NCBI GenBank assembly: GCA_001574975.1
Contig: KQ965827.1
Coordinates: 62,001 to 126,000 of the forward strand
Length of the DNA: 64,000 bases
Source: Gonapodya prolifera JEL478
Lineage: Eukaryota; Monoblepharomycota; Monoblepharidomycetes; Monoblepharidales; Gonapodyaceae
Direction: 5' to 3'
Part shown: positions 1-64,000 of the stretch, piece after piece
Layout of the letters: each line of letters begins with the position of its first letter
Position numbering within the stretch: the stretch's first letter is position 1
Translations under genes and position numbers: made by a program
The notes under the pieces: model-generated
Told to the model about the DNA's origin: nothing
The model's input: only the letters and a program-made list of their open reading frames with translations
The model's database searches: none

Positions 1-693
1 TCTTGTAACGCCCTCGCCACCAATGTACTCGCCTCTGGCCACCGCAGCGACGCCACACATGGCAAAAAGTATCTCACGGGCTATGAGAGACTCTCGGGTT
101 GGGCGTTGAGGCAGTGAGTGAAGTAGACGAGCAAGTCTTGGTGGGTGCCTCCGAGAGTAGATGTGCTTACGCCAGAGGTGCGGGTCAGAACAGAGAGGTA
201 GAAACAGTCGCGAGCAGTGACGAAGTGTTTGAAGGTCCGTGTCTTCGACAAACTAGGGGGGGGGGGCGGTTATTGGTGGATGCTAGTTGGTTAGAGACCC
301 ACACCAGAATTGCAGACATTTCTCACCTCAGTCACCCGCACAAGCACCTCCTTCGGCATTCCCATTAACGGACACGCCCCGTTTTCGAGGGGCACTTCGG
401 GCAAGTACTGTCCCCATTCCGCTTGTACTATTGAAGGGGGGGACCGACCAATCCAGTGAGCAACGCACCACACGACACAGCCACAGGAACTCACTTGGCA
501 CCCCATTGCGACTGTACGCCGAGTGATTTACTGTAGTCAGAGCGAAAAGCACCATTTCTCCAGCCATGGACTCGGGTTTCGCGCCTGCGCTTCCGAGGAC
601 CGCTGGTCCACTGGTTTCAAGCTCCACGATGCTCCCTGTCCCCTCAACGCCCTCCGCCAGCTTTGCAACATCATTTCTCGCCGATCCGCTCAT
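1..693 (-). CDS. F-box protein, N-terminal part (runs off left edge)
   Basis: Three exons join in frame: 693-495, 427-327 and 252 to beyond base 1, with GT-AG introns of 67 and 74 bases. The start ATG at 693 gives a protein beginning MSGSARNDVAKLAEG. Residues about 80-120 form an F-box: CPLMGMPKEVLVRVTEF, then DLQTLRHCSRLFLPLCSD and PHLWRKHIY. This matches the family pattern of LP-x-E-(V/I)-L followed by C-R-x-L and D-x-x-LWR. F-box proteins are substrate adaptors of SCF ubiquitin ligases and bind Skp1 through this motif. At least 184 residues are present. The substrate-binding part lies outside the window, so the target is unknown. The frame stays open to base 1, which supports a real gene. 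Confidence 0.6.
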
Positions 694-1523
694 CGGCCTC
701 CTCCTTTACCGGTCCCGATGTTGCTTGATCGGAAGCTCTCCGGTTTTCAGCCTGGCTTCACCCACAAAAGGCACAAAGTCCGCGCGCTCCACGCTGATTC
801 GGGGTGCCACCGCGCCGGTCTCTCTGCAGCGCTGAGCGTCGTGTAGCACTCGAGTCCGCTATGCTGGCTCCGTAGTTTACTGCCGATGGTCCCAACGCCC
901 ACTGCCTCGCTGTGGCCCACCCTATTTTTTAGCCGCTGCCGCAGCTCTCCTGCAATTGGAAAGTGAAATACTTGTGTAGCCACTACTTTATATTTCATGC
1001 CATCGGGCGCTCACTACCGATCCTGGTCCACGTACACTCCATATACTGTAGACAGCTTGCTAGGAAGTGCTGCCCGCAAAGATCCCCGCAAAGCCTCCTG
1101 TAGCCATGATGCGAACCTTGGCTTGGAACCAAATCCATTTCGCACTCGTAAGCGCAACAGCGAGACACTCCGCGGTGCTCCAATCACCAACTTCTTCATT
1201 GTCTTGACCGCTTCTCCCACACCCTGACGCACTTGTCGAGGTCCCGAGCTCTGAGGTGTTCAAAAGTGGGTTTCATTTGCGATGGAGTCGGCGTGATGAT
1301 CTCTATGCACGAATGCTGAACGTTCACACACCCCATTCAAAACCCAACCGCAACGGCAGCGTACGCTGTGACCATCCACTCGACACCGCACCTCCCGCTT
1401 CTTGCCGTACAGCTACAGCTGTCGCGCAACCTTCTGCTGTCTCGCCTTCGCCGACGCGACGGGGCAAGTGGGCCTTCTGCCTCAACGACCAGAACCGCGC
1501 CCCGCTCTTGGATCCCCCGGGCC
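694..1523. other. no confident gene
   Basis: Short open frames exist on both strands, for example minus-strand stretches at 747-998 and 1014-1232. None joins by clear splice signals to the F-box gene or shows a recognisable domain. This is probably the upstream region of the F-box gene and of the uncertain gene to the right. Confidence 0.3.
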
Positions 1524-3122
1524 ATGTCTGATGCTGTTCAGCGCCACGTGGCCTACTTTGAAGCGCAGATGTGCAAGTGGGCGCCACCTGCGCCTGAGTG
1601 GGAGGGGAGGTACAGGAAGGGTGGCAGGAAGAGTGCCAGGAAATGAGAGCGAAGAACGAGGAAGATGAAGGAAACGGAGAAGTGGGAAGAGACAAAACTA
1701 TTATTGCGTTCTCGGCTGTGACCAATAAATATGCGTGTTGTGATGAGGTCAGCGACTGCAAACTAAGGGAGGGAGGCAGGAGCTTCAAGTTGGCTGCCCA
1801 CCTCTGCCCACATCAGCCCCCACGCCATCCGATGCGTCTCTTCCAAATCGCCCTCCGCAGCCTCGTTCTTCACCGAGCGGAAACATCCGTTGCCATTCTG
1901 GCCTGTGAGGCTGAAGATGCTGCCAAACACCCTGAAGTGCCCCCACTCCGATCCCCCCCGCGCTCGGTCCCCTTACCAGTGTTACGTATGATCGTGCTTG
2001 GGCTACTTAATGTGGGGAAGGTGAGCGAGGCTTTACAGGCTGCGATCGATGGGGAAACAAGTAGGCAAACGCTCTTTCCGTGCTGAACTCCAGACGAGCT
2101 ATATCGCACGACTACTCGCATCCCTGGACCTACCACCCGCTTGCCACTCAGTACGATTCACACGCATCCAGACGGGCACTTGGACGCGATCGTACATGTT
2201 TCTCCTGCAGACCTCGGCTATGCCAGTCGTGGTCTCCCTCGCGGACGTGTCGGGGAGCCAGTTTTACATATCATTGGAGGGGCTGGTGCAGACTATCGAG
2301 ACTGGTGGGGATGAAACTGGCGAGGATGGAGGTGTTGATGGCGTTCTCATGTTTTGTAAGGATCGGTCGAGGGGGATGTCTGATGCCTCCTCACGACAAC
2401 AATACGCTTCTGCCCCTTCCCCAATCCCACGCTTTCTCCTCTAAAATCTCATACCATCTACCCTCCGAATCACATCTTTGCCGCCCTCTACTCCCCACCC
2501 AACACACCACTGCCATACCGCGCGCTTCACCGCACAATCCACCCTGAACGTAGATTCTCCGTCTATCCCGCAAACATTCTACCCACTTGTGCATGCCGCG
2601 GCGCGCGTGCGGTCGGCCGAGCGGTCAGGCCGGCGTCTACCTGTGGTGCTTGTCTCAAACGAGTTCGGTCCCAGCCCACACTCAGAGAAGGACACGAGTT
2701 ACGGCACACACGTGTTTGAGAGCCGCTTCACGGACATGGATGGGCACTTCCCCGTGTACGTGCGGCGGGAAGGGGCCAACAAGGAGCCCGAATCTAGGCG
2801 GGACGGCGACGCAGCCAATTTGGCGGCCCCTATATTACACGTGGCGTCGCTTAGGCTGAAAGGGAGTGGTGGTGGAAGCACAGTTGCAGGGAGGATGGTA
2901 ACCCAACGGCCTCGTTTGGATTCAGGTGTTCAAATCACGGACGATGACGCACCAGATGAAGAGTGCTCAGAAGACAAGGCGGAAGTGGGACATTTCGTAC
3001 CGGACGATATACCAGCAGTTGTATTGGGGGCACCAGAGTACGCTCTGTCAAGTCTTGGAGGAGCGATGCAATGGCTGGAAGGAGGGGCTTTTACTAGAGA
3101 AGAGGGTACTAACAGCGAATAG
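1524..3122 (+). CDS. possible multi-exon gene, unrecognised
   Basis: Coding-like segments lie on the plus strand, but the exon structure could not be settled. An ATG at 1524 (MSDAVQRHVAYFEAQMCKW) opens a short frame. A helical segment follows at about 1830-2058 (VLRMIVLGLLNVGKVSEAL). Two overlapping plausible frames cover 2087-2340. A last frame (about 2560-3122) ends at TAG 3120-3122 and contains RFTDMDGHFPVYVRREG and an acidic C-terminal tail. A second frame at 2926-3177 overlaps that tail and also looks protein-like. No family was recognised. It could instead be a decayed gene. Confidence 0.3.
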
Positions 3123-3573
3123 CTGCCGTAGTATGTTGGGCAGCACGGGTATTTTTGTACATAGACATGTTGATTGAGATGTAAATATTGCGTATGAAAC
3201 GTACTTGCGTGACCGGTGACAACCTCGAGGTCGACGATTGCGGGTAGCTGCTGTACGGAACGGGCTGCCCGAGTTAGCGAGGGGAGAGATGGTAAACATT
3301 ACGCACTAAAAGGTTTACATTTCGAAAGGAATGAAATCGCGTGTAAAAGGGTTTTGCAGCTGCCTGAATGATTAGCCTCCCCTTGGTAATCACGACCAAA
3401 GCATCAGTAATCCAGACGCATTTCGAGTGCACTTGACTTGAATATAAAAGGAATGGCCACTCACACTCCGGCATCGTATTCTCACAAACCAGACGCAGTC
3501 TCTCGCTGCAACGGAATCGATTCTGCATCACATCAAATCCACTCACTCTCTGCCGTCACTCCATCTCAATCAC
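3123..3573. promoter_or_regulatory. upstream region of pirin gene
   Basis: About 450 bases without a supported gene before the pirin ATG. No specific motif could be assigned. Confidence 0.3.
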
Positions 3574-4618
3574 ATGGCGCCGACTTTCACCGTCAGGAAG
3601 AGCAACGACAGAGGATACGCTAACCTCGGATGGTTGGACACCCACCACGTACGTGTTTCTTGACCTTGTCTTGTGCTGGTGCTTGTGCTGACGGTCTTCC
3701 TCCCCCATGACCACCTTCCGCCTACCTGTTTCCTCCCGTCCAATTCAGACTTTCTCTTTCGCAAACTACTACGACCCAAAGTTTGACGGCTTCGGCTCGC
3801 TGCGGGTCCTGAATGAAGACCGTGTGGAGCCAGGCAAAGGATTCGGAACTCATCCTCATCGGTGGGTACTCACTTCCGTTCACTCCGATGCTTTGACTCA
3901 ACATTAACCACTTACTTCCTTCTGTCCTCGCAGTGAATACGAGATTTTCAGCTATGTCGTGTCGGGAGACCTCGAGCACAAGGACAGCACGGGAAACCAC
4001 GAAGTGATTCACCGCGGGGACGTCCAATTCACCACCGCCGGAACGGGCATTGCGCACAGGTGAGTTTTTCGTTCTTTCCACCTTTGTTCTCCTTCGCGTG
4101 GTGCTAACATATTCCCTTCCAGCGAATACAACGGGTCCAAAACCAAGCCCGTGCACTTCCTCCAAATCTGGAACATGCCCTACAACCGCCGCCTCCCGCC
4201 CGGCTACGCCACGGGCCACTTCCCCGACACCACGAAGCAGAACCGCTTCGCAACGCTCATCGCCCCCGCCGAGAAGCGCGACCACGTCGACCCGGGCCAC
4301 GCGGACGCCGAAAAACCCATCGCCATCCACTCGGACTTCTGGATGTCGGCCGCTCTCGTCGACGAGGGCAAGACAGCTACGTACAGGACACCCAAGGTCG
4401 TCGAAGGCGAGTCAGAGACGGACCACGCGGCGCCACGAAAGCTGTACCTCCATGTCGTGCAGAACAATGCCAAGGCGAAAGTGACGGTCAAGAGCCAGGG
4501 CGCCGAAGCCACGCTCACGCACGGGGATGGAATGTTTGTCACGGGCTTCCACGATGAGTTGGTGGTGGCCAATGAAGCAAGCGGCGTGGCCGAGGTTGTC
4601 CTCATTGATCTTGCATAG
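3574..4618 (+). CDS. pirin family protein
   Basis: Four exons (3574-3648, 3749-3861, 3934-4059, 4123-4618) join with introns of 100, 72 and 63 bases. The last intron carries a good branch site (gctaacat). The ATG follows CACATGG. The protein has the pirin cupin signatures: FANYYDPKFDGFGSLRVLNE, then GFGTHPHREYEIFSYVVSG. Next come HRGDVQFTTAGTGIAHSEY and VHFLQIWNMP. The His residues in THPHRE and the later HSE motif are the usual metal ligands of the N-terminal cupin. The family includes nuclear iron-binding cofactors and quercetin 2,3-dioxygenases; which role applies here is unknown. Length about 270 residues, normal for the family. Confidence 0.9.
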
Positions 4619-4966
4619 TCGTTTAGAATGTATTTCGTTACACGTTTGTCTCATGTAATTGCTATTATGTGGAATTCAAGTTTTGCATGCATTCAAAAAG
4701 CTTTTTCTGTCCCAATTGTATTGTTTTGGATTCGGCCATCTTCGGGGGGGAAGGAACGAGAGGCGTGTGAGCCCATTACGGTCATGCGCCCGAAATTTCC
4801 GGGGATTCCGCAACCGTGACACTGTTCGTCTATGTAAAATAATAGTCGGTAGTTTCGTGGTAGGTAGATCCGTTATTTGCAGTTGCTTTCTAAGCGGCTG
4901 AATTGACTGAACATCTACGGCGCCCCTTTCGCAATCCACACTTCTACTCCCCATCTCCCCCGATAC
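4619..4966. other. intergenic region
   Basis: About 350 bases between pirin and PrpF. It holds the 3' end of one gene and the upstream region of the next. Nothing else supported. Confidence 0.4.
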
Positions 4967-6124
4967 ATGCCGCCCCTCCGCATCCCCGCCGTGTACATGC
5001 GCGGTGGCACCTCCAAGGGCCTCTTCTTCCTATCAAGGGATCTTCCAACCGACACCGCCTTGCGGGACAGTATTCTATTGCGTACGGTGGGGTCACCCGA
5101 CCCCTACGGCAAGCATATGGACGGCATGGGTGGCGGATCCAGCAGCACGTCAAAGGTGGTCCTCCTCGGCCCCTCCGATCGCGCCGATGCGGACGTCGCA
5201 TACACGTTTGGCCAGGTCGCGATCGACGCGCCGGTCATCGATTGGAGTGGAAACTGTGGGAATCTCCTTGCGGCCGTCGGGCCTTGCGCGTTGGCGGCCG
5301 GGCTGGTGCGTCAGCCACTCGGAGACGGGACGGCATTCGTGCGGATCTGGCAGACCAATGTAAAGCGGAGGATAGACGCATACGTCCCCGTTGCTGATGG
5401 GGATGTCGTCGAGGAAGGGGACTTTCGAATGGACGGCGTGGCTTTCCCAGGTGCTGAAATCAGGTTGGAGTATTTGGACCCTGATGATGGAGCCTCTGCG
5501 TTTCCGACGGGGAATCCTACCGACATTATCCACGTGCCCGATATGGGCGATGTTGAATGTACCCTCATCACGTCCGGAAACCCCACTGTGGTCGTTCACG
5601 CGACCTCGTTGGGTCTCACAGGGTCCGAGCTTCAACCACGCATCAACGGGAACCCCGCCTTGCTCCAGCTGGCCGAGCGCGTGCGTGCCCATGCGGCAGT
5701 GCGTATGGGCCTGGTGAAGACGGCGCAGGAAGCAACACAGACTCGGCAGCACACGCCGAAGCTGGTGTGTGTCGCGCCACCTGCGGACTATGTCGCAGCG
5801 GACGGGAGGAAAGTGCACGGAGACAGCGTGGATTGTCTCGTCAGGGCGTTCTCAATGGGCGTGTTACACCACGCGGTTCCGGGGACGGTCGCGGTGGCCC
5901 TGGCGGCGGCCGCCAAAGTTCCAACGAGCCTTGTAGGGGTCGCAGTGGGAAATAAGGGGCAGGAAGGTGGCATTGTTCGCATGGGGCATCCGTCGGGTGT
6001 GGTTGAGGTAGGAGCAAAGATGGAGGAGGCGAATGGTAGGTGGGTGGTGAAGAAAGTGACGATGAGCAGGAGTGCGCGGAGAATAATGGAGGGGTGGGTA
6101 AGAGTTCCGGAAGAAAAGATTTAA
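4967..6124 (+). CDS. PrpF-type 2-methylaconitate isomerase
   Basis: Uninterrupted 385-residue frame with the PrpF/DUF453 signatures: AVYMRGGTSKGLFF at the start, GGGSSSTSKVVLLGP around residue 57, DWSGNCGNLLAAVGP around 92 and a C-terminal GHPSGVVEVGA. Lys63 and Cys97 are 34 residues apart. That is the spacing of the active-site Lys73/Cys107 pair described in bacterial PrpF. In bacteria PrpF isomerises trans-/cis-2-methylaconitate in the methylcitrate route of propionate breakdown, partnering AcnD. Fungi normally use a different methylcitrate dehydratase, so the substrate here is uncertain. It is the only long gene in this window without an intron, which hints at lateral origin. Confidence 0.85.
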   Translation: MPPLRIPAVYMRGGTSKGLFFLSRDLPTDTALRDSILLRTVGSPDPYGKHMDGMGGGSSSTSKVVLLGPSDRADADVAYTFGQVAIDAPVIDWSGNCGNLLAAVGPCALAAGLVRQPLGDGTAFVRIWQTNVKRRIDAYVPVADGDVVEEGDFRMDGVAFPGAEIRLEYLDPDDGASAFPTGNPTDIIHVPDMGDVECTLITSGNPTVVVHATSLGLTGSELQPRINGNPALLQLAERVRAHAAVRMGLVKTAQEATQTRQHTPKLVCVAPPADYVAADGRKVHGDSVDCLVRAFSMGVLHHAVPGTVAVALAAAAKVPTSLVGVAVGNKGQEGGIVRMGHPSGVVEVGAKMEEANGRWVVKKVTMSRSARRIMEGWVRVPEEKI

Positions 6125-6312
6125 AAATTGAAGAGAGATCAGATTGTCAAAGGAATAGAAGCCAGTGGCGGGCTCATTTGCGGATGGACGGATGAACCTT
6201 CAACAGTTCACTCCCCTTCCTGCATGAAGCTCTGAGCTGCTCACATACACGAGACCACCGCGACCATCACGATCCGCTCAAACTATCACGACCTGCTCAT
6301 TTAAAGGCGACC

Positions 6313-9159
6313 ATGCCGAACGATTACCCCTGGATGCAGCTGGGACCACTGGAACAGCTCTGGGAGAAAGAGTTGCTGGGCAGAATATTGATCACCCTCC
6401 AGGTCGCCACCCCCGTTGTCCTCTGTCTTATTTTGAGCATTGTTGTTGTCTCACTGGGATCCCGGCTGAGGAAGGGAGCCGACAATGGTGGGGTCAACTC
6501 CAAAAGTGCACAGGAGGGAGAACCGCGGGCGACGCGCAACAGCCCACATATTCAGGATTCGAAGACGACTATGTCTGCAGTCGGAGACCGCTCCGCTGAG
6601 TCGGACGTGTTGCGCCAGGTTCGAACTTCGCGGGACTTCACGGACATCCACAAGTCGAAGTCCCCCAAAAGGGCATCCAGCGGCGGGTCTTCTGTAGCGG
6701 ATGCGCTCAAGCAGGCAGAACTCTCCGGCTTCTTGGGTGAAGCGTCTGTGAAGCCCGACATTGGACCCTCTGGAGCAACGACAGAGGAAGAGCACCACCC
6801 GGTCGCACCAAAGTCCGGGAAGGAGCTGTCAATTTTTTGGGACATTGAGAATATGCCTATACCAGCGAGTTAGTGGGGTCTTTTCTGATTTTTCCATCTC
6901 ACCATGTATGTCGTAACATGTCTGTTGTCTTTGCCGCCTCTTCTGCAACTACTGCTCCATCAGAACTTCTTCCCAGTACCGCCGTCCAAAGAATTCGTGC
7001 CCTAGGCGGCAACAAGCCAGGACTTTCCGTCCAAATTTACGCAATCGCGAATGCCCACAACATGAAGGACGGCTTGCGCCACGACCTGGACATTTGCGGT
7101 GTTTCTGTTAAGGACGTGAGAATAAGGAAGCCGGGTTCGGTGAGGCTTGAATACATGGTTTAATCAAATGGCGGACTCACGAATGCTTCCGCACAAGGCC
7201 GATTTGGCTATTGTAGAGTACATGTATCAGTTGATGTGGGGGAAAACCCCCAGTCAGACGAGTGTCGTTTTGATATCTTCTGACAAGGATTTTGCGAGTA
7301 CACTGAACTTCTTTGAATCGGAGGTAAATTGTAGTTTTGGGGTGATGTCAAGTTGAATTCGTGTCTCATTTTTTTTGTTCACACAGAATTTTGATGTAAT
7401 TCTGTGTCACAGGAGAAACGCCTCTCCATTTTGGAAGTCAGCGGTTGCCAAAACTGTAGTATGGGACGACTTGATATCCGAGGACGTAGCTGCTGTGCAT
7501 ACTTCTCCTACCCACAGTGCGACGTCTCCAGCCGGTATCGCGCACCCTCACACAATCCCGCCGGACGTGCTTCCCCTGCTGCAAGCCTGTGAATTCGGCT
7601 TTGAAGGATGGAGCACGGCATGGGTTCACCACTCTAGCCCCGAGTTCCTGACCATAGTTCGGATCACGGAAATGGCGCGGAGGGTCGGACTTGTCGCCAT
7701 CACGTACTTCAACAACGAAGGAACGGTTGTGCAGCCCAGCGCGGCGGTGCTCTTGCACGGCTCGGCGTCTGGCGTGTCATCTGCGAGAGTGGAAATGACC
7801 CCTCGCGGGCGAATCGTGGTGGCTGCATATCGCTTCGGCACTATGGCGGCCGCGCCGTATCCCGAGCACCTCACGTACCTCGCGTACTCGCTGTGGGACG
7901 TGTTTCGGCGGCAGCATGATTTGGAGGTTTTTGGTGGTGGGACTTGTGAGGTGGGGGCTCAACAAAGGGACCCGCAAATGACGTTACAAGAGCTGTTCAC
8001 GACGGTGCAGCACTTCAAACCCAAGAAAGCAAAACGATGGCGAGCGTTCAACTTCCCAAACACCGTCGACGAGCTTGCAGCCAAACTCGCTGGGGTGCCG
8101 GACATGGTGCGTGACTTGACCGCGTCACGCGTGCGCCTCTCAGGAAACCTGCTACGAACATGGCACGAGTTCATGGATGTGTCTTCTAGCATTCTTGTGG
8201 AAGCGTCTCGTGACACTATGGGGCCTGTCAATCCCCCCTCGGCATTGTCCACGGCACGACCGCTCATTCGCGTTATTGCTGATAGCCACCCGTACCACAT
8301 GTCGCAGCGACAAGTTCTTGATGCTGTGAGCAGCTGGATCCCCATTCTTGGGTTCAAACGCTCATTGGATTACCTCACACACGCGATCAAGTTGGGCGTT
8401 GTGACGGTGCAGACGAAGCCAACTTGGATGGTGTTGCTCACACTTGACGGATGGAAGGCCTTTGCGGAGAGTCGGGAAAGGAGCGGGGCTGTGGGGCGGG
8501 TTGAGAGAGGTAAAGAGCAGCCCCAGAAGTTGGAGGGTTCTTCCGGAGATGGTCCGTTAACTGGTTCTGAAGGCGCAAACTCGGTCGCTGCTGTGAAGGA
8601 GATATCAAATGGTGGAGAACGGAGTGAAAACCCCACCACTGATTCAACTCAAGCGACCAGTGTGGATGAACCTGTTGCGATCGAACCCGAATCCGCCCAT
8701 ACTACCTCAAACTCCGCGCCTCAGCACTTACTGGAACTATCCAATGACGCGAGTACCATCCTCGTGGACGTGACCCCAACTGCACCTGCACCATCCAAGG
8801 TTCCTGCCCCGCACAATGCCAAGTCGGTGCCGAGGGGCAACTCTCCTTTGAAAAAAGCTGCAAGAATACCACCGTACCGGGATCGTCGACCGCCAATCAA
8901 AGGTGTAACCATATCCAAAGGTGTCTCAACAGGTGCGACCGCCGAGTCTGTGAACACAGATCGTCAACCCGCCGTTCTACCTGTTCAGTCGTCGTGGTAT
9001 CAGGAATGGCCCTTCCTTCTTTCCCCCCTTGCGGACCTTGAAACCTCAGATGCAATTTTATCCGACATACCACCCAGTGGTGGGGGTACTCCGGAAATTT
9101 TTGAGTCTCGGGACGATTCATTTAGTTTTGTGGACATGTCAATGTACGCTCTCGGATGA
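6313..9159 (+). CDS. membrane-anchored NYN-domain (PIN-like RNase) protein
   Basis: Four exons (6313-6868, 6964-7139, 7198-7323, 7387-9159) join in frame to 876 residues. A hydrophobic segment at residues about 24-47 (ILITLQVATPVVLCLILSIV) is a likely membrane anchor, followed by a disordered linker. The NYN fold starts at FWDIENMPIP (about residue 177), the signature with the first metal-binding Asp. It continues with VVLISSDKDFASTLNF (second acidic site) and NFDVILCHRRNASPFW, and ends with VVWDDLI. This is the MARF1/limkain-type NYN nuclease family. A helical region around residues 590-640 (MSQRQVLDAVSSWIPILGF) looks like a winged-helix or LOTUS-like unit, but this is weak. The C-terminus is Ser/Thr/Pro-rich. 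Probably a membrane-tethered endoribonuclease; the RNA target is unknown. Confidence 0.75.
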
Positions 9160-9717
9160 GTCTTGTGGCGAAGGTCGACAGGGACTGGGAGAGAGACTGT
9201 GATGCATGTGCATAATGGATTAAGAATGAAGATTTATTGTCTTGACGGTCTCGTGTTTGCGAGCATCATCGGGGGGTTGCATCCAAGTTTGTATTGAACA
9301 ACCGCAATGATATTCATCGCACGAAGTCTGTTCTGGCGTGGATTGCAGTTACATACGTTTCACGCTATCACGACTCAATTTGTACCACGTAAGCAATAAA
9401 TGAGCCAGCTTTTGTGTTCTCATCTAATTTGATACATCAACTCATTCCATCAATAGGGCGGATTTGCACCGGCGCATACTTTTCGATTGCACGGAGGTGC
9501 AATCTAGGAGAGGCAATGGGAAAAGATGACGAGGGTCGGGAGCAAAACCGTCCCGCGGAAGAGTAGGAGAATGACGTGGCTTAGAGCCCACGGTTTTAAA
9601 TCTTGAACCAAATAAAAATAACTACTCCAATATTCCTTTAGAAAAGAAATTTCCCTCCTTCGTGTCCACATAAATCGCTGAAGCGCTCAATCAGGATCCA
9701 GATTCTAGGTACCTTCT
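9160..9717. other. intergenic region
   Basis: Convergent 3' ends of the NYN gene and the secreted protein gene. AT-richer than the neighbours, with no supported feature. Confidence 0.4.
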
Positions 9718-10529
9718 TCACATTGGCGTTGAAGGGTCTGGGGTGTAAATCGGGATTATTGATTGATCTGGCGTGGGGTCTGTTGGCCAAGGATCGGCTG
9801 GAATATAACACTGCCCATGTTTGTGACAGGCATAGCCTTGCGGGCCGCAGTATCCCATTCTCTCGCAGCACACGGCATTATTGTAATCACTGGAATACTG
9901 CACAGTAGTGCCGTTAACGTCGTAGTTGCATTAATATCGGTCGAAGTGGGTGCCTCGACCGCATTAAAAAGGAGTGGGGGCAGTTGTTCTGACAGGCATA
10001 TCTGACTCACGCAAGTTCCCCCGTGGGTGGATCCAAACTGAAACCATTGCAAGGGTTGGCGCATTTGACTACATACACGGTGACGCACAGTGAGATGACC
10101 CAGTGGACACATATTGGACTTCATGCGCGGAGGTTCAGCGTACTTGTACCGCACGTCAGCCTTGCCCAGTCGCACTTGGCGTAGTCCGGTGCGGTCCAAG
10201 GACAACACTTATCGCCACAACTATAGTGCCACCGTAGCCAGCACTCGAGCCGTGGCAGACTAGGCTCATAGAGGCGTTGCACTGGTGGTCGGGGGAGGTA
10301 TGGGGGTGGTTGGGGCGTTGAAGAGCACGAACGGGCAGTGGCCAGCATCGGCGCAAATGGTCGCCGCGTCACTCACGCAATAATAAATCCCGCCAGAGCA
10401 CACTGTTCCGCAGGGACTATAACAGTCCTCGCGCTTGGCAAAGATGTCAAGGTTGAAAGGAGCAGCAGTCCCGATGGAAACCAGCACCGCGAGGACAACC
10501 AAAGTTACGAGCGGGCACGTCCGAGCCAT
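9718..10529 (-). CDS. small secreted cysteine-rich protein
   Basis: The start at 10529 encodes a clear signal peptide (MARTCPLVTLVVLAVLVSIG, ending near TAA-P). Cys-dense exons follow: YSPCGTVCSGGIYYC, then YSCGDKCCPWTAPDYAKCDW, then IKCANPCNGFSLDPPTG. A last exon has NNAVCCERMGYCGPQGYACH and ends at 9718. Exon joins were inferred from GT-AG signals that keep the Cys pattern in frame (for example GELA then gtgagt near 10007); the exact junctions are uncertain. Secreted and rich in disulphides, it could be a cell-wall or effector-like protein. No known domain was recognised. Confidence 0.5.
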
Positions 10530-10681
10530 GACGAAGCAAGAACTTGTCGAAAACTTCCCGCACAGCCTGGCACTGCCTCAAACGTTTCCTTGCTGGGGTC
10601 GAGCATCCCTCATTTTGCAACGGTAGCTGGCCCAAGCACCGCTTTTTCGATTGTTCGTGAGTACTTCCGAGCAAGAGTCAG

Positions 10682-11176
10682 TTGCTCAGACCGATGCCCT
10701 CCTGGTGTATTTTTCACACGGTTGGTGGGACCGAGTACACACTTGTGTCTCGCAGGGACCTTCTTTCACTGACAGTCCGCCTCATGGCGGGAACAAGCAC
10801 CAACCAGGGACATCCAATAACTAGAGCAGTCTGCAAGAACTGCACGAAGCAATCATTTGCATCGATCGGCAAAAGTGCGTGTGCTCCATGTCCCGATGAA
10901 ACGTTTCCGTCCTCGCATGTGTTGATTGATGCCAATGTGATGGAGTCCACGTTCACCGCTGATAACCCCGACTTGTCTTCAACCGGTCATTGCCACGCAT
11001 GCGGCTGCGTCGTATTTGGTATATTTCGCTTTACTCCGTCTCCAGACACAGTATATTATTGCGTGAAGCTCAACCAAATCGTCATGGATCATCTCCAAGA
11101 ACCGCTCACAGTCGAAACCGAGCCCAACACTCCGAAACGTCCCAATGTAGTTCATGACGGCGACGGTTTTCATTGA
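10682..11176 (+). CDS. possible Cys-rich (ephrin-receptor-like) ORF
   Basis: A 164-codon frame contains AVCKNCTKQSFASIGKSACA followed by PCPDE. The Cys spacing C-x2-C-x13-C-x2-C-P is typical of ephrin-receptor-like/TNFR-type repeats. A second Cys cluster (GHCHACGC) follows. The first part of the frame (about 45 residues) is less convincing and may not be translated. An open frame on the opposite strand (11173-10979) is also protein-like, so the strand is not certain. Confidence 0.3.
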   Translation: MLRPMPSWCIFHTVGGTEYTLVSRRDLLSLTVRLMAGTSTNQGHPITRAVCKNCTKQSFASIGKSACAPCPDETFPSSHVLIDANVMESTFTADNPDLSSTGHCHACGCVVFGIFRFTPSPDTVYYCVKLNQIVMDHLQEPLTVETEPNTPKRPNVVHDGDGFH

Positions 11177-12358
11177 TTTTCAGATTTGAAAAGGAAACCC
11201 GAAGGGTCATCTCAGCTCGTGGTGCGACAAAAAAGGAGCTGCAACAGGGCGGCTAAACTACTGCTGCACCACAAGGCTTGGAAGAGGATGTTGGGAGAGT
11301 CTTCGAAAAGAGTGTCCCCACCCCCAATTAAATTTAATTCCGAAAAGTAGAAACCCATTAAAGGTGCAACCCATCAAGCCAGCCGCCTCCCACAACTCCC
11401 CGTCTGCCAACACCCCCCACCAGCCCTCGCGGAAGAGTGAGGAATTCGAGACCCTGCAAAGTGTACAAATGAGTTTAAGAGAACACTCAAAGGTTATAAC
11501 TCTGACCTTCATGTATAATGAACGTGGCTTGGCGCAAGCTTGTACCACCACCAGCTGATTTGTATTTATTAGGATACTCAACAAATCAGATTGCCTCCTG
11601 TTCTTCAATTCAAATCGAATGGTATTCCCTTATGTCCCATTGGTCAGAAAAAGGTGTCGTGGGAAACCTACAGTGCAACACCAAAATCTTGCGAAAGCTT
11701 TGAGGTGATCGCTGGGAGGTTTCATGTTCTGGATCTGTCCTTGTTGTACCCGGTGCCACTGGTGCAGAGAAGACGTCTTCTTGTCCCCCAGACCCTCAGG
11801 AGTTCTCAACTCGGAATTCTGCTAGTGTGTGAGGAGAAAAATTGTAATAGTTCCAAACTACATGACAACGACAATTTCGCAAAACCAAAGCAAAAAAAGG
11901 AAGAAAAAAAGAGGGGTAAAAACAAGGGGACAAAATAAAGGGACGACCTTCCCGCCATCATTACACGTTATCGTCAGGGCCACGGCACATGCACAGCTCC
12001 AGTTGCCACATCACATCTACCGTGCTCGCGGTCCGGCGCGCACGTCAGTCTCGCGAGCGTCCGTCCGTGTGTGCTGTGGTGCGGTCACGCAGACCCGTTT
12101 GGGTAAATAAAAGTCTTCTCGTCACGTGCCAGTCCCCCTCTCCATCCAATAAATTCATCCAACGAAAGACCCCCAATGCGTCATCCACCCCAAAAGTCCA
12201 TTCTAACCAAGCTAGGAAAATGTATGTACTCAAGTACAGTGCCGGCGTGGTTGCGTAGCGTACGTGCGTTGCGTGGAGTGCGGTGCGCGAGGCGGGGCGG
12301 GTCGTGGTCCACCAGTCCCGTCCCGTCAGAAATTGGACAGGGAGAGCGAGGGCTAAGG
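11177..12358. other. no confident gene
   Basis: Short frames on both strands (for example plus 11591-11938, minus 11608-11258) with no recognisable domain. An A-rich purine stretch lies at 11875-11940. The right end holds the 3' region of the deacetylase-like gene. Confidence 0.35.
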
Positions 12359-13554
12359 TCATGCGTACCCCCCTGACGCGTCGCCGAAGCATTGCGCCAC
12401 TACACACGCCCCCAAAAAGCACGGTGAGCACACGCACCATCATCACTCTCAACCACAACAAACGTACCTGTCACAAACACATAACCTCTGGACGTGACCT
12501 CCTTCAGCACGCCCTCGACGGCATCCTCGTACCCGGGGATGGTCTCGTACATCTGCACCACGTAGCTGTTCACGCTTAACGCCCCCAAATCGAGCGCCTG
12601 CGCGACCATAGACGGCGCAGAGGGGAGCCCTGGGACGAGATCTGCTGTCGTGGCCGTCGCGTTGTAGATGGGCGGGTAACGCGTAAGATCTTGCGTGTCG
12701 ATGGCGGAGGTCACAATGTGGTAGGAGCGTGAGAGGAGATATGACGTTGCCTCGGTGGTGCTCCGATTGTACGGAAACCGCCAATACGTCGGTCGCTTCC
12801 CCAAATACGTCGCCAGAAGGTCGCTCGTCACGTCTACTTCTTGCGTCAAGTTGCACGCGCCCGTGCCAAAGTCACAATGCGACCTTTTGGGTAGTGGTGG
12901 GGGTAGGAGGTTCCGTAAAAATCAACACCTACAACCCCCNAAACGGCACAACACGAAACTCACCACCCCATACTCGCGACCTGATGCCCCTCAGCCACGA
13001 TGCGTTTGACCTCGTCGCCCACGCCCACACCCGCAAGGTCGGTCCAATTTGTCTTGCCCACGACGAAGAACGTCGCTGTGGCGTTGTACGAGGAAAGGAG
13101 TTGTCGGACACGAGGCGTGTGCGGGCTGAGCGCGCCGTTGAATGTTAGGGCTGGCGGGGTGGAGAAGGAGAAAAGAATTGGTGAGAACAGTACTGTCGCC
13201 TCTAGAACCCGCGCCAACGAGATAAGGACGAGGCCCCGCGGCGCACTCTGCTCCAACCATTTCCCCGCCTTTTCAACTTCCCCATTCGTTCTCCTTTGCA
13301 GTCGCTTCATTCGCGGGTCCAGTTCCCCGACGCCCTCCGCACCCGTCGACAACTCACCAACCAGCCCCCCCGTCCCACAATCATAAATATTCGCCGCCCT
13401 AGTGCCCATACTCTGCAGCGACGGCGGTGGGGTGGCGACGGCTGGCGCCGATGTCGCCGAGGGGGAGCCCGGGACTGGGGAGGGTAAGGATGACGGAGGT
13501 ACAACCGGGGGGGAGACGGGGAGGGGTGTGGAGGTGGTTGGGAGGGAGGAGGAG
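12359..13554 (-). CDS. degenerate chitin/polysaccharide deacetylase (NodB) domain
   Basis: The last three exons are clear. One ends at 12964 with GHQVASMGW. The next, 12883-12468, begins SHCDFGTGACNL and contains GKRPTYWRFPYN. The last, 12399-12359, ends VAQCFGDASGGYA, the usual end of fungal chitin deacetylases. Introns are 80 and 68 bases. Catalytic motifs are altered. TFDDGP has become TFNGAL, losing both acidic residues. HTWSH has become MGWSH, keeping only the second metal His, and RPPYG has become RFPYN. The enzyme is therefore probably inactive and may only bind polysaccharide. Upstream is an S/T/P-rich stalk. An AG at 13555 followed by SSSLPTTSTPLP stays in frame with the membrane protein to the right. 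An independent start at 13664 (MRMFSSMFLC) is the alternative. A single unread base (n) at 12940 lies inside the 80-base intron. Confidence 0.65.
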
Positions 13555-13856
13555 CTGCGTGCGGAGGGGAGCAGGAGAAGGAGTAGGGGCAGGAGTGTGG
13601 TGGTGAGACAAGCGAATGCAATAACGGAAGTGACGCAGAGAAACATGGACGAGAACATGCGCATCCCGTGGTGATTTTCCCCCCTTTCCCCCACTCCCGA
13701 CAGTCCACTTCGTCCTTGTCCCAACAGACAGCCTCCACCGAACCACTGCAATACCAAATCAACCCATTACACACACGATTCAAACCACCGCAAACCCCCG
13801 TCCTTCCCCGCACCCCACCACCCCCCGGCCCCAGAACACACATCTACAAGCACTCA

Positions 13857-15671
13857 CCCACGTCCAAACGCCACTCCCAAACCGACCACAATCCCCAACA
13901 GCGCCAGAAGCGCCACGACGGTAGCTGCCCGCGCCGTACGGGACGCGCGCCACCTATCGACCCAACGGGGTGACACACCCATCCCACCACTGCCGCCGCA
14001 GGGAAAGCACGGGAAGCACTGTGGGACAGGAGAGGGCAGGATCGTACCTCCCGCCCAGGGGTTATCCTTTGCGAGACCCGAAGGTCTCCTCCTGGGCGCG
14101 TGGGTGGGAGGCCGTGGGTGGGCGTCGGGTGTGGGTGATGGCGTGACGGAGGTGCGGCCGGGTTTGGCGGGTAGGCGCTTGTTGGGGTCAATAAAGGGGA
14201 TCCAGAGCGGGGTGAGCGGGGTCAGTGGTGTGGATGGCGGTGGGGGGGATGGCGAGGGAGATGGGGAAGATGGGTGGTCGTTGTCGGCCTCAGCCTCTTC
14301 CGAGTGGGAGTGTTCGTGCGGGGGAAACGAGGAGTCAAGGGGATTGTGGTGCGTGAAGTCGGCGAGCAGGGTTGCAGACGACGTCGTGGTGGTGGAGGGC
14401 GACGGCGGCGATATGGCGCGCGCGGCGGCCGAGAGGGCGGGGGATTGGGAACCGAAGGGGGAGAAGGAGAGGTCGAGTGTCGGTGCTGTGGCGGAAATGG
14501 GTGCCAGGGGCGCGAGGGAGGGTGGGTTCGGGGAGGGTGAGGTGGTGGTTCCTCGGGGTGTGGGAGAGGGTGAGGTGGAGAGCGGTGGGAGTGGGTCCGA
14601 GGGTGGAGAGAGGGATCGCAAGCGGGCGTCCGAAGGAGACGGTGAGTAGGATGAAGCGAGGGAAAAGGAGGCGGCCTTTGTCGTAGGCAGTGGGAAAAAG
14701 GACCGCGACTCGGTAGGTGACGTGGGCGAGGTCGGAGGCGGAGATGTCGAACTCGTGGGCTCGGCAGATCTAGCCCGTCCCAGCTGCCCCGTCTTTGGCC
14801 CTGCGGTGGAGATTGCGCCGGCCGAGTGCGGGCGCGCGACGATCTCGTGCGCCATCCAGGGCCGCGGCACGACGGGGGAGAGTGGGAGAGCGTGCAGGAC
14901 TGCGGATCGTGACGGTGTGGATGGGGATGTGGGGGATGCAGGTGCAGGAGCAGGGGCAGACGTGGATGCGGGAGAGCGTGGCGGGACTGAGGGTTTCTGC
15001 GCCGTGAGGGAGAGCGAGCGTGTGGGGGGGTTTGCGAGGTGCAGGTCGAGGGAGGGTGTGGGTGATGGTGATGGAGGGGCGAGCAGTGTTGCCGACCCCG
15101 ACGTCGCCGCCGCCGCGGAGTGCGGTCTGTCGCTGCTCGCTGCTGCGGTGTCAGCCCTGCGCCCGCCCCAGCTGCTGCGCCGTGCAACGTCTGGTGATCC
15201 CGTGGTCGTCGCTGGTTCTGCCCTGTCGGGCGACTCTACGCTCTTTCGCTGCGTCTGCGCACTCGCACCGTCTCCGCCAATCTTGCGCCGCATCACACGC
15301 ACCACGCCCGCCTTGTCGCCCGCCGCTGCCACGCCTGCCACGCCCGCGGCCCCTGCGTCCCCCGCGCTGCCCCTGCCTGCACTCGCGCCATCCGTGCCTG
15401 CCATCTGCTGCCCTGTGCTCCCTTTCTCTCTTCTCTCTTCCGCCCTCGCCCTCGCTCTCTGCTCTCTCTCTCTTCTCCTCTCACTCGCACTCTCCGTCGT
15501 CTCCCCTTCGAACGCCCTCGTGTCGCCGCTTCCTGCGTGTCCTCGCTTCCCTCCCACGCAGCTCTCTTTTTTCTTCCCGTCCTCGTCCGCACTCCGCACG
15601 CCTGCAATCGCCTTCGCACGCCGCGTGTTCTCTTGCTGCTGCTGCTGCTTTCCGTGCGCGATCCACACCAA
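13857..15671 (-). CDS. long disordered N-terminus with transmembrane anchor
   Basis: A continuous frame of about 600 codons starts at ATG 15671, or at the better-looking MAGTDGASAGR at 15404. It is rich in Ser, Pro, Ala and Thr, with no fold until a hydrophobic segment at the end (ATVVALLALLGIVVGLGVAF) preceded by Arg residues (WRASRTAR). This is a type II anchor with a long cytoplasmic tail. The frame ends at a clean donor (gg|gtgagtgct, intron from 13857). Splicing to 13554 (303-base intron) would join it in phase to the stalk and NodB domain on the left. I therefore think this and the previous entry are one gene. The intron's pyrimidine tract reads as a false hydrophobic peptide. Confidence 0.5.
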
Positions 15672-16629
15672 TATCCCCGTGGCGTTTTGGACCCTGTCGC
15701 GTGTTTGTTTACCCGCACCGCTCGCTCTCTGCTTTTACTACTCTTTGTGGTCTATTCCACACACATCTCTTTCTTCTGCCTACTCTCACTCTATTCCGGC
15801 TGATCCACCCTTCCATGGAGTGACGCACGTCACTACATTATGCACTCACGCCATCCAAATATTCAAAACCCTGTCCTCTCCGCTTCATCCCCCAATTCCA
15901 CATTCCAAATCACCACCGTCCTATTCAAACAATGCACGAAGCCATCTTGCTCTTCATTCTTTACACCTTCATGCAAAGTTCACCACCCCCACTCCGCACC
16001 TGCACTCATCCTTTGCAAATTGCACTCCACACAAACAAACATGCCCACAATTTTTTTCTTTGTACCTGCACAAAAGCACAGCAGCCGACATCTGTCGGAA
16101 CCGGGACTCTCCAAATGCGGAGCCGGAAGGCAAAGCTTGATGAGGGTCCTGCCGTCATCCTTCACGCCGTGACAAAAATCACGGACTGCACAGCCTTCTC
16201 CTGGGCTTCTCGTCCCACACCTCCGATCCGTAAAAACAACAATAACGACGAGCTGAATCCCATTCCCACCCCCAGCGTGTGTGCGGCGTGGCGTCGCCGT
16301 CGCTTTGGTGCGCGGTGCGGTTCATTGGTGCCGGTGTGCCGCGCGGACCGAGGTTTGGAGGCCACACAGTAGTGCGCTCCTTGGTCACGAACCCAGCTAC
16401 CGTGCGGCGCATGCCCCGCGTACACTGCTGTACAATCTCGCAATCCCCATTCATCCTATCAATCCCCGCGGTACGATCTTGGGTTGCCGTTGTCATGGTA
16501 CGCTCTTGTGGACTGGTACGCTTTTCTTGGGGTAATATTAAAACACCTCGCAAATCTGTCACTTCACACCGTTTCTCGGCACCCGATAAACCAGTACTCT
16601 ATGGCACAACTTTTGCAGTGCGCTCCGCG
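15672..16629. other. intergenic, upstream of membrane protein gene
   Basis: Pyrimidine-rich sequence on the plus strand around 15720-15900, then unremarkable sequence. No supported gene; long open frames here are shadows. Confidence 0.35.
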
Positions 16630-17346
16630 TTTTAGACTTCCGTGCCAGCTCTCCTCCGTCCAACCTCCCACAAAAGACACTCCGCCATACAGCTCCATTC
16701 TCGCGATTTTGACGCCACGTCACGATTGCGTTATAGGTATATCTCCCTTTCGCACAGCAATGTCAAAACTTCCCCGCACTGCCCCGGTGCGACCAGACGG
16801 CAGACAGACGTGAGACACGAGTTGCGATACGTGAGCTTCACAATCTCATCCGCTCCAACAGCCCACCCTGCGCCATTGATCAATCTTCAACGGTCTCAAG
16901 GCGGACCGAGGTCCAAGCATCGAGAGTAATGACGCATTGGGGTCAATGTGGGATCCAAATGAGCAAAGCGCCCGAAGGCTGAATCCAAATGGGGCGGGTG
17001 AGAACGTTGAAGTATTCAAGCATGACCTTCGATCAATCTCAGCACGCGACAGGAGGTCAGAGCGTGAGCCAAAGGTTTGGTCGAGAGTGACTGGTGGTCT
17101 CTCAGACACCCAAATTCCATCCACAACCTCACCACATCCCGCACTCGTACAAACAACCCACGTACCGAACCAACCCGGCTTAACTTCCCCACACCTCCAG
17201 AAAAAAGTCAAAAAATTGGGCGGTCTAAGACTCGACCAGGCAGGTTGGAGACCCACAAGCTTTTCGGTTTTTAGACGTAATACCAGAGAGATAAGCCTGG
17301 TTGAAACGGACCGCCCGGGAGAATAAGGGGAACTTTTGGGTTATAT
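16630..17346 (+). repeat. dispersed repeat, copy 1
   Basis: Shares ordered blocks with 18735-19556. A 19-base identical block ggtgcgaccagacggcaga lies at 16786-16804 and 18951-18969. A nearly identical core, 17218-17316, matches 19418-19518. After the core both copies read ttttgggttatat. Sequence between the blocks is only weakly alike, so the copies are old. No coding capacity seen. Confidence 0.6.
17218..17316. repeat. 99-bp repeat core with inverted ends, copy 1
   Basis: Begins GGGCGGTC and ends GACCGCCC, a perfect 8-base inverted repeat, and shares most bases with 19418-19518. It could be a small non-autonomous element (MITE or tRNA-like SINE) or a structured RNA. In copy 2 the reverse strand contains GGTTCCAATCT, close to a Pol III B box, but no convincing A box was found. 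No clear target-site duplication. Confidence 0.5.
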
Positions 17347-17593
17347 AGGTTACCGTTTTGGTTGGTGCAACGAAATGCGATTACTCAACACCGGTGACGC
17401 AGAAGAATGTAACAGAATTCTTGTGCCCTCTTTGAGTGAGATCAATGCATGCAAAGACGGCAAAGACGGGAGATTTTATATGGATCAAAGAGCGGTACCT
17501 GTCGAGTCACGCAACTACTTGGACCTGGGTGCCCTGCCAGGCCCGACAAAAAGGGAAACGCGAGTTTCTCCGGGACGATTTTTTCAGAAAACA

Positions 17594-18339
17594 ATGCGCG
17601 CTGGACACTTGGCCGTCTTTGTGGCGCTTCTCGTTTCGGCTGTAGTGGTCGTGGGTGGCGACGCCGCCAACATCCTTTACCAGTATCAGTGCGATAGACA
17701 GTGTGAGTGTTGTTCAAAACAGCCTGGTCCGTCTTCAACAACAATACATTAACCCTCGACCCTCTGCACCCACTAGCGGGCTTCATTTTCGATTCTTATA
17801 CGCACAACCGCTTTGGATACGTGCACTCCTTTTCCGGTCTCAACTCCGATGTGAGCATTGCATACAATCGCCCCACTCCCTCAGGCGCAGGCTGTGACCC
17901 TAGCATAATGAGCGCACAAGCCCGCGGGGTAGTCGTCGGCGTGATTGAGACGTTTACATGGGCGGGCGGGCCTACGGACGGCATCGACATTGTGTTCTGG
18001 GTGTCTTGGCAATCGGCGACCGCGCTCAAGGCCTCCCAACAAAGCCAGACGAACCTCCCATCGCAAATTACTTTCTCGGCAAGCGTGATTGACTATGACC
18101 TGGCGTCGCAGCAGTGGTTCTATGATTTCTGCCCAGCGGCAACACTCCAGGGCACGATCTCTCGACTCGACGTTAGCCTCCAGCCTGAGCCCATCAGTTA
18201 CGGTATCGACGTCAACATTTACAAGGTCGCAATGACGGTTCTGCCACCAAAGAATTACAAGTTTGTCTTGAGGTTGGCTTCCTCGCCATCGAACAAATTA
18301 AACAAGGCTTGGGGATCTATTGGCGGCGGTTCGTACTAG
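17594..18339 (+). CDS. secreted orphan protein
   Basis: Two exons (17594-17702 and 17777-18339) flank a 74-base intron with acceptor cccactag and give 223 residues. The signal peptide is strong (HLAVFVALLVSAVVVVGGDA). The mature part begins near NILYQYQCDRQ. It contains GFIFDSYTHNRFGYVHSFSG and later FWVSWQSATALKASQQ. No domain recognised. It is probably a beta-rich extracellular protein of about 200 residues. It lies exactly between the two copies of the dispersed repeat. Confidence 0.6.
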
Positions 18340-18734
18340 GCAATATGTGGGGATAGTTTGGAGAGAGCAGGTGCTAGTTGGGCTAATATGATGCGGTGTC
18401 AGAGAAGGTCGCAACAGGGTGCATTTCGATGGGGAAAAATGGGTCGGAAATTGCAGTGCAGTGCACTTTTTTATATTCTTTTTTAATATCGAGCCAAGGA
18501 TAAATTGGGAACTTTGAGCTGGACGCGAGTGGGGGAGGGGAGAGTTGAAGACCGTAGAGCTTTTATAGATCCTCTTGCAGAAGGTGCACTAAGGTGGCCA
18601 TCCGTCCATCACAAAGTTTATAGGCTTATAGAGAACGTGGATCAACAGTTTTATTCGAAAGTGTGGGCACCTGGTGTGCCACGTAGGGTCAAAGCATGAC
18701 AAAGCACACCTTGCGTTTTCACACCTTTCCACGG

Positions 18735-19556
18735 CCTCGAGTGAGCCTGACGTAGTTGCATTGCCAGGCACTTTGCAAGCTGGGCTCCCGCCTCCCTCCT
18801 CCCGTCCCAGTTCCCACTTTCCTGCGTCCCGCCACGAACCACACTCACCGAGACACCCCCCTGTACAGCCCCACTCTCGCGACTTGACGTCACTATTATA
18901 TACGTATCCCCTTTCCTAAATCATGTTTGAACTTCCCGCCGGCCCCCACAGGTGCGACCAGACGGCAGAAACTCTGAGATATGGGTGTCATACTCACCTC
19001 TTATGCGCTCCTACCTTCCCGATTGACCTTCAATGCCCAAAATAAACGCTCTCGAGGGAAGAGGCGGGTCGAGGAGCAACTGGCAAGTTTCAAGCGTGAT
19101 GCAGGATCCGGGACGTTCAGATGTTCGATGCGAACCCTGAATGAGCACGGGGCCTGCCGTTCCGTTCGAGGCTTCCGGCATGCAGACTTGACTCTCAACT
19201 GATTGCTCGGCACACCATAGGGTTTATATGTTCGCGGGGGGATATTGAGTCAAGAATGACCTGTTGTGACCTGATGTGCAACTCATCACTCGATCTCCGC
19301 AAAAATGAAAAAATGCCCCATCCACCACCTCTCCGCCCCCACCACCTCTCCGCCCCCTCCACCTCCCCAAAACTCCACGTACCCGCCATACCAGCGTCGA
19401 AAAAAGAACCAAAGGTTGGGCGGTCTAAGACTCGACCAGGCAGATTGGAACCCACAAGCCTGTCCGTTTGTTACGACGTGCAAACCGAAGAGATAAGCCC
19501 GGTTGAAACGGACCGCCCGGGGAATTGGGGGGAGTTTTTGGGTTATATGGGTGTGG
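18735..19556 (+). repeat. dispersed repeat, copy 2
   Basis: Second copy of the repeat at 16630-17346, in the same orientation and offset by about 2.17-2.20 kb. Shared blocks are described under copy 1. The boundaries are approximate because similarity fades at both ends. Confidence 0.55.
19418..19518. repeat. 101-bp repeat core with inverted ends, copy 2
   Basis: Same GGGCGGTC/GACCGCCC ends and the same body as 17218-17316, with scattered substitutions and a 2-base length difference. Confidence 0.5.
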
Positions 19557-19840
19557 TGCATACCTTGTAATCATGTAATTGTTTGTTTTCAAGCAAAGGT
19601 TCGGACTGGGGCTCGCATCGCTCATATGAAACACATCGGTGCGGACAGCACACACTGGCTTCGAGATTTGGCTAACGATGTACCACAAGTATCTTTGATT
19701 TGTAGCTACAATTAGTCCTATATGAGCACTTCCATCTTTCTTCTTCTACAAAAGTCCGGAGACCGCAATGAGAGCGGTTCCCCCGCATCCCTCTCCTTTT
19801 TCACAAAAGTACGTATAACTGCACTACCCACTCGTCGAAG

Positions 19841-20638
19841 TTATATCTTGGCCGGCGCATCAGGCTTCAGCAAATATTGCAAACCAAGTCAGTTCCAGCT
19901 CGCCATCACCGCCCACCAGGGGACGGGGACGGAGAGTACTCACCCCCATGGACTCCCTCCACATCTGCAGCACGCCCGACTCGGGGTCGCGCTTCCAGAC
20001 CTGCATTGCCTGGACTTTTGTCTGCGATCCGCCGGTGTGGTGGAGTGTCATTTTGAGCCGGATGAGTGCGACGTCGGAGGCTGGTTTGCGGGGAAGCTTG
20101 CGTGAGATTGGACTAACAGGCGTTAACCATTGCACATGCCCTCCCACGTCGTCTCTCATTGCACGCCCTCTCCCACCCAAGCTGAACCCCCCCCCCCCCC
20201 CTGTCCGCCTCGACAACGTACCAAGTTCTGCAATTTCGGCAATGACGGTCTCAATTTTCTCTACCTTGCCGAACTTCATTTTCATGTCCGTGGCCTTGAT
20301 GAATGCTGGGGAATCCATACCGACGAAATCGGAAACAGCGTCACAATTCAACAATCGATTCGAAACCTACCTTCAGCGCCGTGTATTTCTGGAGCCCCTG
20401 CAGACATGACGATGAGGTCTTTGTGGAAGTGCTTTGGGGAAGGCGAGGAAAGTCAGAACTGAACGCCCTCCCGTTCCCCGCCAGACTGCAACGCATCCCG
20501 GCGCACCCCCTGCCCTGCCCCCAATCCACAGCCCAACCCGCAGCTCACCTTGCCGGGCGTGGCCGACCCCCTCTGTGCCCCGAATCCCTTGTCGCGGGCC
20601 TCGACGAGCGCGCGGAGTTCGTCAGTTAGCGAGGGCAT
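19841..20638 (-). CDS. small conserved-looking protein, unrecognised
   Basis: Start ATG at 20638 (MPSLTDELRALVEARDKGFG); an in-frame ATG at 20812 would add 58 residues. Five short exons. The second ends GLQKYTALK. The third runs from AFIKATDMKMKFGKVEKIET to IAELG, then donor gtacgt. The fourth contains ASDVALIRLKMTLHHTGGSQ and VWKRDPESGVLQMWRESMG. The last ends PDAPAKI at 19841. About 130 residues, alternating helix and strand. The strand-rich end resembles a small alpha+beta (NTF2/SnoaL-like) fold, but that is only an impression. The second-to-third exon junction is uncertain. A 15-base C run (20187-20201) lies in the third intron. Confidence 0.5.
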
Positions 20639-21463
20639 TATGTGTTGTGGGCGATGTCGGGAGGGGAAGGCGAGGAGAGTCGATTGCGGCGAATTTAGAG
20701 TGCGGGATGCGTGGGGATGCCTTATGTAGCGACGGAAGGAGATTTGGTTCCGCGGCGTGAGCGTCTTGAGCGGCGTTGGGTCGGTGCCCACTTTGGCCCG
20801 CTTGCTGGACATGAAGCACGATCATGATCCGCCGAGGCAGATAATTAATACAGGACATGATTCACATAGTTGAGTGCTGTGTTGATGGCGGGCATGGTTT
20901 CGATTGATTCAACGAATGAAAAGAAAGCCGCAAGGTAAGCAATTAAGTAATTGATCAGAAGCACGTGCCTATTGTTGGTCATCTGGCGCTTTGGCGGCGT
21001 TTTTTTTTTTTTTTTTTTTTGCGAGATATGTGATTTGAGCTGGGTGGCACGGAGTGCGTGCCATCCCATTTCAGACTTTGAATGAAGACGGGTAGAGGTG
21101 GAAAAGAAAGCATGCACTGGCTTATTTAGTTGAAACTACTTGCGATGAGACATTTGCTTGCGGTTTGTGCATAAACAGTTGAGGCGTTTTGGTGTCCCCC
21201 AAACGCAGCCCACGCAAACCACCCCCCAACACCTGCATTTGCCACAAACTAGAGACCGGTAAAATACTTCGAGCGCGGATGGATACGAGCGCTGTATTTG
21301 AGTGATTGTAGAGCGTCGATTGCCCCCTGGGCGATTTTTGAGTCTCCAAATTCAGAATTGAGCCGTGCCGATTAGGGGTCAACGCCCCCTAGTAAAAGGT
21401 CGGGATTCCTGACCCCCTCTCTTCACTCTGCAATTCTCAGTCTCTTGAATTCCGGCATTAGCG
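20639..21463. other. intergenic, divergent upstream region
   Basis: Between the small minus-strand gene and the P450 gene. Contains a run of about 21 T at 21000-21020. No supported gene. Confidence 0.4.
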
Positions 21464-23633
21464 ATGCCGCTCCTATCAACCGTCGCCGTCGCCATCGCCG
21501 GCCTCTACCTCGTCTACGAGATATTCAGACGCTTGTTCCTGGACTACGGCGATGATGTCCCGGTGGGTCTTCATTGCGACTTCCCTTCGCTAGGCATCAC
21601 GATACGAGCGCATCCCGCGATTACCCCCTCCCCCCCTTTCAGACATCAATCGGTATTCCGCTAATCAACGACCCCGCCATCACCGACGTACCGCAGTTTC
21701 ACATCAAAATGCTCGAGAAAGCCCGCGCAACCGGTCACAGCGTCCGCCGCTCGGTTATGCCCTGGAAGCCATGGCGATCCACCGTCTACGTGGGGCACCC
21801 GCAGGTCCTACGCGAGATTTACGTGGGAAAGGACTGGGAGGCCTTTGACAGACCAATCAAGTCTCAGGACCCATCACAGTTGTACCATGCCGGGGGGCTC
21901 ATTCTGGTTCCGAACGGAAAGAATTGGCGAGGGGCGCGAGAGGTAGGCGGATGGATTGGATTGGCTTGTTTCGCCAATTCCCGTCACCAGTGCTCCTGTC
22001 TGGCGAAAAACCAAAATCTGCATGCAACCTTAGCTCTTCGGCAAGACCTTCGCCAACACCACAATCAAGACATACATGCCAATGTAAGTATATACGTCAA
22101 ACAAATCATGGTTGCTCGTCTCTGACACCGCCCACTTCATTTCCCGCAGCTTCGCCGACAAACTCGCCGTTCTCATCGATCTCATCGGAAAAGAAGCCAA
22201 GAAGAACCCCTCTGGCTTCGACATTCAGGCATTTTACAGTCGGTACACGTTTGATATGATCACACGGTGAGGAGGCGCCGGCTTGTGATCTGTCTTGAAA
22301 GATCAACGTTCTGACAGCAGCTCATTCTCGCAGACTATCATTCGGGGAAGAAATGGACGTCCAGCACGACTTCGATTCCAAATACATGAAAGCGTGGGAC
22401 GATGTCCTCTCCATCTCGGTCATATGGCAGCTCGGGGCAAACGTTGCCGGCAACTGGGCGTTCCCAGGATTTCTTAAAGCCAAGTGAGGATTGCTCGTCT
22501 CGCCCATTCTCGACTTATTTTGGCTGCTGACACAGGTTGATGATGATGATGCAGGCACCAAGCATCATACAAGGTCATCACCAAAATCATTCTGGACGGT
22601 CTCGCCAACGCTCGGGCCGCCAAGGCCGCTGGAGCCAAGACCAAGAACACGCGATTCTCCATCGTGGACGATATGCTGACCCACGAGCTGCCCGAGTTCA
22701 TGGAAAAGGACGAAAACGAGATCGTGAAACAGCTTATGACATTGCTGTTTGCGGGACATGGTGGGTTGGGTCTTGCGAAGCTGATCTGTGTTCTGTTACT
22801 GATGTGCTGATTGAAATCGAAATCGTGTAGACACGACTGCGGCCACCATGTCTTTCCTTACCTACTACCTCTCGGTGAGAAACTGGCGAACGGCATTTTG
22901 AAACTCGGTCATCTTTCTCAACTGATCATTCCCTTCAGCTCAACCCAGAATGGCGCAAGCTCATCCGCGACGAAGTGAATGCCGCGGTGAAGCCCAGCGA
23001 CGCACTTACGCTCGAGACTGTCGAATCGTTCAAGTACATCGGTGCTGCAATCAAGGAGACTCTTCGCCACCACCCTGCGGCGCCTGTCGGAACCGGACGG
23101 CAGATGAACCGGGATCTCACCGTCACGTATGCCGACAAGAACGGCGCGTCCAGAGTCGCCAACTTCAAGAAGGGCGACATTGTGTTCACTGATATTTACA
23201 CGACCCAGATGACGCAGGAGTTTTGGAACAAGCCCGTCGATGTGTGGGATCCGTCCAGGTGGTTGGACGACCCTCTGGGCGGTGCCAGCAGCCCGTTTGC
23301 CTTTGCGCCTTTCGGTGAGTGAACGTTTGGAAAGTACCGGCTTCGGTTCCGCCTGAAGTGTTTCCCTTCCCTTTTAGGAAACGGTGCACGAAAGTGCCTT
23401 GGTGAACGGTACGTTTGACGGCCCCAAAGCTTTCCATTGTTCTTCCACAAACGTTTCACTTTTCTTCCCCTAGACTTGCTCTTGCCCTCACCCGTCTCAC
23501 ACTGTGCGAGATCCTGCGAAAGTACGACATCCAACGAGCGGACGACCCCACGGGCAAATTCAAGTTCGTGCAGAACTTCACTGGAACCATCAAGGCTGAG
23601 AACGGTGTTGGTGTCAAACTCGTTCCCGTTTAG
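21464..23633 (+). CDS. cytochrome P450 monooxygenase
   Basis: Ten exons join in frame to 510 residues: 21464-21562, 21643-21942, 22034-22083, 22150-22266, 22334-22483, 22555-22760, 22831-22874, 22939-23314, 23378-23408, 23474-23633. An N-terminal hydrophobic anchor (TVAVAIAGLYLVYEIF) places it on the ER. The I-helix motif FAGHDTTAAT, the K-helix ExxR in KETLRHHP and the heme loop FAPFGNGARKCLGER with its Cys ligand are all intact. An active class II microsomal P450 needing a reductase is expected. The substrate cannot be predicted. No terpene, polyketide or peptide synthase lies nearby. Confidence 0.92.
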
Positions 23634-23825
23634 TTTAGTTTTGAACGGGAGAGAGATATTGGTTATTGTTTCGCGAGCGGTATCGGTAGTAATAAGAGCT
23701 CAAACTTTGCATTTGATGCTTTGTTGTTGTGCCTGTCAGATGCTTTTACGGCGGGATGGTGCCACCAAAAAACTGACACTTTTATCGGTGCACAGGCAAC
23801 GCTCCCTTCCATCCGTTCTTGCACC

Positions 23826-26342
23826 ATGGCGCCGAATTCGAATGCTGGCAAGGTAGCGAAACCGAAAACGTCCAAGATCCCGCGTCTGAAGGTACTGCCA
23901 GTTCCGTTTGCGATGCCGTATGAGCTGCATCGATCGCTGACATGCGCGCCGCCTCCGATACCCACCGATACGTAGGGAAACGCCCCAACAGCGGCTGCTC
24001 CTGCTCCCAAGCATAGTACCGCCGTAGAAGGCCGTCATCAAGCAGCAACCCGATCGCGAAGCGCCCACGTCGCGCCGGCGGCATCGAATGGAGCGATCGC
24101 GAGCAAAGCACCCAGCGGGCTCGGAGGGAAGAGCAGACTTGAGGCGCGGACGTTGGAAAAGGCGGAGGTGGTCGGACCGCGGACGAGAGCCCGGGCGCAG
24201 GCCGAGTTGCGCGCTGCGGAGTCACGGGTGGCCAGTTCTGAACAACCACCGGCACCCATGCACCAGCCCATGCAATCCTCGACCGTCGGCGCAAGAAACG
24301 CCTGGCGTGCTCCTGCTGTCGCCGTCAGGGCCCAGAATCCATCCATGGACTTCAATAATGAGGACTTCACCCGTGATTCCTCTGCCCTGGACGCCATTCT
24401 CAACGCATCGAGTGCAGCGGACCTCGACCAACGGCCACTCCAGCCTCCTTTCAGGAACGAAGGCACCACTCTCAACCCTATCCCGCAGAACTCGCTTCTT
24501 GCGCTCCTCAGTCAGAGCTGGGAAACCTATTCCGCACCAAAGCGGGACTCAATATACCACCCAGCTGTCCGCGTGGCGGTGCCGCAGCAGCAACCGCCTT
24601 CATCTCTACTCAAGCCCGCTCGCAAAGAAGCCAAGCTGAACCCTCTCCTTGCCTCTGGCGGTGCGACCAGAGAACCAACATCCTCTACCCCAGCACCAAC
24701 TCTCCGTGGAACCTCCCCAGCTCGGGCGATTCCCTTTTCCTCTGCACTTGATCCAAGGACTAAGCTCTATGACGAGGTCTATGTCCGACACTCGGCAACA
24801 AATGAGCTCACTCTTGTTCACTCTGCGGTGAAGAGCAGCAATCCTCTCCATTCCGGACTTGGATTGCTTTCGACCGGAAAATCGATGGAAGTGCAAGCAA
24901 CGTCGAGAGTTGTTGGGACACAGTCAGGGGCGGGTTATCCTTCTCGGCACCCAACATATTCGACACTTCACGCCTCCACAACACTCCCACCCACTTCAAC
25001 CCGCCCAACCTCATTCCTCGACTCACCACTGTCGCACGCTCAATCATCCTTCTCTGTTTCCTCACAAACCCTCCCCGCCACTGCTCACCTCAACGAACCC
25101 TCCCTCTCACTCAACTCCCTCCCAAGCTTCCCATTTGGCCTTCCAATTCACGACACTCTAGCCCACCTCAAAGCTCTGAATAGCTCATCTGCTCAAAACG
25201 CGCCGCTCCCGAGATCTCAGCAACCAACAGGCGCCAAACGTGTGCATGCCGTCCCCCCGCCCTCTCCCCGAGCGGATTTGACTCCTTTCATCGCGTCGCT
25301 TGCTGCACGGAGGGCTGCTGCGGGTGTAGGCGCAGTGGGAACCGGCAGGGATGGAGCTCTCGCCTCTTCGATAGCTGGTCAATCGCCCGCCCGTACCACC
25401 TTGAACACGCCTTCCCGTGTTCTTGTTTCAAGCGCCCAAGCTCCCTATCCGTCCTCGCCGTCTCCTTCTCCCGCTCGCGCTTCCCGCACAACGCTGCTTG
25501 GGCCCCCATCGCTCGTACCCTCCCCATCCCCGGCAGCCCGGAAACGTCCGCCACCGCGACCTCAAGAATCTCCGCTTGCCATCGCGTCTCCATCTACCAC
25601 ATCCTCCGACTCGTCGTATCGCGGATTCGCACTCCCTACCACGGGAGTCAGAGGAGCCTTTGCGGTGCACAGAAAGGGTGGAGGAGGGGAGGACTTTACG
25701 ATGCAACATATCGGTTCTGTACTGGGTGTGGGAGTCCCACGTCAAGCAGGTGGAATCAGGACTGCCGCGCCGCAGGACGCTGGGATGGAAGGAGGGTCAA
25801 GGAAGGATTTTGGTATCACTGGGCCGACGCACCAAAAGGACGATGTGACGGAAAGAGAACAGGGTCGGGAGAAGGTTGCGGGTGCACCTGACCTAGTCGG
25901 AACGGTCAAGGGAAAGACCAAAAAGGAGGAGGATCGCGCGGTCGGTGTGGCCGTTGCCGCCCTAAGTAATGCCCAACTGGTGGTCGAAAACAACGAGAAG
26001 ACCCATGGACCAGAACGGAGGCGATCGTCGAGATTGCCCACCGCGCGGAAATCGCCGCCCGCCCCGCCAGCACCCTCCCTTGCAGTCAGTGCGGGTGCTG
26101 GGGCAGATGAGAACAAGGAAAATGTCCCGCGGGTGGCATCGTCGGAACGCGATGTCACCTTGAGCAAAAGTCGCAAACCAAGTGTCGACGTAGCGGTGAC
26201 TGCACGCCGACCTTCCATGGACAAACCTGTGGGGAAAGTTGGTGGCAGTGTGATTCCAAAGGACAAAGATAGGCGAAAGTCTGGTAGGGAGCGGCGGACG
26301 ACGGAGCATTTCCTGCCGTGGGGGGACGAGGGTGACGAGTGA
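23826..26342 (+). CDS. disordered Ser/Pro-rich protein with KEN motif
   Basis: The first exon (23826-23891, MAPNSNAGKVAKPK) splices in phase to 23976-26342, giving 810 residues. The sequence is mostly low-complexity, rich in Ser, Pro, Ala, Arg and Lys. One more conserved-looking patch (MDFNNEDFTRDSSALDAIL, then PQNSLLALLSQSWETY) sits about 120 residues from the start. Near the C-terminus, DENKENVP matches the KEN degron recognised by APC/C-Cdh1. The end is basic, then acidic (RERRTTEHFLPWGDEGDE). It may be a cell-cycle or nuclear scaffold protein, but no family was recognised. Confidence 0.55.
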
Positions 26343-26544
26343 AGGGTTGCAACCCACATAATACAATTTGGGTATTGAAATTCAGCATTTTGCTTTTCTT
26401 GAAGATGTGTTCCCTCATAATACAATCTTTTCGCAATCAATGAGATTGACTCCACCCTAGGAGCACTCGGGAGACAAATAACAAGCTCCATAATTGTCCA
26501 GTTCCTTTTTGTTTTTCTTTGATTGAGGGGAGAGGCGGGAACTA

Positions 26545-28227
26545 TTACACCTCGCCTTTTACAATAGCTTCGTATTGTGAAGGGGCGCCGTCGATTTCAG
26601 CTACACTCCCGAATCTTGAGTCAGCCTTCCACCTGTTGACGAGATCACTAAGCCGCGAGACCACATCCTTACGTCCAAGTTCGGAAATTGTCGGAGATTC
26701 TGTGTCGTGAACAATCAGCAGCTGTGTCTATTGGGAATACGTTTCGTCAGCTTTTCAGCAATTGGTGGGATTGTAATCGGAGGATACTCACAGTGATCGG
26801 CTCTGCAGACGATGAGCACACCTGTTTGATAAACGCAGCTATCCTGTCTTGACAGAGCGGCCCGAGGGGGCTGTTATCACTCATTTGGAAGTCGTGGTTC
26901 CGATTTTCGCTGGTTTCATTTGAGAATAAAACAGTTTCTCCGTGTTGGTGACTGTTGGACCAGCACAGTGCACCCGCAAACATACTAGATTTCAAGCCGA
27001 ACAGTTTCGCCTCCGTGAGATCTCCGCAATGCCATGGCCATGCAATCGGCGTAAAATAGGTCCACGGTTCCCGTCACAATCTTTTCGTGCATAATGAGCA
27101 TGTATTCGTTCAATGGAGCAGCCAAAGAATCGTACCAGTTGTGGCGGAAGTTTTGCTTTTGTGACGGATCCAAAGACTGGCGAATAGTATGGTTCGGTTT
27201 TAAGCTTGTGGTGCGCAGCTCCACCGTATCCGCGCTTGGTTGCTGGAATGTAATTCCACGTCAGCGTTGCCACTTGCCCACTTTCACAAACACACTTCAG
27301 GCACGTACAATGTTCCAGGGCTTGCTTTGTGAGGATGCAGAGCTGAAACTCGTCCAGAAGATTGTGCGTGGGGGATTGGAGCGATAAATCCACGTATGGT
27401 GTGATGCAGGCAAGACCGGCTGGAAGCTCTTCTCCAATGTCGCGGAGGTAGAGCGAGAGTGCGTACGTTAAGCCTCCACCAGCTGAATCTCCTGTTGTGT
27501 AGATGTGGCAAGTTCAGACAGATCAATGGTAGAGACGATGTTGAAGTACGAACCAGAGAAAACGACGTTCTTTGGAAGATGTCCGGTGGAGAGAACCCAT
27601 TTCCAGACAGAGCGCGCATCTGTGATTGCGGCAGGGTGCGGGTTTTCGGGCGCCAAACTGGTAATTTTAGTGGAGTCGGATGAGATGAGTGCAACCGATT
27701 GAAACCAACAAATTACGGCCATACCGGTAATCCACTGAAAGCACGCTAAGGCCCCGAAGAGCGAGTGGAAATGTTTGTGATCTGTGTCCAGCGACATGTC
27801 CGGCGACGTAGCCTCCACCGTGGAAGTAAATTACAATGGGAGCGTCCTCTTTAAGCTCCTTGAGTTCATGCCACTCTGCAGATATCGATCCTGACACTGT
27901 TTCCTCGAGCCGTGGAGAAGGGATTCGGGGAACATCAACTGGTTTCACCACGATGTTCTCCGGTATCGGCATGATTGGTGCCGCCAGGGCACTCTTGCGT
28001 GCGTCCAGTGTTTCGTAGACATCTACAAGCGATTGTTATCGAAACGCAGAGATGCGATGGAGGTTTCAGACGAACCTAGAGCACTCCTGGTGAGAACGAC
28101 AGCGTGCAGGAATTGCGGCGTCCTTTTCCAGGTAAAAGGCATTTGTTACTGCACGATCCACATTGTGCCTTTTCGAAAGAGCAGCGCACCATGTCTTGGG
28201 AACGGGGAACTTGAGCGATTGCGGCAT
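26545..28227 (-). CDS. alpha/beta hydrolase, HSL/GDXG esterase type
   Basis: Start ATG 28227 (MPQSLKFPVPKTWCAALSKR). Several short exons follow. They include DAPIVIYFHGGGYVAGHVAG, the HGGG oxyanion motif, near 27810, and LSVDYRYG. The nucleophile motif GDSAGGG is spliced across an intron near 27485 (FSG, then DSAGGGLTYALSLYLR). Downstream exons include CITPYVDLSLQSPTHNLLDE and SPLGPLCQDRIAAF; the last (QLLIVHDTESPTISELGRKD) ends at 26545. The layout matches the hormone-sensitive-lipase/acetylesterase group, which cleaves short acyl or aryl esters. The acidic residue and His of the triad were not placed with certainty. It diverges from the A1S_2505-like gene across 246 bp. Confidence 0.75.
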
Positions 28228-28473
28228 CGTGGTGGCACTGTGATGTGAGGGGGGCTGTTCGTAACTTGAAAACTTCGGCTTGGATCGGCAGGGTGAATCG
28301 CCATCGGGTTAATGCCTCCGGGCCAACAATGCGATGTCAACAGGAGGGTGGACAGTTGCTTTGGTCGCCGGGTGGCACAGACCTGTGGCCTCCTCGCTGG
28401 TTCACTCGCCAGTCTTCCTTCTGGGCCGTCGTCCACTGGCTGCTGCTCTGTCCCCAACACGCATCCCCCTTCG
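28228..28473. promoter_or_regulatory. divergent upstream region
   Basis: 246 bases between the ATGs of the esterase (minus) and the A1S_2505-like gene (plus). A shared promoter is inferred from the arrangement; no motif assigned. Confidence 0.3.
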
Positions 28474-28881
28474 ATGGCGTCGTACCACGCAGACGGGACG
28501 CTCCCGGGAAACAACGCCGTGTTCGTGTTCGGCTCGAACCTGGGTGGCAAGCATGGAAAGGGCGCGGCGCTGGTGGCATCGAAGCGATTCGGCGCTGTTC
28601 GGGGTGTCGGCGAAGGAAGGACTGGGGACTCGTACGCAATCCCAACCAAAGACGCGCGCTTGAAAGTCCTCCCCGTCACGAGGATAGCCGAAGCTGCCAC
28701 GCGGTTTCTCGAATACGCCAAGGCCAATCCGGACGTCTCATTTTGGGTTACCCGCATCGGGTGTGGTCTTGCCGGGTTCACGGACGCCCAAATGGCTCCG
28801 CTTTTTCGAGGTGCTGGACCGAATTGCAATTTCGCACAGGAGTGGGAGCCGTTTCTGAAGGAGGATGATGACAATGCGTGA
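28474..28881 (+). CDS. A1S_2505-like bacterial/phage-type protein
   Basis: Intronless 135-residue frame starting MASYHADGTLPG. It matches a small family I know from bacteria and phages as A1S_2505-like. Motifs are AVFVFGSNLGGKHGKGAAL at residues 15-33, GDSYAIPTKD near 50, and FWVTRIGCGLAGFTDAQMAP near 90. The Gly-rich loops resemble macro-domain or nucleotide-binding loops, but the biochemical function is unknown to me. The frame is open upstream to 28312, but the residues before this ATG show no similarity to the family. The family's usual host range suggests lateral transfer. Confidence 0.75.
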   Translation: MASYHADGTLPGNNAVFVFGSNLGGKHGKGAALVASKRFGAVRGVGEGRTGDSYAIPTKDARLKVLPVTRIAEAATRFLEYAKANPDVSFWVTRIGCGLAGFTDAQMAPLFRGAGPNCNFAQEWEPFLKEDDDNA

Positions 28882-29068
28882 ACCGACAGATTGATCATTC
28901 TTTACATTTGCATTTCATTGCAGTTCTGAAATGATAGTTATGTTACCGGGTAAATGAATCTGAAGATCTCTTGATCAGAACAGTTCCCCGCCAAAAACCG
29001 TTCACAATGATGACCAAGCGCCATTTGCGATTCTCCTCTTGCCACTTGCATCATCTACTCCTTCTCCA

Positions 29069-30876
29069 ATGTCGTGCGAATCGCTAGGCTTCACGTGCCC
29101 GATTCGCCCCGGCAAGGTTCTTGTCGTCGGGGCTGGATCCTCGGGTCTCATCGCAGCGCGACATTTCAAGGACGATGGGTGGACAGTAACGATCGTGGAA
29201 GAGCGGGGGGACCTGGGCGGCACCTGGGAAGCCGCCTATAGCTCGGCTCGCGTGCAAAAGTGAGTCATGCGAGTGTGGCATCGCATGTTTAGAATCTTCA
29301 CCCTGAGATTTTCATCCCACCGAATCGACATTGACTAGCTCTGGGGAGCAATACCGCTTCGCCGACTTCCCGATGCCGAAAGAAATCCGCGCGGATCGGT
29401 TCCCCAACCGGGACCAACTGCGGTCCTACTTCAAAGCGTACGTCCGACACCACGGGCTCGACATTCTATTCAACACGAGACCGTCCGCGATGACTTACGT
29501 GCGGGAGAAGGCGGGATGGTCCGTGTCGCTTGTCGGAGTGGGAGGGGGGAATGACAGTGCCACGAAGGAGTTTTATGAGTTTGTGATTTTGGCAACCGGG
29601 TACTGCTCAAAACCGTATGTGAGTATACCTATTGAATGAAGTCGAGACCGCACCGGTGCCTGCCAACGTGACGTCCACGCGACGTGCAAAAGACCCCACC
29701 TCTCCCCGGCAAAGAAACCTTCCGTGGCATAATCCACCACTCGGCGAATCTCTCCCGTTTCACACGCAGCGACTTCTCCGCGCTCTTCATGGGCAAAAAA
29801 GTTGCCGTTGTTGGAATGGGCAAGAGCGCCATGGACCTTGTCGAATGTGCTCACGAGTCGGGCGCAACAGAGATCCAACAGATCGCCAGACGGGCGCGGT
29901 GGATGCTGCCTTTCAAAATCGGCCCCGTACATATCTCCCACGTCGTCATGACCCGCGCAGTGAGCAGTATGGTGCCGTCGTGGACACACACGACCCGGAT
30001 TGAGAAGAGCTTGCATAAGGGGACGGCGTCCGTGCCAGCGGCGTTCTGGAAAGTGATCGAGAAGCTGTTTGCGTGGATTCACGGGTTCGAAAAGTCGAGT
30101 CCACTCTATCCAAAAGAGCCGTGAGTGGTCCTGTGAGGCTCTTTTTTTGACACCACCCTGAAATGACGTGGTTACTGTGTCCCGCCAGGGTCACCAACGC
30201 ACTCACTTACTCCATCGGCGTGGTCACTCCAGCGTACCACCGCCTCGTCCGCTCCAATTCAATAACCTTCCACATTCCCGCTTCGATTCCCGCGCTCGAA
30301 GGGTCATCTATACATCTCAGTGACGCCACCACGATCCCCGATGTCGACGTGCTCATCCTCGCGACCGGATCACGGTCCACAGGGTTCGACTTCCTGCCAG
30401 AAACCATCAGCAGCGCCCTGGTTGAAGATGACGGCGTGCACTTGTATCGTGGAATGATTCACCCCGACGTACCCGCCTTGGCGTTTGCTGGGATCAACTC
30501 GTCCTACATGCACTTTGTGACGACGGAACTAGGTATCCAGTGGCTCCTTGCGCACCTTCGTGGTACTGTACCGCTCCCTCCGCCAAGCGCCATACGTGCG
30601 TCGCTCGATGCAGACCGTGATTGGAAGCGCCTCCACACCCCCAAGGAGTCCCACCGCTCGGCAGTCAGCGCATGCTATCAACAGTACGTGGATCTACTCT
30701 GTGCTGATCTAGGAGTCCCTGTTTACAGGAAACTGAAAAAGTGGGGCTGGTGGAATCCCATCGGATGGGCCGCCGAGGTTCTTGGTCAGCTAGACCCCAC
30801 TGACTTTCGTGGGGTGAAGGACGAAGTGGAAGCTCGACACGGGAAGGGCAAACAACCCCCAGCTGTTGCTACATAA
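29069..30876 (+). CDS. flavin-containing monooxygenase (FMO-like)
   Basis: Four exons (29069-29259, 29339-29618, 29693-30120, 30189-30876) give 528 residues. The FAD loop GKVLVVGAGSSGLIAARHF lies near the N-terminus, followed by the GDLGGTWE motif. The NADPH loop KKVAVVGMGKSAMDLV is in exon 3. The ATGY-type motifs are VILATGYCSK and VLILATGSRSTGF. FMOs oxygenate N, S or C atoms of small nucleophiles using FAD and NADPH. The family fingerprint FxGxxxHSxxxR appears as FRGIIHHSANLSR. The substrate is unknown. Confidence 0.88.
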
Positions 30877-31005
30877 GAAACACAAATTCCCAAGTAATAT
30901 AATTGAATAACGACGATGCATCTTGAAATATATATATTGTTTTGGCAGGGGGATGATCGAAATGTATGCTCCTTTGCTTGGTCACTTTCCAGTGAGGATT
31001 TAGCA

Positions 31006-34000
31006 TCAAAACAGATATCGCAGTGCCCCTCCCTCGCCGTCTTCGTCACATTCTACCTCTTCGAGAAGGCCCGGACCTAAACCTAGACACCGCGGGATTG
31101 CGTCAGCATCCTGCCAACACGCCTCTGCAAAAACATCGATACTCACTCTCCGCAACAGCTGATCGAACACCAACAGTCATTTCCGCCGCCGCGATACCCG
31201 CACATACCACATCATCAAGTTTTTTGTCCGGGCCAAACATGGACACCCCCGCAACGAGGCACCCGACGAGACTGTCTCCAGCTCCCGTCACGGAAACAAC
31301 GTCCACTGATTTCCGTGCTGGCCTGTGTTTGATCCGAAGTTTTGTGTGATTCTCGCCGTTAGGCGTCGTGTAGGGGAACGGGTCGATGTACCACGATGGC
31401 TGACATTCCTCCCCCTCTGCAGTGGCGGGAACACGGTGTGAGAGAAGAACACCGCGAGGACCAAGCTTGGTTACGACAGTGAATCTCGGGTGCGTGAAAA
31501 AGGAGTGCAAGGTCAGGATATCGGGAAGAAGGGTTGGAATATCTTGAGTAACAAACATTCGTCAGAAACCATCGAGTGGGTCAACACATTTTGATACCAC
31601 AGCACGAACCTTGCAGGACTGGCTCTAGCTCCTCAAATCTCTTCAATGACTCCCCGCTCATTTCTTCCCACCCCACCACGCCCGCCTCCTTTCTCTTCTC
31701 CCTCACACGCGACGCAATCGCCCCCAACTCAGCGATGTTCGGCGTCAGGTACCGCACCGTTTCCACCATCCCTCTAGCGTCTGCCCCTTCCAGCCCGCCC
31801 GTCGCACTCGCCACCGCGTCCACGATCCGGACCGATTTGGGCACGCTGGTGGGTTCGAACAGGCATGAAACTCCAACTTGATTAGCCCGACGGAGCAAGT
31901 GCCGCACGGCAGAGGGTGAGATATTCCCATCGAAGGCGATCAGGGGAGTCCGTGGGTTCAAGTTTCGGTCCAAGGCCTTTGCGGAGGCACAGTTGGTCTC
32001 AGTGCTATAGGTCAAACAATCGAAGACTTGGACACTCACCTCACCGACGACGTCCTCGCCGATCCCAGCTAGCAAATCCATATCTGCCACCGCGACTTCC
32101 AAATCACCCCCAGCCCCATGCACAGCGGTGTACACCGCTGTCCTCCTGCCCGCAACTTTCCTCACCTCGCGCGTTCCCATGCCGACACCTTCCATGTGAC
32201 CGAGTAAAGTTTCTCCTGCCACGTCATCCCCCACGCAAGTCACAAGAACGGGATCCACGCCAAGGCGGAAGCAGGCTTCAGCAACATTGCGAGCAACACC
32301 GCCAGGGGAGTGGTGGACATGGCCAGGGGAAGATGTGCCGTGTGTCGGGTGAGATGAGGGGAGGAGGGTTGCGGTGATGTCAAGAGTTGCGCCACCAATG
32401 ATGATCTAGCAAAGGTAGTACGATGGGGATGGAGTGCTTGCTCTTGTAAGAAATCTGACTCACCGGCCTGGCATATTTGTCCTTCACCCTCAGCCTCCCT
32501 CTCAACTCATCCACTCTACTTGTCCTACCAACACCCTCGCCCACACGCTCTCCACCATCCCCAACCGGAAGTCCGTCTGCCTGGTCTGTCTCCTCCGCCG
32601 CGTTTTGCGCGATCTCTTTCTCCGGAGCGGGAGCGAATGGTGTAGTTGAGGCGCGAGCCAAAGCCGCGTACTCAGTGGCGACTTGACATGCCACGCGAGC
32701 GTTATTTATCACCAGTCCCACGCTATTCCAACCAATAAAAATCGTTGTCAATGGCCGCACAAGTGGTCCCAGTCACGGCTCCCACTTACTTTGCCTTCCC
32801 CGCCTCTCCTCCACTCTCTCTCTCCACCTCAGCTAATATCCACGGTGTCACTTCCGCACCTTTCAAACCTCTGTTTCGTGCCTTCTCCACTGCTTGGTCA
32901 ATCACACGGGATATGAATTCGGTATCAGCGGCCAAGGAAGTGGGTATGGGAACGCAGAGTAGGAGGCCCGAGGGGGGCGTAAGCACAGCTGACGTAGCTG
33001 TAGTGAGGGTTTGTGGGGACACGATGGTTATCTTCGGCGTCGAAGGTCACAGGTACAAATAACGCACCCATCATCCTCGCGACCTCAGCGGCCGACCGAA
33101 CTACGGTGGGGCTGGGAACACCCGAATCGCGGGTGTAAAATGCAGGGACAGGAATCGGAAGGCCTGGAGGATGGTCGCCGTCGGCGAGAGTGAGAACGGG
33201 AACTCCTTGAGTTTCCAGGTACTACGAAAGAACATCCCATTTGGAGTCGGTTGGCATGACGAGAAACACATCATGGAAATAAAGGAGGCATTACGTACTT
33301 CAACGGTTCTGGGGATGTCAAGTATGGCTTTTGCGCCTGCGCAAACTACGGTGACCGGTGTACGGGAGAGTTCCGTGAGGTCGGCGGAAATATCAAGGGC
33401 TTAGTAATGAGTTTTGATTGGAGAACGGCAGGAAAAAAGGGTGGGGTTGAATGGAATGAGAAACTGTCAGTTAAAGTAATACAGCTTGGCAAAGCCAATT
33501 ACGTACTGTCCTCCCCACCACGGTGAACGCCGCCGATGCCTCCTGTAGCAAAGACTTTGATGCCTGCAAGGTGGGCGGCGAGGGATGTAGAAGAGACTGT
33601 TGTAGACCCAGTCAGGCCCTGGAGCAGAAGGAGTGGTTTGGGGACCGTTGGAGGAGCGTTGGGTGCACAAATGGATTAGGATGAAATTAGCGCCCACCAC
33701 CGGACACCCGAAAGTGTACACAGAACGCTCCTACTCACGTTTGCCACAACGCTGGCCAGGTCCCATCTGCTGGTCTTTTTGGCACCTTTCCCCAACACGG
33801 CCAACTTTTCGATGTCCTCTGGTCCCAAACCAACTCGAACAACTCCGTCAATGATGGCGACCGTAGCCGGAATGCAGCCAACGTCCCGTATCGTTTGCTC
33901 CAGAGCGAGAGCGGTGGAAATGTTGATGGGGTGGGGTAAACCTGCATTGGCAGGTTTGGTGGGTCCAATGCAGTTGAAGCCGGGGCAAATGAAAGGCACA

Positions 34001-34381
34001 TAAAATCCCATTTAAATAAACAATTGAGTTGGATAAGATCGACGAAAGCTCATTGAAATCGAAATCGAGCCCACCATGAGTGATGATGGTGGATTCCAGA
34101 GCAACGACGGGGTCACCTCTCGCAACGGCATCGGCAACTTCGGGACTGACACTCAGCACAGATGCCAGCGACAAGGCTCTTCGATGCAATTGTTGCGACA
34201 AACTGTGGCTTGGCGTCGATCCTGTCCAGTTCGGCTCATGGGTTCGTGAACTTCCAATTCCGTTGCCTCGCACCAATGTCCGCAATTCAACGTGAAATGA
34301 CCTGTGCGCGACGGGAATCTGTCGACATCGTGCAGCAGAAGAGAGACACCGAGGAGGGATCGGTAGGCGAGCGGCTCGCAT
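31006..34381 (-). CDS. bifunctional pseudouridine-5'-phosphate glycosidase / pseudouridine kinase
   Basis: Multi-exon gene. The N-terminal half is PsuG-like: [90 protein letters not shown]. The C-terminal half is a PfkB carbohydrate kinase. It starts near [16 protein letters not shown], then [20 protein letters not shown], and has the catalytic [15 protein letters not shown] loop. The last exon encodes [20 protein letters not shown] and stops at 31006. The kinase phosphorylates pseudouridine; the glycosidase then splits it to uracil and ribose 5-phosphate. Joining both on one chain is known in eukaryotes. An Arg-rich, acid-poor start ([20 protein letters not shown]) suggests mitochondrial targeting, if 34381 is the true start. 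Confidence 0.85.
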
Positions 34382-34574
34382 TCGTTCCTATCACAAAATG
34401 ACGGCAACGCATTTTTCGTTTCAAGCTCATTCTCATTCGAATCTAACAAGTTTATCATAGACAATATGTTGAAATTTATCAAAAAGAAAAAAAGTAATGC
34501 AATCTCCCCAATCAGTCAAGAGTGCCACTCAAGGTGGTGCACTCATCCAGAATGTAACTCCAAGAAAGCGAGCA

Positions 34575-37500
34575 TCACACCGACTGATCCCCAACTTGCG
34601 CTTCACCGAGCGCTAGGTTTACAAGCCCGTCAAAGTCGAGTCGATCCAAGTCCTCCAGGTAGTATGCGGAAAGCAAGCGTTCCAGCACTTGCATTCGTGC
34701 GAAGCCACGCGCCGACTCCCGCTCCAAGGCTTGGAGGCGGCTCCGTAGGAGATCGACTTCTCCTCGTACACCACGTTTGATAGATAGCTCTCCATCCGTG
34801 GAAGCCACCAGAGTAGAGCTTGCAGGGGCCCCGCCTCCGCCATTAAAGAGATGTCGTTCCGAGGACACAGAGCCACCGATGAACGATAGGCGGTGGTCCT
34901 GTGAAAGGTTCCCTGAACCGGTCATGGGGATGAATCTGTCTCCTGTAGGAGTGGAGGGCTGGGGAATCGAAGGTCTCCGATCACTTGAGTACATTCCACC
35001 AGCGAACGTTTCACCGTCCGACGAAGAAGAACTATCGTCCGAACTGAGTCGGTCTCTGAGATTGGTAACGTAAGGACTTTCAAATCCCTGCGCGTTCGGT
35101 TTCTGAACTTTTCCACGGGTCCGCAGGGGTATGTCTTGGGTCTGCTTCCCCCCAGCAAGAGGAGATGAGGAGGGTGGTGCAACGGATGGTTGCATTTTAC
35201 TTTTCAACGAGTCTCCAGGTTCATCCACTCGCTTCGTGTCTTTGGACACGTTGGAGCGATGAAACGGTGTTGATTTACTGAAGAACCAACGTTGCATCTG
35301 AAATGACAGAGTTTCCGAAATGAACAGAAAGAAGGAAAAGAGAAAAGAGGAGAGGCACTCACCAGACCCCATGGATTCATCTTTTGTGTTCCGAAGAGTA
35401 CGATGTAAAGCCTATTGATGTCAACAGCACGCTCACAAACATTAAACGCCAATACAAATTTTAATCAAAGACTCACGCAAAGCTTCCCGTGGCGACACCT
35501 CCAAATGTACCGATGAAATTCGGCAAAGTAAAAGAGTACGTTCCAGAGGCAGTCGTCACGGTGTACGATTCGACCTTTATGGACCCGCTTGTTGTCGTGG
35601 CGACATTGCTTACAGACAGATCGGGGTTCATACGAATGATAGCCCTGACAGTCAAATAAAAAACGGTTAGTAACGTTTCCGCCACGGATTTGTCTTCAGC
35701 ACGTCTCTCACCAAACATTTCGCCCATAATCGGCGAATCCATCGTACACCTGTTGCGACCTCGCGCGCCACGACAAACTGATCTGGGTGCCACCAGACTG
35801 GCTCGTATCGGTCCGCGTGAAAGGAGCGTTGGCCACCACTGGAGACAGCATTGCATCAAAGTCGAACGAGAGGACCGATGGGTTTTTATCGAGAATAAAT
35901 GGCTACGGCGGAAGTGCGTGGCACAGTTGAGTTTTCATAAAAGAATGGTTTGTCGCAGACATCGCTCTCACCTTCCCCAGGAGCAGCCACTGCGGATTTG
36001 TGAAGCGAATATCAGTCGAGTTCGGGTCAGTGGACACATTCGTGGCGATCTCTGAAGAAGCTTGAAGTTCAACCCGCTCGACACCCGTGAGCGGATCAAA
36101 TTGAAAAGTGGAAGGAGGATTAAAGTAGAAGCACGGCCTGTGAAACATTAATCGCAAACGAGTCAGGTGACCGGGCCAAGCCAAATTGGAAGGCATCTGT
36201 GGAGAACTCACCATGAGTCGGGCCACTGAGCAAGCTGAGGAAAGTCTTTGCTTGTCAATCCTGTACCTGACGTGCCATTCTTCACCAGCGCGAATCGAGT
36301 CACTGAATTCGCGGGGCAGTTTCGGGTACCAGTTTTGGGCGCTGACCACGGATTGGTGATGCAGATGATGGACGAGATGTGAGGAGAGCAAATAACCACA
36401 GCTAGGGAAGCACCACAGTGACACAGTGGTCAGTTCTAGGTTACCGGGCAGAGCAGCATACGACCAAAACTCACGTGGAATCTGCACAGCCCCCACAATC
36501 GCCATGCCCTGTTCCATGACCGGTTTCGCCGTGACAAGCCTCTGGACATTGAAGACAATCCACGCAATCGCCGCGCCGAGGAGCACCAACACAATAAACA
36601 CATGCGCAAGGAGGTACCACGGCGACAGCCGCGGGTGGATCCTCTTGTCCAGCAAGAGCGACGCGCCCGTGAGGGCGTGCAAGTCGAACGCGGGCGGCGG
36701 ACTCGGCGTGGCCACCGCGCCGCGCACGTCGGGGGCGGATGTCTTGCGCCGCCGGGAAGACCCGTTGCCATTTCCCTCCGCCGCGGTGTCGCTGGACACC
36801 CCGCTGGGGGTCGGGAGCTGTTTGGCCTTTTTGCGCCGCCCGGCGCTGTGCATGGACAGCGTTCGGGCAAAGTCGCTGGGATCGAACTCGCCCGCGCCGC
36901 GCGGGACGAGCACAAGTGAGGATACGGACCGCGCGGCAGACACGAAGGATCGCGGTCGTTCTTTGGGTGGGCCGTCGCCCCGGTCGCGAGACCGTGCGCG
37001 GCGCGTGTCGGGAGGTTGGTCCGATGGGAGGCGTCGGCGGCCCGCAGGGCGCAGACTGCTACCTCCATCCGTTACCTAGATGGTGGGTTTGGTGTTTGGT
37101 GGTCAAAACACGTGCAGACGCCAACGCTGGGCATAAAAAACTCACATGCCCATCCAAATCCGACTCCTCCCCGCCAGACTTTGGGCCGTACAGATCCCAC
37201 GCGGCGTTGAGCGAGAGCGTGGACGTCCTGCGCAGCCTATCGCGCTCCCTGTCGCGCTCCGTCCTTTCCGGTCTCGCCGTTGCGGCGGCCTTGCCCTCAG
37301 ACTTGTCCACCCGCCCGAGCGACGTCTGCCGCCCGTGTCCCCTCTCCTTTCCAGCCCGCCCCGCGGTCCCATTCGGCGAGGGAGTCACCGTCAACTCGAC
37401 GGGCTGCCCGGGTGCCCACGAGTGTCGTTGCCGGCGGTCCGTGTCGGCCGAGCGCGTCCTGGCCCTCGACCCCGGTCGGGCGGCCGCGGCGCGTTCGGCA

Positions 37501-38744
37501 GGCGTCGGGGGGGCGGTGCGCGATGCTGTGCCCCCGGACCCCGTGGGGGGCTGCTTGGACGACCCGGCCGACACGTACAGCTCGGGGTCTGAATCGCCGC
37601 CCCCGCCGGGCGTGGTGGCGCCCGACCGCGTCACGAAGGAGGCGGTCAGGTCCGCGACGGGGGGGAGTTTGGGACGTGTGTCGAAGGGGTCGGTTGGGGA
37701 GGGGTCGCGGGAGGGTAAGGCGGAGGATGACGTGGATGGCGGGAGTGCGAGCGACATGGAGGGCGGGCGTGGGCCCCCACGTCCGCGAGCAGGTGCGGGA
37801 GGTTGTGGGAATTCGATGGGTTCGGGTTGGGGGACGAACTGGCGCGCGCCACCGCCTCCGCCTTCGCCTCTCCCAGATGGGGGCATGGCTGCTCGGAAGT
37901 GGTGCGGGGGTGTAGATGCGCGGGTTGACATCAGGGATTCCTTGGAGCGCTTTGCGTTGACGGTGCGGGTGGTCGACCCGGGTACGTGAGGGGTGATGGG
38001 TGGAGATTCGGCGGGCTTTGATGGTCGCCGGCCACTGCCAGTGCCCGTTCCGGCAGCAGCGGCGGCAGCAGCAGCAGAGCTCCCATCGTCCGAGTACTTT
38101 GACGCAGTGCGCTTCGGGGGCCGGCCCTTATTCTTGCTGGCGACGCTTCCCGATGCAGGGAGTTGTGAGGAAGGGGTTTGCGCAGACTTTGATGCGCCCG
38201 ACTTCTTCTCGCGGCCGGTGGACGACTTGCGTTCCGCTTTGCTGGACGATCCCGATCCGACCGAGTCGCCAAGGGCCGCCGGGTAGGCGAATTGGTCCTG
38301 GTGGTCGTGGAGGGAGACCAGCGAGGGCCACGACAGGGGAGCACCCGGGTTCCCGGGCGAGTCCGGGAGCGGCGAGTGCAGCTGCGAGGGGTGCGTCGAG
38401 CCTGCAACGCCCTGCCGCGGTCTGGAGGAGCTTCCGGGAGCCAGGCGCGGAGAATTGGGCACGGGCGACATTGGCGAAATCATGGACCGCTGCGACTGCG
38501 GGGACTCCGAGCGCTCCCTGCGTCCGCCCAGGCCCGGAATCTGGATCGCCAGCTCAGCAGCGTTTGCCGTCCTCGCCCTCTGCCCCGACCTTGCGCTTGC
38601 TTGGTTGGATCCGACGGTGGCCGCGATGGACGACTGGGGAGACCCGTACATGCCGCCCGCCCAGTCGCCGTACGATGCCCCCTGCTGCCCACGCTGAGCG
38701 GGCGGCGGCCACTGCGATGCTGCGCTTCCGCGTGGGTCTGCCAT
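34575..38744 (-). CDS. large two-pass membrane protein with disordered cytoplasmic arms
   Basis: The first exon, 38744 to about 37147, is a long disordered arm (MADPRGSAASQWPPPAQRG; ends SGGEESDLDGH). It splices in phase to VTDGGSSLRPAGRRRLPSD (36940-37074). The first membrane span is YLLAHVFIVLVLLGAAIAWI. An extracellular part follows over several exons, with Cys and N-glycosylation sites: SPHISSIICITNPWSAPKTG, CFYFNPPSTFQFDPLTGVER, SEIATNVSTDPNSTDI. The second span is SFTLPNFIGTFGGVATGSFA, running on into LYIVLFGT. The inner tail is Ser-rich and ends in a predicted coiled coil (GEVDLLRSRLQALERESARG) before the stop at 34575. More than 1100 residues. It may be a sensor or wall-contact protein; no family recognised. 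Middle exon limits are approximate. Confidence 0.6.
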
Positions 38745-39758
38745 GTGCTCCGCGTGTCCGGATCACACTCCACACTCCACACGTCAAATCCGGCAGCCTG
38801 CGACTCCTGCACAACAAGTACGGCACCGCGCAGAGATTATTGTGCGCCTATGGAGCAATCGGCCTGTTCGCGATGGAGTGTTGTGGGGGATGGGGTGGAA
38901 GGCAGACGCCACTCTCCTTTTTTTCAAGGTTCATTTCACTTGTGCCCAAATCAGGTTGCACTTTTCACCCACACAAAACACCCCCGCGTCCACCAACCAG
39001 ACACATGCAGCAAAATAATTTCTCTCCCCCACGCGTGCCTCGGCTACCAAAGGCCAAGTGGGGTGATCGAGGTGCTGACAGCCGGGTCGCTTGTGTCGTC
39101 GCGGACTGCGAGTGTGGGCGGGGGGGATTGGAAGAAGCAAAGAGCGGGATATGCGCGTTTCGGAAAATGTCTCGGACAAAGACAAGACGAAGGAGAGCGT
39201 GCAACGTGGGAGTCCCCAAAACGTGAGTGGCCACAGAGCGACCACAGCCGTCAAGCGAACCTCATCTCGGTTCCGCACTGAGCGCATCGAAAGACGCACG
39301 GCTCTGACGGTGACCTCATTTGTACTGGCATACTTCGCTGATTGCGAGAGGATCGAATGAACTCCTGCAGTGCACAGCCGGAACCACTCAATGGATGTAC
39401 GAATAGCATTGCGACTCAGAATACATCATTGCCTGGACGTCATCCACTGCGTTCTGCTGATTTCATGCATTGCGCTTACATCTCTCTCAATCCCAAAGTG
39501 TAAACCTGTAGCATGTTGGCGATCCAGGCCGCTCCAGAATTGTTGAGAGGTGGAGGCAGTCATTATCACATCGCCACCTCTAGAACACATACTTTGGAAG
39601 GTCAGAGCATAATGTACCATGTACCCAGAACAAGGCACGGTCGGCGGGCCCTCAGCAATTTGATCGGCAAAAGATTTAGCCACCAATTACCCGGCCTACC
39701 TTCCCGAGCCTGGAGGACCCACCTGTCTTTGACGGCTCCAATCAACACCCAAATCCCA
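38745..39758. promoter_or_regulatory. divergent upstream region
   Basis: About 1 kb between the start of the large membrane protein (minus) and the thioesterase (plus). No supported gene or motif. Confidence 0.3.
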
Positions 39759-41625
39759 ATGTCCCACCAGCCAGAACCACACCACCAGGCAAACGGCACC
39801 GCCAATGGACACCAGGACGAGCACGGAGACATCTACGGTACGTCACCTTCCAATTTTTACTTCCGGATGTCGATTCCGAAACCCATCAGACTCCCAAATT
39901 ATTGGAAACCTCATCATTCACCGCCGCTCTTGCCCGTCGCCTGCTCTACCTCCACCTCCATCCCCATCCTGGCCCTTGTTCCATCAGCTCAAGCAATGAC
40001 CTACACCTACTCACACACCACGACCATCCCGGCCCCGCCCGAGCTCGGCGGGGACAAGACGTACGCGATCCTCAAGGGTACGATCGACGAGCACTTTGTT
40101 TCGAGCTGGGCGCCCTTTGGGGGGTACATTCTGGCGCTGTGTGTTGAAGGTGAAGACGCGTGTTCGGGACCCCAAAACGGGTGTGTGGTGAACCCTTACA
40201 ACGACCGTCTTTGTGTTGTGGACTCTAGCGGTTCGGTTTGAAGTGCGGAGACTGGGACTGGACAAGCGGTTTCACGGTGAGTGAATTCAACGCAGCATAT
40301 GTGGCAACAATTCCCTTTGACGCTCCATCTTCGGCCCACCACCACCACCACCACGCCAAAACCCCACCAGAGCCCATCGCTATGGGCGCCACACTCGTCC
40401 AAGCGGGCCGCGACGGCCCGTTCGTGGCCTCTGTCCACCCCATCCGGGTGGGCGGGCGGTTCGCCTTCTTCGAGGTCGCGCTCCGGCAGGCCGCGCCACC
40501 TCCACGAGGGGCTGCGACTAATGCTAACGGGCCCGCAGATGAGACGACACCGCAATACGTCACGATGGCCACGGGCCGCGTGACCATGTCCGACCTGACC
40601 CTCGAGCAGGGCGCCTACACCATCCTGTCCAACGACGGGCGCACGCCCGTAACCTCTCCCTTCGACCCGCCCGTGTTCCAGTGGCCCTGGATGGCGGACT
40701 ATCCGCAAGGAACCGGCGCCAGTGCCGCGCCAGGTCCGTCCCCGTTCCCGCCCGACTCGGCCACCCCGTGGGACCCGTCCAAGCGGGTGGGTCTTGGCCT
40801 TCCCCCGCTGTCCGCGTGCCACCCGCGCTCGTGGAACGAGAAGCACGGGTGGAAGGTGTCGACGCGGACAGGCAAGAGCATGGAGCATCTAATCGAGACG
40901 CGGGATATGCCTTACAGGGAGGGCGAGTATTACTCGCTGGAGAGTGGCGGGGACTGGTGTAAGTGGGTCAGGGTGAGTTTCGATTCTTCGTTGAGTGCGC
41001 TGTGCACCGGACTGCGCTGGCCGCTGTCTCGAGAGCGCTGCCTGACCCCGTTTCACTTTCCCGGGGATGATTCAGCTGCTCCCGCCCGCATCCTCGCCCC
41101 ACACTACCTCCAGTTTGGCCTTTTTCAGCGACTACTGGAACTCCATCGTGGGGTGGGTGCGCAGACCTTCGGATAAAGATGGGTTCATGCCGGTGAGTAA
41201 ATCGGAATGCGTGAGGGAGGGCAGAGTGTTTAATCCCCACTGTTTGGGCTTTTAACGACAAAAAGACGATCGAGTTCCAAATCCAGTACGTATGCGTGTT
41301 TCCCCTCCTTCCTTACCGCTCGGAGCCACTCTGACGTTTTCACATTCAAGGTTCCGCTCAATCCCCAAACCCACCACGCAATGGCTCCTCCTCTGCACGC
41401 GAAACCGCATGGCGACGCACGGGAAACGAGAGTGGGACGTGGAAATATGGGACGAGGAGGGCAGGTTGCTGTCGGTTGCAAGGTGAGCGGAGGGGTCGGG
41501 GGGACCAAGTTGCGTGGTTGGTTTTGGTTCAATGACATATTTTGGGATAAAGGCAACTGTGTGCGACAGCGAGCTCCAAGAACGCGTACAGGTTGGCGGA
41601 GAAGGGAGCCAAGGGGGAGGAGTGA
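39759..41625 (+). CDS. acyl-CoA thioesterase-like (4HBT_3) protein
   Basis: Start ATG 39759 (MSHQPEPHHQANGTANG), then an intron. The first hot-dog half carries GTIDEHFVSSWAPFGGYILA, matching the DHF...NGGYI motif of TesB/4HBT_3 proteins. It continues with GATLVQAGRDGPFVASVHPI and FAFFEVALRQA. The second half has YSLESGGDWCKWVR, FSDYWNSIVGWVRRPSD, then short exons and WDVEIWDEEGRLLSVAR. It ends with QLCATASSKNAYRLAEKGAK, stop at 41623-41625. This family hydrolyses acyl-CoA or acts on related thioesters. It is longer than bacterial members because of Pro-rich insertions near the middle (about residues 190-220). Exon limits around 40150-40270 are uncertain. Confidence 0.65.
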
Positions 41626-41901
41626 ATGCGGAGATTGGGAAAAATGCTTTCTTGCACCACTTGGCACCACTATTGTTCATGTAATTTAGACACCTCTCGC
41701 ATATATATATAGAGACTCATCAAGCATCAAAGAGCAGTCCGAACTAAGCACATCTCTCGAATCTCTTCGCAGCCTCGATCCCTTTCCTGCTAGGAGGCAC
41801 AAGCCTTTCGTGGGAGGCAACTTCTCCACTGACCACCGATCGGATCCCAGCGCCGACGGACGGATGACGCGGCCCATTCCCCTCACTCGCCAGGCCAGAA
41901 A

Positions 41902-43706
41902 ATGTCGCAGCAGGACATCGAAACGCTGTCGGCGCCGTTGACACTTCCGTGTGGAGTCATATTGAAGAATCGTCTGGGGAAAGCGCCATTGGTGAGGCTG
42001 CATCTGCATTACGATCTTTTTTCCCCCGATCCGAAAATCTCGACGCGACGCGACTACGGTGCTTTCAGACAGAGCTCCTTGCGGACGCTCGCACGAACCT
42101 CCCCAATGAAAGGCACTTCAACGTTTACCGGCGATGGGCAAGGGGGGGTTACGGGTTGATCGTCACGGGCAACGTGCAGGTGGATCGCAAAGCCATGGAG
42201 GCGTCTAGGAATGTCGCCATCGAGCGGCAAGACGAGAAGGACATGGAGCTGTACATTCGGTATGCAAAGGCCGCCAAAGAAAACGGCGCAAGAGCTCTCG
42301 CGCAGGTGAGCAGGGGTCTGTCTGAATCCTGGCTTGTGTGCGTTGCTGAGCAATGTTCGTTTCGAAAAGTTGAATCACGCCGGACGACAAACCCCTCGTG
42401 CCGTGAACCCTCGTCCCAAAGCCCCATCGGACGTAAAACTTTCCCTAAAGGGAATCCCTCCGGCTTTGGTCTCTACTCCTATCGCTATGACGACAGAAGA
42501 GGTTCAACAAGTTCGAGATCGGTTCATTGCGGCGGCGGGGTTCTGTCAGAAGGCGGGGTTCGACGGCGTTCAGATTCACGCTGCACACGGATACCTCATT
42601 TCGCAGTTTTTAAACCCTCATGTAAACGTGAGCAGGACAGACCAGTACGGAGGGCCGCTGGAAAACCGAATGCAACTTCTCAAGGAAATCGTGGAGGGTG
42701 TTCGCAGTCTTTGCGGACCAGGGTTCATTGTGTCCGTGAAACTGAACTCGTCAGATTTCCAAAAGCATGGGGCGTCAGAGCAAGATAACATTCTCGTGCT
42801 GGAAATGCTTGAACAGAGTCTGTGTGACTTTGTAGAAGTCAGCGGGTGAGTCTGTCCAGGCAGCTTGTTGTTGATTGTTGCATTCTTACCAGTTACTCAC
42901 GTGACCACCAGAGGAAGTTGTGAGTTTCAACGTTTCCATTGTTAGGAAAGTACCCAGTCTCACTATTTCGGGGTGGGGGTTCTCTTTATGCAGACGAGGC
43001 ACCTGCTCTTTTGGGGCATGTCAAGAAGGAGAGCACCAAAAAGCGGGAAGCATACTTTTTGGATTTTGCATCTGAAGCACGCAAAACTGTCAAAAAGATG
43101 CCATTAATGATCACTGGAGGATTTCGCACGCGCTCAGTGATGGCAGAAGGTGATATGGTACATGTTTGTGTCACCTAATTGCTAAACTCTAACAAAACAA
43201 AACTCCACAGCAATTCGAAGTGGCGACGCTGATCTCATTGGTTTGGGGCGCCCCGTGTGTCTTCACCCTGAGATTGCAGTCGCCCTTCTTTCGAATCCGT
43301 ACAAAACCTTCACGGTGCCTTCACCCAAAATAGATTGGGACCAAGTTCGTACCGAGACCCCCATGATTGGTAATGGTGAGAGCCTCTGGTACTCTGCACA
43401 AATACATCGCCTTGCAGACGGGATGGAGCCAGACGAGGAGATGGCCCCAATATACTTTACAATGGTCTGGGCGCCAAGGCAGTTGGTGTACGAGCCGGCG
43501 ACATTTTTCCCCACCAACGTCGTTTGGTATGTCTGAACTGGCGTCCCTTTGCACCTTCGAGCGTTGAACTTACGGGCCGCTTCCGTCTCAGGGCACTTGC
43601 ATGGCCGGTGAAAAAAGCGCACCACGTTTTTCGACTGACGCTTGCTGCTGGAGTGGTCGCCGCTGCAACAGCAACAGGAATACTCGTGTCCCGCAACCGT
43701 GCCTGA
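41902..43706 (+). CDS. NADH:flavin oxidoreductase (Old Yellow Enzyme) with C-terminal membrane anchor
   Basis: Exons 41902-41991, 42069-42305 and 42370-42845 are followed by a region of unclear short exons at about 42846-42950 and two more exons. The FMN-binding TIM barrel is clear: NRLGKAPLTELLADARTN, RWARGGYGLIVTGNVQVD, LNHAGRQTPR. The substrate-site motif is GVQIHAAHGYLISQFLNP, followed by SRTDQYGGPLENRM. MITGGFRTRSVMAE and DADLIGLGRPVCLHPE form the phosphate-binding end. OYEs reduce activated C=C bonds using NAD(P)H. An extra exon adds a hydrophobic end (LTLAAGVVAAATATGILVSR) before the stop at 43704-43706. This is a likely tail anchor, unusual for this normally soluble family. Confidence 0.85.
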
Positions 43707-44396
43707 CATATGGTTAATGTTTGACGTCGCTACTTTATTTTAATTTTGATTGCCGTTCGTTCGCGAAGAAGGCGAAGTGGTTTATGACAATCCCCCTTGG
43801 AGTCCGTGCGCCGTTCAGTTAAATGTTCCAATCGAGGTCACATCCCTCCAATTAACTAACTTGCGATACATTTGCCGTTGTTGGTATTTCCTGCAGCCTC
43901 TGAAAGTGCGTGAAACTTTACCTTTTGATCCTTCTCCCTCACTTGATCCTCAAACGGGTGTTCGGGGTCGAGGTGGAGGTGGAGTGTATTCATTTTCGCC
44001 ATCGAAAGGTTCAAGGGAGACAGGGAGAGGGAAAAAGATCAAGACCTTTGCTCTCGTCTCTATCGTATTGATATTACCGATTAAGTGGTTGTTAGTGCGA
44101 ACTTGCGCCGCTCAAAGATGGACGCGCCAAAAACACATCTCCAGACAAATCAACGGAAATCCAGCCCACCATCTCCAAGTGAATTCAATTACAGCATAGA
44201 GCGTGGCATCGTTTCACCATTGCTTGAACGGGTGGATTCGTCCTGACGTATGTTCACTGAATCCGTTCCCAAGTTCCATGTGATCTTTGAAGGCGATTGT
44301 CTTGAATTCCTTTTCCTCCGGCGTACCCACTTTCCATTCCGTAGGTTTTGACCGCTCGCTGGCCCATCTTCCGTTGTTGAGTCACCCTAAACGGTG
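43707..44396. other. no confident gene
   Basis: A plus-strand frame (43750-44199) includes a hydrophobic stretch (TFALVSIVLILPIKWLLV) but lacks an ATG start and family signs. Probably intergenic. Confidence 0.3.
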
Positions 44397-45358
44397 ATGA
44401 TGATGGACCCAGTACCCGCCTCGAGCGTGAAGCGCTCGAGCAAGGAGCGCAGATTCTTATGCCCAGGTACTTGCGCGCTTTTGCGTGGAATATCAAATGA
44501 CATCGCGTCTAAAAAGTTCCGGTTCCATGGCGATGAACAGGATGTCGGAAGCTCTTCACGAGGAAAGGTTGTAGGAGACGCACATTTTCGATATCATTCA
44601 ATAAGTGAAAATACCTACTTTACTCCTCAGACGTAATGAACCGCCACAGACGAAGAACTTGTCCCGCAAGGTCCCCGGCCCGGTCTGAGAGGAGCTCGGC
44701 AAGCAGAGAAGGAGCTTACGATGATTTGGCGAATAATAGTGATACACCCGGAGTGACATTGCCTGGAAACAACGGTCGGATGTCTGAAGAAGATTCGGAG
44801 TCTGAGGACGACGACAACTCAAGCTCATGTAAATTGTTTCTGATGTCGAAATTGGGTGAATTCGTCTCAAAACACCCGTAAATTCTCTGGGACTAGACTT
44901 CTCCCAGGAAGCTCCACACGTCACTCATCCACAGTCTGGTTCCGAGGGCCCCTTTCGACAATCACCCGAAAGAAGTACCGAACTTACCAACCTCCCTCCT
45001 CGGATGCCAACTCTGCAGGCTTTTCCACCTTCCCACGCTCAAAGCGCCCCGGTTTCGTCAATCTCGGTGAACAGAGGGACATCCCCTCGACCATCATATG
45101 GTTCTGCACCTCCCTTTTTGGAACCATCCGCCCGCCCACCGTCGCCTAATCCTGTCGTACCGTATCGCGTTTGATATTGCATAATATGGTGAGCTCCGAA
45201 TTTTTCTTCTGTTTCGGAAAGGTACCGACGCCCCACCCGTGACATTCCCTGTTTCTGCCGCCAGCCCTCTCCGGTGCCATGATGTGCTAAATGTGCTTGC
45301 CGCATGGCCGGAGTCGCTCGAACTTCGAAATCTAGCACAGGCTTTGCACGAACTTTGA
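44397..45358 (+). CDS. disordered orphan protein
   Basis: ATG 44397 opens MMMDPVPASSVKRSSKERRF. Plausible exons follow in phase. One is VMNRHRRRTCPARSPARSER to SESEDDDNSSS. The next starts SPHVTHPQSGSEGPFRQSP and runs to PSARPPSPNP. The last, near 45223, ends VLNVLAAWPESLELRNLAQA-LHEL, stop at 45358. Basic, then acidic, then Pro/Ser-rich, with a helical C-terminus. No family recognised. The junction to the last exon is not settled, so the model is tentative. Confidence 0.4.
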
Positions 45359-45849
45359 TCGTCAGATGACCGCTTTATCCCCCCCCCCCTTTTGTCGTTC
45401 TTGTCCTTGGCGATGGCCCCTCATCTGTCTCTCCCACATGAGTCATTTACCACCTCCGAGGCAAATCGAAGTCCATTGCCGCCCCCGGACAAGCACATGG
45501 TCATATTTATTACTATCTTAATCTCAATCAGTTATTTCACTCATGGTTACACTCGTCAAGTGAGCAATGAATGTGGGATTAGAAGGAAGACGGTAACTGC
45601 GCGTTGACATGAGTCATTTCATCGTCATCAAGACCGGGAATGAAACCAAAGAATGAGGGAGCGCTTTGCTCCATAACTTTCCGGTACCTGCTTTCCCAAA
45701 CTACCTTTCATTATTTTCCAGCCAGCCCAGCCCAGCATCGCAAAGACAGCCAGAGCTCACGGGAAGAGTAGCAGCAAACGAAGACCCGACTGAAACAATC
45801 CACCTCAAATAACGAGCATTGAACCCGTTCGCGCGCTCATATGTGAGCG

Positions 45850-46854
45850 TTATTTGGCGAGAACAGGCTCACGAGTCAGATCATCTCCAGCGTACAGGTT
45901 GATTAATCGTTTTGCACTGATCCTGGAGACTGTTTCTTGCACAGAAGTTGCAACGAGTATCGTTTCGGGCCAGAATTGTGTGGAAGAGCTTGACCACAAC
46001 TGTGTCCGAAGTCCATTCGCCGATCCACCTTGGCAACCAGTCAATTTCCTTTCCCACCGTTCTGCAACAGCTGTTCATTCATTTCTGGACTATCATTGCA
46101 ATTGTCCGGTCAAAGGTAACCCTGCCCGTTGAGGCCCACCGTCCCCACTATTGAAAGGCCTTTTCGAATAAGATTGCATGCCACTGTTTTTATGTTCTAG
46201 CTTCATTTGTTTCCTAGTTCCTCCGTACCCGTGTAGTCTCCCCAAAGTTCCGACGTTTTCGCCAACCTCGGTGCTTATAGTTCTGCATCTTTGTCGGATT
46301 CCATAATTTCGTGCAGCTTTGACTTCGACTATGACGGTGAGATCGGCCCATTCAGTGTAAGCGCTGTCAAGCGGGGAAAGTGATATCTCCACACCCTCTG
46401 ATCCAGTCCCTGCAACCCTGTGCCCATCGGAATGATGTGTACCACTAAGTCTTCATGAAGTGACTTGTTTTCTTCGGTTGAAACGTGGAGTGCAAGGAAA
46501 AAAGTTTCGAGCGGTGCTTGTTGCCCTTCGAACTGCTTCGCCACTGGCGAAATTTGTCGCCACCTTAGAAGCAACAATTTTTTCCGATGAGCCTTTCTAT
46601 CACCAACTGCAGCTGTAGTACTGTCGTGTTTCCTAACATTCAACAGGGGGGAATATGCTGTGTAGTGGGTCGAACACGTTTCCAGTCATGTGGTGGGTAA
46701 TAAAGGGAAGAAATAGTGAAAACTCGAAAACAGTGTTCCAAAGCATGGTTACAGTATCTACTGCTGAAGGTTTCCATGGATCTAACGTTCTCTTGGTCAC
46801 AATAATTTCGTGGGCGGCACATGTGGCACGGTTGTCTGATACAAAATATCGCAA
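45850..46854 (-). pseudogene. coding-like minus-strand fragments, possibly decayed
   Basis: Several minus-strand segments look protein-like but do not join cleanly. They are KQFEGQQAPLETFFLALHVS (about 46540), SAYTEWADLTVIVEVKAARN (about 46350), EIDWLPRWIGEWTSDTVVVK (about 46050) and SRISAKRLINLYAGDDLTRE, ending at 45850. The stretch EWADLTVIVEVKAAR faintly recalls the substrate-side region of fungal FunK1-type kinases, but too little remains to name it. It may be a real gene with misjudged introns. Confidence 0.25.
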
Positions 46855-47397
46855 GGAAGGGGGCAGGAAGCAGGGGAGGTGATTTCAGACTTGAATTACA
46901 TAAATAAATGTGAATGCGATGAATGAGGGCGTGATGAATCTATGTGGAAACCAGCCCGACATATTTTATCCGGTCTGCCCTCTTTCCTTTTGGCTGAAGT
47001 CTGAACGCAAGTAGGATCTATCCGTTATTCGACATTCATTGTGTTTGACTGAGGATCGGCCCTAAGAGTTGAGGTAGGTATCTTCTGATGTGATGCAGTG
47101 CTGCTGGCGCTTCTGAATGTATGAATCGCGCTCCGGAAACAGGTCAACCACGATAGTTCACCAGCCGCTGTGTGCCAGTGGCTGTATTCACTTTCGAAAG
47201 ACGTCAACCGGGCGTGCTCTCGCTTTTCGGCGCGTACCAAGAGCGGAACAGTTCGCGTTGAATCAGAGCGATACCGGACGACAACGTTGCTGTCATTTAA
47301 ATTTGTTCGTAGATCCATCCAATTGAAGCTTCTACTCTCGCTCGACCCTAATATCTCTGGTCCCCTTCCACCTTGCTTCCCAGAACGCAAGGACGAT
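46855..47397. other. upstream region of anillin-like gene
   Basis: The frame is open in phase upstream of ATG 47398 from 47170, without an earlier good start. No other feature supported. Confidence 0.3.
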
Positions 47398-50307
47398 ATG
47401 TCTCACAATAATCACAATGATATCCGAGACCAAGCACTTATAAGTGTTGCTAAACTCGCCAATGAAGATGGAAAGCCTCCCGTAGCTGCTGGACGCGTTT
47501 CCGCCCAGAAGCGACCCAACTCGTTCTTCAATTCCAAACCAATCTCCACCTCCCAACCCATTCATCTGCCACCTCGCCCGATGTCAGCTGGAGATTCAAG
47601 TGTGACGCTGAATGAATCATCACTGGAAGATGTGAACATTGGGCTGCCTCCTCTCGGCCGTTCACAAGCTCGTCCCCCCTTGGGACTTGCCGTTCGGCGA
47701 CCCTACTCCCCTTCACCATCACCCAGCGAAACGAATAGATCGTCTTCTTGCTCTTCCCCAGTGCCGTCTCCCAAGTCTCCCAATGAGGCACCATTATCAG
47801 TTTCTGCCCCAGATCCTCGCAACCATCTTAGGCAAATGAGCAGTGGATCAAATACGTCCGTTGGAACCCACTTCTCGATAGCAGAATCCATTCTTTCGGT
47901 TCTTGGAATGTCGAGACCGCCGCAGCCCGGATGTGTAGCCTACAGCGCCATTCCTCTTTCAATTCTACATCTCGCGGACAGCATCGGAAGCAACGCGCCT
48001 ATCTCTTTTCATCTTTGGAACTGGTGTCACGCAGATGATTGGGTTGATCCCACTTCTGTACCGGCTGACGGAATAGCTGCCCACGAAGACCCCCAAAGTA
48101 CAAACGAACATCAAAGCCAGGTTCACACTCCGCCTAGAATTCCGTCAGAACAGACTCAAACAAAGTACCACGATGGACTATTCCGAGGCTACGACGAAAT
48201 GATTAAAGAGAACTGGATTCGCGCATACGAACCGCGTCGCGTTGAAAACCTTGCTGATCCAGACCGAAAAGAAATCAAGGAAGCGAAGGAAGACCATGGA
48301 GCGTGGGGGAAACTGGCGAAACCGAAGCATGATGCTGGAAAGTACGGCTCTGTGAAGTCCATCATGGCGTTTGGGAAAGCTCAAGGAGGGAAAAGGGTTG
48401 GATTCAAGTACGCGTTCTGTTTGTGGGACACATTCCTCTACATCCGATGTTAATCCTGTTGTTCTTTGCGTCCAGCTCGGTCGTAGAAGTGAATTCTTTG
48501 GACATGCCCCTGAAGCCCGCGAAAGCTGTTGCACGTTACTTCATTCAAGGTAATGATACATTAACCGATCTTATTAAATTTTATCTTAGTTTGTTACGAC
48601 TCTAGTGATCGACGTCCGGACGCGAGCTGGCCATAAGTGTGAGTTCGATTATGCCAATCGTGCTTCAATTTCACTTTTTGACATGTATCCCACCGTTGCA
48701 GGCAGCGAGATGCTGGTCAAAGTTAGTATCGGCGCGCAAGAGCGCGAAACGCTTATAAAACGGACCGAGATGCGAGGGAAAGAGATGATCGCTACCTTTC
48801 GCGAGGGCTTTTTGTTGTACGTGGACTCAGCGATTTTTTTGGAAACATGCTGAGACTACAATGCGTTTACTTTTTGTTACAGCAACGCACCTCACAACCA
48901 AGACCGCCACTCGACCTTTGCGTTTGATGCCAAAATTTCGGTTGTTGGTTGGCCTGACCCTTCCCGCACGCGTGCTCCCCGCTTCTTGTCCAGGCTTCTA
49001 AACAATGCACAGAACAAGCCCGACACCTTGGGACCGCGTCAACTGAAGGAAATATCAGTCGGCACCTTTGTCATCGACAAACGCGTGGAAGCGAATCGAA
49101 AGTTTCCCGATGGGGGTCACCTGATGAACGGAGGTCGAAAGGTGAAGGACGTTGTCATCAGGCTTCAGGTTGGTGTGGTTCTCGATGAAGAGAGGCCACC
49201 ATTGCAACCGGGCGAAGGACCTGGATGTGATTTTGGAAACTCAAACCATCTCTCGGATACAGAAGACGAAGAGGAATCCAATGAGGTGAGAGCTGTATTT
49301 GATGTTGGTAGCCATCGTTTATCCACGCTCCACAACATGTAGCCCAACATTCCCCACTTTGAAGGGTTTATTACTGTTCTAAACCAGAAGTCACACAAAT
49401 GGAAACGGTGCTGGGCCACAGTTAGGCCAGATGGCTTCAAGTTTTGTCACTTTGATGACAGAGAGGTGAGAATTTAGATGGGCGTTTTGTATCCTCAAAA
49501 TTCTTACCATTCATCTCTTTTCTTCAGAACCGCGTATTCGGTTCCCTTCCTCTCCAGCATCTCATCGCTATCTCGAAGCCCTCCGGAGCAGACCTGGACT
49601 TTGTTGGGGGCCACCCAGGAATCATATTTCGCTTCAAACCCAGCAAATATGTGGACTCTACGAGTACGCAGGTTTCGAGCCGTTCAAAGATTGCGGTTGA
49701 CTCGCTGGCTGGAGATGAAGACTTCGAAGACGATTTTTCGGCCTCACAACAGGCAGAATGGCTTGGGCAGATCTTGATGGACGACAAGGTTTACACATAT
49801 GCAGACTCTAAGGAGAAGGCGCACGAGTGGGCGTGGGCGGTCAGCAAGTGGTGTCCAAATGGGGTGCTTCCAGAGGGGTGAGTGCGACTCGTGAAATGGC
49901 AAATGAGAAAGCAAGTTGAACTGAAAGTCACGACCGTTAGGTACGAAGAAGAGCTCGAAGTCAGCGACTCGATGCACGCAAGCTACGGATTCCCACGGGC
50001 TCCGTCACCAACGATCGCCACTTCATCCCGGATCATAAATGCAGGTCTCGCGGATCGAGCCAGCTCCCCACTCGACTCGCCTTCCGCTATCAGCGACCCC
50101 CAAGTTGCTGCAGCTGAAGACGACGACGACGAGCCCACCCCGCGCGCCAGCCCACGAATTGGTTCAAGAAGCCCACCGCCGATTCGTGCGAGGTCTGCGT
50201 CCGTGCACGAAAAGCAAGGTGCAATGGACGGTGTGGTTCCACCCGAAGTGGCCGTTGGGAGGTACAGCGTATCCAGGCCTGTGGGAGCGGGAGTGCCGAG
50301 AGTTTAG
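47398..50307 (+). CDS. anillin/Bud4-like protein with C-terminal PH domain
   Basis: Start ATG 47398 (MSHNNHNDIRDQALISVAKL). A disordered N-terminal half of about 330 residues is followed by short exons forming an anillin-homology-type C2-like region: SEMLVKVSIGAQERETLIKR, FAFDAKISVVGWPDPS, KEISVGTFVIDKRVEANR. The PH domain begins NIPHFEGFITVLNQKSHKWK and includes RCWATVRPDGFKFCHFDDRE and PLQHLIAISKPSGAD. It ends VYTYADSKEKAHEWAWAVSK, with the invariant Trp of the last helix. Such proteins organise septins and the contractile ring at the cortex. About 700-750 residues. The assignment rests on the domain order and PH motif; other PH proteins are possible. Confidence 0.6.
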
Positions 50308-50452
50308 ATCGTATCGAATACACAGCGCTCACAGAAAAAGCCGTTCTTGTATTGACACGCATTGCTGCATTAACTCATATTTCCTTGTAATCATACACTG
50401 AATTGATACAATACGATGGAAAGTCCAAACACGGAAGCTGCAGGGGATCTCG

Positions 50453-51831
50453 TCAAACTGGTCCCAGCTCGTCATCCCTCTCGGTGCCGTTTTCGGGAAA
50501 TTTGATACCACTTCGCATCATGTGCAACGCCAGTCGCGCAATATTGCGGGCGTCGTCGATACCACTGTGCGGTCGACCATCGAAATCCATGTTGTAGTGC
50601 TTCAACATCGACGCGAGGTTGGGGCGGCGCTTGGATGGAAGCTAATGAAGAAATTGTGGGCAAAAGATGATGGTGCGCTTTCAGCTTTCAGTTGGTGCGA
50701 TCTGAGCTCACTTGGATAATTTTTGAAAAAGTTCTCCTGAGATCCACCCAGCGTCTCATGTAAGGAGGTCTCTTTATGCCACTTCGAGCACATTGTTTCC
50801 TCATAAAGTCGCGAAGGTCCCACGGTCCATCCGTCAAAAAACTTGCCGACTGAAAAGGGTGGGGGAGGTACTGAGACAGCCATTGTTCAAACTGCTGGAG
50901 CACAACTGTGAACGGCGGTGCAGAGTCGACTGTAGACTATTGTACAGAGAGAGGGTACGATGAATCGTACATTGGTGCAACAGTTTGTCAATGTGACACA
51001 GACCTACCTGTTGAATTCCGGTAAGAGACACGCAAAATTCAGACAACGTGGGATTACCAGTCGGCTTCACGTATGAATGGAACTCGTCGACAATGTCCAA
51101 TGTCCTTCCACAAACAAGCACCACGGGAAACTGGCGCACAAATGTCCGCTGCAGTTACCAGTGAATAATAAAATGACACTATCACGAACCTCGATGATTT
51201 CATTTGGATAGTCAGGCACTTTGTCACACGTTGCTTCCACGTCGAAAACAAGGTACCAATCGAACGGTTGTTTCCGTCCAAGATTCCTCCGTGCATTGAG
51301 AATTCGTTCAACATCCGATAGTCCATCACTTTCAAGCGTAGATTCCCGTACTGTTAGAGAACGAGTACCAGCTGCAATTCTATCCAGGTCAATGTCCTCT
51401 GCATTTCGTTCTTCGTTGCCTTGTTGGCCATTTTCTGTCGTTTGGCCCTCGGGTTGGTGAACGTGATTGGGTTTTGATGAATGCTTCCGGAGACGGACTT
51501 TCAGCGCGTGCTTATTTCCCCCTTATGAAAGCAGTGAAATAGACCCTGCAACATATTGGAGAAGGATCAAAACAGTCTCACTGGAATCCAGCCCGAGGTC
51601 AATGCATCGCTGTCGAAGACGGTCCACCCGTTCACTGGCCACATTAAACGGCTCATCGTGGGAAGCAGAGTCATGAATCGGCTTTGGTGATGGTGGTGAC
51701 ATGCCATTTGGGAGAGATTGGGTCTCTTCGCGCGTGAGTTCGCTTCCAGACATTGCGCTTTTTGTGGGGGAGTTGTGAGGTATGTCCGCATCGCTCATGT
51801 GGATGAATGGGTCGTTTCCACTACCATCCAC
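50453..51831 (-). CDS. ERI-1-type 3'-5' exonuclease with SAP domain
   Basis: Start at 51831 (MDGSGNDPFIH) or at 51798 (MSDADIPHNSPTK). A SAP-like motif is spliced from VDRLRQRCIDLGLDSS and GNKHALKVRLRKH. The DEDDh nuclease has all four acidic sites and the His: WYLVFDVEATCD, EFHSYVKPTGNPTLSEFC, SFLTDGPWDLRDF, GRPHSGIDDARNIARL. ERI-1 enzymes trim 3' ends of histone mRNA, siRNA or 5.8S rRNA. The SAP plus exonuclease layout matches Eri1/3'hExo. The stop is at 50453. Divergent with glyoxalase II across about 70 bp. Confidence 0.85.
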
Positions 51832-51901
51832 TTGTTGCTTGTTCGGGCCAAGAGTTTACCCGCTCTAGTTACTGCACACTATTGTGGACACCTCACTGTG
51901 C

Positions 51902-53234
51902 ATGCGATTCGGCACCCATCGGCACCGCATCGCAATCTGCCACAACCATCTCAGTTCTTTCGCCCGCGTCCCGCGTATTCACATTTCCTCTTTCTGCACA
52001 TCGACTACTCAAAGAATGAAGGTGAATATTCGGCCACAAACGACCATAAAGCTGCAGATCGGCGAGTCTTGCAGCAAATGCTGAGTTCTCGTGGTGACGT
52101 GGGGGAAGATTCTTGTGATGCGGTCCCATTGATCCGACTTTCACCAAAAGGTTGTTCCGGTTCCCTGTCTCGAAGACAACTATGGTGAGTTCGTTGAGCG
52201 TTTTAGCGGCAGTCGCTACCACATCAGCGATCTCCGCTCTTCCGACTACCAGCATACCTCCTTATTGATGAGAAGACCGGGACCAGCGCTTTCGTGGATC
52301 CCGTCCAACCCGAGAAACTTGTCGCAGCTGCTGAAAAGGAAGGGGTCAAAGCGTCCATAGGTTTGACGAGTGAGTTTCATAGTTCAAGGGGGATTTTTTC
52401 ATTCAATGTCCCGTGTTCTTTGGGGATTGCGTCAAATAGGAAGGAATCAGGATGGAAAATGGTTCACCGAGGTGTCACCGAGGATGATGAAGATGAAAAG
52501 TTTTTTCACCCCGTGTCTACTGTATACATGAGTTCAATTTGCTGGCAGCCCACCACCACTACGACCATGCCGGAGGGAACGAGAAGCTTGCGTCGCTCGT
52601 CCCAGGAGTTCGCATTTACGGCTCAGACGACCGAATTCCAGCTCTGACGAACTCGGTTTCGCACAATGACACTTTTAAAATCGGCTCGCTGACCGTTACT
52701 GTACTCCACACTCCTTGTCACACAAGTGGACATATCTGCTACTATGTGGTCGGTGAAGACGGGCAAAAAGCCGTCTTCACGGGAGACACACTCTTCATTG
52801 GAGGTTGCGGGCGCTTTTTCGAGGGTACGGCTTCGGAGATGGTCAAGAACCTGACAGAGACGCTCGGAAAGCTCCCTGGCGAGACAAAGGTCTGGTGTGG
52901 GTGAGTTGATAAAAGCGTGTCCGTAACGTCCCAGTCTGTGCAAACTTAACCCACTTTTCGATGAAGTCACGAGTACACCAAGTCCAACCTCCTGTTTGCG
53001 CGTCACATCGAGCCCACCAACTCTGCCATCCTGTCACGTCTTGAGCGGATCAAAGCCAACCCTACGGAGCAGACCGTCCCATCCACAATTGCCGAGGAGC
53101 ACCTCCTCAACCCATTTGTGCGCTGCGCCCTACCACAAGTGATTGAGCGGGTGGGAACACCTGCAGGGGATGTTGTGGCCAGCATGGCCAAGTTGAGGGA
53201 GATGAAGAATGGGTTCAAGAACCCTGCACTTTGA
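51902..53234 (+). CDS. GLO2: glyoxalase II (hydroxyacylglutathione hydrolase)
   Basis: Five exons (51902-52021, 52151-52184, 52253-52369, 52549-52900, 52967-53234) give 256 residues. The 34-base second exon is very small. After splicing the motif TTHHHYDHAGGNEKL is restored across a junction; it binds the two metals of this metallo-beta-lactamase-fold enzyme. Other ligands are in TPCHTSGHICYY, FTGDTLFIGGCGRF and GHEYTKSNLLFARH. It hydrolyses S-lactoylglutathione to lactate and glutathione in methylglyoxal detoxification. The first 38 residues (MRFGTHRHRIAICHNHL...) lack acidic residues and precede the MKVVPVP start of the cytosolic form. Mitochondrial and cytosolic forms may both be made by alternative starts, as in animal HAGH. 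Confidence 0.93.
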
Positions 53235-53602
53235 ATTTCATGTAGATCGAGTCATATGGCAAAAGAAATTGGTTGTTGCTCTTGTCAAGTCAAATAGACT
53301 TGGACAAGCAGTGCACCCATCAGCTATACGTTGTACCAGAAGAGCCGAATGAAGTCCGAACTCTGCTCTTTCCCTCAAAAAGTTCGAGCCGACTCCGGAG
53401 TTGGCGTGTATGGTCCCCAGCCTAATTATAGCCTGGGCCGATGGACACAACGATGGACTTCAAACATGGGACCGTCTCAATTAACGAAGAAGGAACTTGG
53501 AGACGGCCAAAAACGATGGGGAGAAAACAACGCAAGGTATGTCATGTTGGTGCTTCGATTATGAGTATAAAGTACAAGTGACAAGAGATATGCAGGAGAT
53601 CG
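53235..53602. other. convergent 3' region
   Basis: Between the 3' ends of glyoxalase II and RPC19. A plus-strand frame at 53331-53564 has no family signs and is probably not a gene. Confidence 0.35.
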
Positions 53603-54128
53603 TTATCTTGAAGCATGCAGAGCTACCTCCGATTCAACACTTTGGAGTACGTGGTCACACAGGTCCGTGATATCGTCGAGCGCCTTTTCAAACACTTGAA
53701 CAGCGTTGGCCTTTGTGGACGCTTTCAGCGCAGTCGGTGCGGACTCTTAGCCAACCTCTTTGCGGTGCTGAGAGAGCAGTAGTCACTCACGTAGTGTTTG
53801 TATACGGATGTTGACTTTCGTTTCAGAGGGATGAGGAATGGAGTACCCACAGTATTCAACCACCGGGCTGCCCGAACTAGTTCAAGAAGATGCTTCCATG
53901 AAACATCAATGAGAGCAAACTCACTTCTTCATGACCATATAGCGAACCGTGTTTCCGACTGTGTGATCCTCCTCATTCAGCGAGATTGTCACACAGGAGC
54001 TGTCGCCTGGTTCCCCAATCTGAGCAACTCAACGTTGGCTTTCGACGGATCGAGCAGACCGGGAGAAGATTGCTCACGATTTCCAGTTTCTTTGTTTGGG
54101 ATGTGTAAGGGGGCAGGATAGCGTCCAT
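53603..54128 (-). CDS. RPC19: RNA polymerase I/III subunit AC19 (RPC19/RPAC2)
   Basis: Four short exons (54128-54078, 54019-53925, 53876-53791, 53745-53603) join in frame to 124 residues, with GT-AG introns of 58, 48 and 45 bases. The spliced protein has the conserved core [40 protein letters not shown] and a helical end [20 protein letters not shown]. This is the alpha-like subunit shared by Pol I and Pol III, which dimerises with AC40. The size is normal. No exon is long enough to stand out as an open frame, so the gene is easily overlooked. Confidence 0.92.
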
Positions 54129-54217
54129 CGTTTTCGTTTGTGGTATGTTGAACCGGATAAACTTTTCTCTCATTGAGCTCCTACTCCCACAACCAAAAAC
54201 CCAGTCGATTTTGCGCG
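54129..54217. promoter_or_regulatory. shared divergent promoter RPC19/NHP2
   Basis: Only 89 bases separate the two start codons of RPC19 (minus) and NHP2 (plus). Both products serve ribosome production, so co-regulation from this region is likely. No specific element was identified. Confidence 0.5.
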
Positions 54218-55079
54218 ATGGCAACGGACCCGGAGAAGAAGAAGCGGAAGAAGGAATCTGATACCGTAACGGACACAGAGGAAGCCCAGACTGAAGGTGC
54301 GACGAAGGTGTAAAAACTTGCTGTGTGGTTTGCACCGATGATTCTCCCTTTTGCAGCGACCGCAACCAAGAAAAAGGATAAATCGAAGAAGGAAAAGAAG
54401 TCTAAAGGGAAAGATCGAGCGGAAGATACTGAAGCAGAAGGAGACGCGATGGACGTTGACGATGGAGAGGGCAAGAAAGACAAGGACGAGGACGACGGCC
54501 GTCCGCCATACGAGACTCGCGTTCGTGCTGTCAGTGCCATCGCCTCTCCTCTGGCATCGAAGAAGCTCACAAAGAAGCTCTACAAGACGATTAAGAAGGG
54601 TGCGTTGCGGTGTGATACTTGCTCTATTCCGATTTTTCTGAGGGAATTTTGCTCAGCTGCGAAGGCTAAGTGCATCAAGCGAGGTGTCAAAGAGGTTGTG
54701 AAAGGTGTACGTAAGGGGAACAAAGGGTGAGTCATTTGTCTTGACCTGCCCAACGGTGCTTCTCAAATCAAATATTCACGATATTATTCTGGTGCTGCTC
54801 TGGCTCTGCGGTGGTTTTTCGTGGGATACCTCATCCAGCATCGTGTTTATAGCGGGTGACATTTCCCCAATCGATGTGATCACACATCTGCCCATCCTAT
54901 GTGAGGAAGCCAGTGTTCCTTACTGCTATGTACCGTCAAAGGTGGACCTGGGCGAAGCAGGGGCCACGAAACGTCCCACCTCTTGCATTATGATGGTGAG
55001 GAAAGCGGACGCGGACTTCACAGAGGCGTATGACGAGATTCACAAGGAGGTTGGCGGACTGGAAGCGAAAGCGAAATAG
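54218..55079 (+). CDS. NHP2: H/ACA snoRNP protein NHP2
   Basis: Four exons (54218-54296, 54357-54599, 54657-54726, 54839-55079) give 210 residues. The N-terminus is extended, Lys/Glu-rich and acidic (TKKKDKSKKEKKSKGKD, DAMDVDDGEGKKDKDEDDG). The L7Ae-type RNA-binding domain is intact: KCIKRGVKEVVKGVRKGNKG, IVFIAGDISPIDVITHLPIL, CEEASVPYCYVPSKVDLGEA. NHP2 works with Cbf5, Nop10 and Gar1 in the nucleolus to direct rRNA pseudouridylation. The N-terminal tail is longer than in yeast. Confidence 0.93.
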
Positions 55080-55221
55080 ATTCTGAATTTGCATGTATAT
55101 TTGAATTGGTGACATTTTCATTTACAGCCATACAAAAAAATATTTTCCATATGCACGAGCCATGAGTTGGATTGGGTCAGGATAAAGTTGAAAAGGATAG
55201 GGCATAAACTGACGGTAGCTG

Positions 55222-58200
55222 CTACTTATTTTGAGTAGCTGGTGTAAAGACATCCGGTGAAACACTGGTAAGAAGGACAGTTGTCACGGTGCGCAAGAAG
55301 CACAACGATGCCGAGCCATCCTTGTTCACACGCAACGGTCCGGCAGCGTTCTAGCTGTGTGTACAGCGATCGCACTTCCAGTGACGAATGTCTCCTGCGT
55401 GCAGGGGTTCCTTGTTGAGACGTCCCAGACAACCGGGACAAGTCTGTCGAAACAGATCCCGAGTGCATAAAACGACAAGACCACTGAATTCAAAAAATCT
55501 CACCTAGGATGACATGTGCTCGTTCACGGTTATAATGAACAAGAACCTTCCGAGGTAGTCCCTGAGCGCTTTTGGAGAAGTTACAGATCTTTTCCAGGTG
55601 GTTGTCTTGATCCCGCCCCTCCGGGTTCGTCGACCTTGACGTTTCGCGGTGAACGTAGGATTGCCGACAACGACAATTGGTACTAGAATTATGGGTTCCG
55701 CTTTGAACCACCTGATCGCTCCATCGTGCAAAGCAGCCAGATCCGACGACAAGGGTTGCCAGTCGCTCGGTCGCTTCTTCCGTTCCAAAGCCAACAACTG
55801 GTCTACGCGCCGCTGAACCAAAGCCGCCTTGTTGGCGGCGACGATGGCGTTCTTGACCTTGGAGTAGAAACGCTGCGTCGTACGTCTTGCTTGGAAACGC
55901 TCCTTTCTTGCGTCATGGCTGGTGTTTGACTGGTAGATGCTCTCTCCATGTATCTGACATGCTTTCAAATAACGGAGATTGTTGATGGCTTCGAGAGAGC
56001 GACTGCTGTCCTTGCTCAAAGCGACCTGATGATCCAAGACAGCCTCCGAAGCGAACCTTGCATTCGCTGCTTTGGTTCGGACTGTCTGTAGCGTCTCCTG
56101 ATCCTTAGAACATGACGTGATATAAAACGAGAACGTCAAAGGCCGGTATGTCTCGCCATCTCGCTCCAACGTGCTGACGCTAACATGCGCGATGTCTTTC
56201 AGACCTGCGCCAATGTACGACGTTCGTGCTCAGGGTCAGATTGACACAACGCAACCAACTCCCCACCCACTCACCGAGATCGATTGTTATATTGGTGTGA
56301 GTTGAGGCAAGATCCAAGGCTTCCTCTCCAGTGTGAATAACTTCGGCAATCTTTGCAAGCGATGCAGTGCCTCGGAACGTCGCCTTCCCCTGTCCAAACG
56401 TGGTGTACCCCGAAGTGCCCGGTCTTAGAAATAGCTTTCCATTCGAGGGGAGGATCAAGCCGGGAGGACGCGGAAGGTTCGTGGTCAGTTCAGTATGATT
56501 CGGTGGCGTGGACACGGAGTGGTTTCTATTCAAGTGACCCAGAGCCTCATCGTGAAGATTGATATCGGAAGATCGCGTCTAGAAAAGTGATCAGTCAGTC
56601 AAACCTTACCAATGCCGCAGTATACGCTAGTAACGCTCTCACCTTCAACAGGTCCTTGTACGACCTCTCGGAGAAACCTATGTCGCAGTTGTAACGTGTG
56701 ACAGCGACCGAGTTCGGTTTTCGCGCAGTCTGCTTGCTGAGGTTATGGCAAAGCAGATGAACCTCGACTCCGTCGGTTCGGAGCGACTGGGAAAGAAGCA
56801 GAGGTTGTCTTCGGTCGTGGCGCTTTGCAGCAAAGCTGTATGCACCATCCAGAAACATTCTCCAGAAAGCGGTGGGATGTCGCTGAAAGGCCGTCGCGAC
56901 CGTGGTTTTGGCCGGGGTGCCCGCTTTAGTGACGAAGAGATGACCAGCCGGGGGAAATTTAAACGCAAAGCGTGTGGGCCAGATCCTCCCGTCATCCACG
57001 CTGACCAGATGCGCCCTAGGTCGATGCGCCCAGAACCGGTCGACGAGGACATTATGTCGGGTGACGGCATCCGCTGCTCGAAGTGCCGGAGTACGAAGAG
57101 AGGATGGCGTAGCGTCTCCATTCGCATCAGAAGCGGAACCATCTGCATCGCTCTTCGCGGAATCCTCGCCGACAATTGGATCGCAGACATCTGGCCATTG
57201 TGCAGATATCGACTCTATGCGCGAAGCCATCCACTCCTCTATAGCCTCTCTCTCATCCGGCTTTGCGTCGGTCAGCATCCGTGCAAACGCTTGCGACAGT
57301 ATAGTCGCCCGAAGGAAAACAAATCGTCCGTTAAAGTTTGCCCTTGGGAAGAGATCTTGAACCGTTTTCCCGGCCTCCCGACTGCATTCAAACGCAAACT
57401 GCAGAAAATGTCCTGTTCTATCCGGGTCTCCGACCAGCTCGCATAGGGTCCGCGCATGCTTGGTTGTCGTTTCCTTCCGGGGTTGTTCCGAATCGTCCCT
57501 TTTACCCAGAGATGGCGGCTGTTCCGAATCGTTTCCATCAACGTACGCCGCGCGAAGCAACGGGTGCATGTACCTGGCGCGGACGTGTGCTCTCAACTCG
57601 TCCGCAGATGCACCGTGACAGTTTGCGAGAACGCGAAGACGCTCCACCAATCGAGACTCCTTGGCATTCAGCGATTTGAGTCTGCCGAAAGTTACGTCAA
57701 TCCAGGATGTGAACCCGTCTGCTGGATCCTTCTTCATGTCGTTTAAGATCTTCTCAATTGATGTAGCGGCGGCGCCGTTACGCTCCGCCTCCTGCGCCGC
57801 ATCATCGATGGCGGCCAGCACGGCGTCCTGGACCTCGGCGTCTTCTTCGATCCTGCCGTCACCTTCGTCTTGCACGGCCGCTTTGGCGAGCGCGCTTTCC
57901 AGTTGCTTGGTTGTGAAACACCGTCCAATGGCAATTGAGCTCAACTTCCTCTTAATGGAGGAGAGAAGCTTGGGACGCACGAGGCTCTTGTCTTCAACCA
58001 GATTGTCCACCCGAAGCTCTTTCTGTAGAGCAAAATGGTGAGCGAACAGTGTATGTCAGATGGAACGACGTCTACGCACCCAGTGCAGTGTCGGTAAGTT
58101 GCGCACCAAAAAGCTCTTCACGCTCCCAATCGCTCCATGGGCCCATTGCATGACGGCATTAGCCGAGAACTCGTATGGCAAACTTGCCAAGGCAACGTCT

Positions 58201-58856
58201 CCCGCCTCCGGACGAGGATGCTTCTTCCTCTGGCTCTGTTTCTGGCTGACGTCGCGGGATTTGTCGGTATGGGTCGATATCGCCCTGCCCTCGCACCTCG
58301 GCCTGTCGATTGGCGTCATCGCTTGTGTGCGAGTTCGGAAAGCATCCAACGTCAATTCCGTCTCGGTGCCGCCCGCACCGGAGATGTAGGGATCATCCAA
58401 CAAGGAGCTGTTTTGAAGAGTCGCCAAAGCCGCCGCCGTCTCGATGAGGATATGCACACGGTGTCCTTGTAAAGAGGCGACGCATAATCCTGGCGCTAAC
58501 CAGTGTTCCCATCTCTGCCCACCGTCTCCGTAAGCCCACAACGCGTGCGCAAGCGAATCTCTTCCGTCGGTTCCGATGTAGACCACGCAGACCGCTCCGC
58601 AGAGTTCTGCGAGGCGGTTGTGAGCGACAGCCCACGTTCTCGCACCAATAACAACGGCGAGATCCGACGGCACTGGGTCCTGTCCGTTCATCCGCGCACA
58701 ACGCACGACACGAACGACGGAAGATATACCGTCGGCAACGGTCTTGGATACAACGTTTTCTTCATCCTGAACGTGAAGAGCAACGGTGCGTGAATCGCGA
58801 GGTTGACCAGAATGCGTTTTCGAACATTTTTCATCCAACATTATTTTCATTTCCAT
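55222..58856 (-). pseudogene. Fanzor-type (eukaryotic TnpB-like) nuclease, interrupted by in-frame stops
   Basis: Exon 1 (58856 to about 58078, MEMKIMLDEKC) splices to KELRVDNLVEDKSLVRP (from about 58022), then to TRSSDINLHDEALGHLN (from 56580) and on. RuvC-I lies across an intron as NITIDLGLKDIAHVSV near 56200-56290. RFYSKVKNAIVAANKAALVQ and PIVVVGNPTFTAKRQGRR match the usual region before RuvC-II. The rearranged Glu is in ITVNEHMSS (codon 55519-55521). The next codon but three, 55504-55506, is TAG directly before a good donor (gtgaga). The next exon (from 55443) encodes a zinc ribbon, TCPGCLGRLNKE then WKCDRCTHS, and a second TAG at 55351-55353. A RuvC-III-like RVNKDGSASLCFL follows in the same frame, which ends at 55222. 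The N-terminal 500 or more residues are extra compared with TnpB and unrecognised. Probably recently inactivated. Confidence 0.7.
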
Positions 58857-59028
58857 TTTTATTTTGCGACTTTATCGGCGAAAAAATCAAAATGTATCGA
58901 GGTTAAAAAACACCTGGCCGTTTTGTAGAACTTGAATTAGCATATTTTGTACGCCTGTAACTGGACTTTCACACCTGCGCTCGTTTCTTGAAACTTTTCT
59001 CGATTTCAATCGGGCGATTCCACGAATC

Positions 59029-62000
59029 ATGGCAACGTTCACTCACTACCAAATTCGTCGGTTCAATACGTAAGCTATGCATCCCATCGAGATAAGTGGG
59101 GGATAATCCTCACTCGCCGTTTGCAGACTCTTCTCTCAGTACGCCACCGCTTCAGACGAGCCGAAGCCCAAAACCAAGTCAAAACCAAGATTTAGATTAG
59201 GGCCTAAGGACCTTCATCTTTTGATGGTGAGTTTCATGCGATAATTTTCGTCTCGCGGTGTTCATTCCCTTGACCATCATATTGTATAGCCTCGTCTTGG
59301 ACCGGTCGTATCATTTCCAGATTGCCAGCACATCATCCAACGATACGATTCCAGCTGCACGGGAGCACTGGACTTTGAAGATTTCACTGACTTCGTGGCG
59401 GACTATGAGATAACCCTGAGAGAGCGACAGTGGAGTGCTAGGAACCATTACAGACAGCAGGTCGAGGTATGAAACGGATCGCGTCCATACTGCGAAGTGT
59501 TTTCAGTGATGTAATGCGAAACAGGTGTTGGATTCCAGAAGCGGAGTTGCAGACGTGGAGCTTGTCAGTTGACTTCGCACCATTTCACCCTCCGATTTTC
59601 ACTTTCTTACAACCATTCAGATCACAGCTGCTCGAGACTTTGTGAATATTTACCCTACGGAGGAGGACTATTTGGACACCCTTTTGCTCAACGATCCAGA
59701 GACCTACTTTACCCGTGTTGATGTCCTGACCTCCGAAGTTCTAAGGAGAGGTGTCATCGATGACATCAACATCTTAAGAAGAAAGATTGTCGTGCGAATA
59801 TTTGGTGCCAAAGGTTTGGAGAGCCACGCCCGGTGGGTTTGAGTTGTGACATTTCGTTGGTGAATGTTAGAATGACTCTTTGGGCACCAGCGTCAAAGTA
59901 CGACCCGGTACTGGCATCGACTATAAGTCTATAGACCCTTTTATTCGTGTTTCTTTTGCTGGTGGTGTCCAAGAGACAACTGCACTGATTGGCGCAGTAA
60001 GTGCTGTAGATGTTTGATTTGCTTTCGAATCACCCCAACCATGGTGAAGACTTCACCACAGTGGGACCAAGACCTTTCCTTCAATGTCATTATTCCACCT
60101 GGAGAGCTTCACGAGGTTCAACAATGGGTGGAGCGCCAAAGCTTCGAGTTCTCCTTGTTCGACTATGTGGCTCTTTCACACGTCCCGTAAGTAGGCGATG
60201 TGGAACTGGCTTGGCGAGTTGATCATATTAATTCAATCGTTGGCAGTCACGTGGAGCTTGTCGCAACCGCGTCAGTACCTCTCATCAGAGTCCTCCTTGT
60301 TGCACATCGATCTCTTTCCCTTGTTCTCAAAATGCATTCATTGAATGACGCGATTAATCATCTTGAACCGATTGAGCTTGAAATATCCCTGACAGATGCG
60401 ACACTTGAGCGATACTCATGGTCAAAATTGGTAGATTCATTTGTTAGACCAGAGGAAGGTGATGAAGCATATGTTGCACCAGCCAAATGATGCTTACTCT
60501 TTTCCCACTACCATGTTGTTAGTTTGGCGAGTCAAGTATCGCGATAAACTTCGAAGTGACCTGTTATCGCTGTGCTTCGAGCGTGGTGAGGACGAAGGTA
60601 AAAACACCAAGGTATGAGATTCCCCCCAAAAAATTGAATGGTTGTTTTGTATATCTAACTCATGCTTTTTGACAGTCCGACCTGGATGTGTGGGCTTACT
60701 ACACCGGCATTGCGGACTTCCTTTATGGCTTGTTTCCACGAAGAACGTTTCAATCTGTGGCATTGTCGGAATCGAACTCTTTCCACTTTCTCCCCTGCTT
60801 TGTCCATCCCGCAGTCGTTCACAGTATTCGAGATTGCACAAGTGCCGCCAAAGCTGTTGCCGGGATTCCACTCGCCGAGGCAGCATCAACAATGTCCGAA
60901 ACAGCTCGCAGCATCGTATCCAGACTTCCAAATTCAGAAGTAACGAAACAGATCTCAGACCAGAACTGGTACAGAAAGGGTACTGGATTTCGAATGTGGT
61001 CCAGTGCTCGTTCCAGCCCGTCTGTCGCAACTGAAAGCTTCTACCAGCAGTTCTGCTCACCGAAAGCAATGATTTTCCGGGGTAAAGGAAGCGCTTTTGA
61101 GCACTGTACTCTATTGTGCGATTTGCTACTCGGACTCGGAATGAACGCATTCATCGCCCTTGGAAAAGGCGGGTTGATAAAGTCTGTGACGATACCGCAA
61201 TTTTACGAAAATCAGGTCTCCGAACAACAGCCAAGCTTCGAAATTACTGTTGGGTTGTAACTATCGAGCCCAAGACGTCTCATTCGACAAATGAAGAACC
61301 CCCAGATGTGACCGAGGACAGTGTTTACACGAACTTTCGACATCTTGCCGAAGTGTCTTCCTATAATCGTACAGTGACTGTAACGCATTGGGATGCGCTC
61401 ACTGGTTTGTGATAGCATGGAGTTGGAAGTCGCAGTGGGCTCAGCTTCCTTCTTCCATAGGTGCTTCGTACCAAGCCACAGGGGCAAAAGGATTCGCGTT
61501 TGAACGTATCGAGACTCTTTTCAATCATCGCAACATATACTTCAATATTCAAAAGTCGGGAATATTCCTTAGGTGTGTTTTTGACTGGCAATTGGAGGCG
61601 TTGGTGCTTACCGTGGCTCCAGGCCTGCTTTCTCCTGGAACCTGACGGATCCCGACTGCTGGCTCCAGTTCCTTTCACCAGAAGCTCAAAAACGCTTTGG
61701 ATCACTTTGTGCATTTTGTATGTCCATTGTTCACCTTTAAAGTCTCGATTACGTAACAACGCACATCAGATTCAACCAGGGATCTTTTGCCGACGCCGCT
61801 TGCGCTGACAGCCTTTCCTTACGTTTTGGAGGATAGGTTTGTCACTGTCCGAGTTGATGTCATTGAGAGACGTCTGAGCAAATTTCAACAGGAGTCTGAT
61901 CCGTGCCCTCGTTGATGCGATACGAGGATATCGGCGGCATATCCTTTTCATTACGCGCACCGCCTTTCAGCGAAGCCTCTCATCGTATTTGCAAGAGCAA

Positions 62001-62428
62001 ATACCCAAAATGGAACTGGCAGCAAATCAGGACTTTATAGCAACACACATCACCACAACTCCCCGTCCAGTTACATCAACATCAAATTTGAAGGAAGAGC
62101 GTCATCACAATCTTCAACTGTTTGAGGATGTGAAAATTGGCGCCGCCTCTCATGCACCAGGTGGGAGGCTGGTGCACCTTTACTGTTTCAGGCTTAATCG
62201 GTTTGAGGGCTTTGACGAGCTTGTACAAGATTTGAGTAAGTGGCATGCATGTCTTGCTTGTCTCCAACCTATTGTGACAACGACTCGCAATGCGCAATAG
62301 TTGAAACAGGTGTTCTGGATTGCTCTGCCACGGACACAACCTTTGCCGTCGCCGCGAAATTCTTCCCAACTGTGTGGGGTTCAACGATCTGGATCGTTGT
62401 AGCGTACACCGTGGCGGTCTTGCGATAA
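59029..62428 (+). CDS. CEP76: CEP76-like C2 / transglutaminase-like centriole protein
   Basis: Many short exons start with MATFTHYQIRRFNT at 59029. Order: N-terminal FSQYATASDEPKPKTKSK and CTGALDFEDFTDFVADYE; a C2 domain (IVVRIFGAKGLESHA, SIDPFIRVSFAGGVQETTAL, SPQWDQDLSFNVIIPP). Then a transglutaminase-like fold: AMIFRGKGSAFEHCTLLCDL, GLGMNAFIALGKGG, VTVTHWDALTG, FNHRNIYFNIQ. The end, GRLVHLYCFRLNRFEGFDEL then AAKFFPTVWGSTIWIVVAYT, matches how CEP76 proteins finish. CEP76 limits centriole reduplication and belongs with cilium/basal-body genes. This fits a fungus with flagellated zoospores. CC2D2A is the closest alternative. Individual exon limits were not all fixed. Confidence 0.65.
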
Positions 62429-62492
62429 CAAAATACCGTGATGGTGTATATCTGCATTATAAAAGTAGTTACACAAACTAATTCACTAAAGC

Positions 62493-64000
62493 ATGTCTTT
62501 GACGAACACTCTCCTTGAGCGATTGGACACGATTCTGAGGGACGATTCGGCGCGCGATCTTTCACTGTACAGTCGAAGTTCCCGAGACGACGTTGATGAA
62601 AACGGCGCGGATGACTCAACATCGCTAGAACGATTGACAGTAATCTTTGCTGCACTTTCTAACCCGATTTTCAAGCAAGTCTCAAACGAGAACTATGCGC
62701 ATCAAACTCATCTCCTGAGTTATGAAGCACATCTTCTGAGTTATGCGGAGATCGTGCGATTGGTTCATGAAGTCGGAACGACTTTGTCAAAGGAGAACCA
62801 ACAAAATGAAGATGCAATGCCTCTTGTGATACTTGATGCTCAATGGGTTTTTGCGGCAAAGGCGTGTGTCGCCTTACACAAGCTCGCCGTATCCAATGCA
62901 TTGTTGGATGCAGGTGCGACTAACTTGCAGCTAGATATTGACTATTGGCGTCAAGTGGAGTTTGGATCCTTTAATATATGGGCTTACTTTGCCCAGAGTG
63001 AGTAAATGTTGGTCCATACATCGTCCTATCAACTTGGATGTGACCTCCATTGCCTTCCGCAGCTTTACCAATCCGCGTATTCCGGGATTTCTCCGGGTTT
63101 ACGTCGTCAGCTGTGAATGTCTTCCTCACAAAAAACCACTCTGGATCTTATGCCAATCGGGCGTTGGGCATTATTGAAGCCTTGTCGCTGCCCATCTCGC
63201 AACTGTCTGGTAGCGCCACTGCAAGTGTTAAGACCGCTTCTTTGGCTCCACTTACTTTTGTGGGGTTGCTCAAATCGCGCCTCCGGCATGAAGTACGTGC
63301 TCGCCGCAAAGCCCTCGAGGTGTTAAAGGCTTCTCGGCAGGAGTATCTTGGAGTTCTAGCTGCACGAGGGCTCCTGAGTCTGAATTCTGTGGTGAAGGGA
63401 CAGTCGCCAGCAGATGAACTCGTCGGAATTGAGGCCTCTACATTTGGCGGCGCGACGTCTTTTGTCCCCCAACGGCCACCTGAGACGTCCACTCAAGGCA
63501 TCCGTTCTCGGATAAACGTGTTGCAGAGGTAAAACAAAACCTGCCGCGAGATGTGCTTTTTCACCTGACGTTACATTTTCTGAAGCGGTGTCTCTGACGC
63601 TCTGCTCTTCCTCAAAGGTATGATCAAACGAGAAGGAGACTTTGAAAATACGATCGTCGACATAGCCACAGGAGGCGGCGACATCGAGGGAATGTTACAC
63701 ACACCAAAAGATGACCTCTCCAAGATCATTCCAGTTCAGCCTTCCAATGCTATCGCTCTTCAGGAAGTGTACGCCGAGATAAAATCTGTCGCAGAGATGT
63801 TGTTACTCCACTCACCAACTAGTCCAGATAACATCGGACATTTTACTCGACCTTCGATCGCGACCCGATATTGGATTCCTGGATTCGTCGGCTTTTACGC
63901 CGCCATCATGACGGTTCAGGGTGTGAAATTACGATGGAATATGCTTTTGGATGCAATCGATGTGACCATTAGCACTGTGAACGATTTTTGGAGGTAAACT
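62493..64000 (+). CDS. NCA2: NCA2-like mitochondrial protein (runs off right edge)
   Basis: Exons 62493-62997, 63063-63528 and about 63584-63995 join in phase; a donor (ag|gtaaac) at 63996 shows the gene continues. Start MSLTNTLLERLDTILRDD. Helical stretches include EVRARRKALEVLKASRQEYL. A conserved NCA2 core ends the window: PSIATRYWIPGFVGFYAAIM, then DVTISTVNDFWR. In yeast Nca2 sits in mitochondria and influences expression of the ATP6/ATP8 subunits. At least 460 residues are visible. Confidence 0.7.

Follow-up and report, generated by a model that had tools for sequence, protein, structure and literature searches.

A Fanzor-like frame on the minus strand of the window

The window analysed here, 64,000 nucleotides of contig KQ965827.1 from Gonapodya prolifera JEL478, carries on its minus strand a spliced, Fanzor-like frame of five exons and 1,127 codons whose motifs lie in order; to this extent the first-pass annotation was confirmed (Table 1). 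The four introns measure 57, 64, 70 and 60 nt, and all four run from GT to AG. The frame is interrupted by two in-frame TAG codons, at codons 1054 and 1085, both of which had been pointed out before. The first proved to lie exactly at the last exon junction, with the donor of the last intron, GTGAGA, immediately 3' of it. The 1,053 codons upstream of this TAG form a single open run, which has a chance of about 1e-19 on base composition alone. The same introns and motifs were found in a sister copy on contig C28 at 96% DNA identity, indicating that the gene model is no chance construct.

Table 1. Features at the Fanzor-like locus (window coordinates)
Feature	Position	Strand	Remark
Dispersed-repeat fragment	58931-58810	-	Ends at 58810; source of ATG 58856
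Exon 1 of the first-described frame	58856-58080	-	About 16 first codons (58856-58810) repeat-derived, remainder Fanzor block
Exon 2	58022-56643	-	TDG (residues 675-677) close to exon end
Identical tract, 370 nt, window and C28	57180-56811	-	In exon 2; copies about 4% apart elsewhere
Exon 3	56578-56275	-	Ends within RuvC-I IDLG, which is split by intron 3
Exon 4	56204-55504	-	RuvC core, GNPTF, alternative Glu (VNEHMSS), TAG at end
Premature TAG, codon 1054	55506-55504	-	Last codon of exon 4; sense codon in C28 copy
Exon 5	55443-55222	-	Four-Cys ribbon (CPGC...CDRC), KD RuvC-III motif, terminal TAG 55224-55222
Second premature TAG, codon 1085	55353-55351	-	Sense codon in C28 copy
Fanzor-like block common to window and C28	55122-58810	-	96.0% DNA identity; both ends sharp
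Convergent neighbour, L7Ae-family gene frame	54702-55079	+	TAG at end; about 43 nt from block

The block that the window shares with C28 ends sharply in both copies, within different surroundings. Neither TIR nor TSD was seen at the block ends of the two copies, and a DNA search of the genome gave no further copy of these ends. A fold at the 3' end, considered as a guide-RNA candidate, was no better than shuffled sequences (z -1.19; 23 of 200 shuffles equalled or bettered it). The L7Ae-family frame that converges on the block in the window is presumably NHP2-like. On C28, the block adjoins other DNA on its 5' side, and a NIF3 gene converges to about 18 nt from the opposite end. A gene fragment of the same orientation lies upstream of the C28 block (L013:6181-8644); its start is XPG-like, we assume, and the block seems to have removed its end. 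The three pieces of this fragment that were scanned matched no Pfam family.

A fungal, flagellated host was supported by matches to fungal chitin synthase PF01644 (9 matches) and the ciliary protein IFT46 PF12317 (3 matches) in the genome, neither of which occurred in 14 control genomes; the two together are what is expected for a flagellated fungus. Elsewhere in the window, positions 12001-16000 are GC-rich, with a strong AT skew that reverses from 0.133 to -0.191 and long overlapping open frames on both strands; this region is probably low-complexity sequence.

The 5' end of the frame derives from a dispersed repeat

The start described at first, the ATG at 58856, had to be corrected, since the ATG and about 16 first codons lie outside the Fanzor block and belong to an unrelated dispersed repeat. 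Homology to C28 stops at 58810, and further copies of the repeat lie on C150, C27, C21 and C73, and also on C8, C69, C67, C1 and C157. The copy on C150 reads MEKKILDEKCSKTHS where the first codons from the ATG of the window read MEMKIMLDEKCSKTHS, and it extends beyond the point where the window's piece ends. At its 5' end the Fanzor block of the window has no start codon of its own; the first in-frame Met within the block is residue 56 (58691).

An N-terminal extension of more than 500 residues had been attributed to the frame. Of these, the first 16 or so must be given up to the repeat, and the rest stand without a convincing match: residues 17 to about 660 gave none among eight other Fanzor loci tested, the best E outside the RuvC part being 0.019. 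A resemblance of residues 360-520 to frames of the C9 relatives, noticed by eye, was dropped; with 200 shuffles, the window stood at 2/201 for one piece and did not come up as a match for the other.

Relation to the Fanzor families

We compared the spliced frame, which reads TDG at 675, D819 (IDLG), GNPTF at 1001, E1049, CPGC at 1056, CDRC at 1078 and K1095-D1096 (VNKDG), with published motif descriptions. TnpB and Fanzor proteins are described by the motif D-X(125,275)-[TS][TS]-X-X-[C4 zinc finger], with RD 5-50 residues beyond the C4 finger (Bao and Jurka 2013, PMC3627910). In the window, D819 is followed after 232 residues by S1052 and S1053, and then by C1056..C1059 and C1078..C1081, the first X being the TAG codon. 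The RD is absent: none of the five readable copies has it, and the window, C28, C16 and one C9 copy have KD and another C9 copy KN, so that the Asp is kept in 4/5 (a third C9 copy was unreadable at this site). The RuvC-I motif of Fanzors is given as a near-exclusive DPG (PMC10711439), and DLG was found instead in the window, C28 and C16. The same source places the alternative Glu of Fanzors six residues ahead of the zinc finger and the TDG motif of Fanzor1 in the WED domain. The rearranged Glu that had been claimed was borne out, as six residues separate E1049 from C1056. TDG was present in the window and in one C9 relative, where we read it as a sequence motif, apart from any WED-domain assignment.

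A profile search with PF07282, the TnpB-type ribbon (gathering cut-off 26.3 bits), went both ways. The 93-residue tail of the window frame scored 27.5 bits by itself, above the cut-off though with a weak match to the C4 ribbon, but the whole frame, with X at the stops, scored 23.2 bits. The corresponding tail of the C16 relative scored 29.4 bits. A genome-wide search with this profile did not have the window locus among the 20 matches listed, and with NCBIfam the TnpB score was 12.2 bits against a cut-off of 100.

Could this be another spliced gene in which such motifs fell together by chance? Several searches would fit that reading besides the low whole-frame score. A two-sequence Fanzor1 profile from the same genome gave no hhalign match to the window, and phmmer of the window against four Fanzor1-like frames of the genome reached 5.6 bits at best (E 0.0014, four-sequence database). 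Sequence searches of solved structures with the window protein returned nothing in one run and only a keratin in another (E 0.42). But a clear Fanzor1-like protein of the same genome also had no hit among solved structures, so the structure negative is uninformative, and the best phmmer piece paired a helical stretch of the RuvC region with its counterpart. Furthermore, the motif order is complete with correct spacings, the same motifs recur in the C16 and C9 relatives, and the tail passes the cut-off. Chance assembly in an unrelated gene is, on this evidence, very unlikely, and the Fanzor-like identity first proposed is supported. Because of DLG for DPG, KD for RD and the PF07282 scores, we describe the protein as a divergent Fanzor1-like variant and do not claim strict membership. 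An AlphaFold model of exon 4 alone (232 aa) had a mean pLDDT of 37.3 and was set aside, and no relative emerged when viral contigs were scanned with exon 4 (three pattern stretches, none confirmed).

Copies and relatives in the genome

The genome (47.6 Mb, 207 contigs) was searched for intact copies. A protein search with the window frame (15 matches listed) returned the C28 sister together with distant relatives on C16 and C9, and a second search with the C16 sequence (9 matches listed) added two more places on C9. Compared with window positions 58810-55122, the C28 sister shows 146 substitutions in 3,685 aligned bases, with introns identical in placement. The identity at the DNA level and the common introns show that the sister arose by DNA duplication. 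It has sense codons at both TAG sites of the window and lesions of its own: a TGA, a TAA, three deletions of 1 nt in coding sequence and, in exon 4, an insert of 74 nt. The ends of this insert (L013 ~3244-3317), like ATACCT...AGGTAT, resemble those of a tiny inverted-repeat element.

All four distant relatives, one on C16 and three on C9, contain in-frame stops or broken frames within the matched stretches. The three on C9 lie at about 167, 184 and 301 kb of this one contig (L030, L031, L032). Thus, the search for intact copies suggested earlier yielded a sister and four distant relatives that were all broken, and no intact copy of this Fanzor branch was found among the best candidates, the only ones scored, so that a missed copy is possible.

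Other kinds of Fanzor are present in the genome. IS607-type elements on C37 and C165 combine a serine recombinase with a Fanzor2-like frame. In these elements (L016:2233-4509 and L017:1026-2930) the long open Fanzor2-like frame spans nearly the whole serine-recombinase frame, in a different reading frame. The overlapping stretch is similar in C37 and C165, with differences of 71/56/94 by recombinase codon position, and overlapping coding of the two frames is possible. On C114, a Fanzor1-like frame with RuvC-I DPN, a ribbon and WNRD lies near a DDE_3 transposase frame (L022:3366-4382 with L022:943-2382), and a shorter frame on C50 (L019:3576-4160) falls just under the DDE_3 cut-off, with 26.8 against 28.6 bits. 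Fanzor1 may be carried by Tc1/mariner-like elements in this genome.

The two premature TAG codons

We considered whether the locus might still encode an active nuclease, through readthrough of the stops or through UAG read as an amino acid. It is true that both premature stops are TAG and that one aligns with Gln in the C28 sister. But the second aligns with Ser, so one amino-acid meaning cannot serve both, and readthrough would require two successive events, 31 codons apart. TAG is also the terminator of both family copies and of 3 of 9 other genes checked (the rest being 4 TAA and 2 TGA; a small sample). One of the TAG-ended genes is an open Fanzor1-like frame, whose relative ends about 2 residues later with TGA. 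Within this small sample, nine other genes and both family copies, there was no sign of TAG read as an amino acid. The ends of histone H4 (4/4 TAA) and actin (3/4 TAA, 1/4 TGA) were uninformative on TAG, and for a ubiquitin-end pattern the reversed control gave more matches (9 and 12) than the pattern itself (4). The C28 sister, moreover, carries TGA, TAA and frameshifts. Given the spacing of the two TAGs and the genes checked that end in TAG, readthrough, one of the options raised at first, is not supported, and we give it almost no credence.

Errors of sequencing or assembly within an intact gene would account for the small number of lesions, just two in 1,127 codons. However, both are substitutions and not indels, the C28 sister is independently broken and the 5' end is foreign, all of which make such errors extremely unlikely.

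Decay or constraint

We then compared the two copies by codon (1,107 comparable codons) and against a neutral simulation. Substitutions fell 45/36/44 on the three codon positions, and dN/dS was 0.66, which is below 1 but not clearly so. Four stops were seen between the copies where neutrality predicts 3.9 (5-95%: 1-7), and synonymous changes numbered 39, with 35 expected (27-43). Among 42 residue differences from residue 744 on, the relatives favoured the window in 7 and C28 in 5, and 30 were uninformative, suggesting that neither copy is clearly the one that was kept.

Changes were fewer upstream of the first TAG, where 111 of 3,111 coding sites differ; the tail and the noncoding sites, taken together, differ at 35 of 574 (Fisher p = 0.007). 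When the 370 nt that are identical in both copies were excluded, p was 0.034. This tract itself has p ~5e-5 in 20,000 random placements; a recent gene conversion could account for it, and so could local constraint. Synonymous changes upstream of the TAG numbered 36, against 31.4 expected (P = 0.19). The upstream shortage would be a mild hint of past or present constraint, and we weigh it as weak because the synonymous share is not clearly raised and because function before inactivation would leave the same trace. Also speaking against decay, the window frame has no stop or frameshift before its TAG, and the probability of no stop is 0.16 if half of the substitutions fell on the window branch. 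With that open frame as the reference, the three 1-nt indels in coding sequence and the insert all count as changes of C28. Among the transitions between the copies, 40 of 89 lie at a CpG of one copy, although only 17% of sites are in CpG, a bias that could point to methylation-linked decay.

These data bear on a further reading, that the locus is a kept, truncated and cutting-dead Fanzor that binds guide RNA and DNA and serves as a regulator of, or a brake on, intact Fanzors, like the bacterial TldR. The frame is open as far as the stop, substitutions are fewer there, and other parts of the genome contain long open frames that are Fanzor-like. A stop at the last exon junction, under the exon-junction rule, should avoid nonsense-mediated decay. 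Against this, the number of synonymous changes before the TAG agrees with neutrality, the codon positions are nearly evenly hit, and the residues judged by relatives are split. The start of the window copy is repeat-derived, the other copies found are broken, and similarity to the other Fanzor1-like proteins of the genome is very remote. Since the two copies appear to have diverged almost neutrally, a kept truncated regulator, a possibility raised at first, finds no solid support, and we regard it as unlikely, with odds of a few in a hundred. The fuller version, a eukaryotic counterpart of TldR that was truncated at its last exon junction, is exempt from mRNA decay, was recently given promoter and start codon by the repeat and is kept as a non-cutting regulator binding guide RNA, appears less likely still.

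Discussion

We conclude, with a probability of about 0.86, that a divergent Fanzor1-like gene, which a mobile element probably carried, has been inactivated here and survives as a relic. The inactivation proposed earlier is supported by the premature TAGs, the broken sister and relatives, and the near-neutral divergence; because the related copies in the genome are broken too, this looks like the ordinary decay of a mobile element. In Fanzor systems the element supplies a guide RNA that leads the protein to matching DNA, which the RuvC site cuts. The ancestor most likely acted in this way, with an element-derived guide RNA and a D-E-D RuvC site that would have cut the guided DNA. In the window copy two nonsense changes, one exactly at the last exon junction and the other 31 codons farther on, cut off the zinc ribbon and the last catalytic Asp, and any product, of 1,053 residues or fewer, would be expected not to cut. 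Given the place of the first stop, the mRNA would be expected to escape nonsense-mediated decay. The frame now starts in the fragment of an unrelated repeat. Directly seen are the exon structure with its stops, the sense codons of the sister, a divergence close to neutral, the broken state of the relatives and the 5' end taken from a repeat; we infer that the locus was once mobile, was served by a guide RNA, has lost its activity and is presently silent.

Fanzor1 proteins, such as SpuFz1 of Spizellomyces punctatus, resemble the window copy in the TDG, the alternative Glu before C4, the D...[TS][TS]xxC4 spacing and the fungal host (PMC10432273, PMC3627910, PMC10711439). The window copy differs in having DLG and not DPG, KD and not RD, and about 1,110 residues and not 638. 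In addition, no terminal inverted repeats were seen at the ends of the window block, its gene is broken, and its similarity to the genome's own Fanzor1-like proteins is very weak. With the Fanzor2/IS607-type elements on C37 and C165 it shares the TnpB-type order of C-terminal motifs; those elements, however, are accompanied by a serine recombinase frame, and none was seen in the window block.

TldR proteins are cutting-dead. They are described as RNA-guided transcription factors related to TnpB from phages and bacteria (PMC13418256). The window copy is like them a TnpB-type protein minus its nuclease site, but TldRs are functional regulators, and the window copy shows no solid sign of selection or function. 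A literature search gave nothing on inactivated or domesticated Fanzors, judging by titles or the beginnings of abstracts. A truncated form that was kept and expressed would, to our knowledge, be the first non-cutting eukaryotic relative of TnpB in service, although the search was not designed as proof of this.

The relic by itself is of little weight, since partial Fanzor copies beside full-length ones have already been reported in a chytrid, Spizellomyces punctatus, whose 42 reported Fanzor loci carry either full-length (19) or partial genes (PMC10432273). It does warn that motif order alone is no proof of function. The locus documents a divergent Fanzor1-like branch, with DLG, KD and about 1,100 residues, of which only broken copies were found in this genome, and which coexists there with long open Fanzor1-like frames and IS607-type Fanzor2 frames.
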